Counted from the stretch's first letter, positions 1-57,586 are shown. The stretch: DNA of 57,586 bases from Verrucomicrobiales bacterium (GCA_016795505.1 JAEUHH010000046.1:1-57586), one strand, 5' to 3'. The notes: a model not told the origin generated them from the letters alone. Translations and numbers: made by a program.

Positions 1-402
1 ACGTATGAAGAAATCCTCAACGAACTAAACCCCACCCCTACCACCATGGCCTACGACGTAGTACTCGACATTGACGACCTGAGCGTGCCGGAACTGCTGG
101 CGCGCGCCTCTGAGATCAGAACGGCGGTCGCCGGCATCACCCGTCTCCGCCTCCTCGTCTGGAAGTGGATGGGAAAGGGTTGGTGCGGATTCACCGGTTG
201 GTTGGGGAATTCCGGGACCGGAATCCTGCCTGGAAACCCTGTTCCGTCGAAAGACAGCAGGGTTCGATCGGGAAACGGCCGCCGGGAATCCCGAGGCAGG
301 CGCCTGGCGGCTGGAGAATCAGCCGATTTCGGCCTTGACCCCGATTCCGGGCGGTCGGTAAACTCTCGCTCGTTGCAGCGAATCGGCTCCGCCGCTCGCT
401 GA
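1..402 (+). CDS. Possible 3' part of a gene running in from upstream, fused to repeat-like sequence
   Basis: The frame is open from base 1 through an internal ATG at 46 to a TGA at 400-402. The first 45 or so residues, rich in Asp, Glu and Leu (LDIDDLSVPELLARASEIR), look like real protein. From about base 150 the translation becomes Gly/Arg/Ser-rich and crosses a palindromic repeat at 232-274, so the original end of the gene was probably lost and the frame runs on by chance. No family is recognised. It may equally be non-coding debris at the edge of the accessory stretch. Confidence 0.25.
   Translation, partial: TYEEILNELNPTPTTMAYDVVLDIDDLSVPELLARASEIRTAVAGITRLRLLVWKWMGKGWCGFTGWLGNSGTGILPGNPVPSKDSRVRSGNGRRESRGRRLAAGESADFGLDPDSGRSVNSRSLQRIGSAAR
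232..274. repeat. Divergent copy of the dispersed CCGATG/TGATCGG palindrome
   Basis: AACCCTG and CAGGGTT arms flank a short loop, and the right side continues into GGGTTCGATCGGGAA. This resembles the better copies at 23600, 29537 and 39189 but with more mismatches. Confidence 0.45.
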
Positions 403-484
403 ACATCGCGACCGATCGCGAAATGGGATGAAATACTGTTCGCCCAACTTCGACAGCGTCACTCGTTGACCCGTATCGTTTCAC

Positions 485-1177
485 ATGGACCCGAGACAAC
501 TATTCGCAGATTCACGGATGTCCGGCTTTTGTGTCTATTGTGGCGGTCCACCGGACACGCGAGATCACGTTCCATCCCGTGTGCTCCTAGACGAGCCATT
601 TCCCGACAACCTACCTATCGTTGAGTGCTGCACAGACTGTAACCGTGCCTTCTCGTTGCACGAGGAGTATGTCGCCTGCTTTCTTAGCTGCGTCATCAGT
701 GGCTCCACCGATCCTGAGCAGCAGCCCCGTCCTAAGATTGCCCGCATTCTCAGAGACTCCCCAGCCATTGCTGCCCGCATTCAGTCCACATTACTTCCAT
801 CCGACTCGAATGAGCTTGTCTGGAGTCCCGAACTGGATCGCTTCCAGACGGTCATCGTGAAGCTAGCGAGGGGACACATTGCCTATGAATTGAGCCTTCC
901 GAGGATAGAGGAGCCAATCTCCGTTCAGATGATGCCCATTGCATTGATGCCTCAAGACTCAGTTGCCACGTTCTTGTCCGATCAGCCCACACATCTTTGG
1001 CCGGAGATCGGCAGCCGTGCGTTCATTCGGGCCTGCAAGACTTTTGACAGCCAGAGTGTTGATTCTTGGCGAGTCGTTCAGCCCGGCGGTTACCAGTATT
1101 TGGTGAGCCAGTCGGACGGGGACTTTGTGCGATTACTGATTGCTGACTACTTGGCATGCGAGGTATGCTGGGATTGA
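485..1177 (+). CDS. HNH-endonuclease-like zinc-binding protein
   Basis: A 230-residue protein with an N-terminal layout typical of HNH nucleases: a CxxC pair (C16, C19), a DH pair (D27, H28) and a second cysteine group ending in CN (C49, C52, N53). The remaining ~170 residues match nothing I recognise. Such proteins are usually annotated as hypothetical HNH-like proteins, and nuclease activity is an inference from spacing alone. The start is ATG 485; ATG 518 (MSGFC) just before the zinc motif is an alternative. There is no Shine-Dalgarno sequence. The composition is clearly less GC-rich than the core genes of the window, and an attC-like palindrome follows the stop by about 30 bases, as in an integron cassette. 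Confidence 0.6.
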   Translation: MDPRQLFADSRMSGFCVYCGGPPDTRDHVPSRVLLDEPFPDNLPIVECCTDCNRAFSLHEEYVACFLSCVISGSTDPEQQPRPKIARILRDSPAIAARIQSTLLPSDSNELVWSPELDRFQTVIVKLARGHIAYELSLPRIEEPISVQMMPIALMPQDSVATFLSDQPTHLWPEIGSRAFIRACKTFDSQSVDSWRVVQPGGYQYLVSQSDGDFVRLLIADYLACEVCWD

Positions 1178-1208
1178 CCATGACGACCGAATCAAACGAC
1201 CAGCCAAG

Positions 1209-1301
1209 GGCGAACAAAACGGATGCAGGCAACGGCGCGAAGGCGGTCTGTCGTGTCAGCTATGTCCACCCCTCGCCGTCGCCTGATCCGAGTCGTTCGT
1301 C
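1209..1301. other. attC-like imperfect palindrome (possible integron cassette recombination site)
   Basis: The left arm is GGCGAAC (1209-1215), then AAAA, then CGGATGCAGGC (1220-1230) and AACGGCG. The right arm mirrors it: CGCCGTC, GCCTGATCCG (1281-1290), AGTC, GTTCGTC (1295-1301). The arms pair except for a 4-nt central spacer (AAAA against AGTC) and one extra G (1225) in the left arm. These are the features of attC sites: R and L boxes, an unpaired spacer and an extrahelical base. The R boxes carry the AAC/GTT triplets but do not fully match the textbook RYYYAAC/GTTRRRY. The site sits between two small accessory genes. Confidence 0.5.
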
Positions 1302-1338
1302 CAAGTAACCGAGTCCCTCCCCATTTGATTCCCGCGCC

Positions 1339-1917
1339 GTGGAGCCTATCGACATATCACCCCTGACTAGGCTGCCTACGACCACGATTCGGAGCTATCG
1401 AGATGAAGACTTTGAGTCTGCATATAGAATCATCAGAGAGATTGGCACTGATCGGCTAGGCCGTGACCTCCGCTCCTGGGACAAGAGCTTCATGGAATTG
1501 AGCAGTTTCATGTGGGTCGCTATTGTGGACGAGGCGGTTGTGGGATTCGCTGGCATGTCCATTCCGAGCGATGATTTCATTTATCTCCACACAGACCTGG
1601 TTTCTCCGAGATTCCAAGGCCGCGGGTTGGGCACCCTTCTGACACTGACTCGCTTTGCCGCTCTGGCAGACGATCCTATTCAGAGCATCGGCGTCCTGGC
1701 GACTGAGCACTCCACCTCATTCTACAAGAGGTTTGGCTTCGAGATTGAGGGAGAGCCTCAGCTTGATCCTTTTGCAGGCTACCACATCCATCGTATGTCC
1801 AGAGAGTTCACACCTGTCGTAGGACGGTCAGCCGAATCGCTTCTTGATGAGCTTGAGCGAGTGATGTTTGACATCTCAGTTTCCGATGATCCCTTCTCAA
1901 AGGAACTCGAAGAATGA
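1339..1917 (+). CDS. GNAT-family N-acetyltransferase
   Basis: A 192-residue protein with a GNAT fold from about residue 15 to 155. The acetyl-CoA-binding motif A is visible as SPRFQGRGLGTLL (Q/RxxGxG/A type), followed by a C-terminal FYKRFGFE segment typical of the last strands. These enzymes transfer an acetyl group from acetyl-CoA to an amine; the substrate cannot be read from the sequence. The start is GTG 1339; no Shine-Dalgarno is seen. It is less GC-rich than the core genes and follows an attC-like palindrome, so it may have arrived as a cassette. GNAT enzymes are common cassette cargo. Confidence 0.75.
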   Translation: MEPIDISPLTRLPTTTIRSYRDEDFESAYRIIREIGTDRLGRDLRSWDKSFMELSSFMWVAIVDEAVVGFAGMSIPSDDFIYLHTDLVSPRFQGRGLGTLLTLTRFAALADDPIQSIGVLATEHSTSFYKRFGFEIEGEPQLDPFAGYHIHRMSREFTPVVGRSAESLLDELERVMFDISVSDDPFSKELEE

Positions 1918-1980
1918 ACCCATCACCCACAACACAAGCCGAACAGGGCAACCCGCTACCGTAACGAGCGGAGAAGCATC

Positions 1981-2283
1981 ATGAAAACGAGTATTGTCGC
2001 TGACGGAGAAGAGATTCTGCGGGCATCACCGGAGTATCAGGCAAAGCTGCGCGCCCTGCGGGAGAGCATCGAGGCTCGCTTTGCCCCCGCGCTGTCGTCC
2101 GCCGGCTTCGTCCGCAGGTGCATCCTCCGATGGCAGTTGGAAATGGATTTTCGCCGGGAGTGCCGCCAGATGGGTCCGTCCTCGCAGTCGCTCTATAGCT
2201 CTGACTTGACGGCCGAAAGCGCCCGCGAGCACCACGCGATTGGCGCTTCATGCCCGGCAAGCCCCAAAGGAGAAGCCTCTTGA
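1981..2283 (+). CDS. Short conserved hypothetical protein with run-on C-terminus
   Basis: A 100-residue frame starting at ATG 1981, one of the few genes here with a plausible Shine-Dalgarno (GGAGAAG, 1970-1976). Residues 1-70 look like a compact helical protein: an ILRASPEY segment, then EARFAPAL, then an Arg-rich helix ending near SLYSS. From memory, small proteins of this type occur in planctomycetes and cyanobacteria, with unknown function. The last ~28 residues have poor character and overlap an AAGCGCC/GGCGCTT inverted repeat (2217-2248), so the original stop was probably lost and the frame extended into a former intergenic element. Confidence 0.55.
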   Translation: MKTSIVADGEEILRASPEYQAKLRALRESIEARFAPALSSAGFVRRCILRWQLEMDFRRECRQMGPSSQSLYSSDLTAESAREHHAIGASCPASPKGEAS

Positions 2284-2313
2284 GTCGTGGCCGCAACGGG
2301 CTGTGATGATTTC

Positions 2314-2433
2314 ATGAAAGAAGCGGTTGTCAGGGCTCGGGTCGAACCGGCGCTGAAGGAAGATGCCGAGAGGATCTTTGAAGCGCTCGGGATCAACACG
2401 ACGGAGGCGCTACGGCATGCGCTTGATCTCTAA
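2314..2433 (+). pseudogene. Truncated RelB/DinJ-family antitoxin
   Basis: ATG 2314 opens a 39-codon frame ending at TAA 2431-2433. It reads like the N-terminal ribbon and first helix of RelB/DinJ antitoxins: MKEAVVRARVEPALKEDAE, then a LGINTTEALR segment. Family members normally run 80-95 residues, with a second half that wraps the toxin. Here the frame closes just after TTEALR, so the toxin-binding part is missing. No toxin gene follows; the next gene is the oppositely oriented ABC permease. A decayed toxin-antitoxin cassette is the simplest reading. Confidence 0.6.
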
Positions 2434-2549
2434 TCAGGCAAGACGGCTCCCCGCGATTGACTACACTTTTGCTCAAATCAAGGGCTCTGGCACTCCAACA
2501 CGTCCCGGCCGCTACCCAAACCGACCCTTGTTCAGCGCAGTTCAGCCCA

Positions 2550-3347
2550 TCACTGCGACGCAAACTTCGTCAACAACCCACCCCGCCGCGCGATCTTCAT
2601 GATGTGGACGAAGAACAGGCCGGCGCCGATGAGGTAGAGGACATTCAGGCCGGTGGCCATGACCAACTCGTGACCGGCCAGATGGCCGGATCGGAGCACT
2701 TCGCGCATCCCTTCGAAGATGTAGGAGCACGGCAGCGCCTTCGACACGGCTTGCATGACGGGGGGCAATCCCTCGACGGGATAGAACACGGCGGCAAAGG
2801 GCTGGATGAAAAACGGCGTCGCCCACGCCAGCGTCTCGGCGGCGGGACCCCAGCGAACGATGAGGGCGGTGGAGATCATGCCCAGCGCCCAGCCGAACAC
2901 GAGGAGATTCAGCACAAACGGCGCCAGATACCAGCCCACCTCGAAGATATTGAACGAATACAGCACCAGCGACAGCAGCGTCAGGATGCTGACCGTCACA
3001 CTGGCGCGCAGCATCCCCACCGCGTAGGTGGAGACCAGGTAGTCCAGCGTCGTCACGGGGGCGGCGAAGATGTTGAGCAGATTGCGCGACCAGACATCCT
3101 CCAGAAAGAAGATCGCAACCCCCTGCTGGGCGCGGAACAGCACATCCCACAGGATGACGGCGCCGATGAGGTAGGTGATCTGATACGGAAAGCCCTCGCC
3201 CGCGTGCTGCTGGAGGAAGAGGGTCAGGTAGCCCCACACCAGCAGATTCACCAGCGGCCAGAAGATCAGCTCCACCAGCCGCACCGGCGTGCGGGTATAC
3301 AGAAAGAGGTAGCGCAAGACCAGCGCCTGGATGACGTGGAAGTTCAC
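2550..3347 (-). CDS. ABC-2 type transporter permease
   Basis: A 265-residue integral membrane protein with about six hydrophobic segments, typical of ABC-2 (drug, polysaccharide or lipid export) permeases. Visible are the N-terminal amphipathic start, the first TM pair (LIFWPLVNLLVWGYLTLF), a central pair and a final TM near GLNVLYLIGAGLFFVHI. The PCSYIFEGMREVL segment before the last TM is characteristic of the family. Its start overlaps the stop of the upstream ATPase gene by four bases (ATGA), so the two are translationally coupled and surely form one exporter. The substrate is unknown. Confidence 0.9.
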   Translation of the reverse strand: MNFHVIQALVLRYLFLYTRTPVRLVELIFWPLVNLLVWGYLTLFLQQHAGEGFPYQITYLIGAVILWDVLFRAQQGVAIFFLEDVWSRNLLNIFAAPVTTLDYLVSTYAVGMLRASVTVSILTLLSLVLYSFNIFEVGWYLAPFVLNLLVFGWALGMISTALIVRWGPAAETLAWATPFFIQPFAAVFYPVEGLPPVMQAVSKALPCSYIFEGMREVLRSGHLAGHELVMATGLNVLYLIGAGLFFVHIMKIARRGGLLTKFASQ

Positions 3348-4123
3348 GATGGGAAAGTGGGGGTGACAGAGCCGTCAGCTGTCCGCGGCTCGAGGTCGCC
3401 GCCGCGGGCGACGCGGATGAAGACATCTTCCAGCGTTTTCTCCTGAAAATGCGCCACGATCTGCTCCGGCGTGCCCTGGTGGAGGATGCGCCCTTTGTGG
3501 AGGAAAACGACCCGGTCACAGACCTCCTCGACGTCGCGCATGTTGTGCGAGGTGTAGAGCATCGTCACCCCGTCCTCCTGGCAGACGCGGCGCACGACTT
3601 TGCGGACTTTGTCGGCGATATCGGGGTCGAGGCTGGCGGTGGGCTCGTCGAGCAGGAGCAGGCGCGGGCGATTCAGCAACGCCTTGCAGAGATTCAGCCG
3701 GGTGGACTCGCCGGCGGAGAGGTGGCCGGCGACGCGCTTTTTGAGGTGGGCGATCTCGAGGAGGTCGAGGACTTCGTCGATCCGCCGCGGCAGGTCCGGC
3801 ACCCCGTAGAGCCGGCCGAAGACGGTGAGGTTTTGCCACACCAGCAGATTGCCCGGGAGATTCGTGTAGGTGCTGCAGAAATTCATCCGCCGCAGGATCG
3901 CTGTCCGGTGCTGCGCCAGATCCTGGCCAAAGACCGAGATGCTCCCCGACGTCGGGGTGATCAAACCCAGCACCATGTTGATCGCCGTAGTCTTGCCCGC
4001 CCCATTCGCCCCCAGCAGGCCGAGGATCTCCCCCGGTGCGATGTCGAAGGACACGCCACCGACCGCGGTGAAATCGCCGAAGCGTTTCACCAGATCGGTC
4101 ACTCGCAGGATGGGCTCGGGCAT
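3344..4123 (-). CDS. ABC transporter ATP-binding protein (partner of the ABC-2 permease)
   Basis: A 259-residue nucleotide-binding domain with Walker A GANGAGKTT, a Q-loop region, an ABC signature written LSAGESTRL (for the usual LSGGQ), Walker B LLLLDEPTASLD and a switch histidine in TSHNM. The altered signature is common in ABC-2 exporters of the CcmA/NodI/DrrA kind. It energises export by the permease encoded just downstream. The AIM24-family gene lies 111 bases upstream on the same strand and may share the transcript. Confidence 0.93.
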   Translation of the reverse strand: MPEPILRVTDLVKRFGDFTAVGGVSFDIAPGEILGLLGANGAGKTTAINMVLGLITPTSGSISVFGQDLAQHRTAILRRMNFCSTYTNLPGNLLVWQNLTVFGRLYGVPDLPRRIDEVLDLLEIAHLKKRVAGHLSAGESTRLNLCKALLNRPRLLLLDEPTASLDPDIADKVRKVVRRVCQEDGVTMLYTSHNMRDVEEVCDRVVFLHKGRILHQGTPEQIVAHFQEKTLEDVFIRVARGGDLEPRTADGSVTPTFPS

Positions 4124-4234
4124 GGGCTGGGGGCGGATCGCAGGGAGCGCTCCCGATACCGCGTCACAGGGCGCCGCGCAATCGCCGAAATCACGCCCTC
4201 GCGTGTCGGCCGTCGTCCTCGCCGCGCCCGACCG

Positions 4235-4927
4235 TCAGCGCGTCGCGGCCAGATAGACTTCCTCGTAGGGCTGCACCACCACGAAGCCGTCCCCTTCGAA
4301 CTGCATCTGGAAGGTCTCGCCGCTGGAGCGACCCAGCAGGGTCTTGAAGCTGATGTCGGTCTTGAAGCTGGGCGAGAGGCTGGCAGACCACGCGATGGTC
4401 GCGTTCGGATCGGTGAAGACGGGATTCCCCGGCGTCACCCGCAGCGTCATGGGATTGTAGTGCGACGTGATGGCGATGAGCCCGTGTCCGCTGAGCTGGT
4501 AATTGAACAGGCCGCCGGCCATCATCCCGGCGACGCGGCGCATCATCTTGATGTCGTTCTTCACGGTGGGCTCGAAGGCCAGGATGTCGTTGCCATTGAC
4601 GCAAAGGGACTCGCCCGAGAGCTGGATGATCGAGATTTTCTTGCCCAGGTCCGCCAGATACATTTTCCCGCGCCCTTCGGCTTTGGTGAGCTTGGTGCCC
4701 TCGCCCGAGACGGCTTTTTTCAGCAGATTGCTCAGGCCCTGTTCGAGAATGCCCTCGCGGGTGAACTTCACCTGCCCCCGGTAGGAGACCATCGCGCCCA
4801 TCTTCATCCAGATGAGGCCGTTCAGGTTGACCTCGAGCATCCGGTCTGATTCCAACTCGAAGACCCCCTGGTTGAGATCCTGTTGGGCGGTTTGATTGAC
4901 GAATTCCTGAAGTGAGTAGCGGGACAT
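4235..4927 (-). CDS. AIM24 family protein
   Basis: A 230-residue, mostly beta-rich soluble protein of the AIM24 (former DUF124) family, named after a yeast mitochondrial protein. Recognisable parts are an early [10 protein letters not shown]-type strand, a central [26 protein letters not shown] segment, and a closing [14 protein letters not shown] strand. The biochemical role in bacteria is not established. It is the first gene of a minus-strand group that continues into the ABC exporter, so a role at the membrane is possible but unproven. Full length for the family. Confidence 0.85.
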
Positions 4928-5034
4928 GAGCGCATTTTACCGAAAAATGTCGCCCGACGCCACCGGGGAAATGGATTTCTTCCCGCCGCGCCACGAGACG
5001 GGGACGCGCGATGGCGACGGGGCGGGATTTCCCT

Positions 5035-5062
5035 TTGCGAGGAGGGGCGGCGCATGTATTCT
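5035..5062 (+). promoter_or_regulatory. Weak sigma-70-like promoter candidate
   Basis: TTGCGA (5035-5040) and TATTCT (5057-5062) with a 16-base spacer lie in the intergenic region between two divergent genes, about 70 bases before the preferred ATG at 5132. Each box matches the consensus at four of six positions. Spacing and position are the only support. Confidence 0.28.
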
Positions 5063-5131
5063 GAGCGTCCGGCGCGGGCCGGAACCATCACCGACTTTTC
5101 CACCGAAACTAACCTCAACAACATCCCCATC

Positions 5132-6160
<1,029 letters not shown>

Positions 6161-6200
6161 TCGATGGAAACCGTTCCGGGGGCGACCCGGATCTTTGCGA

Positions 6201-6232
6201 AAGGCCGTCCGGTGCGCCGGGCGGCCTTTTTT
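6201..6232 (+). terminator. Rho-independent terminator after the TIM-barrel gene
   Basis: Arms AAGGCCGTCCGG and CCGGGCGGCCTT pair with a single G-T wobble around a TGCG (UNCG-type) tetraloop, and a run of six T closes the hairpin. It lies 40 bases after the stop at 6160. Confidence 0.88.
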
Positions 6233-6377
6233 GCTGGGCGGGACGGGCCGCGCCATCGCGCCCGTGGGTTTTTTGCCTTTTACTTTTCATCCAATCTGTT
6301 CCTCTCTTTCCCGCCGCTGGCCGCGGGGCGGTCCGGCTCCTGAACTGTCACCCTTTTCCCCTACCTGATTTCCATCC

Positions 6378-7169
6378 ATGAATCTCTCCGATCGTATCGC
6401 CCTCGTCACCGGTGCCGGCCGCGGCATCGGCAAAGGTTGCGCGCTGGAACTGGCCCGCCGCGGGGCGGACATCGTGCTGAACGACCGCCCGGGCAGCCCG
6501 GACATCGCCGCCACCGCCGAAGAGATCCGCGCGCTGGGACGCCGCTGCTGGGCGATCGAGGCGGATGTCTTTTCCCGACCCGGCTGCGAATCACTGGCGG
6601 CGGCGGCGCTGGCCGAGGCGGGCCGGATCGACATCCTGTGCAGCAACCCGGCCTTCAGCCGCCGGGGTGACTTCCTCGACTACGACGCGGATCTCTACGA
6701 CCGGGTGATTCAGGGGACCATGAACAGCGGCTTTCACATGAGCCAGGTGGTGGCCCGCCACATGGTGGAGCGCGGTGGCGGCGGGAAGATTGTGTTCATT
6801 TCCAGCGTCCACGGCGAACTGCCGCTGGGCCGGGCGATCGCCTACAATGCGGCGAAGGCGGGCCTGAATCATCTGGCGCGCTCGGTGGCGGTGGAACTGA
6901 TGCAGCACAAGATCAACGTCAACGCGATCGCCCCCGGCTGGATCGACACGCCCGGCGAGCACGACACGTTCTCCGCCGACACCATCGCCGAGGCCGCCAA
7001 GGGGCTCCCCTGGAAGCGGCTCGGCCTGCCCGAGGACATCGGCAAGGCCGCCGCTTTCCTGTGCTCCGACGACGCGGACTACATCACCGGCACCGTGCTC
7101 ACGGTGGATGGCGGGCTGCGCTACAACCACTGCCGCCCCGATGTGATGCCGCGGGAGAAGCAATCGTAA
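6378..7169 (+). CDS. SDR family NAD(P)-dependent oxidoreductase
   Basis: A 263-residue classical short-chain dehydrogenase: cofactor motif TGAGRGIG (residues 11-18), catalytic S142/S143, Y156 and K160 in YNAAKAG, and a C-terminal GTVLTVDGG. The NNAG motif that supports the central sheet is replaced by CSNPAF (88-93), which is unusual. ND at 35-36 after the second strand resembles the Asp of NAD(H)-preferring enzymes, but this is a weak guide. It lies between two TIM-barrel sugar-enzyme genes and likely oxidises or reduces a polyol or sugar. It ends 13 bases from the convergent gene. Confidence 0.9.
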   Translation: MNLSDRIALVTGAGRGIGKGCALELARRGADIVLNDRPGSPDIAATAEEIRALGRRCWAIEADVFSRPGCESLAAAALAEAGRIDILCSNPAFSRRGDFLDYDADLYDRVIQGTMNSGFHMSQVVARHMVERGGGGKIVFISSVHGELPLGRAIAYNAAKAGLNHLARSVAVELMQHKINVNAIAPGWIDTPGEHDTFSADTIAEAAKGLPWKRLGLPEDIGKAAAFLCSDDADYITGTVLTVDGGLRYNHCRPDVMPREKQS

Positions 7170-7182
7170 CGCCTCGCCAGCG

Positions 7183-8139
7183 TCATCCCCGCTTCGGCCG
7201 GGGAATGCCGGCCCTCTCGAAGGCGGCGGCGAGATTCCGGTAGCTGGTGCGGGTGGCGGCTTCGCCGTCGTAACCGGCGGTCTTCCAAATCTGCGCGCTG
7301 ATCTCGACGCAGACCGCGCCCCGAAACCCGCCGGCATGGAAGGCCCGCAGGATGTCGGCGTGGTCATAGCCGCGCCCCTCGCCGGGCAGGGCAAAGACGA
7401 CCTTGCCGTCGCGCTCGACCGCGTCTTTGGCCGCCACATAGGCGGTGACGGGCAGGGATTCAGCCACCGTCCCGGCGATCGGCATGGCGGGCTCGCGGAG
7501 GTGAAAATGGCTGTAGTCATAGACCATGCGCAGCCAGGGACTCCCGCCCAGTTGCTCGATGAGCCAGATGGCATCCGCCGGACGGCTCATGGCATTGCCC
7601 CGGTGCGGTTTCACGGCGAGAACGATCTTTTGGTCTGCCGCCGTCTGCATCCAGTCGGCCAGCCGGTCGCGGAAAAGAGTCTTCGAAGCCTCCCAGTCCT
7701 TGCCACCGAGCACGGTCTGGATCAAAGGCGGCCGGTCGGGGGACAGTTCCCGCGCCAGTTCGCAAAGGCCGCGAAAGCGATCCGTGATTTCCTGGTGAGC
7801 CGCCGCATCGGCCGAAGGATGGAGGTCAGCCATCAGGGCGCAGAGCCGGATGCCGGACTCGCCAAGTTTGTCCTTCACCGCCCGGCGCTGGTCGCCGGAA
7901 AAAGTCGCCGGATCGCCCGTCGTGCCGGGCATCACGGAGATCTCCGCGGCGTCGAAGCCCGTGGCGGCGATGAAGGCCACCGCGTCGGCCACCGGCTTTG
8001 CCTGCAAGCCATAGGTGCCGCAGGCCAATGCCATGGTCTGGGAGTCGGCCGCCTGCGTCATCGGACGCAGCATCGGAGTCAGGCCGATGCAGGCGCCGAT
8101 CGCGCCGAGGCTCTCGCGTCGGGTGAGGTCTGGTTTCAT
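7183..8139 (-). CDS. Exported sugar isomerase/epimerase-like TIM-barrel protein
   Basis: A 318-residue protein that begins with a Tat-like signal (TRRESLGAIGACIGL) and continues as a xylose-isomerase-like barrel: ACGTYGLQ start, FDAAEISVMPG, ALMADLHPS, VLAVKPHRGNAMSRP, RMVYDYSHFH, YVAAKDA and VCVEISAQIW. The barrel's metal-site positions appear largely filled. ATG 8139 (MKPDLTRRE) is preferred over the longer frame from 8175 because it places the twin-arginine motif near the N-terminus. Substrate unknown; secretion to the periplasm is inferred. It is convergent with the SDR gene. Confidence 0.8.
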   Translation of the reverse strand: MKPDLTRRESLGAIGACIGLTPMLRPMTQAADSQTMALACGTYGLQAKPVADAVAFIAATGFDAAEISVMPGTTGDPATFSGDQRRAVKDKLGESGIRLCALMADLHPSADAAAHQEITDRFRGLCELARELSPDRPPLIQTVLGGKDWEASKTLFRDRLADWMQTAADQKIVLAVKPHRGNAMSRPADAIWLIEQLGGSPWLRMVYDYSHFHLREPAMPIAGTVAESLPVTAYVAAKDAVERDGKVVFALPGEGRGYDHADILRAFHAGGFRGAVCVEISAQIWKTAGYDGEAATRTSYRNLAAAFERAGIPRPKRG

Positions 8140-8249
8140 GGATCGACGATACGCCGACGGCCCCGGACCCGGCAAGCTCCGATGGCCGGATCCGCGATCG
8201 TCGGTTGACGGGCCACCGGCCTCCGGCAGAGTGGGATTCCACCGTTACC

Positions 8250-8282
8250 CCATCCCTCCCCCATCCCTCCCCCATCCCTCCC
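8250..8282. repeat. Three tandem copies of an 11-bp C-rich unit
   Basis: CCATCCCTCCC is repeated three times directly before the ATG of the SIS-domain gene, where a ribosome-binding site would be expected. No purine-rich Shine-Dalgarno is present. Confidence 0.85.
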
Positions 8283-8284
8283 CC

Positions 8285-9076
8285 ATGTCATCACCCACCC
8301 CCGCCGAACAGTATCTCGACCAGGCCGAAGCCGCGCTCACCCGGGTCCGCGGTCAGCTGGACGCCATCGCCACCGCGGCCGACTGGTGCGCCGCGAGCAT
8401 CTTGGCCGGTCGGGTGGTGCATCTCTTCGGCTCGGGTCACAGCCGCATCCTGGTCGAGGAAATGTGGCCCCGATACGGTTCCTTTCCCGGCTTCAATCCC
8501 ATCGTGGAACTGTCACTCACCTTTCACAATCTCGTCGTCGGAGCGAATGGCCAGAGACAGGCGATGTTTCTGGAGAATGTCCCGGGCCTCGCTGCCCGCA
8601 TCCTGAGGAATTTCTCGCTCAGCCGGGAGGACACCGCGCTGATCATCTCCTCCGGTGGCACCAACACCGTGCCGGTGGAGATGGCCGAGCACTTTCAAGC
8701 CGCCGGCATCCGGGTCATCGCCCTCGTCAGCGCCGACCACGCCGCGGTCTCGGCCTCGAAGCGTTCCGATGGGAAAAAACTGACCGATTTTGCCGACCTC
8801 ATTCTCGATACCGGCGCGCCGGCCGGCGACGCCTGCGTGCCCATCGCCGGGGTGGCGGGCAAGGTCGCCCCACTTTCCACCGTGGGCGGCTGTGCGGTGA
8901 TCAATGCCCTGAAAGCCGAAATCGCCGCCCGCCTGTCGGCCGCCGGACAGCCACCGCTGGCACTGGCCGCCGCCAATCAGGTCGGGGCGGAAAAGGCTGC
9001 CGAGATCTTCGAAGCCGCCTACGATGAACACGGCCGCCGCCTCGCCGCACTGCTGGCCTGGCCCGATGGGAAGTGA
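8285..9076 (+). CDS. SIS-domain sugar isomerase family protein (UPF0309-like)
   Basis: A 263-residue protein with one SIS (phosphosugar-binding) domain. Motifs are GSGHSRILVEEMW (phosphate-binding loop), LIISSGGTNTVPVEMA and VIALVS. It resembles the UPF0309/COG4821 group of uncharacterised sugar isomerase-domain proteins. The in-frame ORF extends upstream to 8015, but that stretch is out of character, overlaps the opposite gene and includes the 11-bp repeat, so ATG 8285 is chosen. It may act with the nearby TIM-barrel enzymes in amino-sugar or polyol metabolism, an inference from context only. Confidence 0.83.
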   Translation: MSSPTPAEQYLDQAEAALTRVRGQLDAIATAADWCAASILAGRVVHLFGSGHSRILVEEMWPRYGSFPGFNPIVELSLTFHNLVVGANGQRQAMFLENVPGLAARILRNFSLSREDTALIISSGGTNTVPVEMAEHFQAAGIRVIALVSADHAAVSASKRSDGKKLTDFADLILDTGAPAGDACVPIAGVAGKVAPLSTVGGCAVINALKAEIAARLSAAGQPPLALAAANQVGAEKAAEIFEAAYDEHGRRLAALLAWPDGK

Positions 9077-9197
9077 TCGGCCGTCCCTGCCCGTCTCGGC
9101 AGCCTGTGGGGAAATGCCTGGCGACTGAATGGGGCCGCCACTTGGTTAATCCTCGTCCCGGCATGGGATCTGCTCAGAAGAAAAAATCAGTTGCGTA

Positions 9198-10832
9198 TTG
9201 TCCCGGCTCGGGAACTTTCCGCACCTGAAAAATGGCGTGAATACGTACTATGCACCCCGCGGCGGAAATCGATCCCGTCTCGCCGCGGCTTTCCGGTCAG
9301 GGATTCCGGTTCTCCTCCTTGCCTTGATTTCCGGGCCTTTCCCGGGATTCTCCCAGGCCGAGCGAAAACAGATCAATTTCGCCCACGTCGAGGCCCTCGC
9401 GGAAAAGGCGGCCAAATCCGAATACGCTCCTCCCGCCGACGAGAGCAAGCTGCCGGCGAATCTGCGCGGCCTCACCTACGACCAGTACCGCCACATCCGG
9501 TTCCGTCCCGAGAAGGAATTCTGGCGTCCCGACGGCCTGCCTTTCGGCATGGCACTGTTCCATCCCGGTTACCTGTTCAAGCAGCCGGTTGCGATCCACG
9601 AATTCACCGCCGACTACACCCAGCCGGTGCGCTTTTCCCGCGACTTCTTCGACTACGACGGCGCGGGCATCGAGGGCACCCTGCCGGCCGATCTCGGCTA
9701 TGCCGGGCTGCGGTTCACCCATCCCCTGCACCGGCCCGAGGTCTATGACGAGGTGGCCGTCTTCCAGGGCGCCAGCTACTTCCGCATGCTCGGCCTGCAG
9801 CAGGCTTTTGGCTTGTCAGCACGCGGTCTGGCCCTGAATGCCGGCATTGACGGCACACCGGAGGAGTTTCCCAGCTTCACCCACTTCTGGGCCGGCAAAC
9901 CCCAGCCCGGCGCCGCCTCCGTCACCCTGTTCGCCCTGCTGAACAGCCCCAGCGTCTCCGGAGCCTATCAATTCGTGATCCAGCCGGGCCGGCAAACCAT
10001 CGCCACGGTCGATGCCACGCTTTTCTTCCGTAAGGAGGTGCAGCACATCGGTCTCGCCCCGCTGACCAGCATGTTCTGGTTCGGCGAAAACACCACCAAG
10101 CCCTTCGACGACCACCGCCCCGAAGTCCACGACTCCGACGGCCTCGCCATCCTGAATGCCAGCGGCGAGCGTCTCTGGCGCCCCCTCCGCAACGATCCCG
10201 GCCGCAGCCGCACCTACACCTTCACCGCCGACGCCGTGAAGGGCTTCGGCCTGCTCCAGCGCGACCGGAATCCCCGCAGCTACGAGGACTTCGAAGCCCG
10301 CTATCAGGATCGTCCCGGCGTCTGGATCGAACCCAAGGGAGACTGGGGCCAGGGCAGCCTGCGCCTCGTCGAACTCGCCACGCCCCACGAGCTCTCCGAC
10401 AACATCGTGGTCGCCTGGGAACCCGCCGAACGCCCGGCCCTGGGGAAACCCTACCGCCTTTCCTATACCCAGAGCTGGACCACCGAACCGAATCCCGCCA
10501 AAGCCGCCAGTTGGGTCGTGGCCACCCGCACCGGCACCCATGAGTGGGCCCCGCACACCCGTTTCGTGGTGCTGGAGTTCGCCGGCCCCGCCCTTCAGGC
10601 CCTGCCTCCCGGCGCCGCAGTCGAGGCGGTCATCAGCCTCGGCACACCCGGCACGGAATTGGTCGGCCCCGCCCGGGTGGAAAAATATCCCGAGGGCCAG
10701 TCCTGGCGCGTCGCCTTTGAAATCCGGCTCAAAGAGGCCGCCGAGCCCACCGACGGCGCCGAAGTCCGGTGTTCACTGAAGTTGGGCAACGATTACCTTT
10801 CCGAAACGTGGACCAGTTGGCTGCCCCTCTGA
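9198..10832 (+). CDS. opgG: Glucan biosynthesis protein OpgG/MdoG (periplasmic)
   Basis: A 544-residue protein matching the periplasmic OpgG/OpgD family: a hydrophobic signal (about residues 29-53, ending FSQA), then INFAHVEALAEKAA, LTYDQYRHIRFRPE, FWFGENT, NDPGRSRTYTF and RDRNPRSYEDFEARY. OpgG modifies or branches osmoregulated periplasmic glucans. No ATG precedes the signal. Candidate starts are TTG 9198 (used here) and GTG 9237, the latter giving a more ordinary signal length. The next gene overlaps its end by 25 bases and opgH follows, so this is an opg operon with an extra gene in the middle. Confidence 0.9.
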   Translation: MSRLGNFPHLKNGVNTYYAPRGGNRSRLAAAFRSGIPVLLLALISGPFPGFSQAERKQINFAHVEALAEKAAKSEYAPPADESKLPANLRGLTYDQYRHIRFRPEKEFWRPDGLPFGMALFHPGYLFKQPVAIHEFTADYTQPVRFSRDFFDYDGAGIEGTLPADLGYAGLRFTHPLHRPEVYDEVAVFQGASYFRMLGLQQAFGLSARGLALNAGIDGTPEEFPSFTHFWAGKPQPGAASVTLFALLNSPSVSGAYQFVIQPGRQTIATVDATLFFRKEVQHIGLAPLTSMFWFGENTTKPFDDHRPEVHDSDGLAILNASGERLWRPLRNDPGRSRTYTFTADAVKGFGLLQRDRNPRSYEDFEARYQDRPGVWIEPKGDWGQGSLRLVELATPHELSDNIVVAWEPAERPALGKPYRLSYTQSWTTEPNPAKAASWVVATRTGTHEWAPHTRFVVLEFAGPALQALPPGAAVEAVISLGTPGTELVGPARVEKYPEGQSWRVAFEIRLKEAAEPTDGAEVRCSLKLGNDYLSETWTSWLPL

Positions 10833-11404
10833 GCCCGGCTCCGGCCCCCACCCTCGATCCCGCATCGGTCGAGGCGTGGAATGAAGCCTACGTCACCGCC
10901 GAGAGCTACCTCTGCGCCCTGGGCCTGAGGAACCGACTGCTCCTCAGCCGGGTGCTTCACCGCGTCCTCAGCCGGGCCGAGGCCCGCGTCGCCGCCGATC
11001 CCGGGCTCCACCCGTCCACCACCGCCATGGAGGAGACCATCCGGCTCGTGGCCGACTGGTTCTCGCTCTCCACCGGCGTCCATCTGCCCGAGCACCGGCT
11101 CGCCGCCCGCGGCCGGCTCGCCCTGCTGCTGGCCGACCTGCCCGGTCGGCACCAGATCCATTTCCTGGCCGATCCACCGCTGCCCCCGGAGGTCGCCGTG
11201 GCCTTGCGCGACAGCTATCTCCGTGAAAGCCCCGGCATGAACCGCCGCTCCATGACACCCCGGCCCATTTCGCTCAATCCCATCATGCGCCACGCCTCTG
11301 CCTGGTGGGAAGGGCTGAACCGCACCCCCATCTTCAAGGCCCTCCTCATCGCCTCCGCCCTCGGCGCGCTAGGCGCCTTCCTGTTGCTGTTTTTCTGGCG
11401 CTGA
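10808..11404 (+). CDS. Undescribed one-TM protein encoded between opgG and opgH
   Basis: A 198-residue protein with a Pro/Ala-rich N-terminus, a helical cytoplasmic-type middle (VLHRVLSRAEARV, MEETIRLVADWFSLSTGV, LPGRHQIHFL) and a single C-terminal transmembrane helix (ALLIASALGALGAFLLLFF). GTG 10808 is chosen because it is a short overlap with opgG; an upstream GTG at 10769 would sit deeper inside opgG. I recognise no family. Its place between the two glucan genes suggests a role in assembling or regulating the OpgH synthase at the membrane, which is inference. Confidence 0.72.
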   Translation: MDQLAAPLSPAPAPTLDPASVEAWNEAYVTAESYLCALGLRNRLLLSRVLHRVLSRAEARVAADPGLHPSTTAMEETIRLVADWFSLSTGVHLPEHRLAARGRLALLLADLPGRHQIHFLADPPLPPEVAVALRDSYLRESPGMNRRSMTPRPISLNPIMRHASAWWEGLNRTPIFKALLIASALGALGAFLLLFFWR

Positions 11405-11439
11405 CTCCCCGCCTTTGCCCATCCCGGCCATCCTGTCCC

Positions 11440-13608
11440 ATGTCCTCCGGCCATTCCCATCCCGGTGCCATCGCTGCCCAGCATCCCCCGCCCGCACCCC
11501 GCGGCTCAGGTGGCTGGTGGTTCCGCCGCACCCTCGTCTTCGGCGCCACCGCACTGATCACCGCCGCGGGCGGCATCCTGATGGGTGACCTGCTGTGGCG
11601 GCTCTACGGGAGCTTCAATGGCGCCTCGGTGCTGCTGCTGGGCATCTTTCTCATCCTCTTCGGCCTGCTGGCCTTCGGCGTCATGACCGCCCTGCTCGGC
11701 TTCTTCATCGGCGGATCGGGCGGCCCGCGGATCAATCCCTCCACCGGGCTCACCGAGGCCGATCTCCAGCGCCCCTTCCAGCCCACCGTCATCGTCTATC
11801 CGGTTTACAACGAAAACCCCGTCGAGATCTTCGAGCGGATCCGCGCCGTCTTCCGCTCCCTCGAGCGCACCGGACGCATCGGGGACTACGAATTCTTCGT
11901 CCTCAGCGACAGCACCCACCCGGAAAATTGGATTCAGGAGGAATTCGCCTGGCTCCAGCTCTGCCGCGAACTCCGGGCCACCGGTCGCATCCACTACCGC
12001 CGGCGGCTGGAGAATACCGACAAGAAAGCCGGCAATATCGCCGAGTTCCTCGAATCCTGGGGCGGACAGTATGCCTACATGGTCGTCATGGATGCCGACA
12101 GCGTCATGGCTGGCGACGATCTCGTCCGCATGACCGCCCTCATGGAAAAACACCCCCGTGTCGGCCTGCTCCAGACCGCCCCCCGGCTCGCCAATGCCGA
12201 CTCCGTCCACGGACGCGTCCAGCAATTCGCCTTCCGCCTGCTCGGCGACATGTTCACCGCCGGACTCAATTTCTGGCAGGGACCGTCCGGCAACTACTGG
12301 GGGCACAATGCCATCATCCGTCTCGCCCCCTTTGCCGACTTCTGCGCCCTGCCCGACCTGCCCGGCCGCGAGCCCTTCGGCGGCAAGATCCTCAGCCACG
12401 ACTTCGTCGAGGCCGCCCTGATGCGCAAAGCCGGCTGGGAGATCTGGCTGCTCTGGGATCTGGAGGGCAGCTGGGAGGAGGGCCCCCAGTCCCTCATCGA
12501 CAGTGCCAAACGCGACCGCCGCTGGCTCCAGGGGAATCTCCAGCACACCTGGCTCCTTTTCGCCGGCGGCATCCATCCCATCAGCCGCCTGCACCTGTTC
12601 CTCGGCATCATCGGCTACCTCTCCTCGCCCCTGTGGTTCCTCTTTCTCCTCATCAATACCCTCATCGTCTTCAACCAGGTCGTCACCGGCCTCACCCTCG
12701 TCCCGGCCGAGAGCGCGCTCGGCCGCTACCTCCCCATCGCCTGGTCCACCAACCAGCAGGGCCTCATCATTTTCGGCGCCACCCTGACCCTTTTGTTCCT
12801 GCCCAAGATCCTCGCCCTGCTCCAGTGCCTGTTCGACTGGAGGCGCGCCCGGCGCTTCGGCGGCATCCCCGCCCTCGTCGGCGGACTGCTGCTGGAGACC
12901 CTCTACTCCGCCCTCATCGCGCCCATCGTCATGCTGTTCCACACCAAGTTCGTCCTCTGGCTGCTGATGGGGAAAAAAGTCGAGTGGGTCACCCAGCAGC
13001 GCGGCGCCGTGGGCACCTCGTGGCGCGAGGCCTTCGATGCCCACGGCGGACAGATGTTGCTCGGCGCCGCCTGGCTCGCCGCCGCCTTTTTCATCGAGCC
13101 CATCCTCGGCTACTGGCTGCTGCCCGTCTTCGGCCCCGTCGTCCTGGCCATTCCCCTGTCCGTCTGGTCCAGCCGGCCCGGTCCCGGAGCCCGGCTCCGG
13201 CGCGCCCGGCTGCTCGCCACCCCCGAGGAGACCGAGCCCCCGGCCGAGTTGCGCGAGATCCGCGCCCGGCTCGACGGCGGCACCACCGTGCTCGCCGATC
13301 GCTTCGATCCCCAGGCCACCCACGAGGGCATCACCCGCGTCATCGTCGATCCCTACGTGAATGCCGTCCACGTCTCCCTCATGGAAAAGACCGGCCACGG
13401 CGCCCAGCCCCTCGATGACGAGACCCGCGACCTCGGCGAGCGACTCGTGCAGGCAGGCCCCGGCGGACTCGACCAGCCCACCCTGCGCCGCATCGCCAAC
13501 TGCGCCGAGCTCATGATGGACCTCCACCGCCGCGTCTGGCTCACCCCCTTTGCCGAACTCGCCCCCTGCTGGCAGCACGCCATCGAGCGTTACCGGCTCG
13601 GCGCCTGA
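11440..13608 (+). CDS. opgH: Glucan biosynthesis glucosyltransferase OpgH/MdoH
   Basis: A 722-residue inner-membrane family 2 glycosyltransferase. Two N-terminal TM helices (about 32-50 and 62-90) precede a cytoplasmic catalytic domain with the DAD metal/UDP motif (D218, D220), the HDFVEA base (D321) and an R-xx-RW motif (R358, R361, W362). Further TM helices follow to about residue 580, then a C-terminal cytosolic part. OpgH polymerises UDP-glucose into the glucan backbone and moves it across the membrane. ATG 11440 is chosen; the longer frame begins inside the preceding gene. No Shine-Dalgarno is seen. Confidence 0.93.
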   Translation: MSSGHSHPGAIAAQHPPPAPRGSGGWWFRRTLVFGATALITAAGGILMGDLLWRLYGSFNGASVLLLGIFLILFGLLAFGVMTALLGFFIGGSGGPRINPSTGLTEADLQRPFQPTVIVYPVYNENPVEIFERIRAVFRSLERTGRIGDYEFFVLSDSTHPENWIQEEFAWLQLCRELRATGRIHYRRRLENTDKKAGNIAEFLESWGGQYAYMVVMDADSVMAGDDLVRMTALMEKHPRVGLLQTAPRLANADSVHGRVQQFAFRLLGDMFTAGLNFWQGPSGNYWGHNAIIRLAPFADFCALPDLPGREPFGGKILSHDFVEAALMRKAGWEIWLLWDLEGSWEEGPQSLIDSAKRDRRWLQGNLQHTWLLFAGGIHPISRLHLFLGIIGYLSSPLWFLFLLINTLIVFNQVVTGLTLVPAESALGRYLPIAWSTNQQGLIIFGATLTLLFLPKILALLQCLFDWRRARRFGGIPALVGGLLLETLYSALIAPIVMLFHTKFVLWLLMGKKVEWVTQQRGAVGTSWREAFDAHGGQMLLGAAWLAAAFFIEPILGYWLLPVFGPVVLAIPLSVWSSRPGPGARLRRARLLATPEETEPPAELREIRARLDGGTTVLADRFDPQATHEGITRVIVDPYVNAVHVSLMEKTGHGAQPLDDETRDLGERLVQAGPGGLDQPTLRRIANCAELMMDLHRRVWLTPFAELAPCWQHAIERYRLGA

Positions 13609-13668
13609 GAGCGGACGCCGCAAGTCCCTCCCTTGCATCAGAGGAAAACCCTGCGGACAATTCCGCCC

Positions 13669-14562
13669 ATGCCCGCCCCCGCCGCCGTCCACTTCGCCCC
13701 TGCTGCGGACCATCAATTGCCCCTGTTGCAGACCTGGCTCCCCCAGGCCTTCCTTGGCCGGCCCCGCCCCCTCTTCCTGGCGGGCACCCACGACAGCGGT
13801 GCCACCGTCGCCGCCGCCTCCCTGCGCCGGACCGAAGAAGGCGGTCAGATTCTCGGCCGATTCCTCCTCCACGTTCAACCCGATCTGCGGCGACGCGGAC
13901 TCGGCACCGCCATGCTCCGGCTGTTGGAGACCCGGGCCCGGGCCGACGGCTACGACGCCCTGCTCGCCGGCTCCGCCATCGACGACAGCGACCTCGCCAC
14001 CACCCGATTTTTCCAACGAGCCGGCTTTGCCCCCCTGCGGACCATCCGGCAGTTGCGCGTCGAGATCGCCAGCGCCCGCACCGTGACAGGCTCCGTGTGC
14101 GACCGCCTCGCCCGGCGCGGCCGCATCCCCGACGGCCAGTTCGCGATCGTCCCCCTCCGCCAAATCCACCCCGATACCGCGGCCCGGTTTGTCCTGGATC
14201 ATCTCGGCGGCATTCCCGAGTCCGTCCGCCGCCCCTTCAACACCCCCGGCACCGGCTACCATCCCGACCTGTCCCTCGTGCTGACCATCGGCGACACCCT
14301 CAAGGCCGTCCTGCTCGCCACCGCCACCTCCCGCGATCACCTCAGCGTCTCCTCCCGCGTCGTGTCCCCCGACTGCCGCCGCGGCTGGGTGAATGCCGTG
14401 CTGCTCGACACCTTTCTCGACCGGGCCGCCGCCGCCGGGCATACCACCGTTGACTACGAGGCCGACACCGGCCTCCACGCCGAGACCGTCCGCATGACCG
14501 CCCATGGCGACGGCCACTGCCTCGGCAGCCGCCACCTGTTCGGCCGACTACTGCGGGAGTGA
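13669..14562 (+). CDS. GNAT acetyltransferase, possibly two GNAT halves
   Basis: A 297-residue protein. The N-terminal half carries a clear GNAT acetyl-CoA motif (LHVQPDLRRRGLGTAML) followed by a FFQRAGFAPLR segment. The second half has weaker signs of another GNAT fold (LSVSSRVVSPDCRRGWVNAVLLDTF without the RxxGxG loop), so it may be a degenerate second domain. ATG 13669 is preferred over TTG 13633. The substrate is unknown. It follows opgH by 60 bases on the same strand and could be the last gene of that transcript, though a link to glucans is not established. A palindromic repeat begins nine bases after its stop. Confidence 0.72.
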   Translation: MPAPAAVHFAPAADHQLPLLQTWLPQAFLGRPRPLFLAGTHDSGATVAAASLRRTEEGGQILGRFLLHVQPDLRRRGLGTAMLRLLETRARADGYDALLAGSAIDDSDLATTRFFQRAGFAPLRTIRQLRVEIASARTVTGSVCDRLARRGRIPDGQFAIVPLRQIHPDTAARFVLDHLGGIPESVRRPFNTPGTGYHPDLSLVLTIGDTLKAVLLATATSRDHLSVSSRVVSPDCRRGWVNAVLLDTFLDRAAAAGHTTVDYEADTGLHAETVRMTAHGDGHCLGSRHLFGRLLRE

Positions 14563-14571
14563 GACGCCCAA

Positions 14572-14643
14572 TTCCGATCCAACCGGGTCTGATCGGCGAT
14601 CCAACCCGGTCTGATCGGCGATGAGACCCTCTTTGATCGAAAT
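14572..14643. repeat. Composite copy of the dispersed CCGATC/TGATCGG palindrome
   Basis: TTCCGATCCAACCGGGTCTG and GATCGGCGATCCAACCCGG run on into TCTGATCGGCGATGAGACCC and a TTTGATCGAAA end. It is two and a half units long and sits directly behind the stop of the GNAT gene. Confidence 0.8.
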
Positions 14644-14747
14644 CGCCAGCTCAGAGAGGGCCGCTGAATCCCAGAGCCGCATAGACGCAAACCATCCGCG
14701 CCCAGCCCGACCGCATTTCGCCCGATCCTGGCATCAGTGGGGTCAGG

Positions 14748-15165
14748 ATGCGTGTCATTCGGGCTGCGGATGATGTCATTCGCGCCGCGGATGATGCCAT
14801 TCGCGCCGCGGATGATGCCATTCGCGCCGCGGATGATGTCATTCGCGCCGTGGATGATGCCATTCGCGCCGCGGATGATGCCATTTTGGACCGAGTTGAT
14901 GTCATTGGTTCGAAAATGATGCCATCCAACTCAAAAGTGATGCCATCCAACCCGAAAGTGAGGTCATCCCACCCGAAAGTGAGGTCATCCAACCCAAAAG
15001 TGATGCCATCCGCCCCAAAAGTGATGCCATCCGCCCCAAAAGTGATGCCATCCAGCCCGAAAGTGATGCCATCCAACCCGAAAGTGATTCCATCCAACCC
15101 GAAAGTGAGATCATCTGATCCGGGAATGATGTCATTTTTCCTCCGAATGATGTCATTTTCCGGAT
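14748..15165. repeat. 21-bp tandem array, about 20 units
   Basis: Units of 21 bases carry a conserved core TGATGYCAT. The first seven read ATGATGCCATTCGCGCCGCG with small changes; later ones read GTGATGCCATCCAACCCGAA and similar. Because the period is a multiple of three, open frames appear on both strands (14748-15278 plus, 14651-15241 minus), but these merely reflect the repeat and I do not call them genes. There are no unique spacers, so it is not a CRISPR array. Unit drift from left to right suggests two sub-arrays. Confidence 0.9.
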
Positions 15166-15271
15166 GCCTGACATCATTCGGCCAGTATCCGATGCCGGGG
15201 GGAACGTTCCTCTCACCCTCAACCGCATGGGACAACCCCATCCGGGGTTGCCTTCTATTTGCGGCGGCAGA

Positions 15272-15318
15272 CCCGTAGTTTCACTACGGGCTATTCATGG
15301 AGCATCCCTCCGGGATGC
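15272..15318. repeat. Two-hairpin repeat module
   Basis: CCCGTAG-TTTCA-CTACGGG is followed by the linker CTATTCATGGA and then GCATCCC-TCC-GGGATGC. It shares its design with the modules at 15555-15666 and 41413-41792. Confidence 0.75.
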
Positions 15319-15374
15319 AGGGCAGCCAAAGGCGTCAGGGGATGATTCGCTCACATCCGGCCCCGCCCGTTTCC

Positions 15375-15428
15375 CATTCACGTCATTCACGTCATTCACG
15401 TCATTCACGTCATTCACGTCATTCACGT
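15375..15428. repeat. Six perfect copies of the 9-bp unit CATTCACGT
   Basis: The unit is repeated head to tail without change. The flanks, containing ACATCCGGCCCCGC and TTTCCCATTC, occur once on each side, so the array lies inside a larger duplicated segment. Confidence 0.92.
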
Positions 15429-15554
15429 TCACATCCGGCCCCGCTCGTTTCCCATTCGCGTCATTCCTTTCATTCCTTTCCATTCGCGTTCACCCATTTC
15501 GGCCGCGCCTCTTCCGCCCCCCATTCGCGCCCATTCCAGATCGGGCCTGGGAGC

Positions 15555-15666
15555 GCCGGCATCCCTGCCGGCGATGGATGCGGCGCCCCTTCAGGGCGCT
15601 TCTCATGCTCTGGCTCCGGTTCCCAGAGCGTTGCTCTGGGCTGGTATGCGACGGGCCTTCAGCCCG
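15555..15666. repeat. Composite of four hairpins
   Basis: In order: a GCCGGC-ATCCCT-GCCGGC hairpin, a GCGCCC-CTTCA-GGGCGC hairpin, CCCAGAGC-GTT-GCTCTGGG followed by the linker CTGGTATG, and CGGGC-CTTCA-GCCCG. Loops and linker match the copies near 41.4-41.8 kb while the stems differ in a pairing-preserving way. Confidence 0.78.
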
Positions 15667-15706
15667 ATTTCCCGCGCTTCGTTCCCCCCAATCACGTCCA
15701 CTCGAC

Positions 15707-15889
15707 CCCCCATTCGCGTCATTCTTTTCATTCCTTTCCATTCGCGTTACCCCATCCTTGCCCGTCACGCTTCGCCCCGCCCCCCATTCGCGTCATTCTT
15801 TTCATTCCTTTCCATTCGCGTTACCCCATCCTCGCCCGTCACGCTTCGCCCCGCCCCCCATTCGCGTCATTCCTTTCCATTCGCGTTCA
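15707..15889. repeat. 74-bp direct repeat, two full copies and one partial
   Basis: Copies occupy 15707-15780 and 15781-15854 with one base difference noticed, and a shortened third copy follows to about 15889. Each begins CCCCCATTCGCGTCATTC and contains further CATTCGCGT sub-units, linking it to the nearby 9-bp array. The rest of the interval to 16266 has a few CCTCCGGGA hairpins and no gene that I can support. Confidence 0.88.
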
Positions 15890-16266
15890 ATCATCTGCGC
15901 GAGCCCCTTTTCACCTCGCGCCCCTGCCGGGTCGCAGATTATTGCGGGGATTTATTCCGGGGGGGGCCCCTCGTTTCACTGGGTCCACCCCCGGCTCATT
16001 TCCGTCGTCCCTCCGGGACGCACGGCTGACGACCGCCACGGATCTCTATCGCCCTCCGGGACGCCGAACAGACTGCCGACACCCATTTCTATCGTCCCTC
16101 CAAAATACCAGCCAGACAACCAGCCACCCCCAAGCCGCCCACTTCCGCTGGGAAGCCCTTTCGGGCACCGCCCCCCAAAAAAATTCCCGCCCACTTACGC
16201 GATTTTCCGCTTGTCACCGGGGGGCGAAATCCCAATCCTGTGGGCTTTCCGTCCCACCCACCCCCT

Positions 16267-17781
16267 ATGAGCCAATCCGACGCCGCCAACAAAAAGCTGT
16301 TCTGGGCCTGTTTCATCGCCCTGGTCGCCACCTCCTTCTTCTTCGGCCTCCGCTCGGTGGTGGTGCCGGAGCTGCAGGAAACCTTCAATCTCTCGGGCAC
16401 CCAGATCGGGCAGGTGCTGGGGGTGGGGCTGTGGCCGTTCGCCTTCAGCATCATCGTCTTCAGCCTGATCATCGACCGGATCGGCTACAAGACGGCGGCG
16501 TGGTTCGCGGTGATCGCCCACACGGTCGCGGTGCTGGGCACGCTCTACGCCATCAAGACGGCGTCCTACCAGTGGCTCTACTGGAGCACCTTCCTGGTCG
16601 CCATCGCCAACGGCACGGTGGAGGCCTTCATCAATCCGGTGGTGGCGACGGTCTATAACAAGGAGAAATCGAAGTGGCTCAACATCCTCCACGCCGGCTG
16701 GCCGGCCGGTCTGGCTCTCGGCGGGGCGGCGGGGCTGCTGCTGGGCAACAGCGGGCTGGACCTGTTCGTGAAACTGGCGGTCTGCCTGATCCCGGTGGTC
16801 TTCTACGCGCTGCTGATCGCGCCCTGCCGGTTCCCGGTGCAGGAGCGGGTCGCGGCCGGGGTCACCTACCGGGACATGCTGCGGGAGGTGGGGGCGCTGG
16901 GCTTTCTGATGATGGCGTGGCTGGTGGTGATGGGCGTGGGACAGATCCTGAACCACCAGATCCCGGTGGCGGTGTCGCTCGGCATCGCCGCGGTGGTGGG
17001 GGTGGCGGCTTTTGCCTACACGAAGTCGCTCGGCAACCTGATGTTCGTGCTGATCCTGATCACGATGCCCTTCCTCGCCACGACGGAGCTGGGCACGGAC
17101 ACGTGGATGGCGGAGCTGCTCAGCGCCGACCTGCCGAAGATCGCGGGCTGGGTGTTCGTGCTGGTGTCGATCATCATGACGATCCTGCGCTTCTACGCGG
17201 GTCCGATCGTGCACAAGTTCTCCCCCATCGGGCTGCTGGTCGGCAGCGCGGCGCTGGCGATCGTCGGCCTGCTGTGTCTGGGCTACGCCCCGGCGAATCT
17301 GATGGTGGCCGCGGCGATCCTCTATGCCTTTGGCAAGACTTTCCTGTGGTCCACCACGCTCGGGGTGGTGTCGGAGCAGTTCCCCAAGGGCGGTGCGCTG
17401 ACGCTGAACGGCGTCTCGGCGGTCGGGGTGCTCGGCATGGGCATCCTGGGCGCGCCGCTGATGGGCCTGTATCTGGACCAGGGCATCGATGCCGACCTCC
17501 GCGCGGAGCAGACCGCCCTGCATGCCAAGGTGGATGGCGGTCAGCGCCAGACGATGTTCGGCGAGTCGCCGAGCCTGAAGATGGATGTGGTCGAGACGCT
17601 GGCGGGCGAGGAAAAGGCCGCCCTCGACCGGATCGTCAACGCGAACAAGAAGGAGTCTTTCATCCGCCAAGCGGCGCTGCCGGGCGTGATGTTGGTGGCC
17701 TACCTGATCCTCTTTGCCTATTTCAAATCCCGCGGCGGCTATCGTCCGGTCGATCTGGCTCACTCCCACGCAAAGGAGTGA
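16267..17781 (+). CDS. MFS transporter
   Basis: A 504-residue, roughly 12-TM major facilitator superfamily protein. The N-terminal half starts KLFWACFIALVATSFFFGLRS; the loop after TM2 (DRIGYKTAAWF) resembles MFS motif A. There is an insertion of about 70 residues before the last helix (DADLRAEQTALHAKV to ANKKESF), likely a cytoplasmic or periplasmic loop. The cargo is unknown; similar carriers in this group often sit near sugar genes. ATG 16267 is chosen. It follows the long repeat field and is probably transcribed with the symporter 95 bases downstream. Confidence 0.85.
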   Translation: MSQSDAANKKLFWACFIALVATSFFFGLRSVVVPELQETFNLSGTQIGQVLGVGLWPFAFSIIVFSLIIDRIGYKTAAWFAVIAHTVAVLGTLYAIKTASYQWLYWSTFLVAIANGTVEAFINPVVATVYNKEKSKWLNILHAGWPAGLALGGAAGLLLGNSGLDLFVKLAVCLIPVVFYALLIAPCRFPVQERVAAGVTYRDMLREVGALGFLMMAWLVVMGVGQILNHQIPVAVSLGIAAVVGVAAFAYTKSLGNLMFVLILITMPFLATTELGTDTWMAELLSADLPKIAGWVFVLVSIIMTILRFYAGPIVHKFSPIGLLVGSAALAIVGLLCLGYAPANLMVAAAILYAFGKTFLWSTTLGVVSEQFPKGGALTLNGVSAVGVLGMGILGAPLMGLYLDQGIDADLRAEQTALHAKVDGGQRQTMFGESPSLKMDVVETLAGEEKAALDRIVNANKKESFIRQAALPGVMLVAYLILFAYFKSRGGYRPVDLAHSHAKE

Positions 17782-17876
17782 GGTCGTCCGGCGGCCGGAT
17801 CGACTGACCGGGCGGCCGCGGCTGCGCCGTTCCCCCGCCCTCTCATTCCCTGACGTCCGCGACTCCCCCGCCTGTG

Positions 17877-19442
17877 ATGCCCTCCGGACTGGCCCCGATC
17901 GACTACGCGATCCTCGCCGCCTATCTGGTGGCGACGATCGGCATCGGCATTGCCATCGGGTGGAAGTTCGAATCGGGGCGGGATTTTTTCCTCGCCGGCC
18001 GATCCCTGCCATGGTGGGCGATCGGGATGTCGCTGGTGGCGAGCGACATCGGCGGCACGGACATCATCGGGGCGGGCGGCGCGGCTTACACCTTCGGGAT
18101 CGCGGTGGCGAACTTCGAATGGATCGGCTGCGTGCCGGCGATGATCGTGGCGGCGTTCGTGTTCGTGCCGGTCTTCTGGCGCACGGGCATCTACACGATC
18201 CCGGAATTCATGGAGCGGCGCTACCACGCGTCGATGCGCACGGCGCTGGCCCTGTGCTGGATCGTCTTCATGGCCTGCAATCTCGGCATCATGCTCTACG
18301 CCTCGGGCAAGATGCTCAACGTGCTGATCGGCCCGGTGTTCGACACCGGCGACGCCACGGGACGCACTCTGGCTTTCTGGATCGTGCTGACGGCGGTGGT
18401 GGTGGGGTTTTACACGTTTTTCGGCGGATTGAAGGCGGTCGTGTACACGGATGTGATCCAGTGCGTCATCATGATCGCCGGCTGCCTGCTGATCCTCGGG
18501 ATCGGACTGCGTGACCTCGGCGGCTGGGACGGGATGATGACCCGGCTGGATGCCCTGGGCGAGCGCACCGCGCACCACGGCGACCTGATCGTGCCGGCGG
18601 ACCAGCCCTCGCCCTTCGTCTGGCCGGCGGTGCTCTTCGGCCTGGCCATGGTGCTCAGCCCCGCCTATTGGATCGGCAACCAGGCCATCATCCAGCGCTC
18701 GCTGGGAGCGAAGAACCAGTTCCACGCCCAGGCGGCCTATGTCTGGGGCGCGGTGCTGAAGATCCTGATCCCGCTGCTCATCGCCGTGCCGGGCCTGATC
18801 GCGCTGGCCAAGTTTCCCGATCTCGAAAGCGGCGACCACGCCGTGCCGACGCTGGTCTCGGCCCTGCTGCCTCCGGGGCTGCGGGGCCTGTTTCTGGCCG
18901 CCTTCATCGCGGCGCTCATGTCCAGCGTGGACAGCTATCTCAACTCCGCCGCCACCCTGGTGACCAACGATCTCTACCTCCGCCACATCGCTCCCGGCGC
19001 CGGTGACCACCGCGTGCTGGCGGTCGGGCGCGCCGTGACGATCGGTCTCATGCTCTGGGCGATCGGCTTCGCCTTCGTGGTGAAGGCGATGGACGAAAGT
19101 GGCGGCGCCTCGGGCATCTACGCGATCTTCCAGACCCTGATGGCCTTTTTCCAGGGGCCCGCCCTGGCCACGCTGCTGTGCGGATTCCTCTGGCGCCGGG
19201 CCAATGCCGCCGGTGCCCTGACCGGCTTCATGGGTGGCATGGCGGTGTCGATCGGTCTCTTCGTGCTGCACCGGTGGCACGCCAGCTTTGGCATCGAGCC
19301 GCTGTTCCAGGTGCCCGAGCCCTTTCTCTACTTCTCGGTCTGGGCTTTCCTGACCGCCCTGGCGCTGATCATCGTCGTCAGCCTCGCGACCCGGCCCGCC
19401 GCCCCGGAGAAGACCGCCTTTCTCGATGCCCCCCGCCCCTGA
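17877..19442 (+). CDS. Sodium:solute symporter (SSS family)
   Basis: A 521-residue membrane protein with about 13 TM helices and SSS features: DYAILAAYLVATIGIGI at TM1, a GRSLPWWAIGMSLVASDIGGTDIIG segment (Na+ site region around TM1/TM2), the FFGGLKAVVYTDVIQ signature and AALMSSVDSYLNSAATLVTNDLY. It uses the sodium gradient to take up sugars, polyols or related solutes; which one cannot be decided. GTG 17874 directly precedes ATG 17877 and either could be used. An 88-residue two-TM protein follows eight bases after the stop and may be its small subunit. Confidence 0.92.
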   Translation: MPSGLAPIDYAILAAYLVATIGIGIAIGWKFESGRDFFLAGRSLPWWAIGMSLVASDIGGTDIIGAGGAAYTFGIAVANFEWIGCVPAMIVAAFVFVPVFWRTGIYTIPEFMERRYHASMRTALALCWIVFMACNLGIMLYASGKMLNVLIGPVFDTGDATGRTLAFWIVLTAVVVGFYTFFGGLKAVVYTDVIQCVIMIAGCLLILGIGLRDLGGWDGMMTRLDALGERTAHHGDLIVPADQPSPFVWPAVLFGLAMVLSPAYWIGNQAIIQRSLGAKNQFHAQAAYVWGAVLKILIPLLIAVPGLIALAKFPDLESGDHAVPTLVSALLPPGLRGLFLAAFIAALMSSVDSYLNSAATLVTNDLYLRHIAPGAGDHRVLAVGRAVTIGLMLWAIGFAFVVKAMDESGGASGIYAIFQTLMAFFQGPALATLLCGFLWRRANAAGALTGFMGGMAVSIGLFVLHRWHASFGIEPLFQVPEPFLYFSVWAFLTALALIIVVSLATRPAAPEKTAFLDAPRP

Positions 19443-19450
19443 GAGCCGCC

Positions 19451-19717
19451 ATGGACACGCCCGCCGCCCCTCCGCTCGCCCGCACGCCGCTGCATGACTT
19501 CGGCGACGCCCTGCGCGAAGCCTTCACCGCCGTGCCGGTGACGACGGTGCGCTGGCTGTTCATCGCCCTGCTGCTCGGCTTGCTCATCTGGGTCGTCACC
19601 CTGCCCCGGGACCGGGTGCGTCCGCCGGCCGAAGCCGGAGCGGGCTGGTCGTCGAATCTGAAACTCTGGGCCGCCGTCGCCCTGGTCATCCAGATCGGCA
19701 TTTACCTCATATTCTGA
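19451..19717 (+). CDS. Small two-TM protein, probable companion of the symporter
   Basis: ATG 19451 opens an 88-residue protein with two hydrophobic helices (WLFIALLLGLLIWVVTLP and LWAAVALVIQIGIYLIF) joined by a short polar loop containing DRVRPPAE. It starts eight bases after the symporter stop. Several SSS carriers are encoded with a small two-helix partner (YjcH/DUF485 or DUF4212 types). This protein has the same topology, but I cannot assign it to either family by motif. Confidence 0.7.
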   Translation: MDTPAAPPLARTPLHDFGDALREAFTAVPVTTVRWLFIALLLGLLIWVVTLPRDRVRPPAEAGAGWSSNLKLWAAVALVIQIGIYLIF

Positions 19718-19724
19718 GGCCGCC

Positions 19725-20114
19725 TCAGTGCCGGAAGGCATCGGACAGGCCGGCCCCGAGCAGGCAGCCGCCGAACGACAAGGCGAACGACACCGCCGCG
19801 CAGCCGAAAAACAGCGCGATGCCGACGCCCACCCGTCCGCCGGTCGACAGGCTCGACTGGCAGGAGGCGAAATGGATGGCACAGACGATGCCGGCCACCA
19901 GCGAGCCGCCGATGGCGATGATCATCGCAGCGGCGAGTCCCATGTCCGAGCCGAGCAACAGGATGCCCACCGCGGTCAGCAGTGGCGGCCCGAACAGAAA
20001 GCCAAAGAACAGCCCCGGCCGAAAGCGGCTGCCGCTCCCCCGCGCCGGATGCCCCACCGGCAGAGGCGGGGGCGGTGACGTCGGTTCATCGGGCAGGGCA
20101 GGCGGCTGGTCCAT
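19725..20114 (-). CDS. Small membrane protein of unknown function
   Basis: A 129-residue protein: a Pro-rich soluble N-terminus (about 1-30), then three hydrophobic helices (LFFGFLFGPPLLTAVGILLL, GLAAAMIIAIGGSLVAGIVC and VGVGIALFFGCAAVSFAL), with Gly-rich packing. There is no recognisable family. It is convergent with the symporter partner, separated by seven bases. Pro-rich tails of this kind occur on many hypothetical membrane proteins in this phylum. Coding is supported by clean helices and the close fit to the neighbouring gene. Confidence 0.6.
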   Translation of the reverse strand: MDQPPALPDEPTSPPPPLPVGHPARGSGSRFRPGLFFGFLFGPPLLTAVGILLLGSDMGLAAAMIIAIGGSLVAGIVCAIHFASCQSSLSTGGRVGVGIALFFGCAAVSFALSFGGCLLGAGLSDAFRH

Positions 20115-20218
20115 GAGGGTGCGGTCGAATGCCGCGATGATGCCCCACCCGGCTCCCGAACGCCACGAAAAACGCGTGCCCCGGCGGTTTCGCCCTGGGG
20201 TTGCGCCTCAAGCACGGC

Positions 20219-20513
20219 GCCCATTCTGCCTGGGGTCTCCAGCAGATTCAGGGAGGCCAGCAGATTTTTTCCTCTTCATCCGCCGGCCTTCCCGATGCGT
20301 TCCATGAGGTAGCTTGGGCTTGATCTTCGATTCACGACCCGCGCCCGTTTGTCGGGCCGAAGCCCAAGCTACTTTCGGGAATCGACGCCCATTCTGCCTG
20401 GGATCTCCAGCAGATTCAGGGAGGCCGGCAGATGGTTCCGGCAGTCCACCGTCTGGCGACGGCAGCTACGCTTTTTGTCGAAAAAATCTGCTGGCCTCCC
20501 TGAATCTGCTGGA
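20219..20513. repeat. Three copies of a 28-48 bp repeat, the last inverted
   Basis: CGCCCATTCTGCCTGGG, then TCTCCAGCAGATTCAGGG and AGGCCAGCAGAT, occurs at 20219-20266 and 20386-20433 in the same direction. The inner part returns inverted at 20486-20513 (ATCTGCTGGCCTCCC, then TGAATCTGCTGGA). The rest of 20115-20563 holds no gene that I can support. Confidence 0.9.
20309..20372. repeat. Inverted repeat GTAGCTTGGGCTT / AAGCCCAAGCTAC
   Basis: Thirteen-base perfect arms (20309-20321 and 20360-20372) flank a 38-base centre that contains a weaker CCCG/CGGG hairpin. It lies between two direct repeats in an intergenic region. Confidence 0.85.
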
Positions 20514-20563
20514 AAATGAAGATCGCTCCCCTTTCCTCGCGGCCTTCATGCGCAGCCCGCCGG

Positions 20564-21544
20564 TCAGCCGAAGGCGCGGACGAAAGCCACCTCCAGCGCC
20601 AGCGTTTCGTTGACGTTCGTGTTCAGATGCGCGCGCAGTTTTTCGATCTCCTCAATGCGCCGGTCCAGTTCGCCTCCGTCCAATTGCCCCGCCAGCGCCG
20701 CCGTCGCCGCGGCGTAGTCCGGCAGGTCGAGCTCCCGGCCGCCGGCCTGCTGCCGCAGCGCGTCTCCATACCACGCCACGAGGAACTCCAGCAGCCGGCT
20801 GCGGCATTGCAGATACTCGGACACCGTGAGCACCTCGTAGTAGTCCTCGCGCCGTTTCAGCCAGTCGCCCTCGGTGGTCTTCCGATAATGCTCTACCTCG
20901 AGCTTCAGCGCCACTTCGTGCCGTTTGCCGATCGCCGTCTTTTCCTCCTTCAGCAGTTCGGTGAACGTGCCCATCAGCCCCATCGCCCCGGGGATGCCCC
21001 GCGCGCCGGATTGGAAGTGATGGCGCAGCGCCTCCAGCAACTGGTCCGCCACCGCATCCCGCGCCATGCCGCCCGACGGGCCTTTGAGATAGATGCGGAT
21101 GCACCGCGACAGGATGGTGTCGAGCAACTGCTCCGGCTGCGCCGTGATCAGCAGCAGCATCGAGGCCTTCGGCGGCTCCTCCAGGGTCTTGAGAAAGGCA
21201 TTCTCCGCCTCCTGTCCCATCCGGTCGCAATCGTCCACGATGACAAATTTCGTCCGCCCCTCGCCCACGCTCAGGTGCAGGGTGTGCTCAGCCTCGCGGA
21301 TGGCATCGATCGCGATGCGCCGCGACTTCGACTCGGGCCGCACCACGTGGACCAGAGGACCGCGCAGCGCGTCGATCCCGGTCAGTTCCCCGGCCGACTC
21401 GTCATTGACCAACCGCACGATGCGCTCCGCCAGCGCCCGCTTTCCGGCGCCTTCCGGGCCTGCGATCAGGTAGGCGTGGGCCAGCCGGCCGTGCTCGCGG
21501 GCCAGGGCGATCAGCTCGTAGGCTTTGTCAGCGGAAAAACTCAT
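20564..21544 (-). CDS. holB: DNA polymerase III subunit delta'
   Basis: A 326-residue clamp-loader ATPase-like subunit: Walker A GPEGAGKRAL, Walker B-like KFVIVDDCDRM, then EAENAFLKTLEEPPKASMLLLIT and SRC (arginine-finger region). The zinc-binding cysteines seen in E. coli HolB are absent, which is common outside Proteobacteria. It acts in the clamp loader that places the beta clamp on DNA. It overlaps the upstream tmk by 17 bases; tmk-holB is a classic bacterial pair, which supports the call. Confidence 0.9.
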   Translation of the reverse strand: MSFSADKAYELIALAREHGRLAHAYLIAGPEGAGKRALAERIVRLVNDESAGELTGIDALRGPLVHVVRPESKSRRIAIDAIREAEHTLHLSVGEGRTKFVIVDDCDRMGQEAENAFLKTLEEPPKASMLLLITAQPEQLLDTILSRCIRIYLKGPSGGMARDAVADQLLEALRHHFQSGARGIPGAMGLMGTFTELLKEEKTAIGKRHEVALKLEVEHYRKTTEGDWLKRREDYYEVLTVSEYLQCRSRLLEFLVAWYGDALRQQAGGRELDLPDYAAATAALAGQLDGGELDRRIEEIEKLRAHLNTNVNETLALEVAFVRAFG

Positions 21545-22172
21545 CGAATTGTCGGCGGCATTGCAGCCAGATGCGTTGTTCGATTCTCTCGATCCCGTCC
21601 GAGGCGTCGATCACGTGGATGCGCTGCGGGTGGGCCTTGGCCAGGTCCAGATACCCCTGCCTCACCGTCTCGAAGAAAGCCAGCGGCTGATCCTCCATCC
21701 GGTCGGGCGCATCGCCGCGGCTCGCCACCGCGCGGGCATGGCCCACCGCCGCATCCATGTCGAGGAGGAAGGTCGCATCCGGCAGCCGTTCCCCCACCGC
21801 AAAGGCATTGATCGCCCCGACCGCCTCCAGACCCAGACCGCGCCCGATCCCCTGATAGACCGTCGTGGAATCCAAGAAGCGGTCCGCAATCACCCAGGTC
21901 CCTGCGTCCAGGGCGGGCTGGATGACCTCCCGCACCAGTTGGGCCCGGCTGGCTGCGAACAGCAGCAGCTCCGCCTCGCTCGTCATCCCCGCCCCTTCCG
22001 GCGCGTGCTGCAGGAGGTCGCGGATCCGCTCCCCCACGGCCGTGCCGCCCGGTTCGCGGGTCCGCAGCACGGCGATGCCCACATCGCGCAGCCGGGACTC
22101 CAACCGCGCGATTTGAGTCGATTTACCACAGCCCTCGGAGCCTTCAAAACTGATGAAAATACCGCGTTTCAT
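21528..22172 (-). CDS. tmk: Thymidylate kinase
   Basis: A 214-residue dTMP kinase: P-loop FEGSEGCGKSTQ, the REPGGT motif with the catalytic DR(E/x)PGG arrangement, a DRFLDSTTVYQG segment binding dTMP, and DLDMD-type sheet LLDMDAAVG. It phosphorylates dTMP to dTDP. ATG 22172 (MKRGIFISFEG) fits family start position better than the frame's first ATG at 22187. It overlaps holB by 17 bases and both are likely co-transcribed, divergent from hisI. Confidence 0.94.
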   Translation of the reverse strand: MKRGIFISFEGSEGCGKSTQIARLESRLRDVGIAVLRTREPGGTAVGERIRDLLQHAPEGAGMTSEAELLLFAASRAQLVREVIQPALDAGTWVIADRFLDSTTVYQGIGRGLGLEAVGAINAFAVGERLPDATFLLDMDAAVGHARAVASRGDAPDRMEDQPLAFFETVRQGYLDLAKAHPQRIHVIDASDGIERIEQRIWLQCRRQFDEFFR

Positions 22173-22236
22173 TCGCCAAGGTTGCATCTATGACCGCGCC
22201 GCCTAGGATTGTCGAACGCTTTTCCCCGCACCACCC

Positions 22237-22689
22237 ATGACCCCGCCCGACGCCATCTCCTTCGGCTCCCGCGACGACCGCAAGCTCGTCGAGACCGGCC
22301 CTGTCTTCGCGCCGAAATTCGACGAAAACGGCCTCATCGTCGCCATCGCCCAGGACGCCGACACCGGCGAAGTCCTCATGGTCGCCTACATGAATGACGA
22401 GTCCCTGCGCCTCACCCTGGAAAAAGGCGAAGCCGTCTATTACAGCCGCAGCCGCCGCCAGCTCTGGCACAAGGGAGCCACCTCCGGCCACGTCCAGACC
22501 GTCGAGCGCATCCTCACCGACTGCGATCAGGACGCCCTGGTCCTCAAAGTCCGCCAGCACGGCCCCGGCTGCTGCCACGCCGGCTATCGCTCCTGCTTCT
22601 ACCGGCACATCGACACCCCCGGCGATCCCGTGACCCTCGGCCCCGAGATCGCCGAGCGCTCCTACGACCCGGACCAGGTTTACCACTGA
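22237..22689 (+). CDS. hisI: Phosphoribosyl-AMP cyclohydrolase
   Basis: A 150-residue enzyme of the third histidine-biosynthesis step, opening the purine ring of PR-AMP. Family landmarks are [49 protein letters not shown] and the zinc cysteines in the [15 protein letters not shown] stretch. It lacks the HisE (pyrophosphohydrolase) domain, so it is monofunctional. hisA lies 13 kb away in the same window, so the his genes are scattered. The leader is C-rich without Shine-Dalgarno. Confidence 0.95.
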
Positions 22690-22786
22690 GCCGCCGTCCG
22701 CGGCGCCCGGGGAAAAACCGGCCGTCCCCACCCTCCGGGATGCATTTCCCCCAAAAGCTGCCACTGTAGCCGACCGAAACCGAACC

Positions 22787-23578
22787 ATGACCATCATCGC
22801 CATCGCCAACCAGAAGGGAGGAGTGGGCAAGACCACCACCTCCGTCAATCTGGGCGCCTGTCTCGCCGAGCGCGGCGTGCGCGTGATCGTGCTCGACCTC
22901 GATCCCCAGGCCAATGCCACCAGCGCCCTCGGCCTCGTGCCCGGCGAGCAGGACAGCATCTACCAATCCCTCGTCAACGGCGCCGACCTCGCCACCCTCG
23001 TCGTCCCAACGAAATACCCCAATCTTTCCCTGATCCCCTCCGATCTGGAACTGGCCGGCTGCGAGATCGAACTGGCCCGCGCCCAGGATCACCTCGTGCG
23101 CCTACGCCGCATCCTCCAGCAGTTCAAGCAGACCGGGATGGCCGACTACGTCTTCCTCGATTGCCCGCCCTCCCTCGGCGTCCTCATGACCTCCGCCCTC
23201 GCCGCCGCCGACGAACTCATCGTGCCGCTCCAGTGCGAGTACTTCGGCCTGGAGGGGCTGGCGAAAATCGTCGGCGTCCACGACCAGATCAAACAGAGCG
23301 GCGCCAATCCCGAAGTCGTCCTCGAGGGCATCGTCATGACCATGGCCGACTCCCGCACCAATCTTTCCTCCCTCGTCATCAACGACGTGCGCCGCGTCTT
23401 CCCCGAGGTCACCTACCGCACCATCATCCCGCGCAACATCCGGCTCGGCGAAGCCCCCAGCTACGGGCAGAGCATCATCGAATACGCCCCCGCCAGCTCC
23501 GGCGCCGTCGCCTACCGGAATCTCGCCGAGGAATTCCTCCAGCGGCACGCCCCCGTCGCCGTCGCCACCGCCGAGTGA
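22787..23578 (+). CDS. parA: ParA/Soj family chromosome-partitioning ATPase
   Basis: A 263-residue P-loop ATPase with the deviant Walker A KGGVGKTTT (signature lysine), DLDPQANATSAL, YVFLDCPPSLGVL (Walker B) and IPRNIRLGEAPSYG near the C-terminus, all typical of chromosomal Soj/ParA. It normally works with the centromere-binding ParB to segregate origins. No parB follows here: a palindromic repeat and then secA come next. Either parB is elsewhere or this is a Soj-like orphan. The strong match to chromosomal Soj argues against a plasmid origin. Confidence 0.92.
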   Translation: MTIIAIANQKGGVGKTTTSVNLGACLAERGVRVIVLDLDPQANATSALGLVPGEQDSIYQSLVNGADLATLVVPTKYPNLSLIPSDLELAGCEIELARAQDHLVRLRRILQQFKQTGMADYVFLDCPPSLGVLMTSALAAADELIVPLQCEYFGLEGLAKIVGVHDQIKQSGANPEVVLEGIVMTMADSRTNLSSLVINDVRRVFPEVTYRTIIPRNIRLGEAPSYGQSIIEYAPASSGAVAYRNLAEEFLQRHAPVAVATAE

Positions 23579-23599
23579 GCCCCCGCCGGCTCGGGCCGA

Positions 23600-23648
23600 T
23601 TCCGATCAAACCCTGTTCGATCGCCGAAGAGACAGGGTTGCATCGGAA
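23600..23648. repeat. Dispersed palindrome, copy between parA and secA
   Basis: Arms TTCCGATCAAACCCTGT (23600-23616) and ACAGGGTTGCATCGGAA (23632-23648) pair with two mismatches around a 15-base loop holding CGATCG. It could also act as a transcription barrier after parA, but no T-run follows. Confidence 0.88.
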
Positions 23649-23726
23649 ATCCCGGCGATTTCCCCGCATGCCGGAGCCGTCCGCGGGGCGTTTTCCCGCT
23701 CGCAAACGGCCCAGCATCGCCTAGGG

Positions 23727-23760
23727 TTGCCCCTCCCTTAAAGGTTTGAATATTTAAGAT
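23727..23760 (+). promoter_or_regulatory. AT-rich promoter candidate for secA
   Basis: A short AT-rich island (TTAAAGGTTTGAATATTTAAG) stands out in GC-rich surroundings about 30 bases before the secA ATG. Boxes TTGCCC (23727) and TATTTA or TAAGAT (23751-23760) are weak matches, so only the composition supports this. Confidence 0.28.
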
Positions 23761-23783
23761 TTCCGTAATAGCCTGCCGCCGCC

Positions 23784-26700
23784 ATGTTCAAGTGGATTCT
23801 CAAGAAGATCATCGGTTCGAAAAACCAGCGCGAACTCAGACGCATCGTGCCCCTCATTGAGCGCATCAATGAGTGCGAGGCGGCTCTGCAAAAGGAGGAC
23901 GAAGCCGTCCTCAAGGAGAAGACTGCCGCGTGGAAAGCTCATCTGGCCCGTTATCACGAGGACATCGAGCTGTTCAACCGCCGCAAGCTGGAAGCCCGCG
24001 ACGCGTCTTTCCGCCGGGAAGTCCTCGACCGCTGGCTGGAGCGTTTTGACCAGCTTTCCGACGATTTTCCCACTCTGCGCGAGTTCCGCCGCTCGGCTGA
24101 CGACGGCTCGGACGAGGCCACCATCGACGCCATCCTGGAGGCCCAGGAGCGCTTCGCCGCCGTGAAGGGCGACTTCCCCGCCCTGCGCAGAAAGTATCTG
24201 GAGGAGATCCTCCCCGAGGCCTTCGCCGTGGTGAAGAACGCCGCCCGCCGCCTCTGCGGCCGCACTTGGGACGTGTGCGACCACCCCATCAAGTGGGAGA
24301 TGGTGCACTTCGACGTGCAGCTCATCGGCGGCATCGGCCTGCACAAGGGCATGATCGCCGAGATGGCCACCGGCGAGGGCAAGACCCTCGTCGCCACCCT
24401 GCCGACCTACCTCAATGCGCTCACCGGCCTCGGCGTCCATGTCATCACGGTGAACGACTACCTCGCCCGACGCGATGCCGAGTGGATGGGTTACCTCTTC
24501 CAGTATCTCGGCCTCACCATCGGCTGCATCCAGAATGGCCAGCACGGCCAGAGCCGGCGGGACCAGTACGAAAAGGACATCACCTACGGGACGGCCAGCG
24601 AGTTCGGCTTCGACTACCTGCGGGACAACGGCATGGCCCAACGGAAGGGCGAGCAGGTGCAGCGCGGCCACTACTTCGCCCTCATCGACGAGGTGGACTC
24701 CATCCTCATCGACGAAGCCCGCACGCCGCTCATCATCAGCGGCCCGGTGGTGGCGCGGCAGGAGCAGCAATACGACAACTACAAGGGCAAGATCGAACAG
24801 ATCTTCCGCAAGCAGACCCAGCTCTGCAACCAACTCGCCACCGACGCGCGCAAGCTGCTCGACGAAGGCAAGCCGGAGGAGGCCGGCACGGCGTTTTTCA
24901 AGGTGAAGCTCGGCCAGCCCCGCAACCGCGCCCTGATGCGTGCGATGGAGGATCCCGAGGTGCGGCGGCTCATCGACAAAACCGAGCTGGAGTTTTACAA
25001 GGACCCGCAGAAGACCGCGCTGTTCGAGCTCAAGGAGGAACTCTACTTCACCCTCGACGAGAAACAGCACGAGGCCGAGCTCACCGAGCAGGGCCGGGAG
25101 TTTCTCGATCCGAACAACCCCGACGGCTTCGTGCTGCCCGATCTGGCATCGGCGTTTTCCGAGATCGATGGGAACCGCGAGATATCCGACGAGGACAAGG
25201 CCCGGGCCAAGCAGCAGCTCCAGGTCAACATGAACTCGCAGGCCGAGAAGCTGCACACCATCTCCCAGCTCCTCCGCGCCTACTGCCTCTACGAGCGCGA
25301 CGTGCACTACGTCGTCGAGGACAACCGCGTCATGATCGTGGATGAGAACACGGGCCGCAAAATGCCCGGCCGCCGCTGGTCCGACGGTCTCCACCAGGCC
25401 GTCGAAGCCAAGGAGGGCGTCAACATCGAGGGCGAGACGCAGACCTACGCCACCATCACGATCCAGAATTACTTCCGCCTTTACGAAAAGCTGGGCGGCA
25501 TGACGGGTACCGCCGAGACCGAAGCCGCGGAATTCCACGACATTTACAAGCTGGAGGTGCTGATCATCCCCACCAACCGGCCCGTCAAGCGCATCGACCA
25601 GAACGACAAGATCTTCAAGACCCGCCGCGAGAAGTACAAGGCCGTCATCGATCTGGTCAAGGAACACCACGCCAAGGGCCAGCCCATCCTGCTGGGCACC
25701 GCCAGTGTCGAGTCGTCGGAGACCCTCTCCCGCATGCTCAAGCGCGACAAGATCACCCACAACGTGCTGAACGCGAAATTCCACATGCAGGAGGCCGAGA
25801 TCGTCTCCCGCGCCGGTCTGCGTGGCGCCGTCACCGTCGCCACCAACATGGCCGGCCGCGGCACGGACATCAAGCTGGGCGAGGGCGTGGCCGAGTTGGG
25901 CGGCTTGTTCGTCATCGGCACCGAGCGCCATCAGAGCCGCCGCATCGACCGCCAGTTGCGCGGACGCTGCGCCCGCCAGGGCGACCCCGGCCTGTCGGTC
26001 TTCTATGTCAGCTTCGAGGACGAGCTAATGATGAAGTTCGGCGCCTCCGAGCGCATGATCAAGATGATGGAGCGCTTCGGCCTGGAGGAGGGCCAGGAGC
26101 TGGAGCATCCCTGGCTGAACAAGTCGGTGGAAAACGCCCAGACCAAGGTCGAGCAGCGCAACTACGTCTCGCGCAAGCACATCCTCGAATACGACGATGT
26201 GATGAACAACCAGCGCACCGTCGTCTACGGCTACCGCAACGAGGTGCTCGAGACCGAGGATCCCCATGCCCTGATCCTGGAGATCATCGACGAGATCGTC
26301 CCCGGCAAGGTGGCCGAATTCATCGATCCGGAATCCGGCGAGCCCGACTACGGCGCCCTGCTGCTGTGGGTGAACACCACCTTCCCGCTCGGACTCACCC
26401 CGGCCGAGGCCCGGTTCGACAGTCGCGACACCGCCGGCAACACCGCCTACCTCGTCGAGCGCATCCGCACGGCCTACGAACTCAAGGCCGCCCACGAGAA
26501 TCCCGACGTCCTCGAGGACCTCGAGCGCTTCATCATCCTCAACGCCATCGACCACCTCTGGCAGGAGCACCTCTACGAGATGGACGGCCTGCGCGAGTCC
26601 ATCGGCAACTATCGCTACGCCCAGAAGGACCCGCTCATCGAGTACAAGCACGCCGCCTTCGAACTGTTCGTCGGCCTGATGGATCGCGTCAAAGGCGAGG

Positions 26701-26957
26701 TGCTCCACGCCCTCTTCCGCACCACCACGCGGCCCGACCAGTATCAGAGCTTCCTGCGCAACCTGCCGCAGCGGCTCAGCCGCCCGGATGTCTTCGCCGA
26801 GCCGGAGGCTCCGGCCGCTCCCGCCGCCGCGCCGGCTCTGCCCCAGATCCAATTGCCCCCGCCGAAGCCCTTCGAGCGCGAATTGCCCAAAGTCGGCCGC
26901 AACGACCCCTGTCCGTGCGGATCGGGCAAAAAATTCAAGCAATGCTGCGGCAAGTAA
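23784..26957 (+). CDS. secA: Preprotein translocase ATPase SecA
   Basis: A 1057-residue SecA motor that pushes unfolded preproteins through SecYEG. Visible are the Walker [12 protein letters not shown], the DEXD-type [18 protein letters not shown], motif [11 protein letters not shown], the second RecA domain with [14 protein letters not shown], and [13 protein letters not shown]. The C-terminus ends in a zinc-binding SEC-C motif ([14 protein letters not shown]) that binds SecB or ribosomes. At 1057 residues it is longer than the usual 850-950, with extra length in the region around residues 330-430. It is monocistronic by context. Confidence 0.97.
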
Positions 26958-26992
26958 GCCGCCCCGGCCCGTTTTCCCGACCAACTGCGACC

Positions 26993-27952
26993 ATGCTGCC
27001 CATCGTCTTCCTCGATCGCGACACCCTCGACGCCGGTGACATCGATTTCGGCCCGCTGGAAGCCGTCGGACCGGTCACCTACCACGGCATCACCCGGCCG
27101 GCCGACCTCCACGCGCGCCTCGCCGGAGCCGGTATCGTCCTGACCAACAAAGTGGTCATCGACGGCCCCGCCATGGACGCCGCGCCGGACCTGCGGCTCA
27201 TCCAGGTCGTCGCCACCGGCACCAACAATGTCGATCTGGCCGCCGCCCGCGAGCGCGGCATCGCCGTCTGCAATGTCAGCGGCTACTCCACGCCCTCCGT
27301 CGCCCAGCAGACCTTCGCGCTGCTGCTCAATCTCGTCACCAGCACCCATCGCCTCGCCGCCGAGGCTCCCCGCTGGGCCGAATCACCGATTTTCACCCGG
27401 CTGGACTACCCCATCACGGAATTGGCCGGCCGCACCCTCGGCATCGCCGGCCTCGGCGAGATCGGCCGGGCCGTCGCCCGCATCGGCGAGGCCTTCGGCA
27501 TGACCATCGTCGGCCTGGGCCGCGCCGGAGCCCCCGCCGCCGCTTCAGACGATTACCCCCGCCTCCCCCGCGAGCGCTTTTTCGCCGAGTGCGACGTCAT
27601 CTCGCTCCACTGCCCGCTCACGGAGGACAACCGCCACCTCATCAATGCCGACACCCTGGCCCTGATGAAGCCGACCGCCTACCTGATCAATACCGGCCGC
27701 GGCCCCCTCGTCGACGAGTCCGCCCTGCTCGATGCCCTCCGCGCCGGCCGCATCGCCGGAGCCGGACTCGATGTCCTTTCTGTCGAGCCGCCCGCGCCAG
27801 GTCACTCGCTGCTCGACCCGGCTTTGACCAACCTGATCGTCACCCCGCACACCGCGTGGGCGTCGCGGGAGGCCCGCCGCCGTCTTTTCGACCGGGTGGT
27901 GGCCAATCTGCGGGCGTTCCTCGCCGGAGAGCCCCTCGTGCGGGTGGCCTGA
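26993..27952 (+). CDS. D-2-hydroxyacid dehydrogenase
   Basis: A 319-residue NAD-dependent dehydrogenase of the glycerate/lactate type: Rossmann motif GIAGLGEIGRAVARI, catalytic arginine in NTGRGPLVDE, glutamate in GLDVLSVEP and histidine in VTPHTAWAS. It reduces 2-keto acids such as hydroxypyruvate or glyoxylate, or oxidises their D-hydroxy forms. There is no ACT or other regulatory domain, so it is not SerA of the long type. It starts 35 bases after secA and may be read from the same transcript. Confidence 0.9.
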   Translation: MLPIVFLDRDTLDAGDIDFGPLEAVGPVTYHGITRPADLHARLAGAGIVLTNKVVIDGPAMDAAPDLRLIQVVATGTNNVDLAAARERGIAVCNVSGYSTPSVAQQTFALLLNLVTSTHRLAAEAPRWAESPIFTRLDYPITELAGRTLGIAGLGEIGRAVARIGEAFGMTIVGLGRAGAPAAASDDYPRLPRERFFAECDVISLHCPLTEDNRHLINADTLALMKPTAYLINTGRGPLVDESALLDALRAGRIAGAGLDVLSVEPPAPGHSLLDPALTNLIVTPHTAWASREARRRLFDRVVANLRAFLAGEPLVRVA

Positions 27953-28024
27953 AGGCGCCCCGGACGCTTGAATTTGCTTGGCAAAGCGGTCCAACCCTGC
28001 TCAGGTGGGAGACTTTTCCCCGCC

Positions 28025-29503
28025 ATGCATCGACGGACCGTGACCTTTCTCTTCTTTGCCGGAGCCGCCTCGCTCGGGCTCACCGGCTGCACCATCGTCG
28101 GTCACGACTACGCCACGCCCTCGGGAGCCGCCCTCCCCGACGCTTGGAGCCAGTCGGTCGCGCGCGATCTCCAAGGCAGCAAGTCGTCCGGCATCGCCGG
28201 CTGGTGGAAAGGCTTCCAGGACCCCACGCTCAACGCCCTCATCGATCGGGCCCGGGAGTCGAATCCCGAACTCCAGATCGCCCTCGAGCGGGTCACCGAA
28301 GCCCGCGCCCAGAGGGGCATTGCCGCCAGCCAGGGCCTGCCCCAGGTGAATGCCGGAGGCGACTACCAGCGCCGCCGCGCCAGCGAAAGCCTGCTCGGAC
28401 CAGCGCCGGCCCAAAATCCCTCGAATCTCTACACCGCCGGCTTTGATGCGGGCTGGGAAATCGACCTTTTCGGCGGCATCCGCCGGTCCGTCGAAGCCGC
28501 CGAAGCCAGCATCGGCGCCCGCGAGGAGGACTACCGCGACGCCCTCGTCACCCTGTTCGCCGATGTCGCCCTGAATTACGCCGAATACCGCACCCTCGAG
28601 GCCCGGCTCGCCGTCGCCGAGAGCAACATCGCCGCCCAGCGCGGCTCCGTCGAGCTCACCCAGCGCCGCCTCGACGCGGGCCTGGTGCCCAAAATCGATG
28701 TGACCCAGGCGCAGACGAACCTCGCGCTTTCCGAGTCGCTCCTGCCTCAGTTGCGCGCCCAGATGACCCACGCGCGCAACCGCCTTTCCACCCTGACCGG
28801 CGGCTTTCCCGGCAGCCTCGACAGCCTGCTCGACAAATCGCGGCCCATCCCCCTGCCCAAGTCCGGCTACGCCGCCGGCCTGCCCGCCGACCTCGTCCGC
28901 GCCCGGCCGGACATCCGGCGCGCCGAGCGCGAGCTGGCCGCCCAAACCGCCCTCATCGGCGTGGCCGAAGCCGATCTCTACCCGCGCTTCACCCTGTTCG
29001 GCGACTTCAGCCTCCAGGCCGTCAACAGCGGCAACCTGCTCGACAGCCGCAGCCGCGCCTACGCCTTCGGCCCCGCCTTCCAGTGGCAGATTTTCAGCTC
29101 CGGCCGCATCCGCAATGCCATCAAGGTGGAGGAAAGCCGCACCGCCCGGGCCTACTCGGCCTACGAAGCCACTGTGCTGCGCGCCGTCGAGGAGGTCGAG
29201 ACCAGCATGGCCTCCATCGCCCACGAGCGCGACCGCCTCGCCGACATCGAGCGCGCCGTCGCCGCCTCGCGCGAGACGGTCAGCCTCATCAAGAACAACT
29301 ACGAAAATGGGCTGGTCAGCTTCCAGAACGTCCTCGATGCCGAGCGCACCAAGTTCAGCGCCGAGGACGAGGAGACCGTCTCGCGCGGCCAGATCGCCCG
29401 CCACTACATCACCCTCTACAAGGCGCTCGGCGGCGGCACCGCCACGGAACTCGTCCCGCCGCCCGCCGCCAGCCAGCCTGAATCCAAGCCCGCCCAGCCA
29501 TGA
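28025..29503 (+). CDS. Outer-membrane efflux lipoprotein (TolC/OprM-NodT type)
   Basis: A 492-residue outer-membrane factor. A lipoprotein signal (FLFFAGAASLGLTGC) anchors it, followed by WWKGFQDPTLNALIDRA, typical of NodT/OprM proteins, and the duplicated helical-barrel repeats (LLPQLRAQMTHARNRLSTLTG and VSLIKNNYENGLVSFQNVLDAE). It forms the exit duct of an RND pump with the next two genes. ATG 28025 is chosen because it starts the signal peptide. Its stop overlaps an ATG (29500, ATGA) in the frame of the adaptor, showing the original coupling. Confidence 0.92.
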   Translation: MHRRTVTFLFFAGAASLGLTGCTIVGHDYATPSGAALPDAWSQSVARDLQGSKSSGIAGWWKGFQDPTLNALIDRARESNPELQIALERVTEARAQRGIAASQGLPQVNAGGDYQRRRASESLLGPAPAQNPSNLYTAGFDAGWEIDLFGGIRRSVEAAEASIGAREEDYRDALVTLFADVALNYAEYRTLEARLAVAESNIAAQRGSVELTQRRLDAGLVPKIDVTQAQTNLALSESLLPQLRAQMTHARNRLSTLTGGFPGSLDSLLDKSRPIPLPKSGYAAGLPADLVRARPDIRRAERELAAQTALIGVAEADLYPRFTLFGDFSLQAVNSGNLLDSRSRAYAFGPAFQWQIFSSGRIRNAIKVEESRTARAYSAYEATVLRAVEEVETSMASIAHERDRLADIERAVAASRETVSLIKNNYENGLVSFQNVLDAERTKFSAEDEETVSRGQIARHYITLYKALGGGTATELVPPPAASQPESKPAQP

Positions 29504-29536
29504 GCCCCGCCCCGATCGTCCGCCGCCGGCGCCCCG

Positions 29537-29584
29537 TTTCGATGCAACAGGGTTGTCTCTCCGATCGTACCCTGTTTGATCGGA
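29537..29584. repeat. Dispersed palindrome at the 5' end of the efflux adaptor
   Basis: Arms TTTCGATGCAACAGGGT (29537-29553) and ACCCTGTTTGATCGGA (29569-29584) flank a 15-base loop. The last base of the repeat is the A of the ATG that begins the lipoprotein signal. It lies inside the longer frame that starts at 29500 and does not break it. Confidence 0.87.
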
Positions 29585-30741
29585 TGGCCCGCCCCGTGGC
29601 CGTCCTCACGGCGATCCTGGGTCTGGCCGCCTGTCAGGAAAAGAATGCCTTCGTCCCGCCGCCGCCGCCGGAGGTGGACTTCATCCATCCCTACATCGGC
29701 CCCGTCTCGGTCCATGTCGAGGCACCCGGCCGCACCGCCTCGGCCACCCGCGCGGAGGTCCGCGCCCGGGTGAAGGGCTTCCTCCAGGCACGGCATTTCG
29801 AGCCGGGCAGCTTTGTCAAAGCCGGCGCCCCGCTGTTTTCCATCGAGCCCGAGCAGTTCCAGGCCGCCGTCGATGCCGCCCAGGGCCAGCTCGACCGCGC
29901 TCAGGCCGATCTCGGCATCGCCACGACGAATTTGGAGAAGCGCAAGCAGGCCTCGCTGACCGGCGCCGTTTCCCAGATCGACGTCGCCGCCGCCGATGCC
30001 GAGGCAAAGGGCGCCGCCGCCAACGTGAAGATCGCCGAAGCCAATCTCGCGGACGCCAAGCGCGACCTCGGCTACACGAAGATCGCCTCGCCCATCGACG
30101 GCCTGGTCTCGAAGGAACTCGTCGATATCGGCAATCTCGTCGGTGCGGACGGCGCCACGTTGCTCACCACGGTCGTCAACGACAACCCCGTCCTGGTCGA
30201 GTTCGAAGCCAACGAGCGCGACATCCTCACCCATCTCGCCAGCCGTCCCTCGGCCGACCGCCCCGGCTACGGCGAGGCTTTCAACGGACTGGCCCTGAAG
30301 CTCACCCTGTCCGACGGCACCATCTATCCGCACCCGGGCAAGCTCGACTTCCTCGACAATGCGGTCGATCCCCAGACCGGCACGATCCGTCTCCGCGCCC
30401 AGTTTCCCAATCCCGATGGCGCGCTGACCTCCGGCCTGTTCGTGCGGGTCGGCCTGCCGGTGCTGAAATGGACCCAGCCCGACGCGCGGGCGATCCGCCT
30501 GCCGGCCCAGTTGGTGCAGCGCGACCTCGGTGGCAGCTTCGTGCTGGTCATCGGCGAGGGGGACAAGATCGAGCGCCGTCCGGTGGAGACCACGGCTTTC
30601 CGCGAGGGCGACCAGGTCATCCTCGCCAACGGCCTCGAAGCCGGCGATCGCGTCGTGGCCAGCCACCTCCAGAAAGCCCGGCCCGGCATGACCGTGGTGC
30701 CGAAGGCCCGCCCCACCGAGACGCCCGCTCCCGGCGCCTGA
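29584..30741 (+). CDS. RND efflux periplasmic adaptor (membrane fusion protein)
   Basis: An adaptor with a lipoprotein signal (MARPVAVLTAILGLAAC), a lipoyl/barrel-sandwich start (SVHVEAPGRTASATRAEVRARVKGFL), a coiled-coil hairpin, and the second lipoyl half GYTKIASPIDGLVSKELVDIGNLV. Full-length proteins link the inner-membrane pump to the outer duct. ATG 29584 gives 385 residues and a textbook signal. The frame is also open from ATG 29500, which overlaps the stop of the TolC gene and looks like the ancestral coupled start; the palindrome at 29537 lies between the two. Confidence 0.9.
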   Translation: MARPVAVLTAILGLAACQEKNAFVPPPPPEVDFIHPYIGPVSVHVEAPGRTASATRAEVRARVKGFLQARHFEPGSFVKAGAPLFSIEPEQFQAAVDAAQGQLDRAQADLGIATTNLEKRKQASLTGAVSQIDVAAADAEAKGAAANVKIAEANLADAKRDLGYTKIASPIDGLVSKELVDIGNLVGADGATLLTTVVNDNPVLVEFEANERDILTHLASRPSADRPGYGEAFNGLALKLTLSDGTIYPHPGKLDFLDNAVDPQTGTIRLRAQFPNPDGALTSGLFVRVGLPVLKWTQPDARAIRLPAQLVQRDLGGSFVLVIGEGDKIERRPVETTAFREGDQVILANGLEAGDRVVASHLQKARPGMTVVPKARPTETPAPGA

Positions 30742-30781
30742 TTCGGAACCCGGCTCCCGTCCCCACGCCCCACCGCGCGCC

Positions 30782-33700
30782 ATGTTCAGCCACTTTTTCA
30801 TCCGAAGGCCCATTTTCGCCGCGGTCATCTCGATCGTCATCGTGCTGGTCGGACTGGTGGCCATGACCGTGCTGCCCATCGCCCGGTATCCGGACATCGC
30901 ACCGCCAACGGTGAAGATCTCCGCCGTCTATCCCGGCGCCGATGCCCGCACCATCGCCGAGACGGTCGCCGCGCCGATCGAGCAGGAGGTCAACGGCGTC
31001 GAGGGCATGATCTACATGTCCAGCGTGAGCGCCAACGACGGCTCGATGAACCTGACCGTGACCTTCGCACCGGGCACCGACCTCGACACCGCGAACGTGC
31101 TCACGCAGAACCGCGTCGCCGTCGCCGAGGCCCGCCTGCCAGAGGAGGTGAAGCGCCAGGGCGTCACGGTCAAGAAGCAGAGCACCGATGTCGTGATGTA
31201 CATCGGCTTTTCCTCGCCCCAGGGCACCTGGAACGATGAATTTCTGAGCAATTTCGTCAACCAGCGCATCAAGGACGAGATCGCCCGCGTCCCCGGCGTG
31301 GGGAACGTGCAGGTCTTCGGCGCGGGGCAGTTCAGCATGCGCGTCTGGCTCGATCCGCAGCGGCTCCGCACCTACGGCATCACCGCCAGCGACGCGGTCG
31401 ATGCCATCCGCCAGCAGAACCGCCAGGTCGCCGGCGGCCGGGTCGGCGGGGCGCCCGCCGTGGATGGCGTCGCCTACGAATACACGGTGAACGTGCCGGG
31501 CCGTCTCTCGGAGATCGGGGAGTTCGAGTCGATCGTGGTGAAAACCGCCCCCGACGGCCGGCTCATCCGCCTGCGCGACGTGGCCCGCATCGAGCTGGGC
31601 GCGGACAGCTACAGTTTGTCTTCCCAGCTCAATGGGGAGCCCTCCGCCACCATCGCCATTTACCAGATCCCGGGATCGAACATCATCCAGGTCGCCGACG
31701 GGGTGCAGGCCAAGCTCGCCGAGCTCCGCCCCAGCTTTCCCGACGACCTCATCCCGACCATCATCTACGACAACACCGACATCATCCGCGCCTCCATTCA
31801 GGGCGTGGTGCAGACGCTCTTTGAGGCCCTCGTGCTGGTGGTGCTGACGGTCTTCCTGTTCCTTCAGAACTTCCGCGCCACGCTGGTTCCGCTGGCCACC
31901 ATCCCGGTCTCCCTCATCGGCACCTTCGCGGTCATGCTGGCGCTCGATTACTCGCTGAACCAGCTCACCCTCTTCGGCCTGGTCCTCGTCATCGGCATTG
32001 TCGTGGACGATGCCATCGTCGTCGTCGAGAACACGACCCGCTGGATCGAGGAAGGCCTGAGCCCGAAGGAGGCGACGGAAAAAGCCATGCTGGAGGTTAG
32101 CGGCCCGGTCGTCGCCACGACTCTCGTGCTGCTCGCGGTCTTCGTGCCCACGCTGGCGATGGGCGGCATCACCGGCACGCTGTTCAAGCAGTTCGCGGTC
32201 ACCATCTCGATCGCCACGGTCTTCAGTTCGATCAACGCCCTCACCCTGAGCCCCGCGCTGTGCGCCATCCTGCTGCGAAAGCAGGAAAAGGAGCCCCGCG
32301 GCCTGTTCCGCCTCTTCAACCGCGGTCTCGATCGGGTGACCGGCGGCTATCTCGGCGTCACCCGTCTCGCCATCCGGCGCGCCTTCATCGGCGTGGTCCT
32401 GTTCGCCGGTCTCACCATCGGCTCGGTGCTGGGACTCGGCAGCCTGCCGACCGGTTTTGTGCCGCAGGAGGACGAGGGCTACTGCATCGTCAATGTCCAG
32501 CTCCCCGACGGCGCCTCGCTCCAGCGCACCCGCACGGTGTTGAATCAGGTCAATGCCATCGTCAAAGAGGTGCCCGGCGTGTCGGACTTCCTCACCATCG
32601 CCGGCTACGGCCTCATTGACGGCGCGGCCAGCTCGAACACCGGCTTCCTCGTCGTCACCTTCGACCCGTGGGAGGAGCGCGCCACGCCCGCCCTGCATCA
32701 GGCCGCCCTGATCCGCCAGATCAACATGCGGCTCGCCCGCCATCCCGAGGCCATCGCCTTCGCCTTCCCCATGCCGTCGCTGCCCGGTGTCGGCACCTCC
32801 GGCGGCTTCACCTTCATGCTGCAGGACCGCGGCGGGGTCGGATTCGAGACGCTCCAGCAGGTCACCCGCGAAATCATCGAGGACGGCTCCACCCAGAGCG
32901 GCCTCGCGGGCATGAACACCACCTTCCGCGCCAACGTGCCGCAGTTGCGGGTGGATGTCGATCGCGACCAGGTGCTCCGCACCGGCACGCCGCTACCCTC
33001 CGTGTTCGACACCCTCCAGGTCAATCTCGGCTCGGCCTATGTCAATGATTTCACCCTTTTTGGCCGTATTTTCAAAGTCACCGCCCAAGCCGACGCCCCC
33101 TACCGGGCCGATCCAGAGGCCATTCGGCGACTGGAACTGCGCGGCTCCGGCGGCGAGATGATTCCGCTCGGCTCCCTCGCCCAGGTAACCGAAACGAATG
33201 GGCCGCAGACCGTCACGCGATTCAATCTGTATCCCTCCGTGAAGATTCTGGGCCAGCCCGCGCCCGGCTTCAGCTCCGGCGAGGCGCTCGACATCATGGA
33301 GAGCATGGCAGCGCAGAAGCTGCCCGACACGCTCGGCTACAACTGGTCCGAGCTGTCCTATCAGGAGAAAATCGCCGCCGGTGGCAATGCCGCGATCTTC
33401 CTGTTCGCCATCGTGCTGGTCTATCTCGTGCTCGCGGCCCAGTACGAGAGTTGGTCGATCCCCGTCTCGGTCGTGCTGTCCGTGCCCACCGCCCTGCTCG
33501 GTGCCTATCTCGCCATCTGGTGGCGCGGGATGGAAAACAACGTCTACACCCAGATCGGCATCGTCCTGCTCATCGGGTTGTCGACAAAAAGCGCCATCCT
33601 CGTAGTCGAATTCGCCAAGGTTCTCCGCGAAGAGGGCAAAAGCGTCATCGACGCCGCCCTGGAGGCCACCCGTCTGCGTTTCCGGGCCGTCATGATGACC

Positions 33701-33898
33701 GCCCTGTCGTTCATTCTCGGCGTGATCCCACTCCTCATCGCCAGCGGCGCCGGCTCCGCCAGCCAGCGGGTCATCGGCACCGCGGTTTTTGGCGGGATGA
33801 TCGCCGCCACCTTCCTCAGCCTCGCGATCGTGCCGATGCTCTACTACGTCGTCCAGACGCTGACGGAGAAGCTGGGACGCTCATCAAAGGGTTCGTGA
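30782..33898 (+). CDS. RND multidrug efflux transporter, HAE1 (AcrB-like)
   Basis: A 1038-residue inner-membrane pump. It opens with FFIRRPIFAAVISIVIVLVG, has the two large periplasmic loops, and TM4 carries the GIVVDDAIVVVENTTRWIEE proton-relay aspartates. The second half has STKSAILVVEFAKVLREEG, the usual TM10 lysine region. The length and layout match AcrB/MexB. With the preceding TolC-type and adaptor genes it forms a complete tripartite pump expelling drugs, dyes or host compounds; the spectrum cannot be predicted. No repressor gene of the TetR type adjoins it. Confidence 0.95.
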   Translation: MFSHFFIRRPIFAAVISIVIVLVGLVAMTVLPIARYPDIAPPTVKISAVYPGADARTIAETVAAPIEQEVNGVEGMIYMSSVSANDGSMNLTVTFAPGTDLDTANVLTQNRVAVAEARLPEEVKRQGVTVKKQSTDVVMYIGFSSPQGTWNDEFLSNFVNQRIKDEIARVPGVGNVQVFGAGQFSMRVWLDPQRLRTYGITASDAVDAIRQQNRQVAGGRVGGAPAVDGVAYEYTVNVPGRLSEIGEFESIVVKTAPDGRLIRLRDVARIELGADSYSLSSQLNGEPSATIAIYQIPGSNIIQVADGVQAKLAELRPSFPDDLIPTIIYDNTDIIRASIQGVVQTLFEALVLVVLTVFLFLQNFRATLVPLATIPVSLIGTFAVMLALDYSLNQLTLFGLVLVIGIVVDDAIVVVENTTRWIEEGLSPKEATEKAMLEVSGPVVATTLVLLAVFVPTLAMGGITGTLFKQFAVTISIATVFSSINALTLSPALCAILLRKQEKEPRGLFRLFNRGLDRVTGGYLGVTRLAIRRAFIGVVLFAGLTIGSVLGLGSLPTGFVPQEDEGYCIVNVQLPDGASLQRTRTVLNQVNAIVKEVPGVSDFLTIAGYGLIDGAASSNTGFLVVTFDPWEERATPALHQAALIRQINMRLARHPEAIAFAFPMPSLPGVGTSGGFTFMLQDRGGVGFETLQQVTREIIEDGSTQSGLAGMNTTFRANVPQLRVDVDRDQVLRTGTPLPSVFDTLQVNLGSAYVNDFTLFGRIFKVTAQADAPYRADPEAIRRLELRGSGGEMIPLGSLAQVTETNGPQTVTRFNLYPSVKILGQPAPGFSSGEALDIMESMAAQKLPDTLGYNWSELSYQEKIAAGGNAAIFLFAIVLVYLVLAAQYESWSIPVSVVLSVPTALLGAYLAIWWRGMENNVYTQIGIVLLIGLSTKSAILVVEFAKVLREEGKSVIDAALEATRLRFRAVMMTALSFILGVIPLLIASGAGSASQRVIGTAVFGGMIAATFLSLAIVPMLYYVVQTLTEKLGRSSKGS

Positions 33899-33996
33899 TG
33901 CCCTCGAGAATCTGGCGAGAATGCGGGCCATGAGAGTGGTCAGACCATCCCCCCACTCCAATTTCTCGCAACGCGCTCCAGAACCGAACTCCCGAA

Positions 33997-35127
33997 TCAG
34001 GGACGGCCTCCTTTGTCCTCGATACCGCTGCTGTTCCACATGAAGTAGATGTCTTCCGTGCTTGGAATCTCTGTTGGCCGGACGAACCGGAAACCCAGCC
34101 ATAAGGCATCGGTAAGGTACCAATAACTTTTCACCAAGTAAAGATCGAGCACTTTCCATTCCGGATTCGAATAGGTTCGGGCGGCGCTGCGGCAAAGGTC
34201 GGCTTTGTCGTACCAGGACCCGCCACGGGCGACGTGAGAGTAGAGCTTCACTCCCGCGACATAGGGCGCCTCCACGGGTTCTCCGGCGGACTTCCAGGAT
34301 CGGTATGAAACCTTCTCATGGAGATCGAGACACCACTCAATCACGTTGCCATGCATGTCGTAGAGGCCCCAGGGATTGGGTTTTTTCGTTCCAACTTTTT
34401 CGTAACCGGTCCGCTTTTGCTCTGGATCATACACATCATACTCACCCAATTGGGCCGGATCGTCTCCAAAATGATAGATCGTCGTGGTTCCAGCGCGACA
34501 GGCATACTCCCATTCAGCCTCAGTCGGCAGTCGGTAGTAATGCCCCGTCTGGAAGCTGAGCCATTCGCAGAACTTGCTGGCTGCATGGTGGGTCATGCAA
34601 ACGGCGGGATAACCTTTGGTTCCCATGCCAAAACTCATTTCCTAGTAGGGTGTGGTCGGCGCGGAGACCAGATCAGCGGCATCCATACCTTCCTCTACTT
34701 TGAGCAGCGACCCATCCTTGTTCCTAGAGACATTCGTAATCATGAACGGCTCATAGAGATCCCACGTCACCTCATATTTCCCCATCCAGAAGGGCTTGAT
34801 TCGCACCTTCACCTGCGGCATTTCATCGACGAACCGGTGCGGATCACTCGCCGGGCTTCCCATGATGAACTCACCGCCCGGGATCGCAACCATCTCGTAC
34901 GACTCTCCCGATTTCGGCACTTTCGATGTGTAGTGGCGATGTACTTCACGGGCCGACTCGACCAGTTTTGGTCTCAATTTGCGGATGCGCTCCAAGGCGG
35001 CCTGATCCACGGATGGGAGGAGATCAATCGGCAGCGTGGCGCCGCCCATTGCCTTACCGTCCTGAGCCCCCGAGGAATGCGGCAGAACCAGAACCAGCCA
35101 TGCCCATAAGATGCGGGTCGTTTTCAT
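33997..35127 (-). pseudogene. FGE/SUMF1-domain protein interrupted by an in-frame TAG
   Basis: Read on the minus strand, ATG 35127 gives a signal peptide (ILWAWLVLVLPHSSGA) and the start of a formylglycine-generating-enzyme-like domain: MVAIPGGEFIMGS, then FWMGKYEVTWDLYEPFM. A TAG at 34644-34642 follows SAPTTPY. The same frame then continues EMSFGMGTKGYPAVCMTHHA, RLPTEAEWEYACRAGTT, WGLYDMHGNVIEWC and VARGGSWYDKAD, to the stop at 33997, so nothing is missing except one codon. FGE-like proteins oxidise a sulfatase cysteine or act as other modifying enzymes. The region is AT-richer than its neighbours, suggesting later arrival. A sequencing error cannot be excluded. Confidence 0.85.
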
Positions 35128-35353
35128 AAAGCCGATCGTAGGTGACGAAGCAAGCTTTGGCAATCTCCCAGGGCAATGCGACATCCATCGCCGAATAGAT
35201 CCATTCCCAGTGGTCAGACCTGCCACAAACGGCAAAGGGCTGCCCGCTGCGACCACCCCAACAGCTTCCGTCCGGCTGGCGCACCCTCCGCATACCCCGG
35301 TTGAATCCCCGCCCGGTCGCGCTTAGGCTCCGGACTCGTTTTCCCCACCCCGC

Positions 35354-36163
35354 ATGATCCCTTCCGGCCCGGCCCAGACGCGCTTCCGTCCCTGCATCGA
35401 CCTGCACGAGGGCCGCGTGAAGCAGATCGTCGGCGGCACGCTCGACTCGGCCACCGAGTCGCTGCGGACCAATTTCGTCGCCGATCAGCCGCCCGCCTGG
35501 TTCGCCTCGCAGTTCGCCCGCGACGGTCTGCGCGGCGGACACGTCATCATGCTCGGTCCCGGCAACGAATCCGCCGCCCGCGAGGCACTCTCCGCCTACC
35601 CGGACGGGTTGCAGATCGGCGGCGGCATCACCGATGAGAATGCCGCCGCGTGGCTCGATGCCGGCGCCACCCATGTCATCGCCACGTCCTTTCTCTTCGA
35701 CCGCGACGGCCGGCTCCAGGAGGAAAAGCTCGCCCGGCTCGTGCGGGCCACCGGCTGGATGCAGCTCGTCATCGACCTGAGCTGCCGCCGCACCGACGAC
35801 GGCGGCTGGGTCGTCGCGATGAACCGCTGGCAGACCCTCACCGACCTGCCGCTCACCCATGAAACCCTTGACCGCCTCGCCGGCTCCTGCGCGGAGTTCC
35901 TCATCCACGCCGCCGATGTGGAGGGCCTCTGCGGCGGCATCGACGCCGACCTCGTCGCCCTGCTCGGGGCCTGGGGTAAAAAGCCGGTCACCTACGCCGG
36001 CGGCGCCCGCTCCCTCGACGATCTCCACCGGGTCGAGCAGCTCAGCGGCGGCAAGGTCGATCTCACCATCGGCAGCGCCCTCGATCTTTTCGGCGGCTCG
36101 CTGGTGAAATACGCCGACTGTGTCGCCTTCAACCGGCGACCTCCCGCGAATGCGTCGCCGTAA
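35354..36163 (+). CDS. hisA: HisA, phosphoribosylformimino-5-aminoimidazole carboxamide ribotide isomerase, eukaryotic-like type
   Basis: A 269-residue TIM-barrel isomerase of the fourth histidine step (ProFAR to PRFAR). The opening FRPCIDLHEGRVKQIVGGTL follows the yeast HIS6 form rather than the usual bacterial start, as do HVIMLGPGNESAAREAL, LQIGGGITDENAAAWLDAGA and VIATSFLF. The second-half phosphate motif YAGGARSLDDL is present. Such HisA proteins are known from fungi, plants and a few bacteria. The gene stands alone, with C-rich leader and no Shine-Dalgarno. Confidence 0.9.
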   Translation: MIPSGPAQTRFRPCIDLHEGRVKQIVGGTLDSATESLRTNFVADQPPAWFASQFARDGLRGGHVIMLGPGNESAAREALSAYPDGLQIGGGITDENAAAWLDAGATHVIATSFLFDRDGRLQEEKLARLVRATGWMQLVIDLSCRRTDDGGWVVAMNRWQTLTDLPLTHETLDRLAGSCAEFLIHAADVEGLCGGIDADLVALLGAWGKKPVTYAGGARSLDDLHRVEQLSGGKVDLTIGSALDLFGGSLVKYADCVAFNRRPPANASP

Positions 36164-36253
36164 ACTTTTCGAGAAAAGCCGTCTTTCCAGCGACGCTTGA
36201 AAGGCATCCCCGCCAGCGACTTTCCCGTTTTCCGACTTCGACCTGCCAGATTC

Positions 36254-39139
36254 ATGAACATCCCCACCCACCACCTGCCCCTGTTGTCCCTCCTCGCCCT
36301 TGCGGCGATGCTGCCGACGGCCCGCGCCCAGCAAAGCCAGCCGGCCGTGCCGCCGGTGCCGCTCGCCCACGAAGCCAGCGACATCCCGGTCGATCCGGCC
36401 GTGAAATGGGGCGTGCTGGAAAACGGACTCCGCTACGCCATCCTGCCCAATGCCGAGCCGCCGAACCGCGTCAGCCTGCGCCTCTATGTCGACGCCGGAT
36501 CGCTGATGGAATCCGACGACCAGCAGGGTCTCGCCCACTTCCTCGAGCACATGGCTTTCAACGGCACCAAGGACTTCGCCGCCGGCGAGATGGTCGAGTA
36601 TTTCCAGCGCCTCGGCATGGCCTTCGGCTCCCACACCAATGCCCACACCAGCTTCCACGAGACCGTCTACAAGCTCGAACTGCCCAGCGCCGAAGCCAAG
36701 CTCCTCGAGGAGGGCTTCACCCTGCTGCGCAACTATGCCGACGGCATGCTGCTCGGCGAGCAGGAGATTGAAAAGGAGCGCGGCGTGATCCTCAGCGAAA
36801 AGCGGAGCCGCGACTCCGTCGGCTGGCGCACCATGGTCGCCCAGCTCGGCTTCATCCTGGACCGGAACCTCGTCAGCAGCCGCCTGCCCATCGGCACCGA
36901 AGAGGTGATCTCCAAGGCCCCGCGCGAGCGCTTCGTCGATTTCTATTCCAAGTGGTACACCCCCGACCGCATGGTCGTCGTTGCCGTCGGCCAGGTCGAG
37001 CCCGCCCAGATTGAGGAGTTGGTGAAAAAGCACTTCACCTCGGTGAAACCCGCCGCCGCCAAGCGCCCCGGCCCCGACCTGACCCACATCAACAACCGCG
37101 GTCTCGCCGTCCACTTCCATCCGGAAAAGGAAGCCGGCCAGGTCTCCATCTCCATCGACACCATCCGCCCCGGCCTGAAACAGCCCGACAACACCGCCAG
37201 CCGCGCCCGGCGCCTCCGCATCGATCTGGCCAACCAGATCATCTCCCGCCGCATCGGCATCCTCGCCAAGGCGGAGAATGCCCCCATCATCGGCGGCTCC
37301 GCCTACGCCTACGACCTCTACGACCTGAATTTCGCCGACTACGCCGGCGTCGAGGTCAGCACCCAACCGCAGAACTGGGAAAAGGGCCTCGCCCTCGCCG
37401 AGCAGGAGCTGCGCCGCGCCCTGGAGCACGGCTTCACCGATGCCGAACTGGACGAAGCCAAAGCCAACGTCCGCAAGAGCGCCGCCCTCGCCGCCCAGTC
37501 GATGGCCACCCGCAAGTCCAGCGACCTCGCCGACCTGCTCGCCGCCCGCATCGGCGAGCGCCGCGTCTTTACCAATCCCGCCGCCGACCTGCCGCGCATC
37601 GAAAAGGAACTCGCCGCCGTCACCGCCGACGAGTGCCGCGACCTGCTCCGCGAGACCTGGGACGGCAAGCACGAAGTGCTCCTGCTCGTGACCGGCAACG
37701 TCGAGATCCCCGATGCCGACAAGACCATCCTGGCTTCCTATCAAAAGAGTCAGGCCATCGCCGTCGAGCCGCCCGCCAAAGAGGCGCAAAAGGCCTTCGC
37801 CTACGCCACCCTGCCCGATCCCGGTGAGATCCTCGACCAGAAAGCCATCGACGACCTCGGCGTCACCCAGCTCCGCTTCGCCAACCACGTGCGGGCCAAC
37901 CTCAAGGTCACCGACTTCGAGGACGCCACCATCTATGTGAAAGTCCGCTTCGGCGGCGGCACCCTCACCGAGCCGAAGGACAAGCCCGGCCTCGCCTTCT
38001 TCACCGGCAGCGTCTTCACCGACGGCGGCCTGGAGGCGCACAACATCGACGAAATCCAGCGCCTCTTCGCCGGCAAGGCCGTCAGCGCCGGCTTCTCCGT
38101 CGCCGACGACGCCTTCACCCTCAGCGGCAAGACCACGCCCGAAGACCTGCGCGACCAGTTGCTCCTGATGCGCGCCTACCTCACCCATCCCGGCTACCGC
38201 CCCGAGGCGGCCGGCCAGTTGCAGCGCTCGCTCGACCATTTCTACCAGCAGATCGGCACCACGCCCGAGGGCGTCATGCAGGATCAGGTCGACCGCTTCC
38301 TCCACAGCGGCGATCCGCGCTTCGGCTTCGCGCCAAAGGCATCCCTCGGCAGCCTGACGATGGACGATGCCAAAGCCTGGCTGTCCGACGCCCTCGCCAG
38401 GGACTATCTGGAGATCACCGTCGTCGGCGATTTCGATCCCGAGAAAGTCACCGCCGATCTCGCCGCCACCTTCGGCAGCCTGCCGCCCCGCGCTGAGAAA
38501 AAGCCCGCCTATACCGCCGAGCGGCAGGTCGCCTTCCCCACCGGGGAAAAGGAGAAGACCTTCACCTTCCCGTCCTCCATCCCGAAGGCCATGTCGTTGG
38601 TTTACTGGCCCACGCCCGACATCTTCCAGATCGAGCGCACCCGCCGCATCGGCCTGCTGTCATCCATCCTCGACGACCGCCTGCGCCTCAAGCTGCGCGA
38701 GGAGTTGGGCGATGCCTACAGCCCCTTTGCCCACAACCTGCCGAGCGATACCTACAAAGACTACGGCTACCTCTTCGCCGCCGTCACCGTGGACCCGCCC
38801 CAGGCCGCCAAGGTGTCCGGCATCATCAAGACCATCGGCGCCGAACTGGCCAAGGGCGACAGCATCACCCAGGACGAACTCGACCGCGCCAAGAAGCCCC
38901 AGATCACCCAGATCGAGGAGTTCCGCCGCACCAACCGCTACTGGCTGACCAGCGTGCTGGAAAGCAGCCAGGAGTACCCGCAGCGGCTCGACTGGGCGCG
39001 GACCTTCGTCTCCGACTACGAGGCCATCACCCTCGATGAAATCAAGGCCCTCGCGAAAGAGTTCCTCGGCGGCCACGAGGGCGTCGGCGTGATCGTCAAG
39101 CCGGAGGCCGGCAAAACCTCGGCCCCGGCCGGCCAGTAA
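36254..39139 (+). CDS. M16-family zinc metallopeptidase, exported
   Basis: A 961-residue pitrilysin-type peptidase. A signal peptide (LPLLSLLALAAMLPTARA) is followed by the inverted zinc motif HFLEH (H95, E98, H99) in GLAHFLEHMAFNGT and a distal Glu in the FHETVYKLELP to GVILSEKRS region. The second M16 half, starting about residue 540, lacks the metal site but keeps the fold, forming the two-chamber clam. It probably degrades peptides in the periplasm. ATG 36254 is chosen because it begins the signal; an upstream in-frame TTG (36197) is less likely. Confidence 0.92.
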   Translation: MNIPTHHLPLLSLLALAAMLPTARAQQSQPAVPPVPLAHEASDIPVDPAVKWGVLENGLRYAILPNAEPPNRVSLRLYVDAGSLMESDDQQGLAHFLEHMAFNGTKDFAAGEMVEYFQRLGMAFGSHTNAHTSFHETVYKLELPSAEAKLLEEGFTLLRNYADGMLLGEQEIEKERGVILSEKRSRDSVGWRTMVAQLGFILDRNLVSSRLPIGTEEVISKAPRERFVDFYSKWYTPDRMVVVAVGQVEPAQIEELVKKHFTSVKPAAAKRPGPDLTHINNRGLAVHFHPEKEAGQVSISIDTIRPGLKQPDNTASRARRLRIDLANQIISRRIGILAKAENAPIIGGSAYAYDLYDLNFADYAGVEVSTQPQNWEKGLALAEQELRRALEHGFTDAELDEAKANVRKSAALAAQSMATRKSSDLADLLAARIGERRVFTNPAADLPRIEKELAAVTADECRDLLRETWDGKHEVLLLVTGNVEIPDADKTILASYQKSQAIAVEPPAKEAQKAFAYATLPDPGEILDQKAIDDLGVTQLRFANHVRANLKVTDFEDATIYVKVRFGGGTLTEPKDKPGLAFFTGSVFTDGGLEAHNIDEIQRLFAGKAVSAGFSVADDAFTLSGKTTPEDLRDQLLLMRAYLTHPGYRPEAAGQLQRSLDHFYQQIGTTPEGVMQDQVDRFLHSGDPRFGFAPKASLGSLTMDDAKAWLSDALARDYLEITVVGDFDPEKVTADLAATFGSLPPRAEKKPAYTAERQVAFPTGEKEKTFTFPSSIPKAMSLVYWPTPDIFQIERTRRIGLLSSILDDRLRLKLREELGDAYSPFAHNLPSDTYKDYGYLFAAVTVDPPQAAKVSGIIKTIGAELAKGDSITQDELDRAKKPQITQIEEFRRTNRYWLTSVLESSQEYPQRLDWARTFVSDYEAITLDEIKALAKEFLGGHEGVGVIVKPEAGKTSAPAGQ

Positions 39140-39188
39140 CCGCCTCCGCCCATGACCAACCGGCTCGCCGGCCAGCCGGCGGGCTGAA

Positions 39189-39237
39189 TTCCGATGCAAC
39201 CCTGTTTGATCGGCGAGGCAACAGGGTTCCATCGGAA
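39189..39237. repeat. Best-preserved copy of the dispersed palindrome
   Basis: Eighteen-base arms TTCCGATGCAACCCTGTT and AACAGGGTTCCATCGGAA differ at one pair and enclose a 13-base loop containing GATCGG. It lies between two convergent genes and ends two bases before the stop codon of the SGNH hydrolase. Confidence 0.92.
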
Positions 39238-39239
39238 CC

Positions 39240-40547
39240 TCACTCGACCAGATCGCCGATCAGCATGATGGCGCCGGCGTGCCAGTAGAGGCCGGCGTAT
39301 TTGTCGGGATTCTTTTCGAGATCGGGCCGGTTGCGCTCGAACAGGATCTTCGCCTTGTCGGGGCTGGCGGCATCGAGCGTCAGGGTGGCGCGGTGTTCCA
39401 CGTCGGGATCGAGTCCGCTGCCGATGTCGAGCTTGCTGAGCCGGTGATAGGTGCAATAGGCATCGAAACGGGGCGCGATGCGCACGGGCTGGTCATCGAG
39501 GACCACATTGAGCTGACCGCCGTCGGGACCGACGAGGTCGTAGACGCCGGCGACTGTGCCGCGAAAGCGAAACGCGAGACGGGCACCAGGCGCGGTCGCC
39601 TTCCACATCTCCGGCATCTGCCGGGCGAAGCGCCGGGCCAGCGGATCGCCACTCTCGGAGCTGTCGAGCTTTTCCCAACTGCCTGAGATCATCGCCCGCG
39701 TGATCGGCACCAGCTTGGCGGCCTGCCAATGGTCGGGGCGGAAGGGCTCCTGGAGCGCGTGAGGCCGGTCCGCGGCACCGGCGGCCGCCTCCAGTTTCTC
39801 CCACGAGCGGGCGAGCACCTCGCGGTAGATCTCGTGACCGGTCTCGACGAGCGGGTGGACGCCGTCGGTGGAAAAGACCATCGGTCCGCCCGCTCCATCA
39901 GCGGGCTTTTCCCCTTTGAAGACGAGCGTCCCCGCCTTTTCCCGATCCGCCACCTCGATGCCAAAGTGAATGCTGGGAATGCCGTAATGATCGGCGATCG
40001 CCTCCATGGCGCTGGCGGCGCGGGAAAATTTCCCGGCTTTGAGATCGGAGAGAAAGGGCTCGCTGATGGTGTAAACGAACACGATGTCCGTCGCCGGATC
40101 GGCTGCCCAGGTCTGGCGCACGATGCCTTCCATCGCCTGATGGATGCGCTCGGGCGGGGCGCCGCCATCGTTCACCGCAAACTCGACAAAGAGCAGGTCG
40201 GGCCGGTGTCGCAACACGTCCTGACCGTGGCGGAACACCCCGAGATCCGAACCGGTGCCCCCGATGGCGGCATTGATCTCGGTGAGTTTCTGCCTCGGGA
40301 AACGCTGCTGGAGCCACTCGAGCGATTTCACCCGCCAGCCCGGCGCGGCGGTGATGCTGCCGCCCAGATAAGCCACCCGGATCTCGCCGCCGTCGCCGCG
40401 GCGCAGTTTGGCGAGCCCATTGGGCACCCCGCCCCGCTCCCGGCACTCGATTGCCTCGCGGCGCGGGTAGTCATCGGCGGTTTGGGCATTCACCGTGCCG
40501 ATGAGTGGCAGGAAACAGAGGAGTCGGGCAAAGGGGATCGATTTCAT
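39240..40547 (-). CDS. Exported SGNH/GDSL-type hydrolase
   Basis: A 435-residue secreted protein with a short signal (ARLLCFLPLIGTVNAQ), then SGNH blocks: AYLGGSIT (nucleophile serine), GGTGSDLG (glycine block), VEFAVNDGG (asparagine block) and STDGVHPL (Asp-His pair). The C-terminal ~150 residues form an additional beta-rich part (FRFRGTVAGVYDLVGPDGG) resembling carbohydrate-binding or accessory domains of polysaccharide esterases. It probably de-esterifies acetylated glycans; the substrate is unproven. It is convergent with the M16 gene. Confidence 0.85.
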   Translation of the reverse strand: MKSIPFARLLCFLPLIGTVNAQTADDYPRREAIECRERGGVPNGLAKLRRGDGGEIRVAYLGGSITAAPGWRVKSLEWLQQRFPRQKLTEINAAIGGTGSDLGVFRHGQDVLRHRPDLLFVEFAVNDGGAPPERIHQAMEGIVRQTWAADPATDIVFVYTISEPFLSDLKAGKFSRAASAMEAIADHYGIPSIHFGIEVADREKAGTLVFKGEKPADGAGGPMVFSTDGVHPLVETGHEIYREVLARSWEKLEAAAGAADRPHALQEPFRPDHWQAAKLVPITRAMISGSWEKLDSSESGDPLARRFARQMPEMWKATAPGARLAFRFRGTVAGVYDLVGPDGGQLNVVLDDQPVRIAPRFDAYCTYHRLSKLDIGSGLDPDVEHRATLTLDAASPDKAKILFERNRPDLEKNPDKYAGLYWHAGAIMLIGDLVE

Positions 40548-40691
40548 GCGGGGAATCAGCCGGATGGACCGGGATGCCGATTGTATCCGTGCCGCACCCG
40601 CGCGGCAACCGCCGAGGCGGACCGATTACCGGGGCTCGATCCCGTTGGACGACCGCGCCGCGGGATGGCATCTGTGTCCTCCCCCGTCCAG

Positions 40692-41312
40692 ATGCCGTCT
40701 TCCGACCCGTTTTCTTCCCATCCGCCTCGTCAGGCCGCCCGCGACCTGATGCTGTCGCTGCGGGATCACGCGCTGACGCTTTTCGGCATGCTGGGGGTGA
40801 TGTGGGGGGTGGAGGTGGTCGATCTGCTGCTGCCGTTTTGGCAGGCCGATCAGTTGGGCATTCGACCGAGGGCACTCGACGGCCTGGCGGGCATCGCGCT
40901 GGCACCGTTTCTTCATGCCGGACTCGGGCACCTGTCGGCGAATTCGATCCCCTTTCTGGTCCTCGGCGGTCTGGTGATGCTCGGCGGACGGGGTTTGTTC
41001 TGGGGAGTGACGGTTTTCGTCACGCTCGCGGGGGGATTCGGGGTCTGGCTGCTGGCGCCGGGACACGCCGTCCACATCGGAGCGAGCGGATTGATTTTTG
41101 GCTATCTGGGTTTTCTCCTCAGCCGCGGCGTCTTCGAGCGATCGCTCGGCTGGGTCTTCATCGCCGGTCTGCTGCTGCTGGCTTACGGCGGCATGATCTT
41201 CGGCGTGCTGCCGGGCCAGCCGGGCGTCTCGTGGCAGGGCCACCTGTTCGGCTTCCTCTCCGGCGTGGTGGGATCGTGGGGGTTGTTTTCGAAACGGTCG
41301 GTTGAGGTGTGA
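40692..41312 (+). CDS. Rhomboid family intramembrane serine protease
   Basis: A 206-residue polytopic protein with rhomboid marks: HxxxN in TM2 (H80, N84 in HAGLGHLSANS), the nucleophile serine in GASGLIFG (S132) and the histidine partner H184 in SWQGHLFGF. These enzymes cut transmembrane substrates inside the bilayer. The preferred start is ATG 40692; ATG 40665 in the same frame would add nine residues. The much longer upward extension of this frame (to 39729) overlaps the SGNH gene on the other strand and is rejected. Confidence 0.88.
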   Translation: MPSSDPFSSHPPRQAARDLMLSLRDHALTLFGMLGVMWGVEVVDLLLPFWQADQLGIRPRALDGLAGIALAPFLHAGLGHLSANSIPFLVLGGLVMLGGRGLFWGVTVFVTLAGGFGVWLLAPGHAVHIGASGLIFGYLGFLLSRGVFERSLGWVFIAGLLLLAYGGMIFGVLPGQPGVSWQGHLFGFLSGVVGSWGLFSKRSVEV

Positions 41313-41412
41313 CGGTCTGCGCGGAGCGTGCCCGGCAACTTGGGCCGAAGCGCAAATCTACTGTCGCCGAGCCATCCCGGCTTTTTTTGGGGGAAAATCA
41401 CCCATGGACCGA

Positions 41413-41792
41413 AAGATGTCCCAACGGGACATGGCATACCAGCCCAGCGCAACGCGCTGGGTCTCCGATGCCACCCATTTCCGCGTACTGAAGGAACGCC
41501 ACAAGTCCCCAAATGGCAAACGCTTGACCGATCCGCCCTGATGCGGCGTTCCTTCAGAACGCACCCGTATCGCCGTTCCCGATCCCAGGGTTTCACCCTG
41601 GGCTGGTTTGCGCGGCCCCGTTGGGGCCGTGTTGGCACGGCGCGTTGGCACGGCGCGTTGGCACGGCGCGTTGGGGGGGCTCGATCGCCCGTGGAACGAA
41701 AAATTGTCCCAACGGGACATGGCATACCAGCCCAGCGCAACGCGCTGGGTCTCCGACACCACCCGTTTCTGCGTTCTGAAGGAACGCCGCAA
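41413..41792. repeat. Cluster of composite hairpin repeats
   Basis: Two direct copies (41413-41503 and 41700-41792) each contain TGTCCCAACGGGACA, the linker TGGCATACCAG, CCCAGCGCAACGCGCTGGG and a CTGAAGGAACGC end. Between them (about 41552-41630) is an inverted relative with GCGTTCCTTCAGAACGC, CCCAGGGTTTCACCCTGGGC and GGCCCCGTTGGGGCC. A 13-bp GCGTTGGCACGGC unit is repeated about three times near 41640-41675. The open frames here only reflect the repeats; I support no gene in 41313-41995. Confidence 0.85.
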
Positions 41793-41995
41793 ATCACATA
41801 CCCCCCCCGGCACGCCGCCACATCCGCCGATTCTTCTTCAGGGGATCGCACCACCCCATTGTGGCCTTTTCGTCATCGCACCTTCCTCATCTCCGTCTTC
41901 CGCCATCCGCCCCTGAAATCGCCTCACTCCCGCACTCCCACCCGCAATTCCCCGGTCGCCAGCGCCGCGATTTCTCCCTACACTCCCGCCTTGGC

Positions 41996-44527
41996 ATGAA
42001 ACGCTCCCTTTTTCTTCTGCCCACCCCACTCTCTCTCGCGCTAACGGTGCTGCACACGATCGTGATCGCGACCGCGACGGCGGCCGAGACGACCGCGCCT
42101 CCCACGCTCCCTGGCACGGAGCCCATCCCGTGGCCGGAGGCGGATCTCTCGGAGCGGCTCATGGACGGCGCCCATGCCTTCGTGGAACGCGAGATCGCCG
42201 CCGTCGCCGGAGCCCGGGCCTCGCGGTGGGCCTACGATTTCACCTCCCCGGAGGCCTACGCGCGCTCGGTGGCGCCGAACCGCGAGCGATTCCGCCGCCT
42301 GATCGGGCTGGCGGATGATCGGGTCTCGCCGGTGGCCTTCGAGATCTTCGGGGAGCGGACGACCACCCCAGCCGGCGCTGCCGCCGGTGCCATGGTGGTC
42401 GGCGGTGGTCAACTGCCCATCGCGGGACTGGCAGAGCCCGACGCGTCAGGCCCCACGCCCGGGCTGGTCGCGGCAAACGACCGGGTCCGCGTCTGGCAGG
42501 TCCGCTGGCCGGTGCTGCCTGAGGTGTGGAGCGAAGGCCTGTTGCTGGAGCCGGTCACGGACCCCGGCGCCAGCCGGCTGCGGCTGGGCGCGGCGGCGGA
42601 AACGCTGGCCGGCCATCGGCCTCGCTATGTGCTGGTGGTCCCCGACGCCGGCGAGACGCCGGAGCAACTCGCCGGCCTGGCCGCGGGCGATCCCGGGCGG
42701 CAGGAGACCGTCCACCGGCTGGTCGCAAACGGTTTCACCGTGATCCTGCCGGCGATCCTGGACCGCTCTCTCTACGCGGGCGACCGGCCCGAGCACCGCG
42801 ACCGGCTCGAGAAGTCGGCCATCACCCATCGCGAGTGGATCTATCGGCAGGCCTTTCACCTCGGGCGGCACGTCATCGGCCTGGAAGTGCAGAAGATCCT
42901 CGCCGCCGTCGATGCCATCGTGACCCGCGAGCCCGAGGCCACCGTCGGCGTGGCCGGCTGGGGCGAGGGCGGGCTGCTCGCCTTCTACGCCGGCGCCTGC
43001 GACACGCGCATTGGAGCAACGCTGGTGGGGGGCTATTTCCAGTCCCGGGAGCGGATCTGGGCCGAGCCGATCGATCGGAATCTCTTCGGCTTTCTCAAGG
43101 AATTCGGCGATGCCGAGATCTCGTCGCTCTTCCCGCCGCGCGCCCTGCTGATCGACGAGACGCCGGGCGGAGCCATCGAGACGCCGAAGGGCGCGTTCGC
43201 CCATCTGCCGGATCTGGAGTTCAACCGCTTCGGCATGACGGACGACGGCTGGGCCTTCCCCTTTGCCCATCGCGCCAGCGCCCTGCTCACGCCCGCGCAG
43301 AGCTGGCGCTTTTTCGACGACCCGCTCGCGGCGGTGGGCGATCCGCGCGCCCTGCTGCTCGACGGCCTGTCGGGCGATATCGCGTTCGATCCCGCGACCC
43401 TGACCGACCGGCGAACCGGCTTTTCGCCCGAGGCCCGGCAGCACCGGCTGTTCCACCAGATGGAGGCCCATCTCCAGCAGCTCGTCCGCGACGCCGATGC
43501 GGTGCGCGACGCGTGGTTCCTCCACCAGGCCGAGCCCCGGCTGCGGCCCGGCGGCTGGTCGACAGAAAAGGCCCACCCGACGCTCGATCCGGCGCCTTTC
43601 ATCGAGAAGGCGAAAGCCTACCGCGAGATCTTCGCCCGCGAGGCCATGGGCGCCTTCGATGAGCCCCTCGCCGCGCCCCGGCCGCGCACCCGGCGAGTGG
43701 TGGAGACGGAGCAATGGACCGCCTGGGACGTGGTGCTCGACGTCTACCCGGACTTCTTCGCCTGGGGCACGCTGGTCCTGCCCAAAGATCTGAAGCCCGG
43801 CGAGCGGCGTCCCGTCGTGGTCTGCCAGCACGGGCGCAACGGCCTGCCCCGCGACACCATCGACGCCGGCTCGACCGCCTACAACGACTTCGCCGCAAAA
43901 CTGGCCGAGCGCGGCTTCATCACCTTCGCCCCGCACAATCTCTACCGCGGCGAGGACCGCTACCGCTGGCTCGACCGCAAGGCCAACGCCATCGGCGCCA
44001 CCCTCTTTTCCTTCATCATCCCGAGCCACCGGCAGATCCTCGACTGGCTGAAGACCCAGCCGCACGTCGATCCGGCGCGAATCGCCTTTTACGGGCTGAG
44101 CTACGGTGGCGAGACCGCCATGCGGGTGCCGCCGGTGCTGGAGGACTACGCGGTGACGATCTGCTCGGGTGATTTCAACCAGTGGACGCGGAAAGTCGCC
44201 GCGACCGACTTCCCCAACGGCTTCATGCCCACCAACGAGTGGGAGATGCCCTACTGGAACCTCGGCAACACCTTCGACTACTCCGAGATGGCGGCGCTGA
44301 TCTTTCCCCGGCCCTTCATGGTCGAGCGCGGGCACCACGACCGCGTCTCGGTCGATGCCTGGGTGGCCCACGAGTATGCCAAGGTGCGCTGGCTTTACGC
44401 TCAGTTCGGCCTGGCGGATCGCACTGAGATCGAGTACTTCCAGGGCGGCCATTCGATCCATGGCGAGGGCGCCTTCGACTTCCTCCACCGGCACCTGAAC
44501 TGGCCCCGACCTGCCGACGCCCGATGA
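41996..44527 (+). CDS. Exported protein with two alpha/beta-hydrolase domains, the first degenerate
   Basis: An 843-residue protein with a signal sequence (about 1-34, ending ATAAE). The first hydrolase-like domain (about 190-400) has the fold's landmarks (YVLVVPDAGETPE, GFTVILPAILDR) but the nucleophile elbow reads GWGEGG, with Glu where Ser is needed. The second domain (about 560-840) has a proper elbow GLSYGGET and ends in a GGHSIHGEG histidine segment, like acetyl-xylan-esterase/dienelactone-hydrolase relatives. Two-domain hydrolases of this sort are common in Planctomycetes and Verrucomicrobia; their substrates are usually sugar esters. Start ATG 41996 begins the signal. Confidence 0.83.
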   Translation: MKRSLFLLPTPLSLALTVLHTIVIATATAAETTAPPTLPGTEPIPWPEADLSERLMDGAHAFVEREIAAVAGARASRWAYDFTSPEAYARSVAPNRERFRRLIGLADDRVSPVAFEIFGERTTTPAGAAAGAMVVGGGQLPIAGLAEPDASGPTPGLVAANDRVRVWQVRWPVLPEVWSEGLLLEPVTDPGASRLRLGAAAETLAGHRPRYVLVVPDAGETPEQLAGLAAGDPGRQETVHRLVANGFTVILPAILDRSLYAGDRPEHRDRLEKSAITHREWIYRQAFHLGRHVIGLEVQKILAAVDAIVTREPEATVGVAGWGEGGLLAFYAGACDTRIGATLVGGYFQSRERIWAEPIDRNLFGFLKEFGDAEISSLFPPRALLIDETPGGAIETPKGAFAHLPDLEFNRFGMTDDGWAFPFAHRASALLTPAQSWRFFDDPLAAVGDPRALLLDGLSGDIAFDPATLTDRRTGFSPEARQHRLFHQMEAHLQQLVRDADAVRDAWFLHQAEPRLRPGGWSTEKAHPTLDPAPFIEKAKAYREIFAREAMGAFDEPLAAPRPRTRRVVETEQWTAWDVVLDVYPDFFAWGTLVLPKDLKPGERRPVVVCQHGRNGLPRDTIDAGSTAYNDFAAKLAERGFITFAPHNLYRGEDRYRWLDRKANAIGATLFSFIIPSHRQILDWLKTQPHVDPARIAFYGLSYGGETAMRVPPVLEDYAVTICSGDFNQWTRKVAATDFPNGFMPTNEWEMPYWNLGNTFDYSEMAALIFPRPFMVERGHHDRVSVDAWVAHEYAKVRWLYAQFGLADRTEIEYFQGGHSIHGEGAFDFLHRHLNWPRPADAR

Positions 44528-44655
44528 CGGCTGCGCCCTTTAGGATGAGGGAAATCCCGCTTGTTTGCCGCCGGGCCGCCCCGTAAGGTTGCCACGGCTT
44601 CCTCCCCCGGAGGCCTCCGCCCCGTCTCTGCCAGCCCCGTTTTCCGCCTTTTTTC

Positions 44656-45684
44656 ATGAACGACACCCCGCCTTTGCTCCCCCCCCCGCCGCCGCCGCCC
44701 GCTCCGCGCCCGTCGAACCGCAGTTGCCTGATCGGGGCTGTCTTCGGTGCCGGCATCATGCTCGTCGGTGGCCTGTGCCTGATGATCGTGTTCGCCGCCA
44801 TCGGCTCCAGTCTGTCCGGCGGCGCGACCATGACCGGACCCGGCCCGAAGATCGCCCACATCGACCTCGACGGCGTCATCACCAGCATGGCGGACTTCGG
44901 CTTCGGCGCGACGGGCCTGTCGATGGTGGACCAGGTGAAAGCCGAGCTGAAACAGGCGCTGGAGAACGACGACGTGAAAGCCATCGTGCTGAGGGTCAAC
45001 TCCCCCGGCGGCGAAGTGACCGCGTCGGACACGATCTACGAGGCGATCCGTCTGGCCAATGAGAAAAAGCCGGTCGTCGTCTACATGGACTCTGTCGCGG
45101 CCTCCGGCGGCTACTACGCGGCCTGTGGGGGCACCGAAATCCTCGCCAACGAGACGACCATGACCGGCAGCATCGGCGTGATCATCTCGTCGCTGAACTA
45201 CCGGGAACTGTTTGGCAAAGTGGGACTCCAGTTCCAGGTCTTCAAGAGCGGTGAATTCAAGGACCTCCTCTCCGGCAGCCGCGAGATGAACCCGGCCGAG
45301 GCCGCGCTGATCCAGGAGATGGTCATGGAGACATACGACAAATTCGTCGGCATCGTCTCCGAGGCGCGGGACATCCCGGTCGAGAAACTGAAGAACGGCA
45401 TCGCCGACGGGCGCATCTTCAGCGGTGCCAAAGCCAAGGAAGCCGGCTTGGTCGATGCCACCGGCTACATCGAGGACGCCTACGACCGCGCCCGCGAGCT
45501 GGGCAAGGCTCCCGGCGCCGAGGTGCTCAAGATCCACACCCAGCCGAGCCTGCTGGAGTCCCTGGCACTCATGCAAAGCCGCGCCGCCACCGGCAACCGG
45601 GTCGAGATCGACCTCTCCGACCGCCTGCTGCCGAGGCTCCAACCCGGCATGGTGTATCTGCTCCCGGCCAATTGGGCCCAGTGA
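44656..45684 (+). CDS. sppA: Signal peptide peptidase SppA, short (36K) type
   Basis: A 342-residue membrane-anchored serine protease. A Pro-rich N-terminus with a run of prolines (about 7-16) precedes one TM helix (CLIGAVFGAGIMLVGGLCLMI). The S49 domain carries NSPGGEVTAS, the nucleophile S150 in VAASGGYY and the lysine K202 in KSGEFKD. It digests cleaved signal peptides in the membrane. The CPBP protease gene starts 46 bases downstream, and thiL and tsaE follow, so an operon is likely. Confidence 0.93.
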   Translation: MNDTPPLLPPPPPPPAPRPSNRSCLIGAVFGAGIMLVGGLCLMIVFAAIGSSLSGGATMTGPGPKIAHIDLDGVITSMADFGFGATGLSMVDQVKAELKQALENDDVKAIVLRVNSPGGEVTASDTIYEAIRLANEKKPVVVYMDSVAASGGYYAACGGTEILANETTMTGSIGVIISSLNYRELFGKVGLQFQVFKSGEFKDLLSGSREMNPAEAALIQEMVMETYDKFVGIVSEARDIPVEKLKNGIADGRIFSGAKAKEAGLVDATGYIEDAYDRARELGKAPGAEVLKIHTQPSLLESLALMQSRAATGNRVEIDLSDRLLPRLQPGMVYLLPANWAQ

Positions 45685-45730
45685 TCCAGCCGGCCCTCCC
45701 CGCTCCCGTCCCGACACGACCGCCCTCCCG

Positions 45731-46660
45731 ATGACCACCGATCCGGTCCACGCGGTCCTGCGGGATTTTGAAAACATCGCCTGGCTGACCATCCTGCTGG
45801 GCCTCATCCTGTTCGCCGCCTGGCGGTTCTTCTTCCCCACGCGCGAGGCCACCGCCGCCATCGCCTCGGGCGAGCCGGTCCCGCCACCCGCCCCGGCCAT
45901 CCCGGCGGCGGGGGACTTCACCGGAGCCGATCTGGTCATCCTGCCGCTGGTGCTGATCAAGTTTTCCCTGACCCTGCAGCTCGTCATCGCCTATCTCTCG
46001 TCGCTGCCCGCCCGGCTCGCCGGAAAACTGGTTGAGGCCCCGCCCGCCGCGCCGGTCGCCATCTCGCCCGCGGTGCTCATCCTCGACCTGCTGCTCAACA
46101 TCATTCTCATCTCCCTGGTCATCGTGATGGTCCAGTGGGTGGGGCGGCGGAATTTCGTCACCCTGTTCGGCTTTGACCGCCTGCGGCTGCAGCCCCTCGC
46201 GATCTGGATCTTCATCGGATCCATCACCGCCATCCCCCTCGTCGTCATCGTCAGCATGGGCATGCCGGACCTCATCGAGCAGTGGTTCGGCACCGAGGCC
46301 GCCGAGCAGGCCGCCGTGATGAACATCCGCGAGTCCACCGATCCCCTGTTCAAGGCCCTCCTCATCTTTAATGCCGTCCTCGTCGCTCCGGTCGTGGAGG
46401 AGATCGTCTTCCGCGGCTACTTTTACGGCGTCATGAAACGCCACACCAGCGCCCTGTTCGCCGCCTTCGTCACGGCCGCGATCTTCGCCGCCGCCCACCA
46501 GAATCTGCTCGCCCTGATCCCCCTCTTCGGACTCGCCCTGCTCTTTACGCTGTTCTACGAGGCCAGCCGCTGTCTCTGGGTGCCCATCGGCATCCATGCC
46601 GCCTTCAATGCCACGAATGTGGTCCTGATCCTCTCCGGTTTCGGCGAGACCGCCGGCTGA
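45731..46660 (+). CDS. CPBP family intramembrane metalloprotease
   Basis: A 309-residue membrane protein of the CPBP/Abi family, related to Rce1 CAAX proteases. The catalytic motifs are EEIVFRGYFY (EExxxR), the histidine in FAAAHQN and a final H in GIHAAFNATN. Eight or so TM helices surround them. Roles vary from bacteriocin maturation to cell-envelope proteolysis; none can be fixed here. It lies between sppA and thiL with gaps of under 50 bases, so it is probably co-transcribed. Confidence 0.9.
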   Translation: MTTDPVHAVLRDFENIAWLTILLGLILFAAWRFFFPTREATAAIASGEPVPPPAPAIPAAGDFTGADLVILPLVLIKFSLTLQLVIAYLSSLPARLAGKLVEAPPAAPVAISPAVLILDLLLNIILISLVIVMVQWVGRRNFVTLFGFDRLRLQPLAIWIFIGSITAIPLVVIVSMGMPDLIEQWFGTEAAEQAAVMNIRESTDPLFKALLIFNAVLVAPVVEEIVFRGYFYGVMKRHTSALFAAFVTAAIFAAAHQNLLALIPLFGLALLFTLFYEASRCLWVPIGIHAAFNATNVVLILSGFGETAG

Positions 46661-46698
46661 GCCCGTCATTTCCCCCGCCTGCCCACCACCGCCACCGG

Positions 46699-47625
46699 AT
46701 GGAACGCCTCCGCGACATCGGCGAAGACGCCCTGATCGACCGCCTCACCGCCGGCCTCCCGCTCGGTGCCGGGACGCTCGTCGGCCCCGGCGACGACTGT
46801 GCCGTGCTGGCTACCGCCGACGCCGCGGTGTGGGAATTGCTGAAAACCGACTGCCTCGTCGAGGGCGTGCATTTTTCCCCCGACACCGATGCCGAGGCGG
46901 TTGGTTGGAAAGCCCTCTGCCGCTCCCTCTCCGACATCGCCGCGATGGGAGGCCGGCCGCACGCCGCCCTCGTCACCCTCGCCGTGCCTGCCGACCGGGC
47001 TGTCCACGTGGTGGAAGGCTGGTACCGCGGCCTGCGACATGCCGCCTCGGCTTTCGACGTCGCCATCGTCGGCGGAGAGACCTCATCGACGCCCGCCGGC
47101 ACCGCCACCGCCTTCCTGTCCATCACCGTCACCGGCACCGTCCCCGCGGACCTCTGCCTGCTGCGCTCCACCGCCCGCGTCGGCGACCGCCTCGCGGTGA
47201 CGGGGCGACTCGGCGGCTCCTTCGCCAGCGGCCGGCACCTCGATTTCATCCCCCGGCTCCGCGAGGGCGCCTGGCTTGCCGGCCTGGGAGCGGACCGCCC
47301 CACCGCCATGATGGATCTCAGCGACGGCCTCGCGCGGGATCTGCCCCGGCTCGCCAAAGCCAGCGGTGGCCTCGGCTGGCGCCTCGACGTGGAGACACTG
47401 CCCTGCCATCCCGGCTGTGATCCCGGCCACGCCATCGGCGATGGCGAGGACTACGAGTTGCTCCTGACGCTCGCCCCCGGCACCACCGACCGCGTGCTGA
47501 CAGCCTGGAGCAGCGCTTTTCCCGACACGCCGCTCACCGTGATCGGTCAACTCACCCCCACCGTCGAGACACCTCTCGCGGGCGGTTGGGAACACTTCAC
47601 CCCGTCACCCGACGCCTCCGCATGA
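46699..47625 (+). CDS. thiL: Thiamine-monophosphate kinase
   Basis: A 308-residue ATP-grasp-unrelated AIR-synthase-like kinase that converts thiamine phosphate to thiamine pyrophosphate. Landmarks are GDDCAVL near the start, DCLVEGVHF, the GWKALCRSLSDIAAMGG metal-binding segment, VGGETSST and MMDLSDGLARDLPRL. The length is normal. Its stop overlaps the start of tsaE (ATGA), a frequent arrangement showing translational coupling. Confidence 0.95.
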   Translation: MERLRDIGEDALIDRLTAGLPLGAGTLVGPGDDCAVLATADAAVWELLKTDCLVEGVHFSPDTDAEAVGWKALCRSLSDIAAMGGRPHAALVTLAVPADRAVHVVEGWYRGLRHAASAFDVAIVGGETSSTPAGTATAFLSITVTGTVPADLCLLRSTARVGDRLAVTGRLGGSFASGRHLDFIPRLREGAWLAGLGADRPTAMMDLSDGLARDLPRLAKASGGLGWRLDVETLPCHPGCDPGHAIGDGEDYELLLTLAPGTTDRVLTAWSSAFPDTPLTVIGQLTPTVETPLAGGWEHFTPSPDASA

Positions 47626-48083
47626 CCCGCCGCCTCCCCGACGAAGCCGCCATGATCGATCTCGGCCGGGAGATCGCCGCCGGACTGCACCGCGGCGACG
47701 TGCTCGCCCTGGTCGGACCCCTCGGCGCCGGCAAGACCCATTTCAGTAAGGGCATCGTCGCCGGTCTCGGTGGCCGGCCGGATGGCGTCACCAGCCCCAC
47801 CTTCACCCTGGTCCACGAATACGCCGCGGGCTGCCGCCTGCCGGTGTACCATTTCGATTTCTACCGGCTGGAATCCGCCGGAGAACTATCCGCGATCGGC
47901 TGGGAGGACTACCTCGACGAAGCCGCCGGCGTCATGCTGGTCGAGTGGGCCGACAAATTCCCCGAGATGCTCCCGCCCCACGCCCGCTGGTGGCGCTTTG
48001 CCATCGCCGACGACGGCAGCCGCCTCGTCACCGGGGGCGATTCCGATGCAACAGGGTCTGATCGGAGCAGCAACAGGGTCTGA
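47622..48083 (+). CDS. tsaE: tRNA threonylcarbamoyladenosine biosynthesis ATPase TsaE, with repeat-derived tail
   Basis: A 153-residue P-loop protein: Walker A GPLGAGKTHFSKG, SPTFTLVHEY, YHFDFYRL and a LVEWADKF segment, all typical. It powers the TsaB-TsaD complex in t6A modification of tRNA. The C-terminal tail after about residue 137 (GDSDATGSDRSSNRV) is not family sequence: it is translated from the palindrome at 48041-48088, which also provides the stop TGA (48081-48083). Typical TsaE proteins end near this length without that tail, so the original stop was probably lost or shifted. Confidence 0.93.
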   Translation: MTRRLPDEAAMIDLGREIAAGLHRGDVLALVGPLGAGKTHFSKGIVAGLGGRPDGVTSPTFTLVHEYAAGCRLPVYHFDFYRLESAGELSAIGWEDYLDEAAGVMLVEWADKFPEMLPPHARWWRFAIADDGSRLVTGGDSDATGSDRSSNRV

Positions 48084-48088
48084 TCGGA
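48041..48088. repeat. Dispersed palindrome, double copy overlapping the end of tsaE
   Basis: TTCCGATGCAACAGGGTCTG and ATCGGA (48041-48066) are followed by a second half-unit GCAACAGGGTCTGATCGGA (48070-48088) as a direct repeat. The TGA of the second copy closes the tsaE frame. Confidence 0.9.
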
Positions 48089-48154
48089 TCTGGCGCGGGA
48101 TGCCGCCAAGTCGCCGGCCGAATGGGGGCTGCCAGGGATAGAAAACGTATCTTC

Positions 48155-48172
48155 GGGATCCTAAAAGATCCC
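48155..48172. other. Short hairpin in the tsaE-cyclase gap
   Basis: GGGATC-CTAAAA-GATCCC forms a six-pair stem. There is no T-run, so a terminator role is doubtful. The rest of 48084-48463 shows no gene. Confidence 0.35.
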
Positions 48173-48354
48173 TTCAAGGCCCCGCCCGCGAAGGTTCCCA
48201 GCCTCCGGCTCCCTCCCGAAAAATCGCCGTCCCGAATCATTTCCCGCCCCCGAAAAACAACGCGCCCCGACCTTGGCGACGCTTCCGGGTCGTTTTGCGT
48301 CACGTGTGTTGCGTAATTGTGGCGCGGAATGGTCTGGCCCCTGTGCACGGATTC

Positions 48355-48363
48355 TGCTATGAT
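48355..48363 (+). promoter_or_regulatory. Extended -10 promoter candidate for the cyclase gene
   Basis: TGCTATGAT (TGn plus a -10 box with five of six matches) lies about 100 bases before the preferred start ATG 48464. No convincing -35 box is visible at 16-18 bases upstream. Confidence 0.33.
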
Positions 48364-48463
48364 GCGCGCCGAACGGTCAGCGATGGGAAAAACGGGGCAG
48401 CCGCCCCAGCCCGCGCGACCGTTTTTCTGTCATCACCAGCCCGCGACCCGTCCCGCCGCCTCC

Positions 48464-50395
48464 ATGATTCTCGCCGCCGTCAATCTGGACGACCTGACCC
48501 AGCGCGTCATCGTGGACGTGTCCGGTCTGCCGGTGCGGGTGGGCCGACAGCCGGAACGTGAGCCGGGCGAGTCGATGGAGGTGATGCAGATCCCGTGGCG
48601 CGACCGCCTGATCAGCCGCACCCACTTCGTGGCGACGCGCGAGGCCGACCGGCTCATCGTGCAGCGGATGCCGGCGCTGCCGGGCCGCAGCCGGCCGAAC
48701 GCCTTCTATTCGAACGCCCCGATCCGGCAACGGCAGGTGCTGGAGGAGCCGCTGCGGCTCCAGCCGGGCCAGGCTTTCACCATCGGAGCGCTGGGCACGA
48801 CGGCTTTTTACTGGCTGAAAAACCGGGATCATGTCGATGCCGCGGTGATGGGCTACCGGGACATCCTGGAGGTGGAGAAGGAGGGGTTCAACTCCGAGCG
48901 CCCGCGATCCCAGAGCTACGATGAGCTGACCCAGCTCGACGAATACAGCCTGCGCCTGCAACTGAAGCTGATCCAGCGCGACCTGCCGGAGCAGGTGCTG
49001 CGCGGCTGGACGAACGAGACGCAGCTTTTCACCCGCGCGGGCGCCTTTCTCGAAACGGCGTTGCCGGGGCAGAAGGGCGTGTCGGCGGCCTTCCTGGCGG
49101 TCGAGTCGGGCGAGGAATCGGTGGCTTTCCACCTCCTGAACCCCGATCCGCAGATCCGCGCCGATTTTCGCCCCAGCCGCACGCTGCTGAGCCAGCTGAA
49201 TCTGGACAGCCCGAACCCGGCCGACATCCACATCTGGACGTCGGAGCAGGACGAGAATGCCTTCCGCACCCAGAGCAGCCTCGGCCGCCAGATCGACTGG
49301 GTGGCGGCCATCCCGGTGGCCTCGATGGAGGAAGGCGCACAGATCTACCGCGATCCGGAGGGCCGTCCGGTTTACCTCTATGTCGAGACGCGGCAGTCTT
49401 TCGAGGCGGCGGCGACGGCCTTCGTGCCCTTCCTGCGCCTGGTGGCCTCGCTGGTGGCGAGCCTGCTGTCCGCCCGGGAGAAGCAGCGCATCCAGGACCA
49501 GATGTCGGCTTACTTCTCCCCCACCCTGCGGGAAGTGCTGCAGGAGGGCGATCAGGCCGCGCTGGAGCCGGCCATGGTCGATTGCACCGTGCTTTTCGCC
49601 GACCGGCGCGGCCATTCGCGCATTCTCGAGCTGGCCCGCACCGATGAGGAGATCCTCGCCCAACTGCGGGAGAACCAGAAAGTGGTGGGCCGCATCACGC
49701 AGAAGGTCTTTGACCACGATGGAGTGATCACGGACTTCGCCGGCGATGGCGCCCTGGCCCTGTGGGGCTGGCCGACCTGGCTGGAAGGCGCCGACCAGCA
49801 TCCCAGGAATGCCGTGGCCACGGCCGAGGCGATCGTGCAGAGCCTGGCGGATCGGGTGGAATTCGAAGTGGAGCATCGCCGGCTCATGTCGCCGGTGCGC
49901 ATCGGCATCAGCTCCGGCCGCATCGCCGTGGGCAAGACCGGACCGCGGCAGCAGTGGCACATCAGCGTCTTCGGCAGCGTGGCCAATCTGGGCGCGCGGT
50001 TGGAACGGATCGCAAAGGAATTCAAGGTGCCCGTGCTGCTGTCCGGGGAAACCGTGAACCGCCTGCGCTGGACTCCCGCGCCCGGTGATCCCGTGCGGCT
50101 GTTCCGCAAGCTGTGCCTGATCCGGCCCGCCGGCTTTGCCGAGTCCTATCCGATCTACGAACTGGTCCTGCCTCTGGAACTGGGCGGTTCCGGCGCCTCC
50201 GCCCAGGACGTAAGTGTCTACGAGCATGCTCTGGACCGTTTCCTCGAACGCGAGTGGGACGACTGCATCGACCTGCTGAAAACGCTGCCCGAGACCGACG
50301 AACCGGCCCGCTGGCTGCTCGACCGCGCCGACCTCTACCGTCTCCGGCCGCCCGAAGCCGGCTGGGGTGGCGAGATCGCGAGCCTCATGAAATAA
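48464..50395 (+). CDS. FHA-GAF-class III nucleotide cyclase
   Basis: A 643-residue soluble protein. Residues ~20-115 look like an FHA domain (VRVGRQPE, then ISRTHF, the phosphothreonine-binding region). A GAF-like sensory domain follows (~175-340, GWTNETQLFTRAGAFLETAL to YLYVET). The class III cyclase domain (~370-550) has metal aspartates D380 (VLFADRRG) and D428 (FAGDGALALWG) and the transition-state pair N508 and R512. It should make cAMP or cGMP under control of a phosphoprotein and a small ligand. ATG 48464 is preferred; the frame is open upstream to 48317 but without domain content. A Ser/Thr kinase gene follows, whose products could be FHA ligands. Confidence 0.87.
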   Translation: MILAAVNLDDLTQRVIVDVSGLPVRVGRQPEREPGESMEVMQIPWRDRLISRTHFVATREADRLIVQRMPALPGRSRPNAFYSNAPIRQRQVLEEPLRLQPGQAFTIGALGTTAFYWLKNRDHVDAAVMGYRDILEVEKEGFNSERPRSQSYDELTQLDEYSLRLQLKLIQRDLPEQVLRGWTNETQLFTRAGAFLETALPGQKGVSAAFLAVESGEESVAFHLLNPDPQIRADFRPSRTLLSQLNLDSPNPADIHIWTSEQDENAFRTQSSLGRQIDWVAAIPVASMEEGAQIYRDPEGRPVYLYVETRQSFEAAATAFVPFLRLVASLVASLLSAREKQRIQDQMSAYFSPTLREVLQEGDQAALEPAMVDCTVLFADRRGHSRILELARTDEEILAQLRENQKVVGRITQKVFDHDGVITDFAGDGALALWGWPTWLEGADQHPRNAVATAEAIVQSLADRVEFEVEHRRLMSPVRIGISSGRIAVGKTGPRQQWHISVFGSVANLGARLERIAKEFKVPVLLSGETVNRLRWTPAPGDPVRLFRKLCLIRPAGFAESYPIYELVLPLELGGSGASAQDVSVYEHALDRFLEREWDDCIDLLKTLPETDEPARWLLDRADLYRLRPPEAGWGGEIASLMK

Positions 50396-50474
50396 ATCGC
50401 CCTCCGACCCGTCTGAAAGCCACGCCCCACCGCGATCGTATCCGCCACCACCACCGATTTTTCCCCTCCATCCG

Positions 50475-52631
50475 TTGAATCCCGAGGAGATCCATATCAA
50501 GGACTACCAGATCCACCTGCCGGCACTCGGCGAGGGCTCCTACGGGCGTGTCTATCGGGCGACCTACCGCGGCATTTCAGATCGGGCGCTGAAAATCTTC
50601 CGCCCCGGAGCGGTCGACCTGTCCACCATGGCCCGGGAGTTGGAAAAGCTCTCCAGCGTCGCCGAGCACCACGGCATCGTGACGCTGCACGACTTCGACC
50701 TGCTCGCCGATCCGCCCTACTACGCCATGGGCCTGCACGCCGACCACCGGTCCGACGGCACCTGGGTGACGCGCACCCTGGACCGGCTCTGCGGCAAGGT
50801 CGATCCCCGCGAGGCCTGGCGGCTGCTGCGGGAGATCGCCGATGCGCTGGCCTACCTGCATCGCAACCACATCATCCACTGCGACGTCAAGCCGACGAAC
50901 ATCCTGCTCACCGACGAGATGCCCTACCGGGTGAAGTTGTGCGACTTCGGGCAGAGCCGCGGCGATGCGCTGGAGGGCTTTCACCCCGCCGGCACCCCCC
51001 TCTACGCCAGCCCGGAGCAGCTCCGCCGCCCCCGTGACTCGGCCGAGGGCCGGGGTTTCCGCTGGGACGTCTACAGCTTCGGCGTGGTGGCCTACCGCCT
51101 GTTCACGGGGAAATTTCCCCGGCTCCAGAGCCTCGCCGAGGCGGAGAAAAACAGCTTCGACCCCGAGTCCACCATCGCCGAGTCGAACATGGACGGCACC
51201 CTCGACGAGAGCCGGAACATCGACAGCGAGCGCCTCGCCCAAAAGATCGAAGCCGAGCCCGACATCAAGTGGCCGGCCGGTCTCCATATCCCCCACGACC
51301 GGCGCGAGCTGATCGAACGCTGCCTCGATCTCGACCCCTCCAAGCGCCCCGCCGACATGCGCGAGGTGTTCAACCGCATGACCGACGTCGATCAGCAGCG
51401 CGTCATGCGCCGGTCCCGCCGGCTCAATGCCCTGTTCGCCACCCTGTTGGTCATCGCCATCTGGGCCACCGGCTTCGCCCTGCTCCAGGCCCGCCGCGCC
51501 CACGATGCCTCCGCCGAAGCCAACAAGACCCGCGAGCAGGCCGAGGAACTCGTCTTCTTCATCGTCAACAAACTCAACCGCGAGGAACTCTCCGGCCCGT
51601 CGCTCGACGAGCTCTACGACCACATCGCCGACAATGCCGAGACCTACCTGGCCAATTTGCCCAAGACCCGCCGCTCTGCCACCCTGCTGCGCATCTCGGC
51701 CAACACCGCCTCCATGCGTGGTCGCCAGGCCCTCGAAACCGGCGACCTCGATCTCGCCCTCGAAAAGTTCACCCGCGGCTTTGAGATCCGCTCCCAGCTC
51801 GCCGCCGAGACCGCCGACATCCCGGAGCTCGGCTGGCTCGCCTCCAACGACCTCATGGAGATCGGCGAGGTCCAGACCCAACGGGGTCAGCTCAAAGCCG
51901 CCCTCGCCGCCTACCAGGATGCCCTCGACTGGCGTATCCGCGACGTGGATCTGAAAAAGCCACTCACCCTGCCCCAGTTGCGCCGCATCATCGAGACGCT
52001 CACCGCCATCGCCGGCATCCACGAGAAATCAGGCGACCTCAACAAGGCCATCGCCCAGATTCAGCGGGCCATCGGTCTGCACGAGATCACTGCCGCCACC
52101 CTTGAGCCCGCCGTTGAGGCCACCCTCGGGACCGATCTCATCACCATGCTCAAAGAGTTGGGCCGCCTCCAGTTTGCCCAGGCTGATCTCGACGGCTCCG
52201 AGCTTTCCTACAATCGCCTCCTCGAAGCCGCCACTCAACTCGCCGGCACCTCCGAGCCTCCTGTCTCCGCCCAGGCCCAGACCGCCCGCGCCACCGCCCT
52301 CCACGCCCTCGGCGCCATCCAGATCGCCCGCGGTGAGACCGAAAAAGCCCTCGCTTACTACCGCGAGGAAGTGAAATCCCTCGAGACCTTCGTCCAGCGC
52401 CATCCCTACGACTCCGCCGCCAAAATCCAGCTCGCCGAGGCCTACCACTCCATCGCCCAGTCCTTCGACCTCGCCGAGCCCGCCCGCCGCTCCGTCGCCC
52501 TCTACCACCTTGAGCGCGCCGTCGCCACCCTCGGCGAGCTGCCCCAGGATCAAAAAGACCTGCCCGACATCCAGGACAAAATGCTCGCCTACCACGACGA
52601 GATCTCCCGCCTCCTCGAACTGGAGGAGTGA
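50475..52631 (+). CDS. Transmembrane Ser/Thr protein kinase with TPR-like repeats
   Basis: A 718-residue kinase starting at TTG 50475 (no ATG near). The catalytic domain (1-305) has GEGSYGRVY, K40 in ALKIF, E55, H135-C136-D137 in HCDVKPTN (the HRD arginine is a cysteine), DFG 157-159 and APE-like ASPEQ. One TM helix (about 318-338, LNALFATLLVIAIWATGFAL) leads to about 380 residues of TPR-like repeats predicted outside the membrane or in the periplasm. HCD kinases do not use activation-loop arginine coordination in the usual way. It lies 80 bases after the cyclase gene and 100 before a secreted cysteine-protease-like gene. Confidence 0.88.
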   Translation: MNPEEIHIKDYQIHLPALGEGSYGRVYRATYRGISDRALKIFRPGAVDLSTMARELEKLSSVAEHHGIVTLHDFDLLADPPYYAMGLHADHRSDGTWVTRTLDRLCGKVDPREAWRLLREIADALAYLHRNHIIHCDVKPTNILLTDEMPYRVKLCDFGQSRGDALEGFHPAGTPLYASPEQLRRPRDSAEGRGFRWDVYSFGVVAYRLFTGKFPRLQSLAEAEKNSFDPESTIAESNMDGTLDESRNIDSERLAQKIEAEPDIKWPAGLHIPHDRRELIERCLDLDPSKRPADMREVFNRMTDVDQQRVMRRSRRLNALFATLLVIAIWATGFALLQARRAHDASAEANKTREQAEELVFFIVNKLNREELSGPSLDELYDHIADNAETYLANLPKTRRSATLLRISANTASMRGRQALETGDLDLALEKFTRGFEIRSQLAAETADIPELGWLASNDLMEIGEVQTQRGQLKAALAAYQDALDWRIRDVDLKKPLTLPQLRRIIETLTAIAGIHEKSGDLNKAIAQIQRAIGLHEITAATLEPAVEATLGTDLITMLKELGRLQFAQADLDGSELSYNRLLEAATQLAGTSEPPVSAQAQTARATALHALGAIQIARGETEKALAYYREEVKSLETFVQRHPYDSAAKIQLAEAYHSIAQSFDLAEPARRSVALYHLERAVATLGELPQDQKDLPDIQDKMLAYHDEISRLLELEE

Positions 52632-52732
52632 CCCTCCCCGCTCACCACGCGCGAATCGCGAGTCGGAAATCGCGTACCGCATTTTGGGATTGCCAGACAC
52701 CCCGGATCTGTCGTTTCCTGTCCCAGTAGCTC

Positions 52733-54052
52733 ATGAAAGTCTCTCTCCACCTCCGCGCCGTCTCCCCCTTCCTCCTCGCCGCGACGCTGTTGCCGCCGCC
52801 AGCGCCCGCCACCGCCCAGTCGGACGGAGATGAAAAAGCACGCGCCTTTGCCGAGCAAATCCAGGCCGGCCAGATCCCCTGCGCCCTCGATCCTCTCGCC
52901 GCCATCCCCGCCGCGTGGGGCCTGACCCCCGATCAGCTCGACACCGCCTACGCCGTGCCCGACGGCGTCAACGTGAAGAAAAATCCCTACTTCGAGTGGA
53001 TGACCCAGTCCCGCGACCGCGCTGTCTTCATGCGCCAGCCCTTCTCCAACCTGCGGGTCGATCTCACCCTGTTCGACAACGCCATCCCCGTCGAGGAAGT
53101 CGTCGTCGACTTCATTGACGGCAAACTCAACGGCATCACCTTCTCCCTCTACAACCGCGGCGACGCCGGCGAGATCTCCAGCGAAGAGTTCCAGCGCCGC
53201 TTCAAGCTTTGCGGCCAGAAAATCGGCGAGATGCTCCAGATCCGCCCCACTGCGCGCAAGGCCAATCCCACCCAGGGTCTCCTCTCCGAGGGCTGGACTT
53301 GGATCTCTCAGCACGGCATGGCCGTCCTCGAGCACAACCCCGAAGCCAACCAAGGTCGCCCGGAATTTCTCCGTCTCAAGATCGCCCCCCGCACCGCCAA
53401 AGGCGCCATCGCCGCCTCCTTCCAACAGCGGTCCACCGCCGTCAAACAGTCCGACCTGCCCCGCAACGTCACCAAGGGCGAGGGCGGCGACATTTACATC
53501 AAAGGCATCCCCATGGTCGACCAGGGCCCCAAAGGCTACTGCGTCGTCGCCACCGCCCAGCGCCTGTTCGAATACTACGGCATCCCCGCCGACCAGCACC
53601 AGATCGCCCAGGTCGCCGGCAGCGATGCCGAGCAAGGGACCAGTTCCATCGCCATGGTCGAAGCCCTCGGCAAGATCGACTACCGCTTCAAGACCCGCTT
53701 CAAGATCATCGGCATGGGCAGCAGTCGCGGCCTCGTTCAGGTCGACGAAAAGAAGCTCACCATCGGCAAATCCGTCTCCACCGACGACTTCCTCAAAGCC
53801 CTGCGCACCCACATCGACCAAGGCATCCCGCTGCTCTGGGGCCTCACCCTCGGCGAGTATCCCGAGATCCCTCCGATCGCCGAACAAGTCTCCGGCGGCC
53901 ACATGCGCATGATCATCGGCTACAACGACGAGACCGGTCACCTCATCTTCACCGACTCCTGGGGTGCCGGTCACGAGATGAAGCGCATGACCTACGACCA
54001 CGCCTACCAGGCCACTCATGGCCTCTTCGCCATGTTCCCGACGGTGAAGTGA
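52733..54052 (+). CDS. Secreted papain-like (C39-type) cysteine peptidase-like protein
   Basis: A 439-residue exported protein. A signal peptide (SPFLLAATLLPPPAPATA) is followed by a ~220-residue N-terminal region of unknown fold and a C-terminal domain resembling C39/papain-like peptidases: Q264 and C270 in DQGPKGYCVVATAQRLFEYYG, H390 in SGGHMRMIIGYND and D408 in DSWG. These would form the oxyanion hole and catalytic triad. The substrate is unknown. It follows the kinase gene closely and may be its output or sensor partner in the periplasm, which is inference from gene order. Confidence 0.78.
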   Translation: MKVSLHLRAVSPFLLAATLLPPPAPATAQSDGDEKARAFAEQIQAGQIPCALDPLAAIPAAWGLTPDQLDTAYAVPDGVNVKKNPYFEWMTQSRDRAVFMRQPFSNLRVDLTLFDNAIPVEEVVVDFIDGKLNGITFSLYNRGDAGEISSEEFQRRFKLCGQKIGEMLQIRPTARKANPTQGLLSEGWTWISQHGMAVLEHNPEANQGRPEFLRLKIAPRTAKGAIAASFQQRSTAVKQSDLPRNVTKGEGGDIYIKGIPMVDQGPKGYCVVATAQRLFEYYGIPADQHQIAQVAGSDAEQGTSSIAMVEALGKIDYRFKTRFKIIGMGSSRGLVQVDEKKLTIGKSVSTDDFLKALRTHIDQGIPLLWGLTLGEYPEIPPIAEQVSGGHMRMIIGYNDETGHLIFTDSWGAGHEMKRMTYDHAYQATHGLFAMFPTVK

Positions 54053-54080
54053 CGTGAGAGGGCGCTTTTCGGTAATTGGT

Positions 54081-54217
54081 AAAAAGTGAAAAGTTAGGAG
54101 TTAAAAGTTAAGAGTCCCCCGCAGCCAGACTCCCGACAAGAGCCGCCACCTCTCGAGCCTCTTCTTCCACTTCTTACTCCTAACTTTTCACTTTTCACTT
54201 TTCACTTTTTACTTTCC
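54081..54217. repeat. Long inverted repeat with TTTTCAC motifs
   Basis: AAAAAGTGAAAAGTTAGGAG (54081-54100) pairs with CTCCTAACTTTTCACTTTT (54177-54195) over 19-20 bases across a ~75-base loop. The right arm extends into three tandem CACTTTT units and TTTTTAC. It fills most of the gap between two genes and could fold as a terminator-like hairpin for either strand. Confidence 0.85.
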
Positions 54218-54315
54218 ACTTTCCCCTCCCTCCCCCGGAGTCCCTCACGCAAAGCCGCCTCACTCCGGACATGACCTGACCCGGCCCGGGAGCTTATCCT
54301 CTCCCCATCGCCGCC

Positions 54316-55725
54316 ATGTCCATCTCCCGCCGATCCTTCCTCGTGGCCTCCTCAGCCGGCTGGGCCGGTTATCGCTTTGGCCGCGGACTCGCCAGCGCCG
54401 CCCCCGCCGGATTGTCCACCGACCATCCCGCCGCTCCGGCCAAGTCCACCATCCTGTTCTTCCTCTGCGGCGGCGCCTCCCACGTCGACACGTGGGACAT
54501 GAAGCCCGACGCGCCCACTGCCTACCGCACCCCCTTCCGCCCCATCGCCACCAGTGCCGATGGCATCCAGCTCTGCGAGCACCTGCCCCTCACCGCCAAA
54601 GTCGCCCATCATCTCGCCATCGTGCGATCCGTGTCCGATTTCGGCCGCGCCACCGGCGACCACCATGCCGGCTACTACTACAACCTCACCGGCCACGCCC
54701 CCGACCAGACCTTTCGCACCCAGGGCAACGACCGCCGGCCCCAGCCCACCGACTGGCCCTTCATGGGCAGCGTCGTCGGCTCCCGCCGCCCCGCCCATCC
54801 CACCCTGCCGCAGATCATCACCCTGCCCCACAAGCCCAGCAAACTCCCCTACACCCGGCCCGGACAGTTCGCTGGAAAACTCGGCCTCGACCACGATCCC
54901 TTCTACCTCGACGGCGACCCGGAAAAGCCCACCCAGTTCCGTGCCCCCTCCCTGACCCTCTCGCCCGGCGATGGCAAAGTGCGCCTCGACGAGCGCCGCG
55001 CCCTGCTCGCCACCCTCGACGACGCCCGCCGCGAGTTCGAGCGGAATGCCGCCATGGCCCAGTACGACACCCAGCAGCAGAAAGCCTTTTCCCTGCTCGC
55101 CTCGGCCGGCACCGCCAGCGCCTTCGACCTGTCAGACGAGCCCCTCGCCCTCCGCGAGCGCTACGGCCAGACCATCAATGGCATGAGCCTCCTCATGGCC
55201 CGCCGCCTCGTGGAAGCCCGCGTCCCCTTCATCACCGTCTTTTGGAAGGAAGACCCCGCCCTGCATGCCAAGTGCAAGAGCGCCGGCGGCTGGGACACCC
55301 ACGGCAACAATTTCGCCTGCCTGCGCGATGACCTGCTGCCCGAGTTCGACCGAGGTTACTCCGCCCTCATCAGCGACCTTGCCGACCGCGGACTCCTCGA
55401 CGACACCCTCGTCCTCGTCTCCAGCGAGATGGGCCGCAAGCCCCTCATCGGCGATCCCCGGTCCGGCGGAGTCGAGGGCGCCGGGCGCGACCACTGGACC
55501 GCCTGCATGAGCGTGCTCCTCGCCGGTGGCGGCATCCGCGGCGGCCAGACCTACGGCCGCACCGACCGCTTCGGCGAATACCCCGACGAGAAAGCCCTCA
55601 GCCCCGCCGACATCACCCGCACCGTTTACCACGCCATGGGCATCGACCACCTCTCCGCCATCGATCGCGAAGGCCGCCCCTTCAATCTGCTCGATGAAGG
55701 AAGGCCGTTGGTGGAACTGTTCTGA
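54316..55725 (+). CDS. DUF1501 family protein, Tat-exported
   Basis: A 469-residue protein of the DUF1501 family, abundant in Planctomycetes and Verrucomicrobia. The twin-arginine signal is SRRSFLVASSAGWAGY. The family core shows LFFLCGGASHVDTWDMKP, GDHHAGYYYNLTGHAP, WDTHGNNF and VSSEMGRKP, a sulfatase/phosphatase-like alkaline phosphatase superfamily fold. It is often paired with a PSCyt1/PSD1 (DUF1549/1553) gene; none adjoins it here. The function is unknown, with roles in polysaccharide breakdown suggested from context elsewhere. Confidence 0.9.
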   Translation: MSISRRSFLVASSAGWAGYRFGRGLASAAPAGLSTDHPAAPAKSTILFFLCGGASHVDTWDMKPDAPTAYRTPFRPIATSADGIQLCEHLPLTAKVAHHLAIVRSVSDFGRATGDHHAGYYYNLTGHAPDQTFRTQGNDRRPQPTDWPFMGSVVGSRRPAHPTLPQIITLPHKPSKLPYTRPGQFAGKLGLDHDPFYLDGDPEKPTQFRAPSLTLSPGDGKVRLDERRALLATLDDARREFERNAAMAQYDTQQQKAFSLLASAGTASAFDLSDEPLALRERYGQTINGMSLLMARRLVEARVPFITVFWKEDPALHAKCKSAGGWDTHGNNFACLRDDLLPEFDRGYSALISDLADRGLLDDTLVLVSSEMGRKPLIGDPRSGGVEGAGRDHWTACMSVLLAGGGIRGGQTYGRTDRFGEYPDEKALSPADITRTVYHAMGIDHLSAIDREGRPFNLLDEGRPLVELF

Positions 55726-56147
55726 GCGCTCAAGGTTGAAACCTCAATATCGAGCCATTTGCCAGGAAGAGCTGCCGAAAAGAGCAAGCCGGACGCTTCC
55801 CAGCCAGGGCACGAAAGAAGGAGCGCATGGGGAGCGGTGGAAGATGAGAGCCACCTTGGCCGAAGGAACCCAAAATAATCAGAAACGGTCAATGCCAGGG
55901 ACCGTAGATGAGAGAAAAGGGTGAGTTTCGTGAATAAGCCGGCCTGGACAGCCGATGGGACAGGGAGCAATGCCAGCCTTCGGCTTCCTTGGCACATGGA
56001 CCACTCGCACCATAGACCTCCCATCGCCCGCATGATGGAAAATGCCCCCTGCACCGTCTGATATCCCGAGGCACAGTGTTCCGGCACGGAAAATGCCTGA
56101 CAGGCCGCCACTGTCGCCTGCCACCCCCCTGCTCCACCCTTCACTTG
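55726..56147. other. Intergenic region without a supported feature
   Basis: The 420-base gap has balanced composition, less GC-rich than its neighbours. Open frames on the minus strand show no motif and overlap DUF1501. I see no repeat, terminator or RNA. Confidence 0.5.
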
Positions 56148-56876
56148 ATGCGCCTCCTGTTCGTCGCCGACCTCCACTATTCGCTAAAGCAGTATGACTG
56201 GCTGCTCGGCGAGGCCGATCGCTACGATCTGGTCGCCATCGGCGGCGACTTGCTGGATCTGTCGCTCACGCTCGACTCCGACGTACAGATCGCCATCGTG
56301 GAGAGATACCTGAGCCTGATCTCGGCCAAGGCCACCCTGGTGGTCAGTTCGGGCAATCACGACGGCGACAGCCGCAACGCCGCCGACGAGTCCGTGGCGG
56401 CCTGGGTGCGGGAGGCGCGGCACGACCGGCTCCACACCGATGGCGAGGGCTTCGACTGCGGCCCCGACACCCGCATCACCGTCTGCCCGTGGTGGGACGG
56501 CGATCACAGCCGGGGCGAGGTCGCGAACCTGCTGGCTGCCGAATCCGCCCGACGCCGGGATCGCTGGATCTGGATCTACCACGCCCCACCCGAGGGCGCA
56601 CGGACCAGTTGGGCCGGTCGGCGCCACATCGGCGACGAGTCGCTGGCCGGCTGGATCGCGCAATACGGCCCGGACCTGGTTTTCAGCGGTCACATTCACA
56701 ATTCCCCCTTTTACGAGGAAGGTTCGTGGATCGACCGGATCGGAAACACCTGGGTCTTCAACCCCGGCCGCCAGACCGGCCCCGAGCCGACCACCATCGT
56801 CCTGGATTTGGAGACGATGACGGCCGAATGGCGCTCCATCGAGGGCCGGGACCGGCGCGACCTACGGATCGCCTAA
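56148..56876 (+). CDS. Calcineurin-like metallophosphoesterase
   Basis: A 242-residue phosphoesterase with the five motifs of the fold: VADLHY (DxH), GGDLLD (GDxxD), SGNHDGD (GNHD), the IYHAPP histidine and GHIHNSP (GHxH). Two metals sit between these residues and cleave phosphomonoester or diester bonds; cyclic-nucleotide phosphodiesterase is one possibility in a region with a cyclase and a cNMP-binding protein, but this is speculation. ATG 56148 is preferred; the frame is open to 56076. Its last bases overlap the convergent gene's stop by 15 bases. Confidence 0.85.
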   Translation: MRLLFVADLHYSLKQYDWLLGEADRYDLVAIGGDLLDLSLTLDSDVQIAIVERYLSLISAKATLVVSSGNHDGDSRNAADESVAAWVREARHDRLHTDGEGFDCGPDTRITVCPWWDGDHSRGEVANLLAAESARRRDRWIWIYHAPPEGARTSWAGRRHIGDESLAGWIAQYGPDLVFSGHIHNSPFYEEGSWIDRIGNTWVFNPGRQTGPEPTTIVLDLETMTAEWRSIEGRDRRDLRIA

Positions 56877-57341
56877 AGTCCGAGCCGGCGGCCGGACCCG
56901 CTCGCGCGGATGGCGGTGCATGAGCAGATCGATCATCCCATCCACCATGCCGAGATGGTCGTGACCGGCGAATTGCTGTTTCAGATCGACGAGATAGCGG
57001 TTCACCCCGTCCAGCCGCCGGGCCAGGAGCCGGCACAGATGCAGACAGAGCGCCGGCTGGGCTTCCAAAAATCCCACCGGATCGTCCACCACCCGAAAGT
57101 CGCAGGGCTGGATGGCGCGCACCTCCGCGGTGTGCGGCACCCCCAGCAGAGCCGACAAATCGCCGAACACCGCCCCCGGCTCATTCGTGCGCGTCACCGC
57201 CACGCCGTCCTTGGTCACCTCCACCGCCCCGGACACGAGGAAATAGAGTAGTCCGGTGCAACCGCCCTCCTCCAGGACGACCTCGCCGGCGTCGAAGTGA
57301 CGCAGCGGCTGTTGCTGGAGGGATTCAAGCCATTCACTCAT
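56862..57341 (-). CDS. Stand-alone cyclic-nucleotide-binding-domain protein
   Basis: A 159-residue protein that is almost all one CRP-type cNMP-binding beta-roll (about 5-120): GEVVLEEGGCTGLLYFLVSGAVEV, then GAVFGDLSALLGVPHTAEVRA at the phosphate-binding cassette. The canonical GE is GD, and the invariant Arg of the R(S/T)A motif is His (HTA), so cAMP binding is doubtful. The C-terminal helices do not form a recognisable DNA-binding HTH. ATG 57341 fits the domain start; the frame continues upstream to 57416. It might bind another ligand or act as a regulatory subunit. Confidence 0.82.
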   Translation of the reverse strand: MSEWLESLQQQPLRHFDAGEVVLEEGGCTGLLYFLVSGAVEVTKDGVAVTRTNEPGAVFGDLSALLGVPHTAEVRAIQPCDFRVVDDPVGFLEAQPALCLHLCRLLARRLDGVNRYLVDLKQQFAGHDHLGMVDGMIDLLMHRHPRERVRPPARTLGDP

Positions 57342-57420
57342 CGGGTGGTGCCACTGTGGCAGTTCATGGCGTAGGGGAAAGCAAAATTGGTGCCCAGGAG
57401 GCAGTCCATTCGGCACCGGC

Positions 57421-57448
57421 TTTCCGATGCAACCGGGTCTGATCGGAA
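57421..57448. repeat. Dispersed palindrome, single half copy
   Basis: TTTCCGATGCAACCGGGTCT and GATCGGAA form one compact unit with TTCCGAT/ATCGGAA ends. It lies upstream of the cNMP-binding gene. Confidence 0.8.
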
Positions 57449-57502
57449 TGCCACGGGATTAAGACGGCTCTTCGGTCCAAACGGGTGTTTCGAGCGAAAT
57501 AG

Positions 57503-57562
57503 ATGCCGCAGGCATCACAGCTATTAGCCGGTGGTTGAGGAGCGTAGCGACGACACCACCGG
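57503..57562. repeat. Hairpin pair ATGCCGCAGGCAT and CCGGTGGT/ACCACCGG
   Basis: ATGCC-GCA-GGCAT (57503-57515) is followed by CACAGCTATTAG and then eight-base arms CCGGTGGT and ACCACCGG around a 19-base centre with GGAGCGTAGCGACGA. The layout resembles the other composite hairpins in this window. Confidence 0.75.
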
Positions 57563-57586
57563 ATCAAATGGAAAAGAAACCGAGCA

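Follow-up and report, generated by a model that had tools for sequence, protein, structure and literature searches.

The locus

The window, the whole 57,586-nt stretch of DNA that was analysed, is part of a 6.5-Mb genome whose closest named relatives are uncultured Verrucomicrobiales/'Akkermansiaceae' MAGs. A preliminary description of this DNA had placed three adjacent genes on one strand here, and all three were recovered at that place by a check of open reading frames and by Pfam searches (Table 1). The first gene begins at an ATG (48464), the same methionine being used as the start in relatives, and the second at a TTG (50475), with a GTG at the equivalent position in relatives.

Table 1. 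Genes, domains and candidate motif at the locus, in window coordinates
Feature	Position	Strand	Evidence
Cyclase: FHA - alpha/beta sensor (GAF-like?) - class III nucleotidyl cyclase, 643 aa	48464..50395	+	Pfam Guanylate_cyc, E 1.6e-6
FHA domain, residues 1-128	48464..48847	+	hhalign; predicted strands; conserved phosphate-site residues
Middle alpha/beta domain, residues about 148-345	48905..49498	+	AlphaFold secondary structure
Class III cyclase domain, residues about 367-570	49562..50173	+	PDB profile matches; VIA-align; residue counts
Hanks-type Ser/Thr kinase + TM + TPR, 718 aa	50475..52631	+	Pfam, alignment, structure model
Candidate FHA-docking motif, kinase residues 227-237, SFDPES-T233-IAES	51153..51185	+	alignment, loop pLDDT
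Exported C39/papain-like protein, 439 aa, outside the module	52733..54052	+	Pfam PF13529

The cyclase and kinase genes are inherited together

Of 77 related genomes, 21 have a clear orthologue of both the cyclase and the kinase, and none has only one of them. The other 56 genomes lacked both, the next-best kinase matches there having E values of only 1e-63 or weaker. This co-occurrence has a Fisher probability of 2.5e-19 over the 77 genomes, a value uncorrected for the kinship between them. Within the order, cyclase matches at E <= 1e-40 were obtained in 45 of 387 genomes, 44 of which belong to the family of the window and one to another family.

The arrangement of the genes was followed by a genome-wide contig scan of 84,980 species, each represented by a single genome. 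Of the 44 cyclase loci obtained, the only one that is not verrucomicrobial is a short fragment, from a contig with the label Cryomorphaceae. Without this fragment there are 43 loci; one breaks off at the cyclase, so that 42 were testable. The kinase gene lies directly downstream of the cyclase gene and on the same strand in 39 of these. In the three exceptions, about 12 kb separates the two genes (G011), they are on different contigs (G021), or the 1.8 kb of contig that remains holds no kinase (L141). The member from another family of the order, G241, has a cyclase with 38% identity and carries the pair adjacent but divergent. The evolutionary distances of cyclase and kinase are correlated (r = 0.88 over 38 pairs), and the genes that flank the pair (among them thiL, tsaE and sppA) are not shared between genomes, even within the genus. 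As judged by these sequence comparisons, the cyclase and the kinase are a conserved module.

Three minor observations concern individual loci. The Cryomorphaceae-labelled fragment (L173:3530-3877) is 75% identical to the cyclase and is probably mis-binned verrucomicrobial DNA. The kinase orthologue of L110 (G023:C408, 10352-12496) has an in-frame TAA at about residue 350, beyond the membrane segment, and is either a pseudogene or the product of a sequencing error. The only third gene that recurs near the pair is lipB-like (lipoyl/octanoyl transferase; named by eye), which lies upstream in several genera and precedes the cyclase gene at L096, L104 and L107. This is probably inherited synteny, and it suggests an ancestral order lipB-cyclase-kinase that has been lost in the window.

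The papain-like gene is not part of the module

The third gene had been described as encoding an exported cysteine-peptidase-like protein, and this description stands. It matches Peptidase_C39_2 (PF13529) with a Pfam E value of 3.7e-10, and the Cys-His-Asp residues C270, H390 and D408 are each kept in 22 of 23 sequences. It had also been proposed to form a signalling unit with the other two. The gene does follow the kinase gene on the same strand after a gap of 101 nt, and no terminator-like site was found on the + strand between them, as would suit a three-gene unit. However, it adjoins the pair only in the window; the orthologues of relatives sit elsewhere in the genome. Moreover, the gene is absent from eight genomes that have the pair, all three members of the same genus among them, and is found in 10 genomes that lack the pair, so that its presence or absence does not track that of the pair. 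The papain-like gene was dropped from the module on these grounds: the pair is conserved in relatives, the three genes are adjacent in none of them, and a three-gene signalling unit as first proposed is now very improbable. In another family of the order (f4; L048-L057), in genomes without the pair, the papain-like orthologues are encoded in longer frames of about 460-740 aa, partly in tandem copies (G060, G072).

The cyclase protein begins with an FHA domain

In the window protein the FHA domain falls below the Pfam threshold, and among 20 orthologues PF00498 is matched by just two, the better at E 0.0025. A sequence search of the PDB with the FHA profile gave no match up to E 10, and for this reason the FHA domains of related genomes were used as targets for profile comparison. 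Against these, hhalign gave a probability of 94.5% and a score of 46.8, compared with scores of at most 15.0 for 30 column-shuffled controls. The structure model of this region has 10 predicted strands, with pLDDT mostly 81-93. The phosphate-site residues, which fit the FHA pattern GR, S-x-x-H and N, are R28, S51, R52, H54 and N79 in the window protein; across 41 sequences R52, H54 and N79 are invariant, R28 is present in 40 and S51 in 39. With a clear profile-profile comparison and the hallmark phosphate-site residues kept, residues 1-128 are an FHA domain by homology, as had been claimed, and are predicted to bind phosphothreonine.

The middle domain had been called a GAF domain, a name for which we found no support. 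It is an alpha/beta domain that ends in a long helix (314-351) leading into the cyclase domain. Its hhalign score against GAF_2 domains was 11.7, within the range of the column shuffles, which reach 19.7, and it had no match in Pfam and no sequence match among solved structures. At best, the model indicates an alpha/beta sensor with a GAF-like order of secondary structure. A fold search with the whole model returned a list filled by cyclase matches and is thus uninformative, either way, about the FHA and middle domains.

The catalytic domain probably makes a product other than cAMP

Profile searches of the PDB matched the C-terminal domain to CyaB (3r5g, E 2.5e-15) and to the Synechocystis guanylyl cyclase Cya2 (2w01, E 2.3e-10), and VIA-align superimposed it on the two with Z scores of 18.1 and 17.4, respectively. 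The metal-binding aspartates D380 and D428 and the transition-state residues N508 and R512 are invariant in 44 of 44 sequences. By fold and homology this is a class III nucleotidyl cyclase domain, and it is predicted to be active.

The residues that read the base do not follow the class III adenylate cyclase pattern, in which a Lys is paired with an Asp or Thr. Instead, the position of the adenine-specific Lys is occupied by Asp (D424) in all 44 sequences and the second position by Ser (S501) in 43, the G241 orthologue having Gly there and hence a D-G pair. The genome encodes two further cyclases that have the Lys, together with Thr. Guanylate cyclases have Glu at the Lys site, with Cys, Ser, Thr, His, Ala or Gly as the second residue (PMC4215837, PMC7384201). 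The site here is likewise acidic, though with Asp rather than Glu, and Ser fits at the second position. The base-site residues are therefore closer, as a sequence pattern, to those of guanylate than of adenylate cyclases, and the product is probably not cAMP but cGMP. The assignment to cGMP is insecure because Asp replaces the usual Glu and because the uridylate cyclase BcPycC also recognizes UTP with the help of an Asp, D94 (PMC11224242). Thus, the earlier naming of the protein as a cyclase holds for its fold and its metal and transition-state residues, while an adenylate reading does not agree with the Asp at the Lys site.

A domain that is catalytically dead and serves as a scaffold, or one with UTP/CTP specificity that makes a pyrimidine cyclic nucleotide, seems rather unlikely. 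The uniform replacement of the adenine-reading Lys and the use of D94 for UTP recognition by BcPycC would be consistent with such a domain, as would a weak match of PycC models to it (best E 2.5e-11 in PADLOC). However, the invariance of both metal aspartates and of the Asn/Arg pair argues for retained chemistry, and, against a pyrimidine product, no Pycsar-type effector was seen to recur beside the pair, whose inheritance is congruent, as for core genes. A Pycsar system as such was rejected: it is the kinase gene that repeatedly adjoins the cyclase gene, without any other recurring effector, and the PycC models match weakly and on the shared domain. The idea of phage defence by a kinase and a cyclase in combination starts from the same PycC matches and from those of PADLOC kinase models (mad6, PD-T4-6, MkoA). 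All of these cover generic kinase or cyclase domains only, neither an effector nor another defence gene was seen to recur beside the pair, and the pair is stable as well as congruent in its inheritance; we give this idea hardly any weight.

The closest paralogue, with 33% identity, is a receiver-domain class III cyclase (G000:C88:147844-148605, L188) that has Asp and Gly at the base site.

The kinase carries a conserved threonine motif

The description of the second gene product as a transmembrane Ser/Thr kinase with a TPR part was borne out. Pfam matches were Pkinase (E 5e-34) and TPR_2 (E 8.1e-9), and the Hanks motifs G19-E20-G21, K40, HCD (135-137) and DFG (157-159) are invariant, the HCD in place of HRD making this a non-RD kinase. 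One membrane segment, at about 318-340, is followed by C-terminal TPR repeats. Since there is a single segment, with the catalytic domain taken to lie inside the cell, the TPR part is predicted to be periplasmic.

The loop between helices alphaF and alphaG is variable in sequence and has pLDDT < 50 at 227-248 in the AlphaFold model, although the N-lobe is also modelled poorly, so that a low pLDDT by itself says little about disorder. Within this variable loop a motif D-x-[DE]-[AS]-T-[ILVF]-x-[ED] is kept. Its Thr233 is present in 41 of 43 kinases, flanked by Asp229 in 42 and by Glu or Asp at 236 in all 43. The window kinase has a second loop threonine, Thr242. FHA ligands of the type pT-x-x-D/E are known. 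The motif is absent from 11 of 12 non-partner kinases of related genomes; the remaining one, in G016, also has T-x-x-D in the loop.

Where the FHA site is intact, Thr233 is present in 36 of 36 pairs, and in the two pairs where Thr233 is missing (G241 and G015) the partner FHA domain has lost Arg28 or Ser51. The Fisher probability for this correlated loss is 0.004, uncorrected, with tiny numbers and related sequences that are not independent. G011, where the genes are about 12 kb apart, is discordant, having Thr233 together with an FHA domain that has Asn at position 51. On the strength of this conservation pattern, Thr233 looks like a docking site for the FHA domain of the cyclase.

The ligand might also lie within the cyclase itself, as in the FHA-GGDEF protein DgcB of Bdellovibrio bacteriovorus, which makes c-di-GMP and whose FHA domain reads its own N-terminal Thr14 (PMC6733907). 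However, the present protein has no tail N-terminal to the FHA domain, and the orthologue alignment has no conserved Thr at the N-terminus or in the linker between the FHA and middle domains. For this reason the kinase is the economical choice as ligand carrier, and a self-ligand of the DgcB type appears less likely than one on the partner.

The conserved threonine could also serve the regulation of the kinase without any FHA binding. The pair would then still be functional, with the FHA domain reading phosphothreonine on another substrate of the kinase. Bacterial FHA proteins often bind third-party substrates, and the persistence of Thr233 in G011, despite an FHA domain without Ser51, would be accommodated. 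Nevertheless, we consider this quite unlikely, given that the T-x-x-E/D context is kept in 41 kinases within a variable loop modelled at low confidence, that most sister kinases lack the motif, and that the threonine was lost along with FHA phosphate residues in two pairs.

A proposed mechanism

The core of the preliminary description, a kinase mark read by an FHA domain on a cyclase, is strongly, if indirectly, supported by the co-inheritance and adjacency of the two genes, the conservation of their residues and the Thr motif, once the papain-like component is removed. The scheme we favour is a two-protein module from Ser/Thr kinase to cyclic nucleotide, for which we infer autophosphorylation, FHA docking, the direction of regulation, the product and the topology. 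The kinase would be an inner-membrane protein whose catalytic domain faces the cytoplasm and whose TPR repeats face the periplasm, where a cue would change the oligomeric state of the kinase. It would then autophosphorylate Thr233, and perhaps also Thr242, in the flexible alphaF-alphaG loop. The resulting pT-x-x-E/D site would be bound by the FHA domain of the cyclase, and this docking would bring cyclase dimers to the membrane, or align them through the middle domain and the long helix, or both. Cyclic nucleotide would thereby be produced at the site and time of kinase activity, by localization or by switching on, and from Asp424 and Ser501 it would be other than cAMP, most likely cGMP. Taken as a whole, we regard this mechanism as the best explanation of the data and, by a modest degree, as probable. 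The stricter version, a dedicated pathway of one kinase and one reader in which the kinase's own phosphothreonine both recruits and activates a separate guanylate-type class III cyclase, we put forward tentatively, as somewhat short of an even chance.

Relation to known systems

DgcB, the FHA-cyclase with the best structural evidence, resembles the cyclase described here: its FHA domain lies at the N-terminus and, by way of a phosphothreonine ligand, controls an enzyme that makes a second messenger, as is predicted for the present pair. It differs in having a GGDEF domain and a ligand of its own, whereas the present protein is a class III enzyme without a tail whose ligand is likely in the neighbouring kinase; the kinase responsible in DgcB has not been identified (PMC6733907).

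Cya2 shares the catalytic fold and the combination of an acidic residue at the Lys site with a small second residue (E-G in Cya2, D-S here and D-G in G241), differing in its Glu for Asp. We know of no FHA domain or partner kinase for Cya2. The Xanthomonas pair XC_0250/XC_0249 also joins a bacterial class III enzyme that makes cGMP, the product predicted here, to a functionally linked neighbouring gene, but that gene encodes a cGMP receptor rather than a Ser/Thr kinase (PMC3770947).

Partnerships of Ser/Thr protein kinases with FHA proteins of the GarA/OdhI and Fha/TagH types are centred on phosphothreonine. These FHA proteins are metabolic or secretion regulators, in contrast to the nucleotide cyclase found here; Fha-TssL is one example of such a partnership (PMC3953482). 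Myxococcus Pkn2 couples a Ser/Thr kinase to a class III cyclase (PMC1262709), as does the TOMM kinase/cyclase TIGR03903. Both are single polypeptides in which, as described, there is no FHA reader, while the kinase and cyclase of the present pair are separate proteins with a predicted phospho-dependent docking.

Thus, FHA-gated cyclases (DgcB), kinase-cyclase fusions and FHA-kinase pairs are all known already. Among the literature searched, what is new is a conserved pair of a separate Ser/Thr kinase and an FHA-class III cyclase, with docking predicted at the level of residues; an FHA-class III cyclase fusion beside a kinase was not found in that search, an absence that is no proof. To our knowledge, few links have been described between bacterial Ser/Thr kinases and cyclic-nucleotide synthesis. 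If correct, the mechanism would provide a direct link in bacteria from Ser/Thr phosphorylation to cGMP (or other non-cAMP) signalling, and the pair would add a candidate source of cGMP in Verrucomicrobia. Every step, from kinase through candidate phosphorylation site and reader to cyclase, can be assigned to particular residues of a single conserved pair, so that the entire chain is testable with two purified proteins.

Other cyclic-nucleotide-binding and FHA genes

A stand-alone protein with a cyclic-nucleotide-binding domain is encoded about 3 kb from the module (56862-57416, - strand), one of 12 matches to this domain in the genome. It was considered as the receptor of the pathway and rejected, its adjacency to the pair being unconserved in relatives. 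Elsewhere in the genome (G000:C43:31455-32715), about 1 kb separates a gene for a cyclic-nucleotide-binding domain from one for an FHA domain, possibly another link between FHA domains and cyclic nucleotides.
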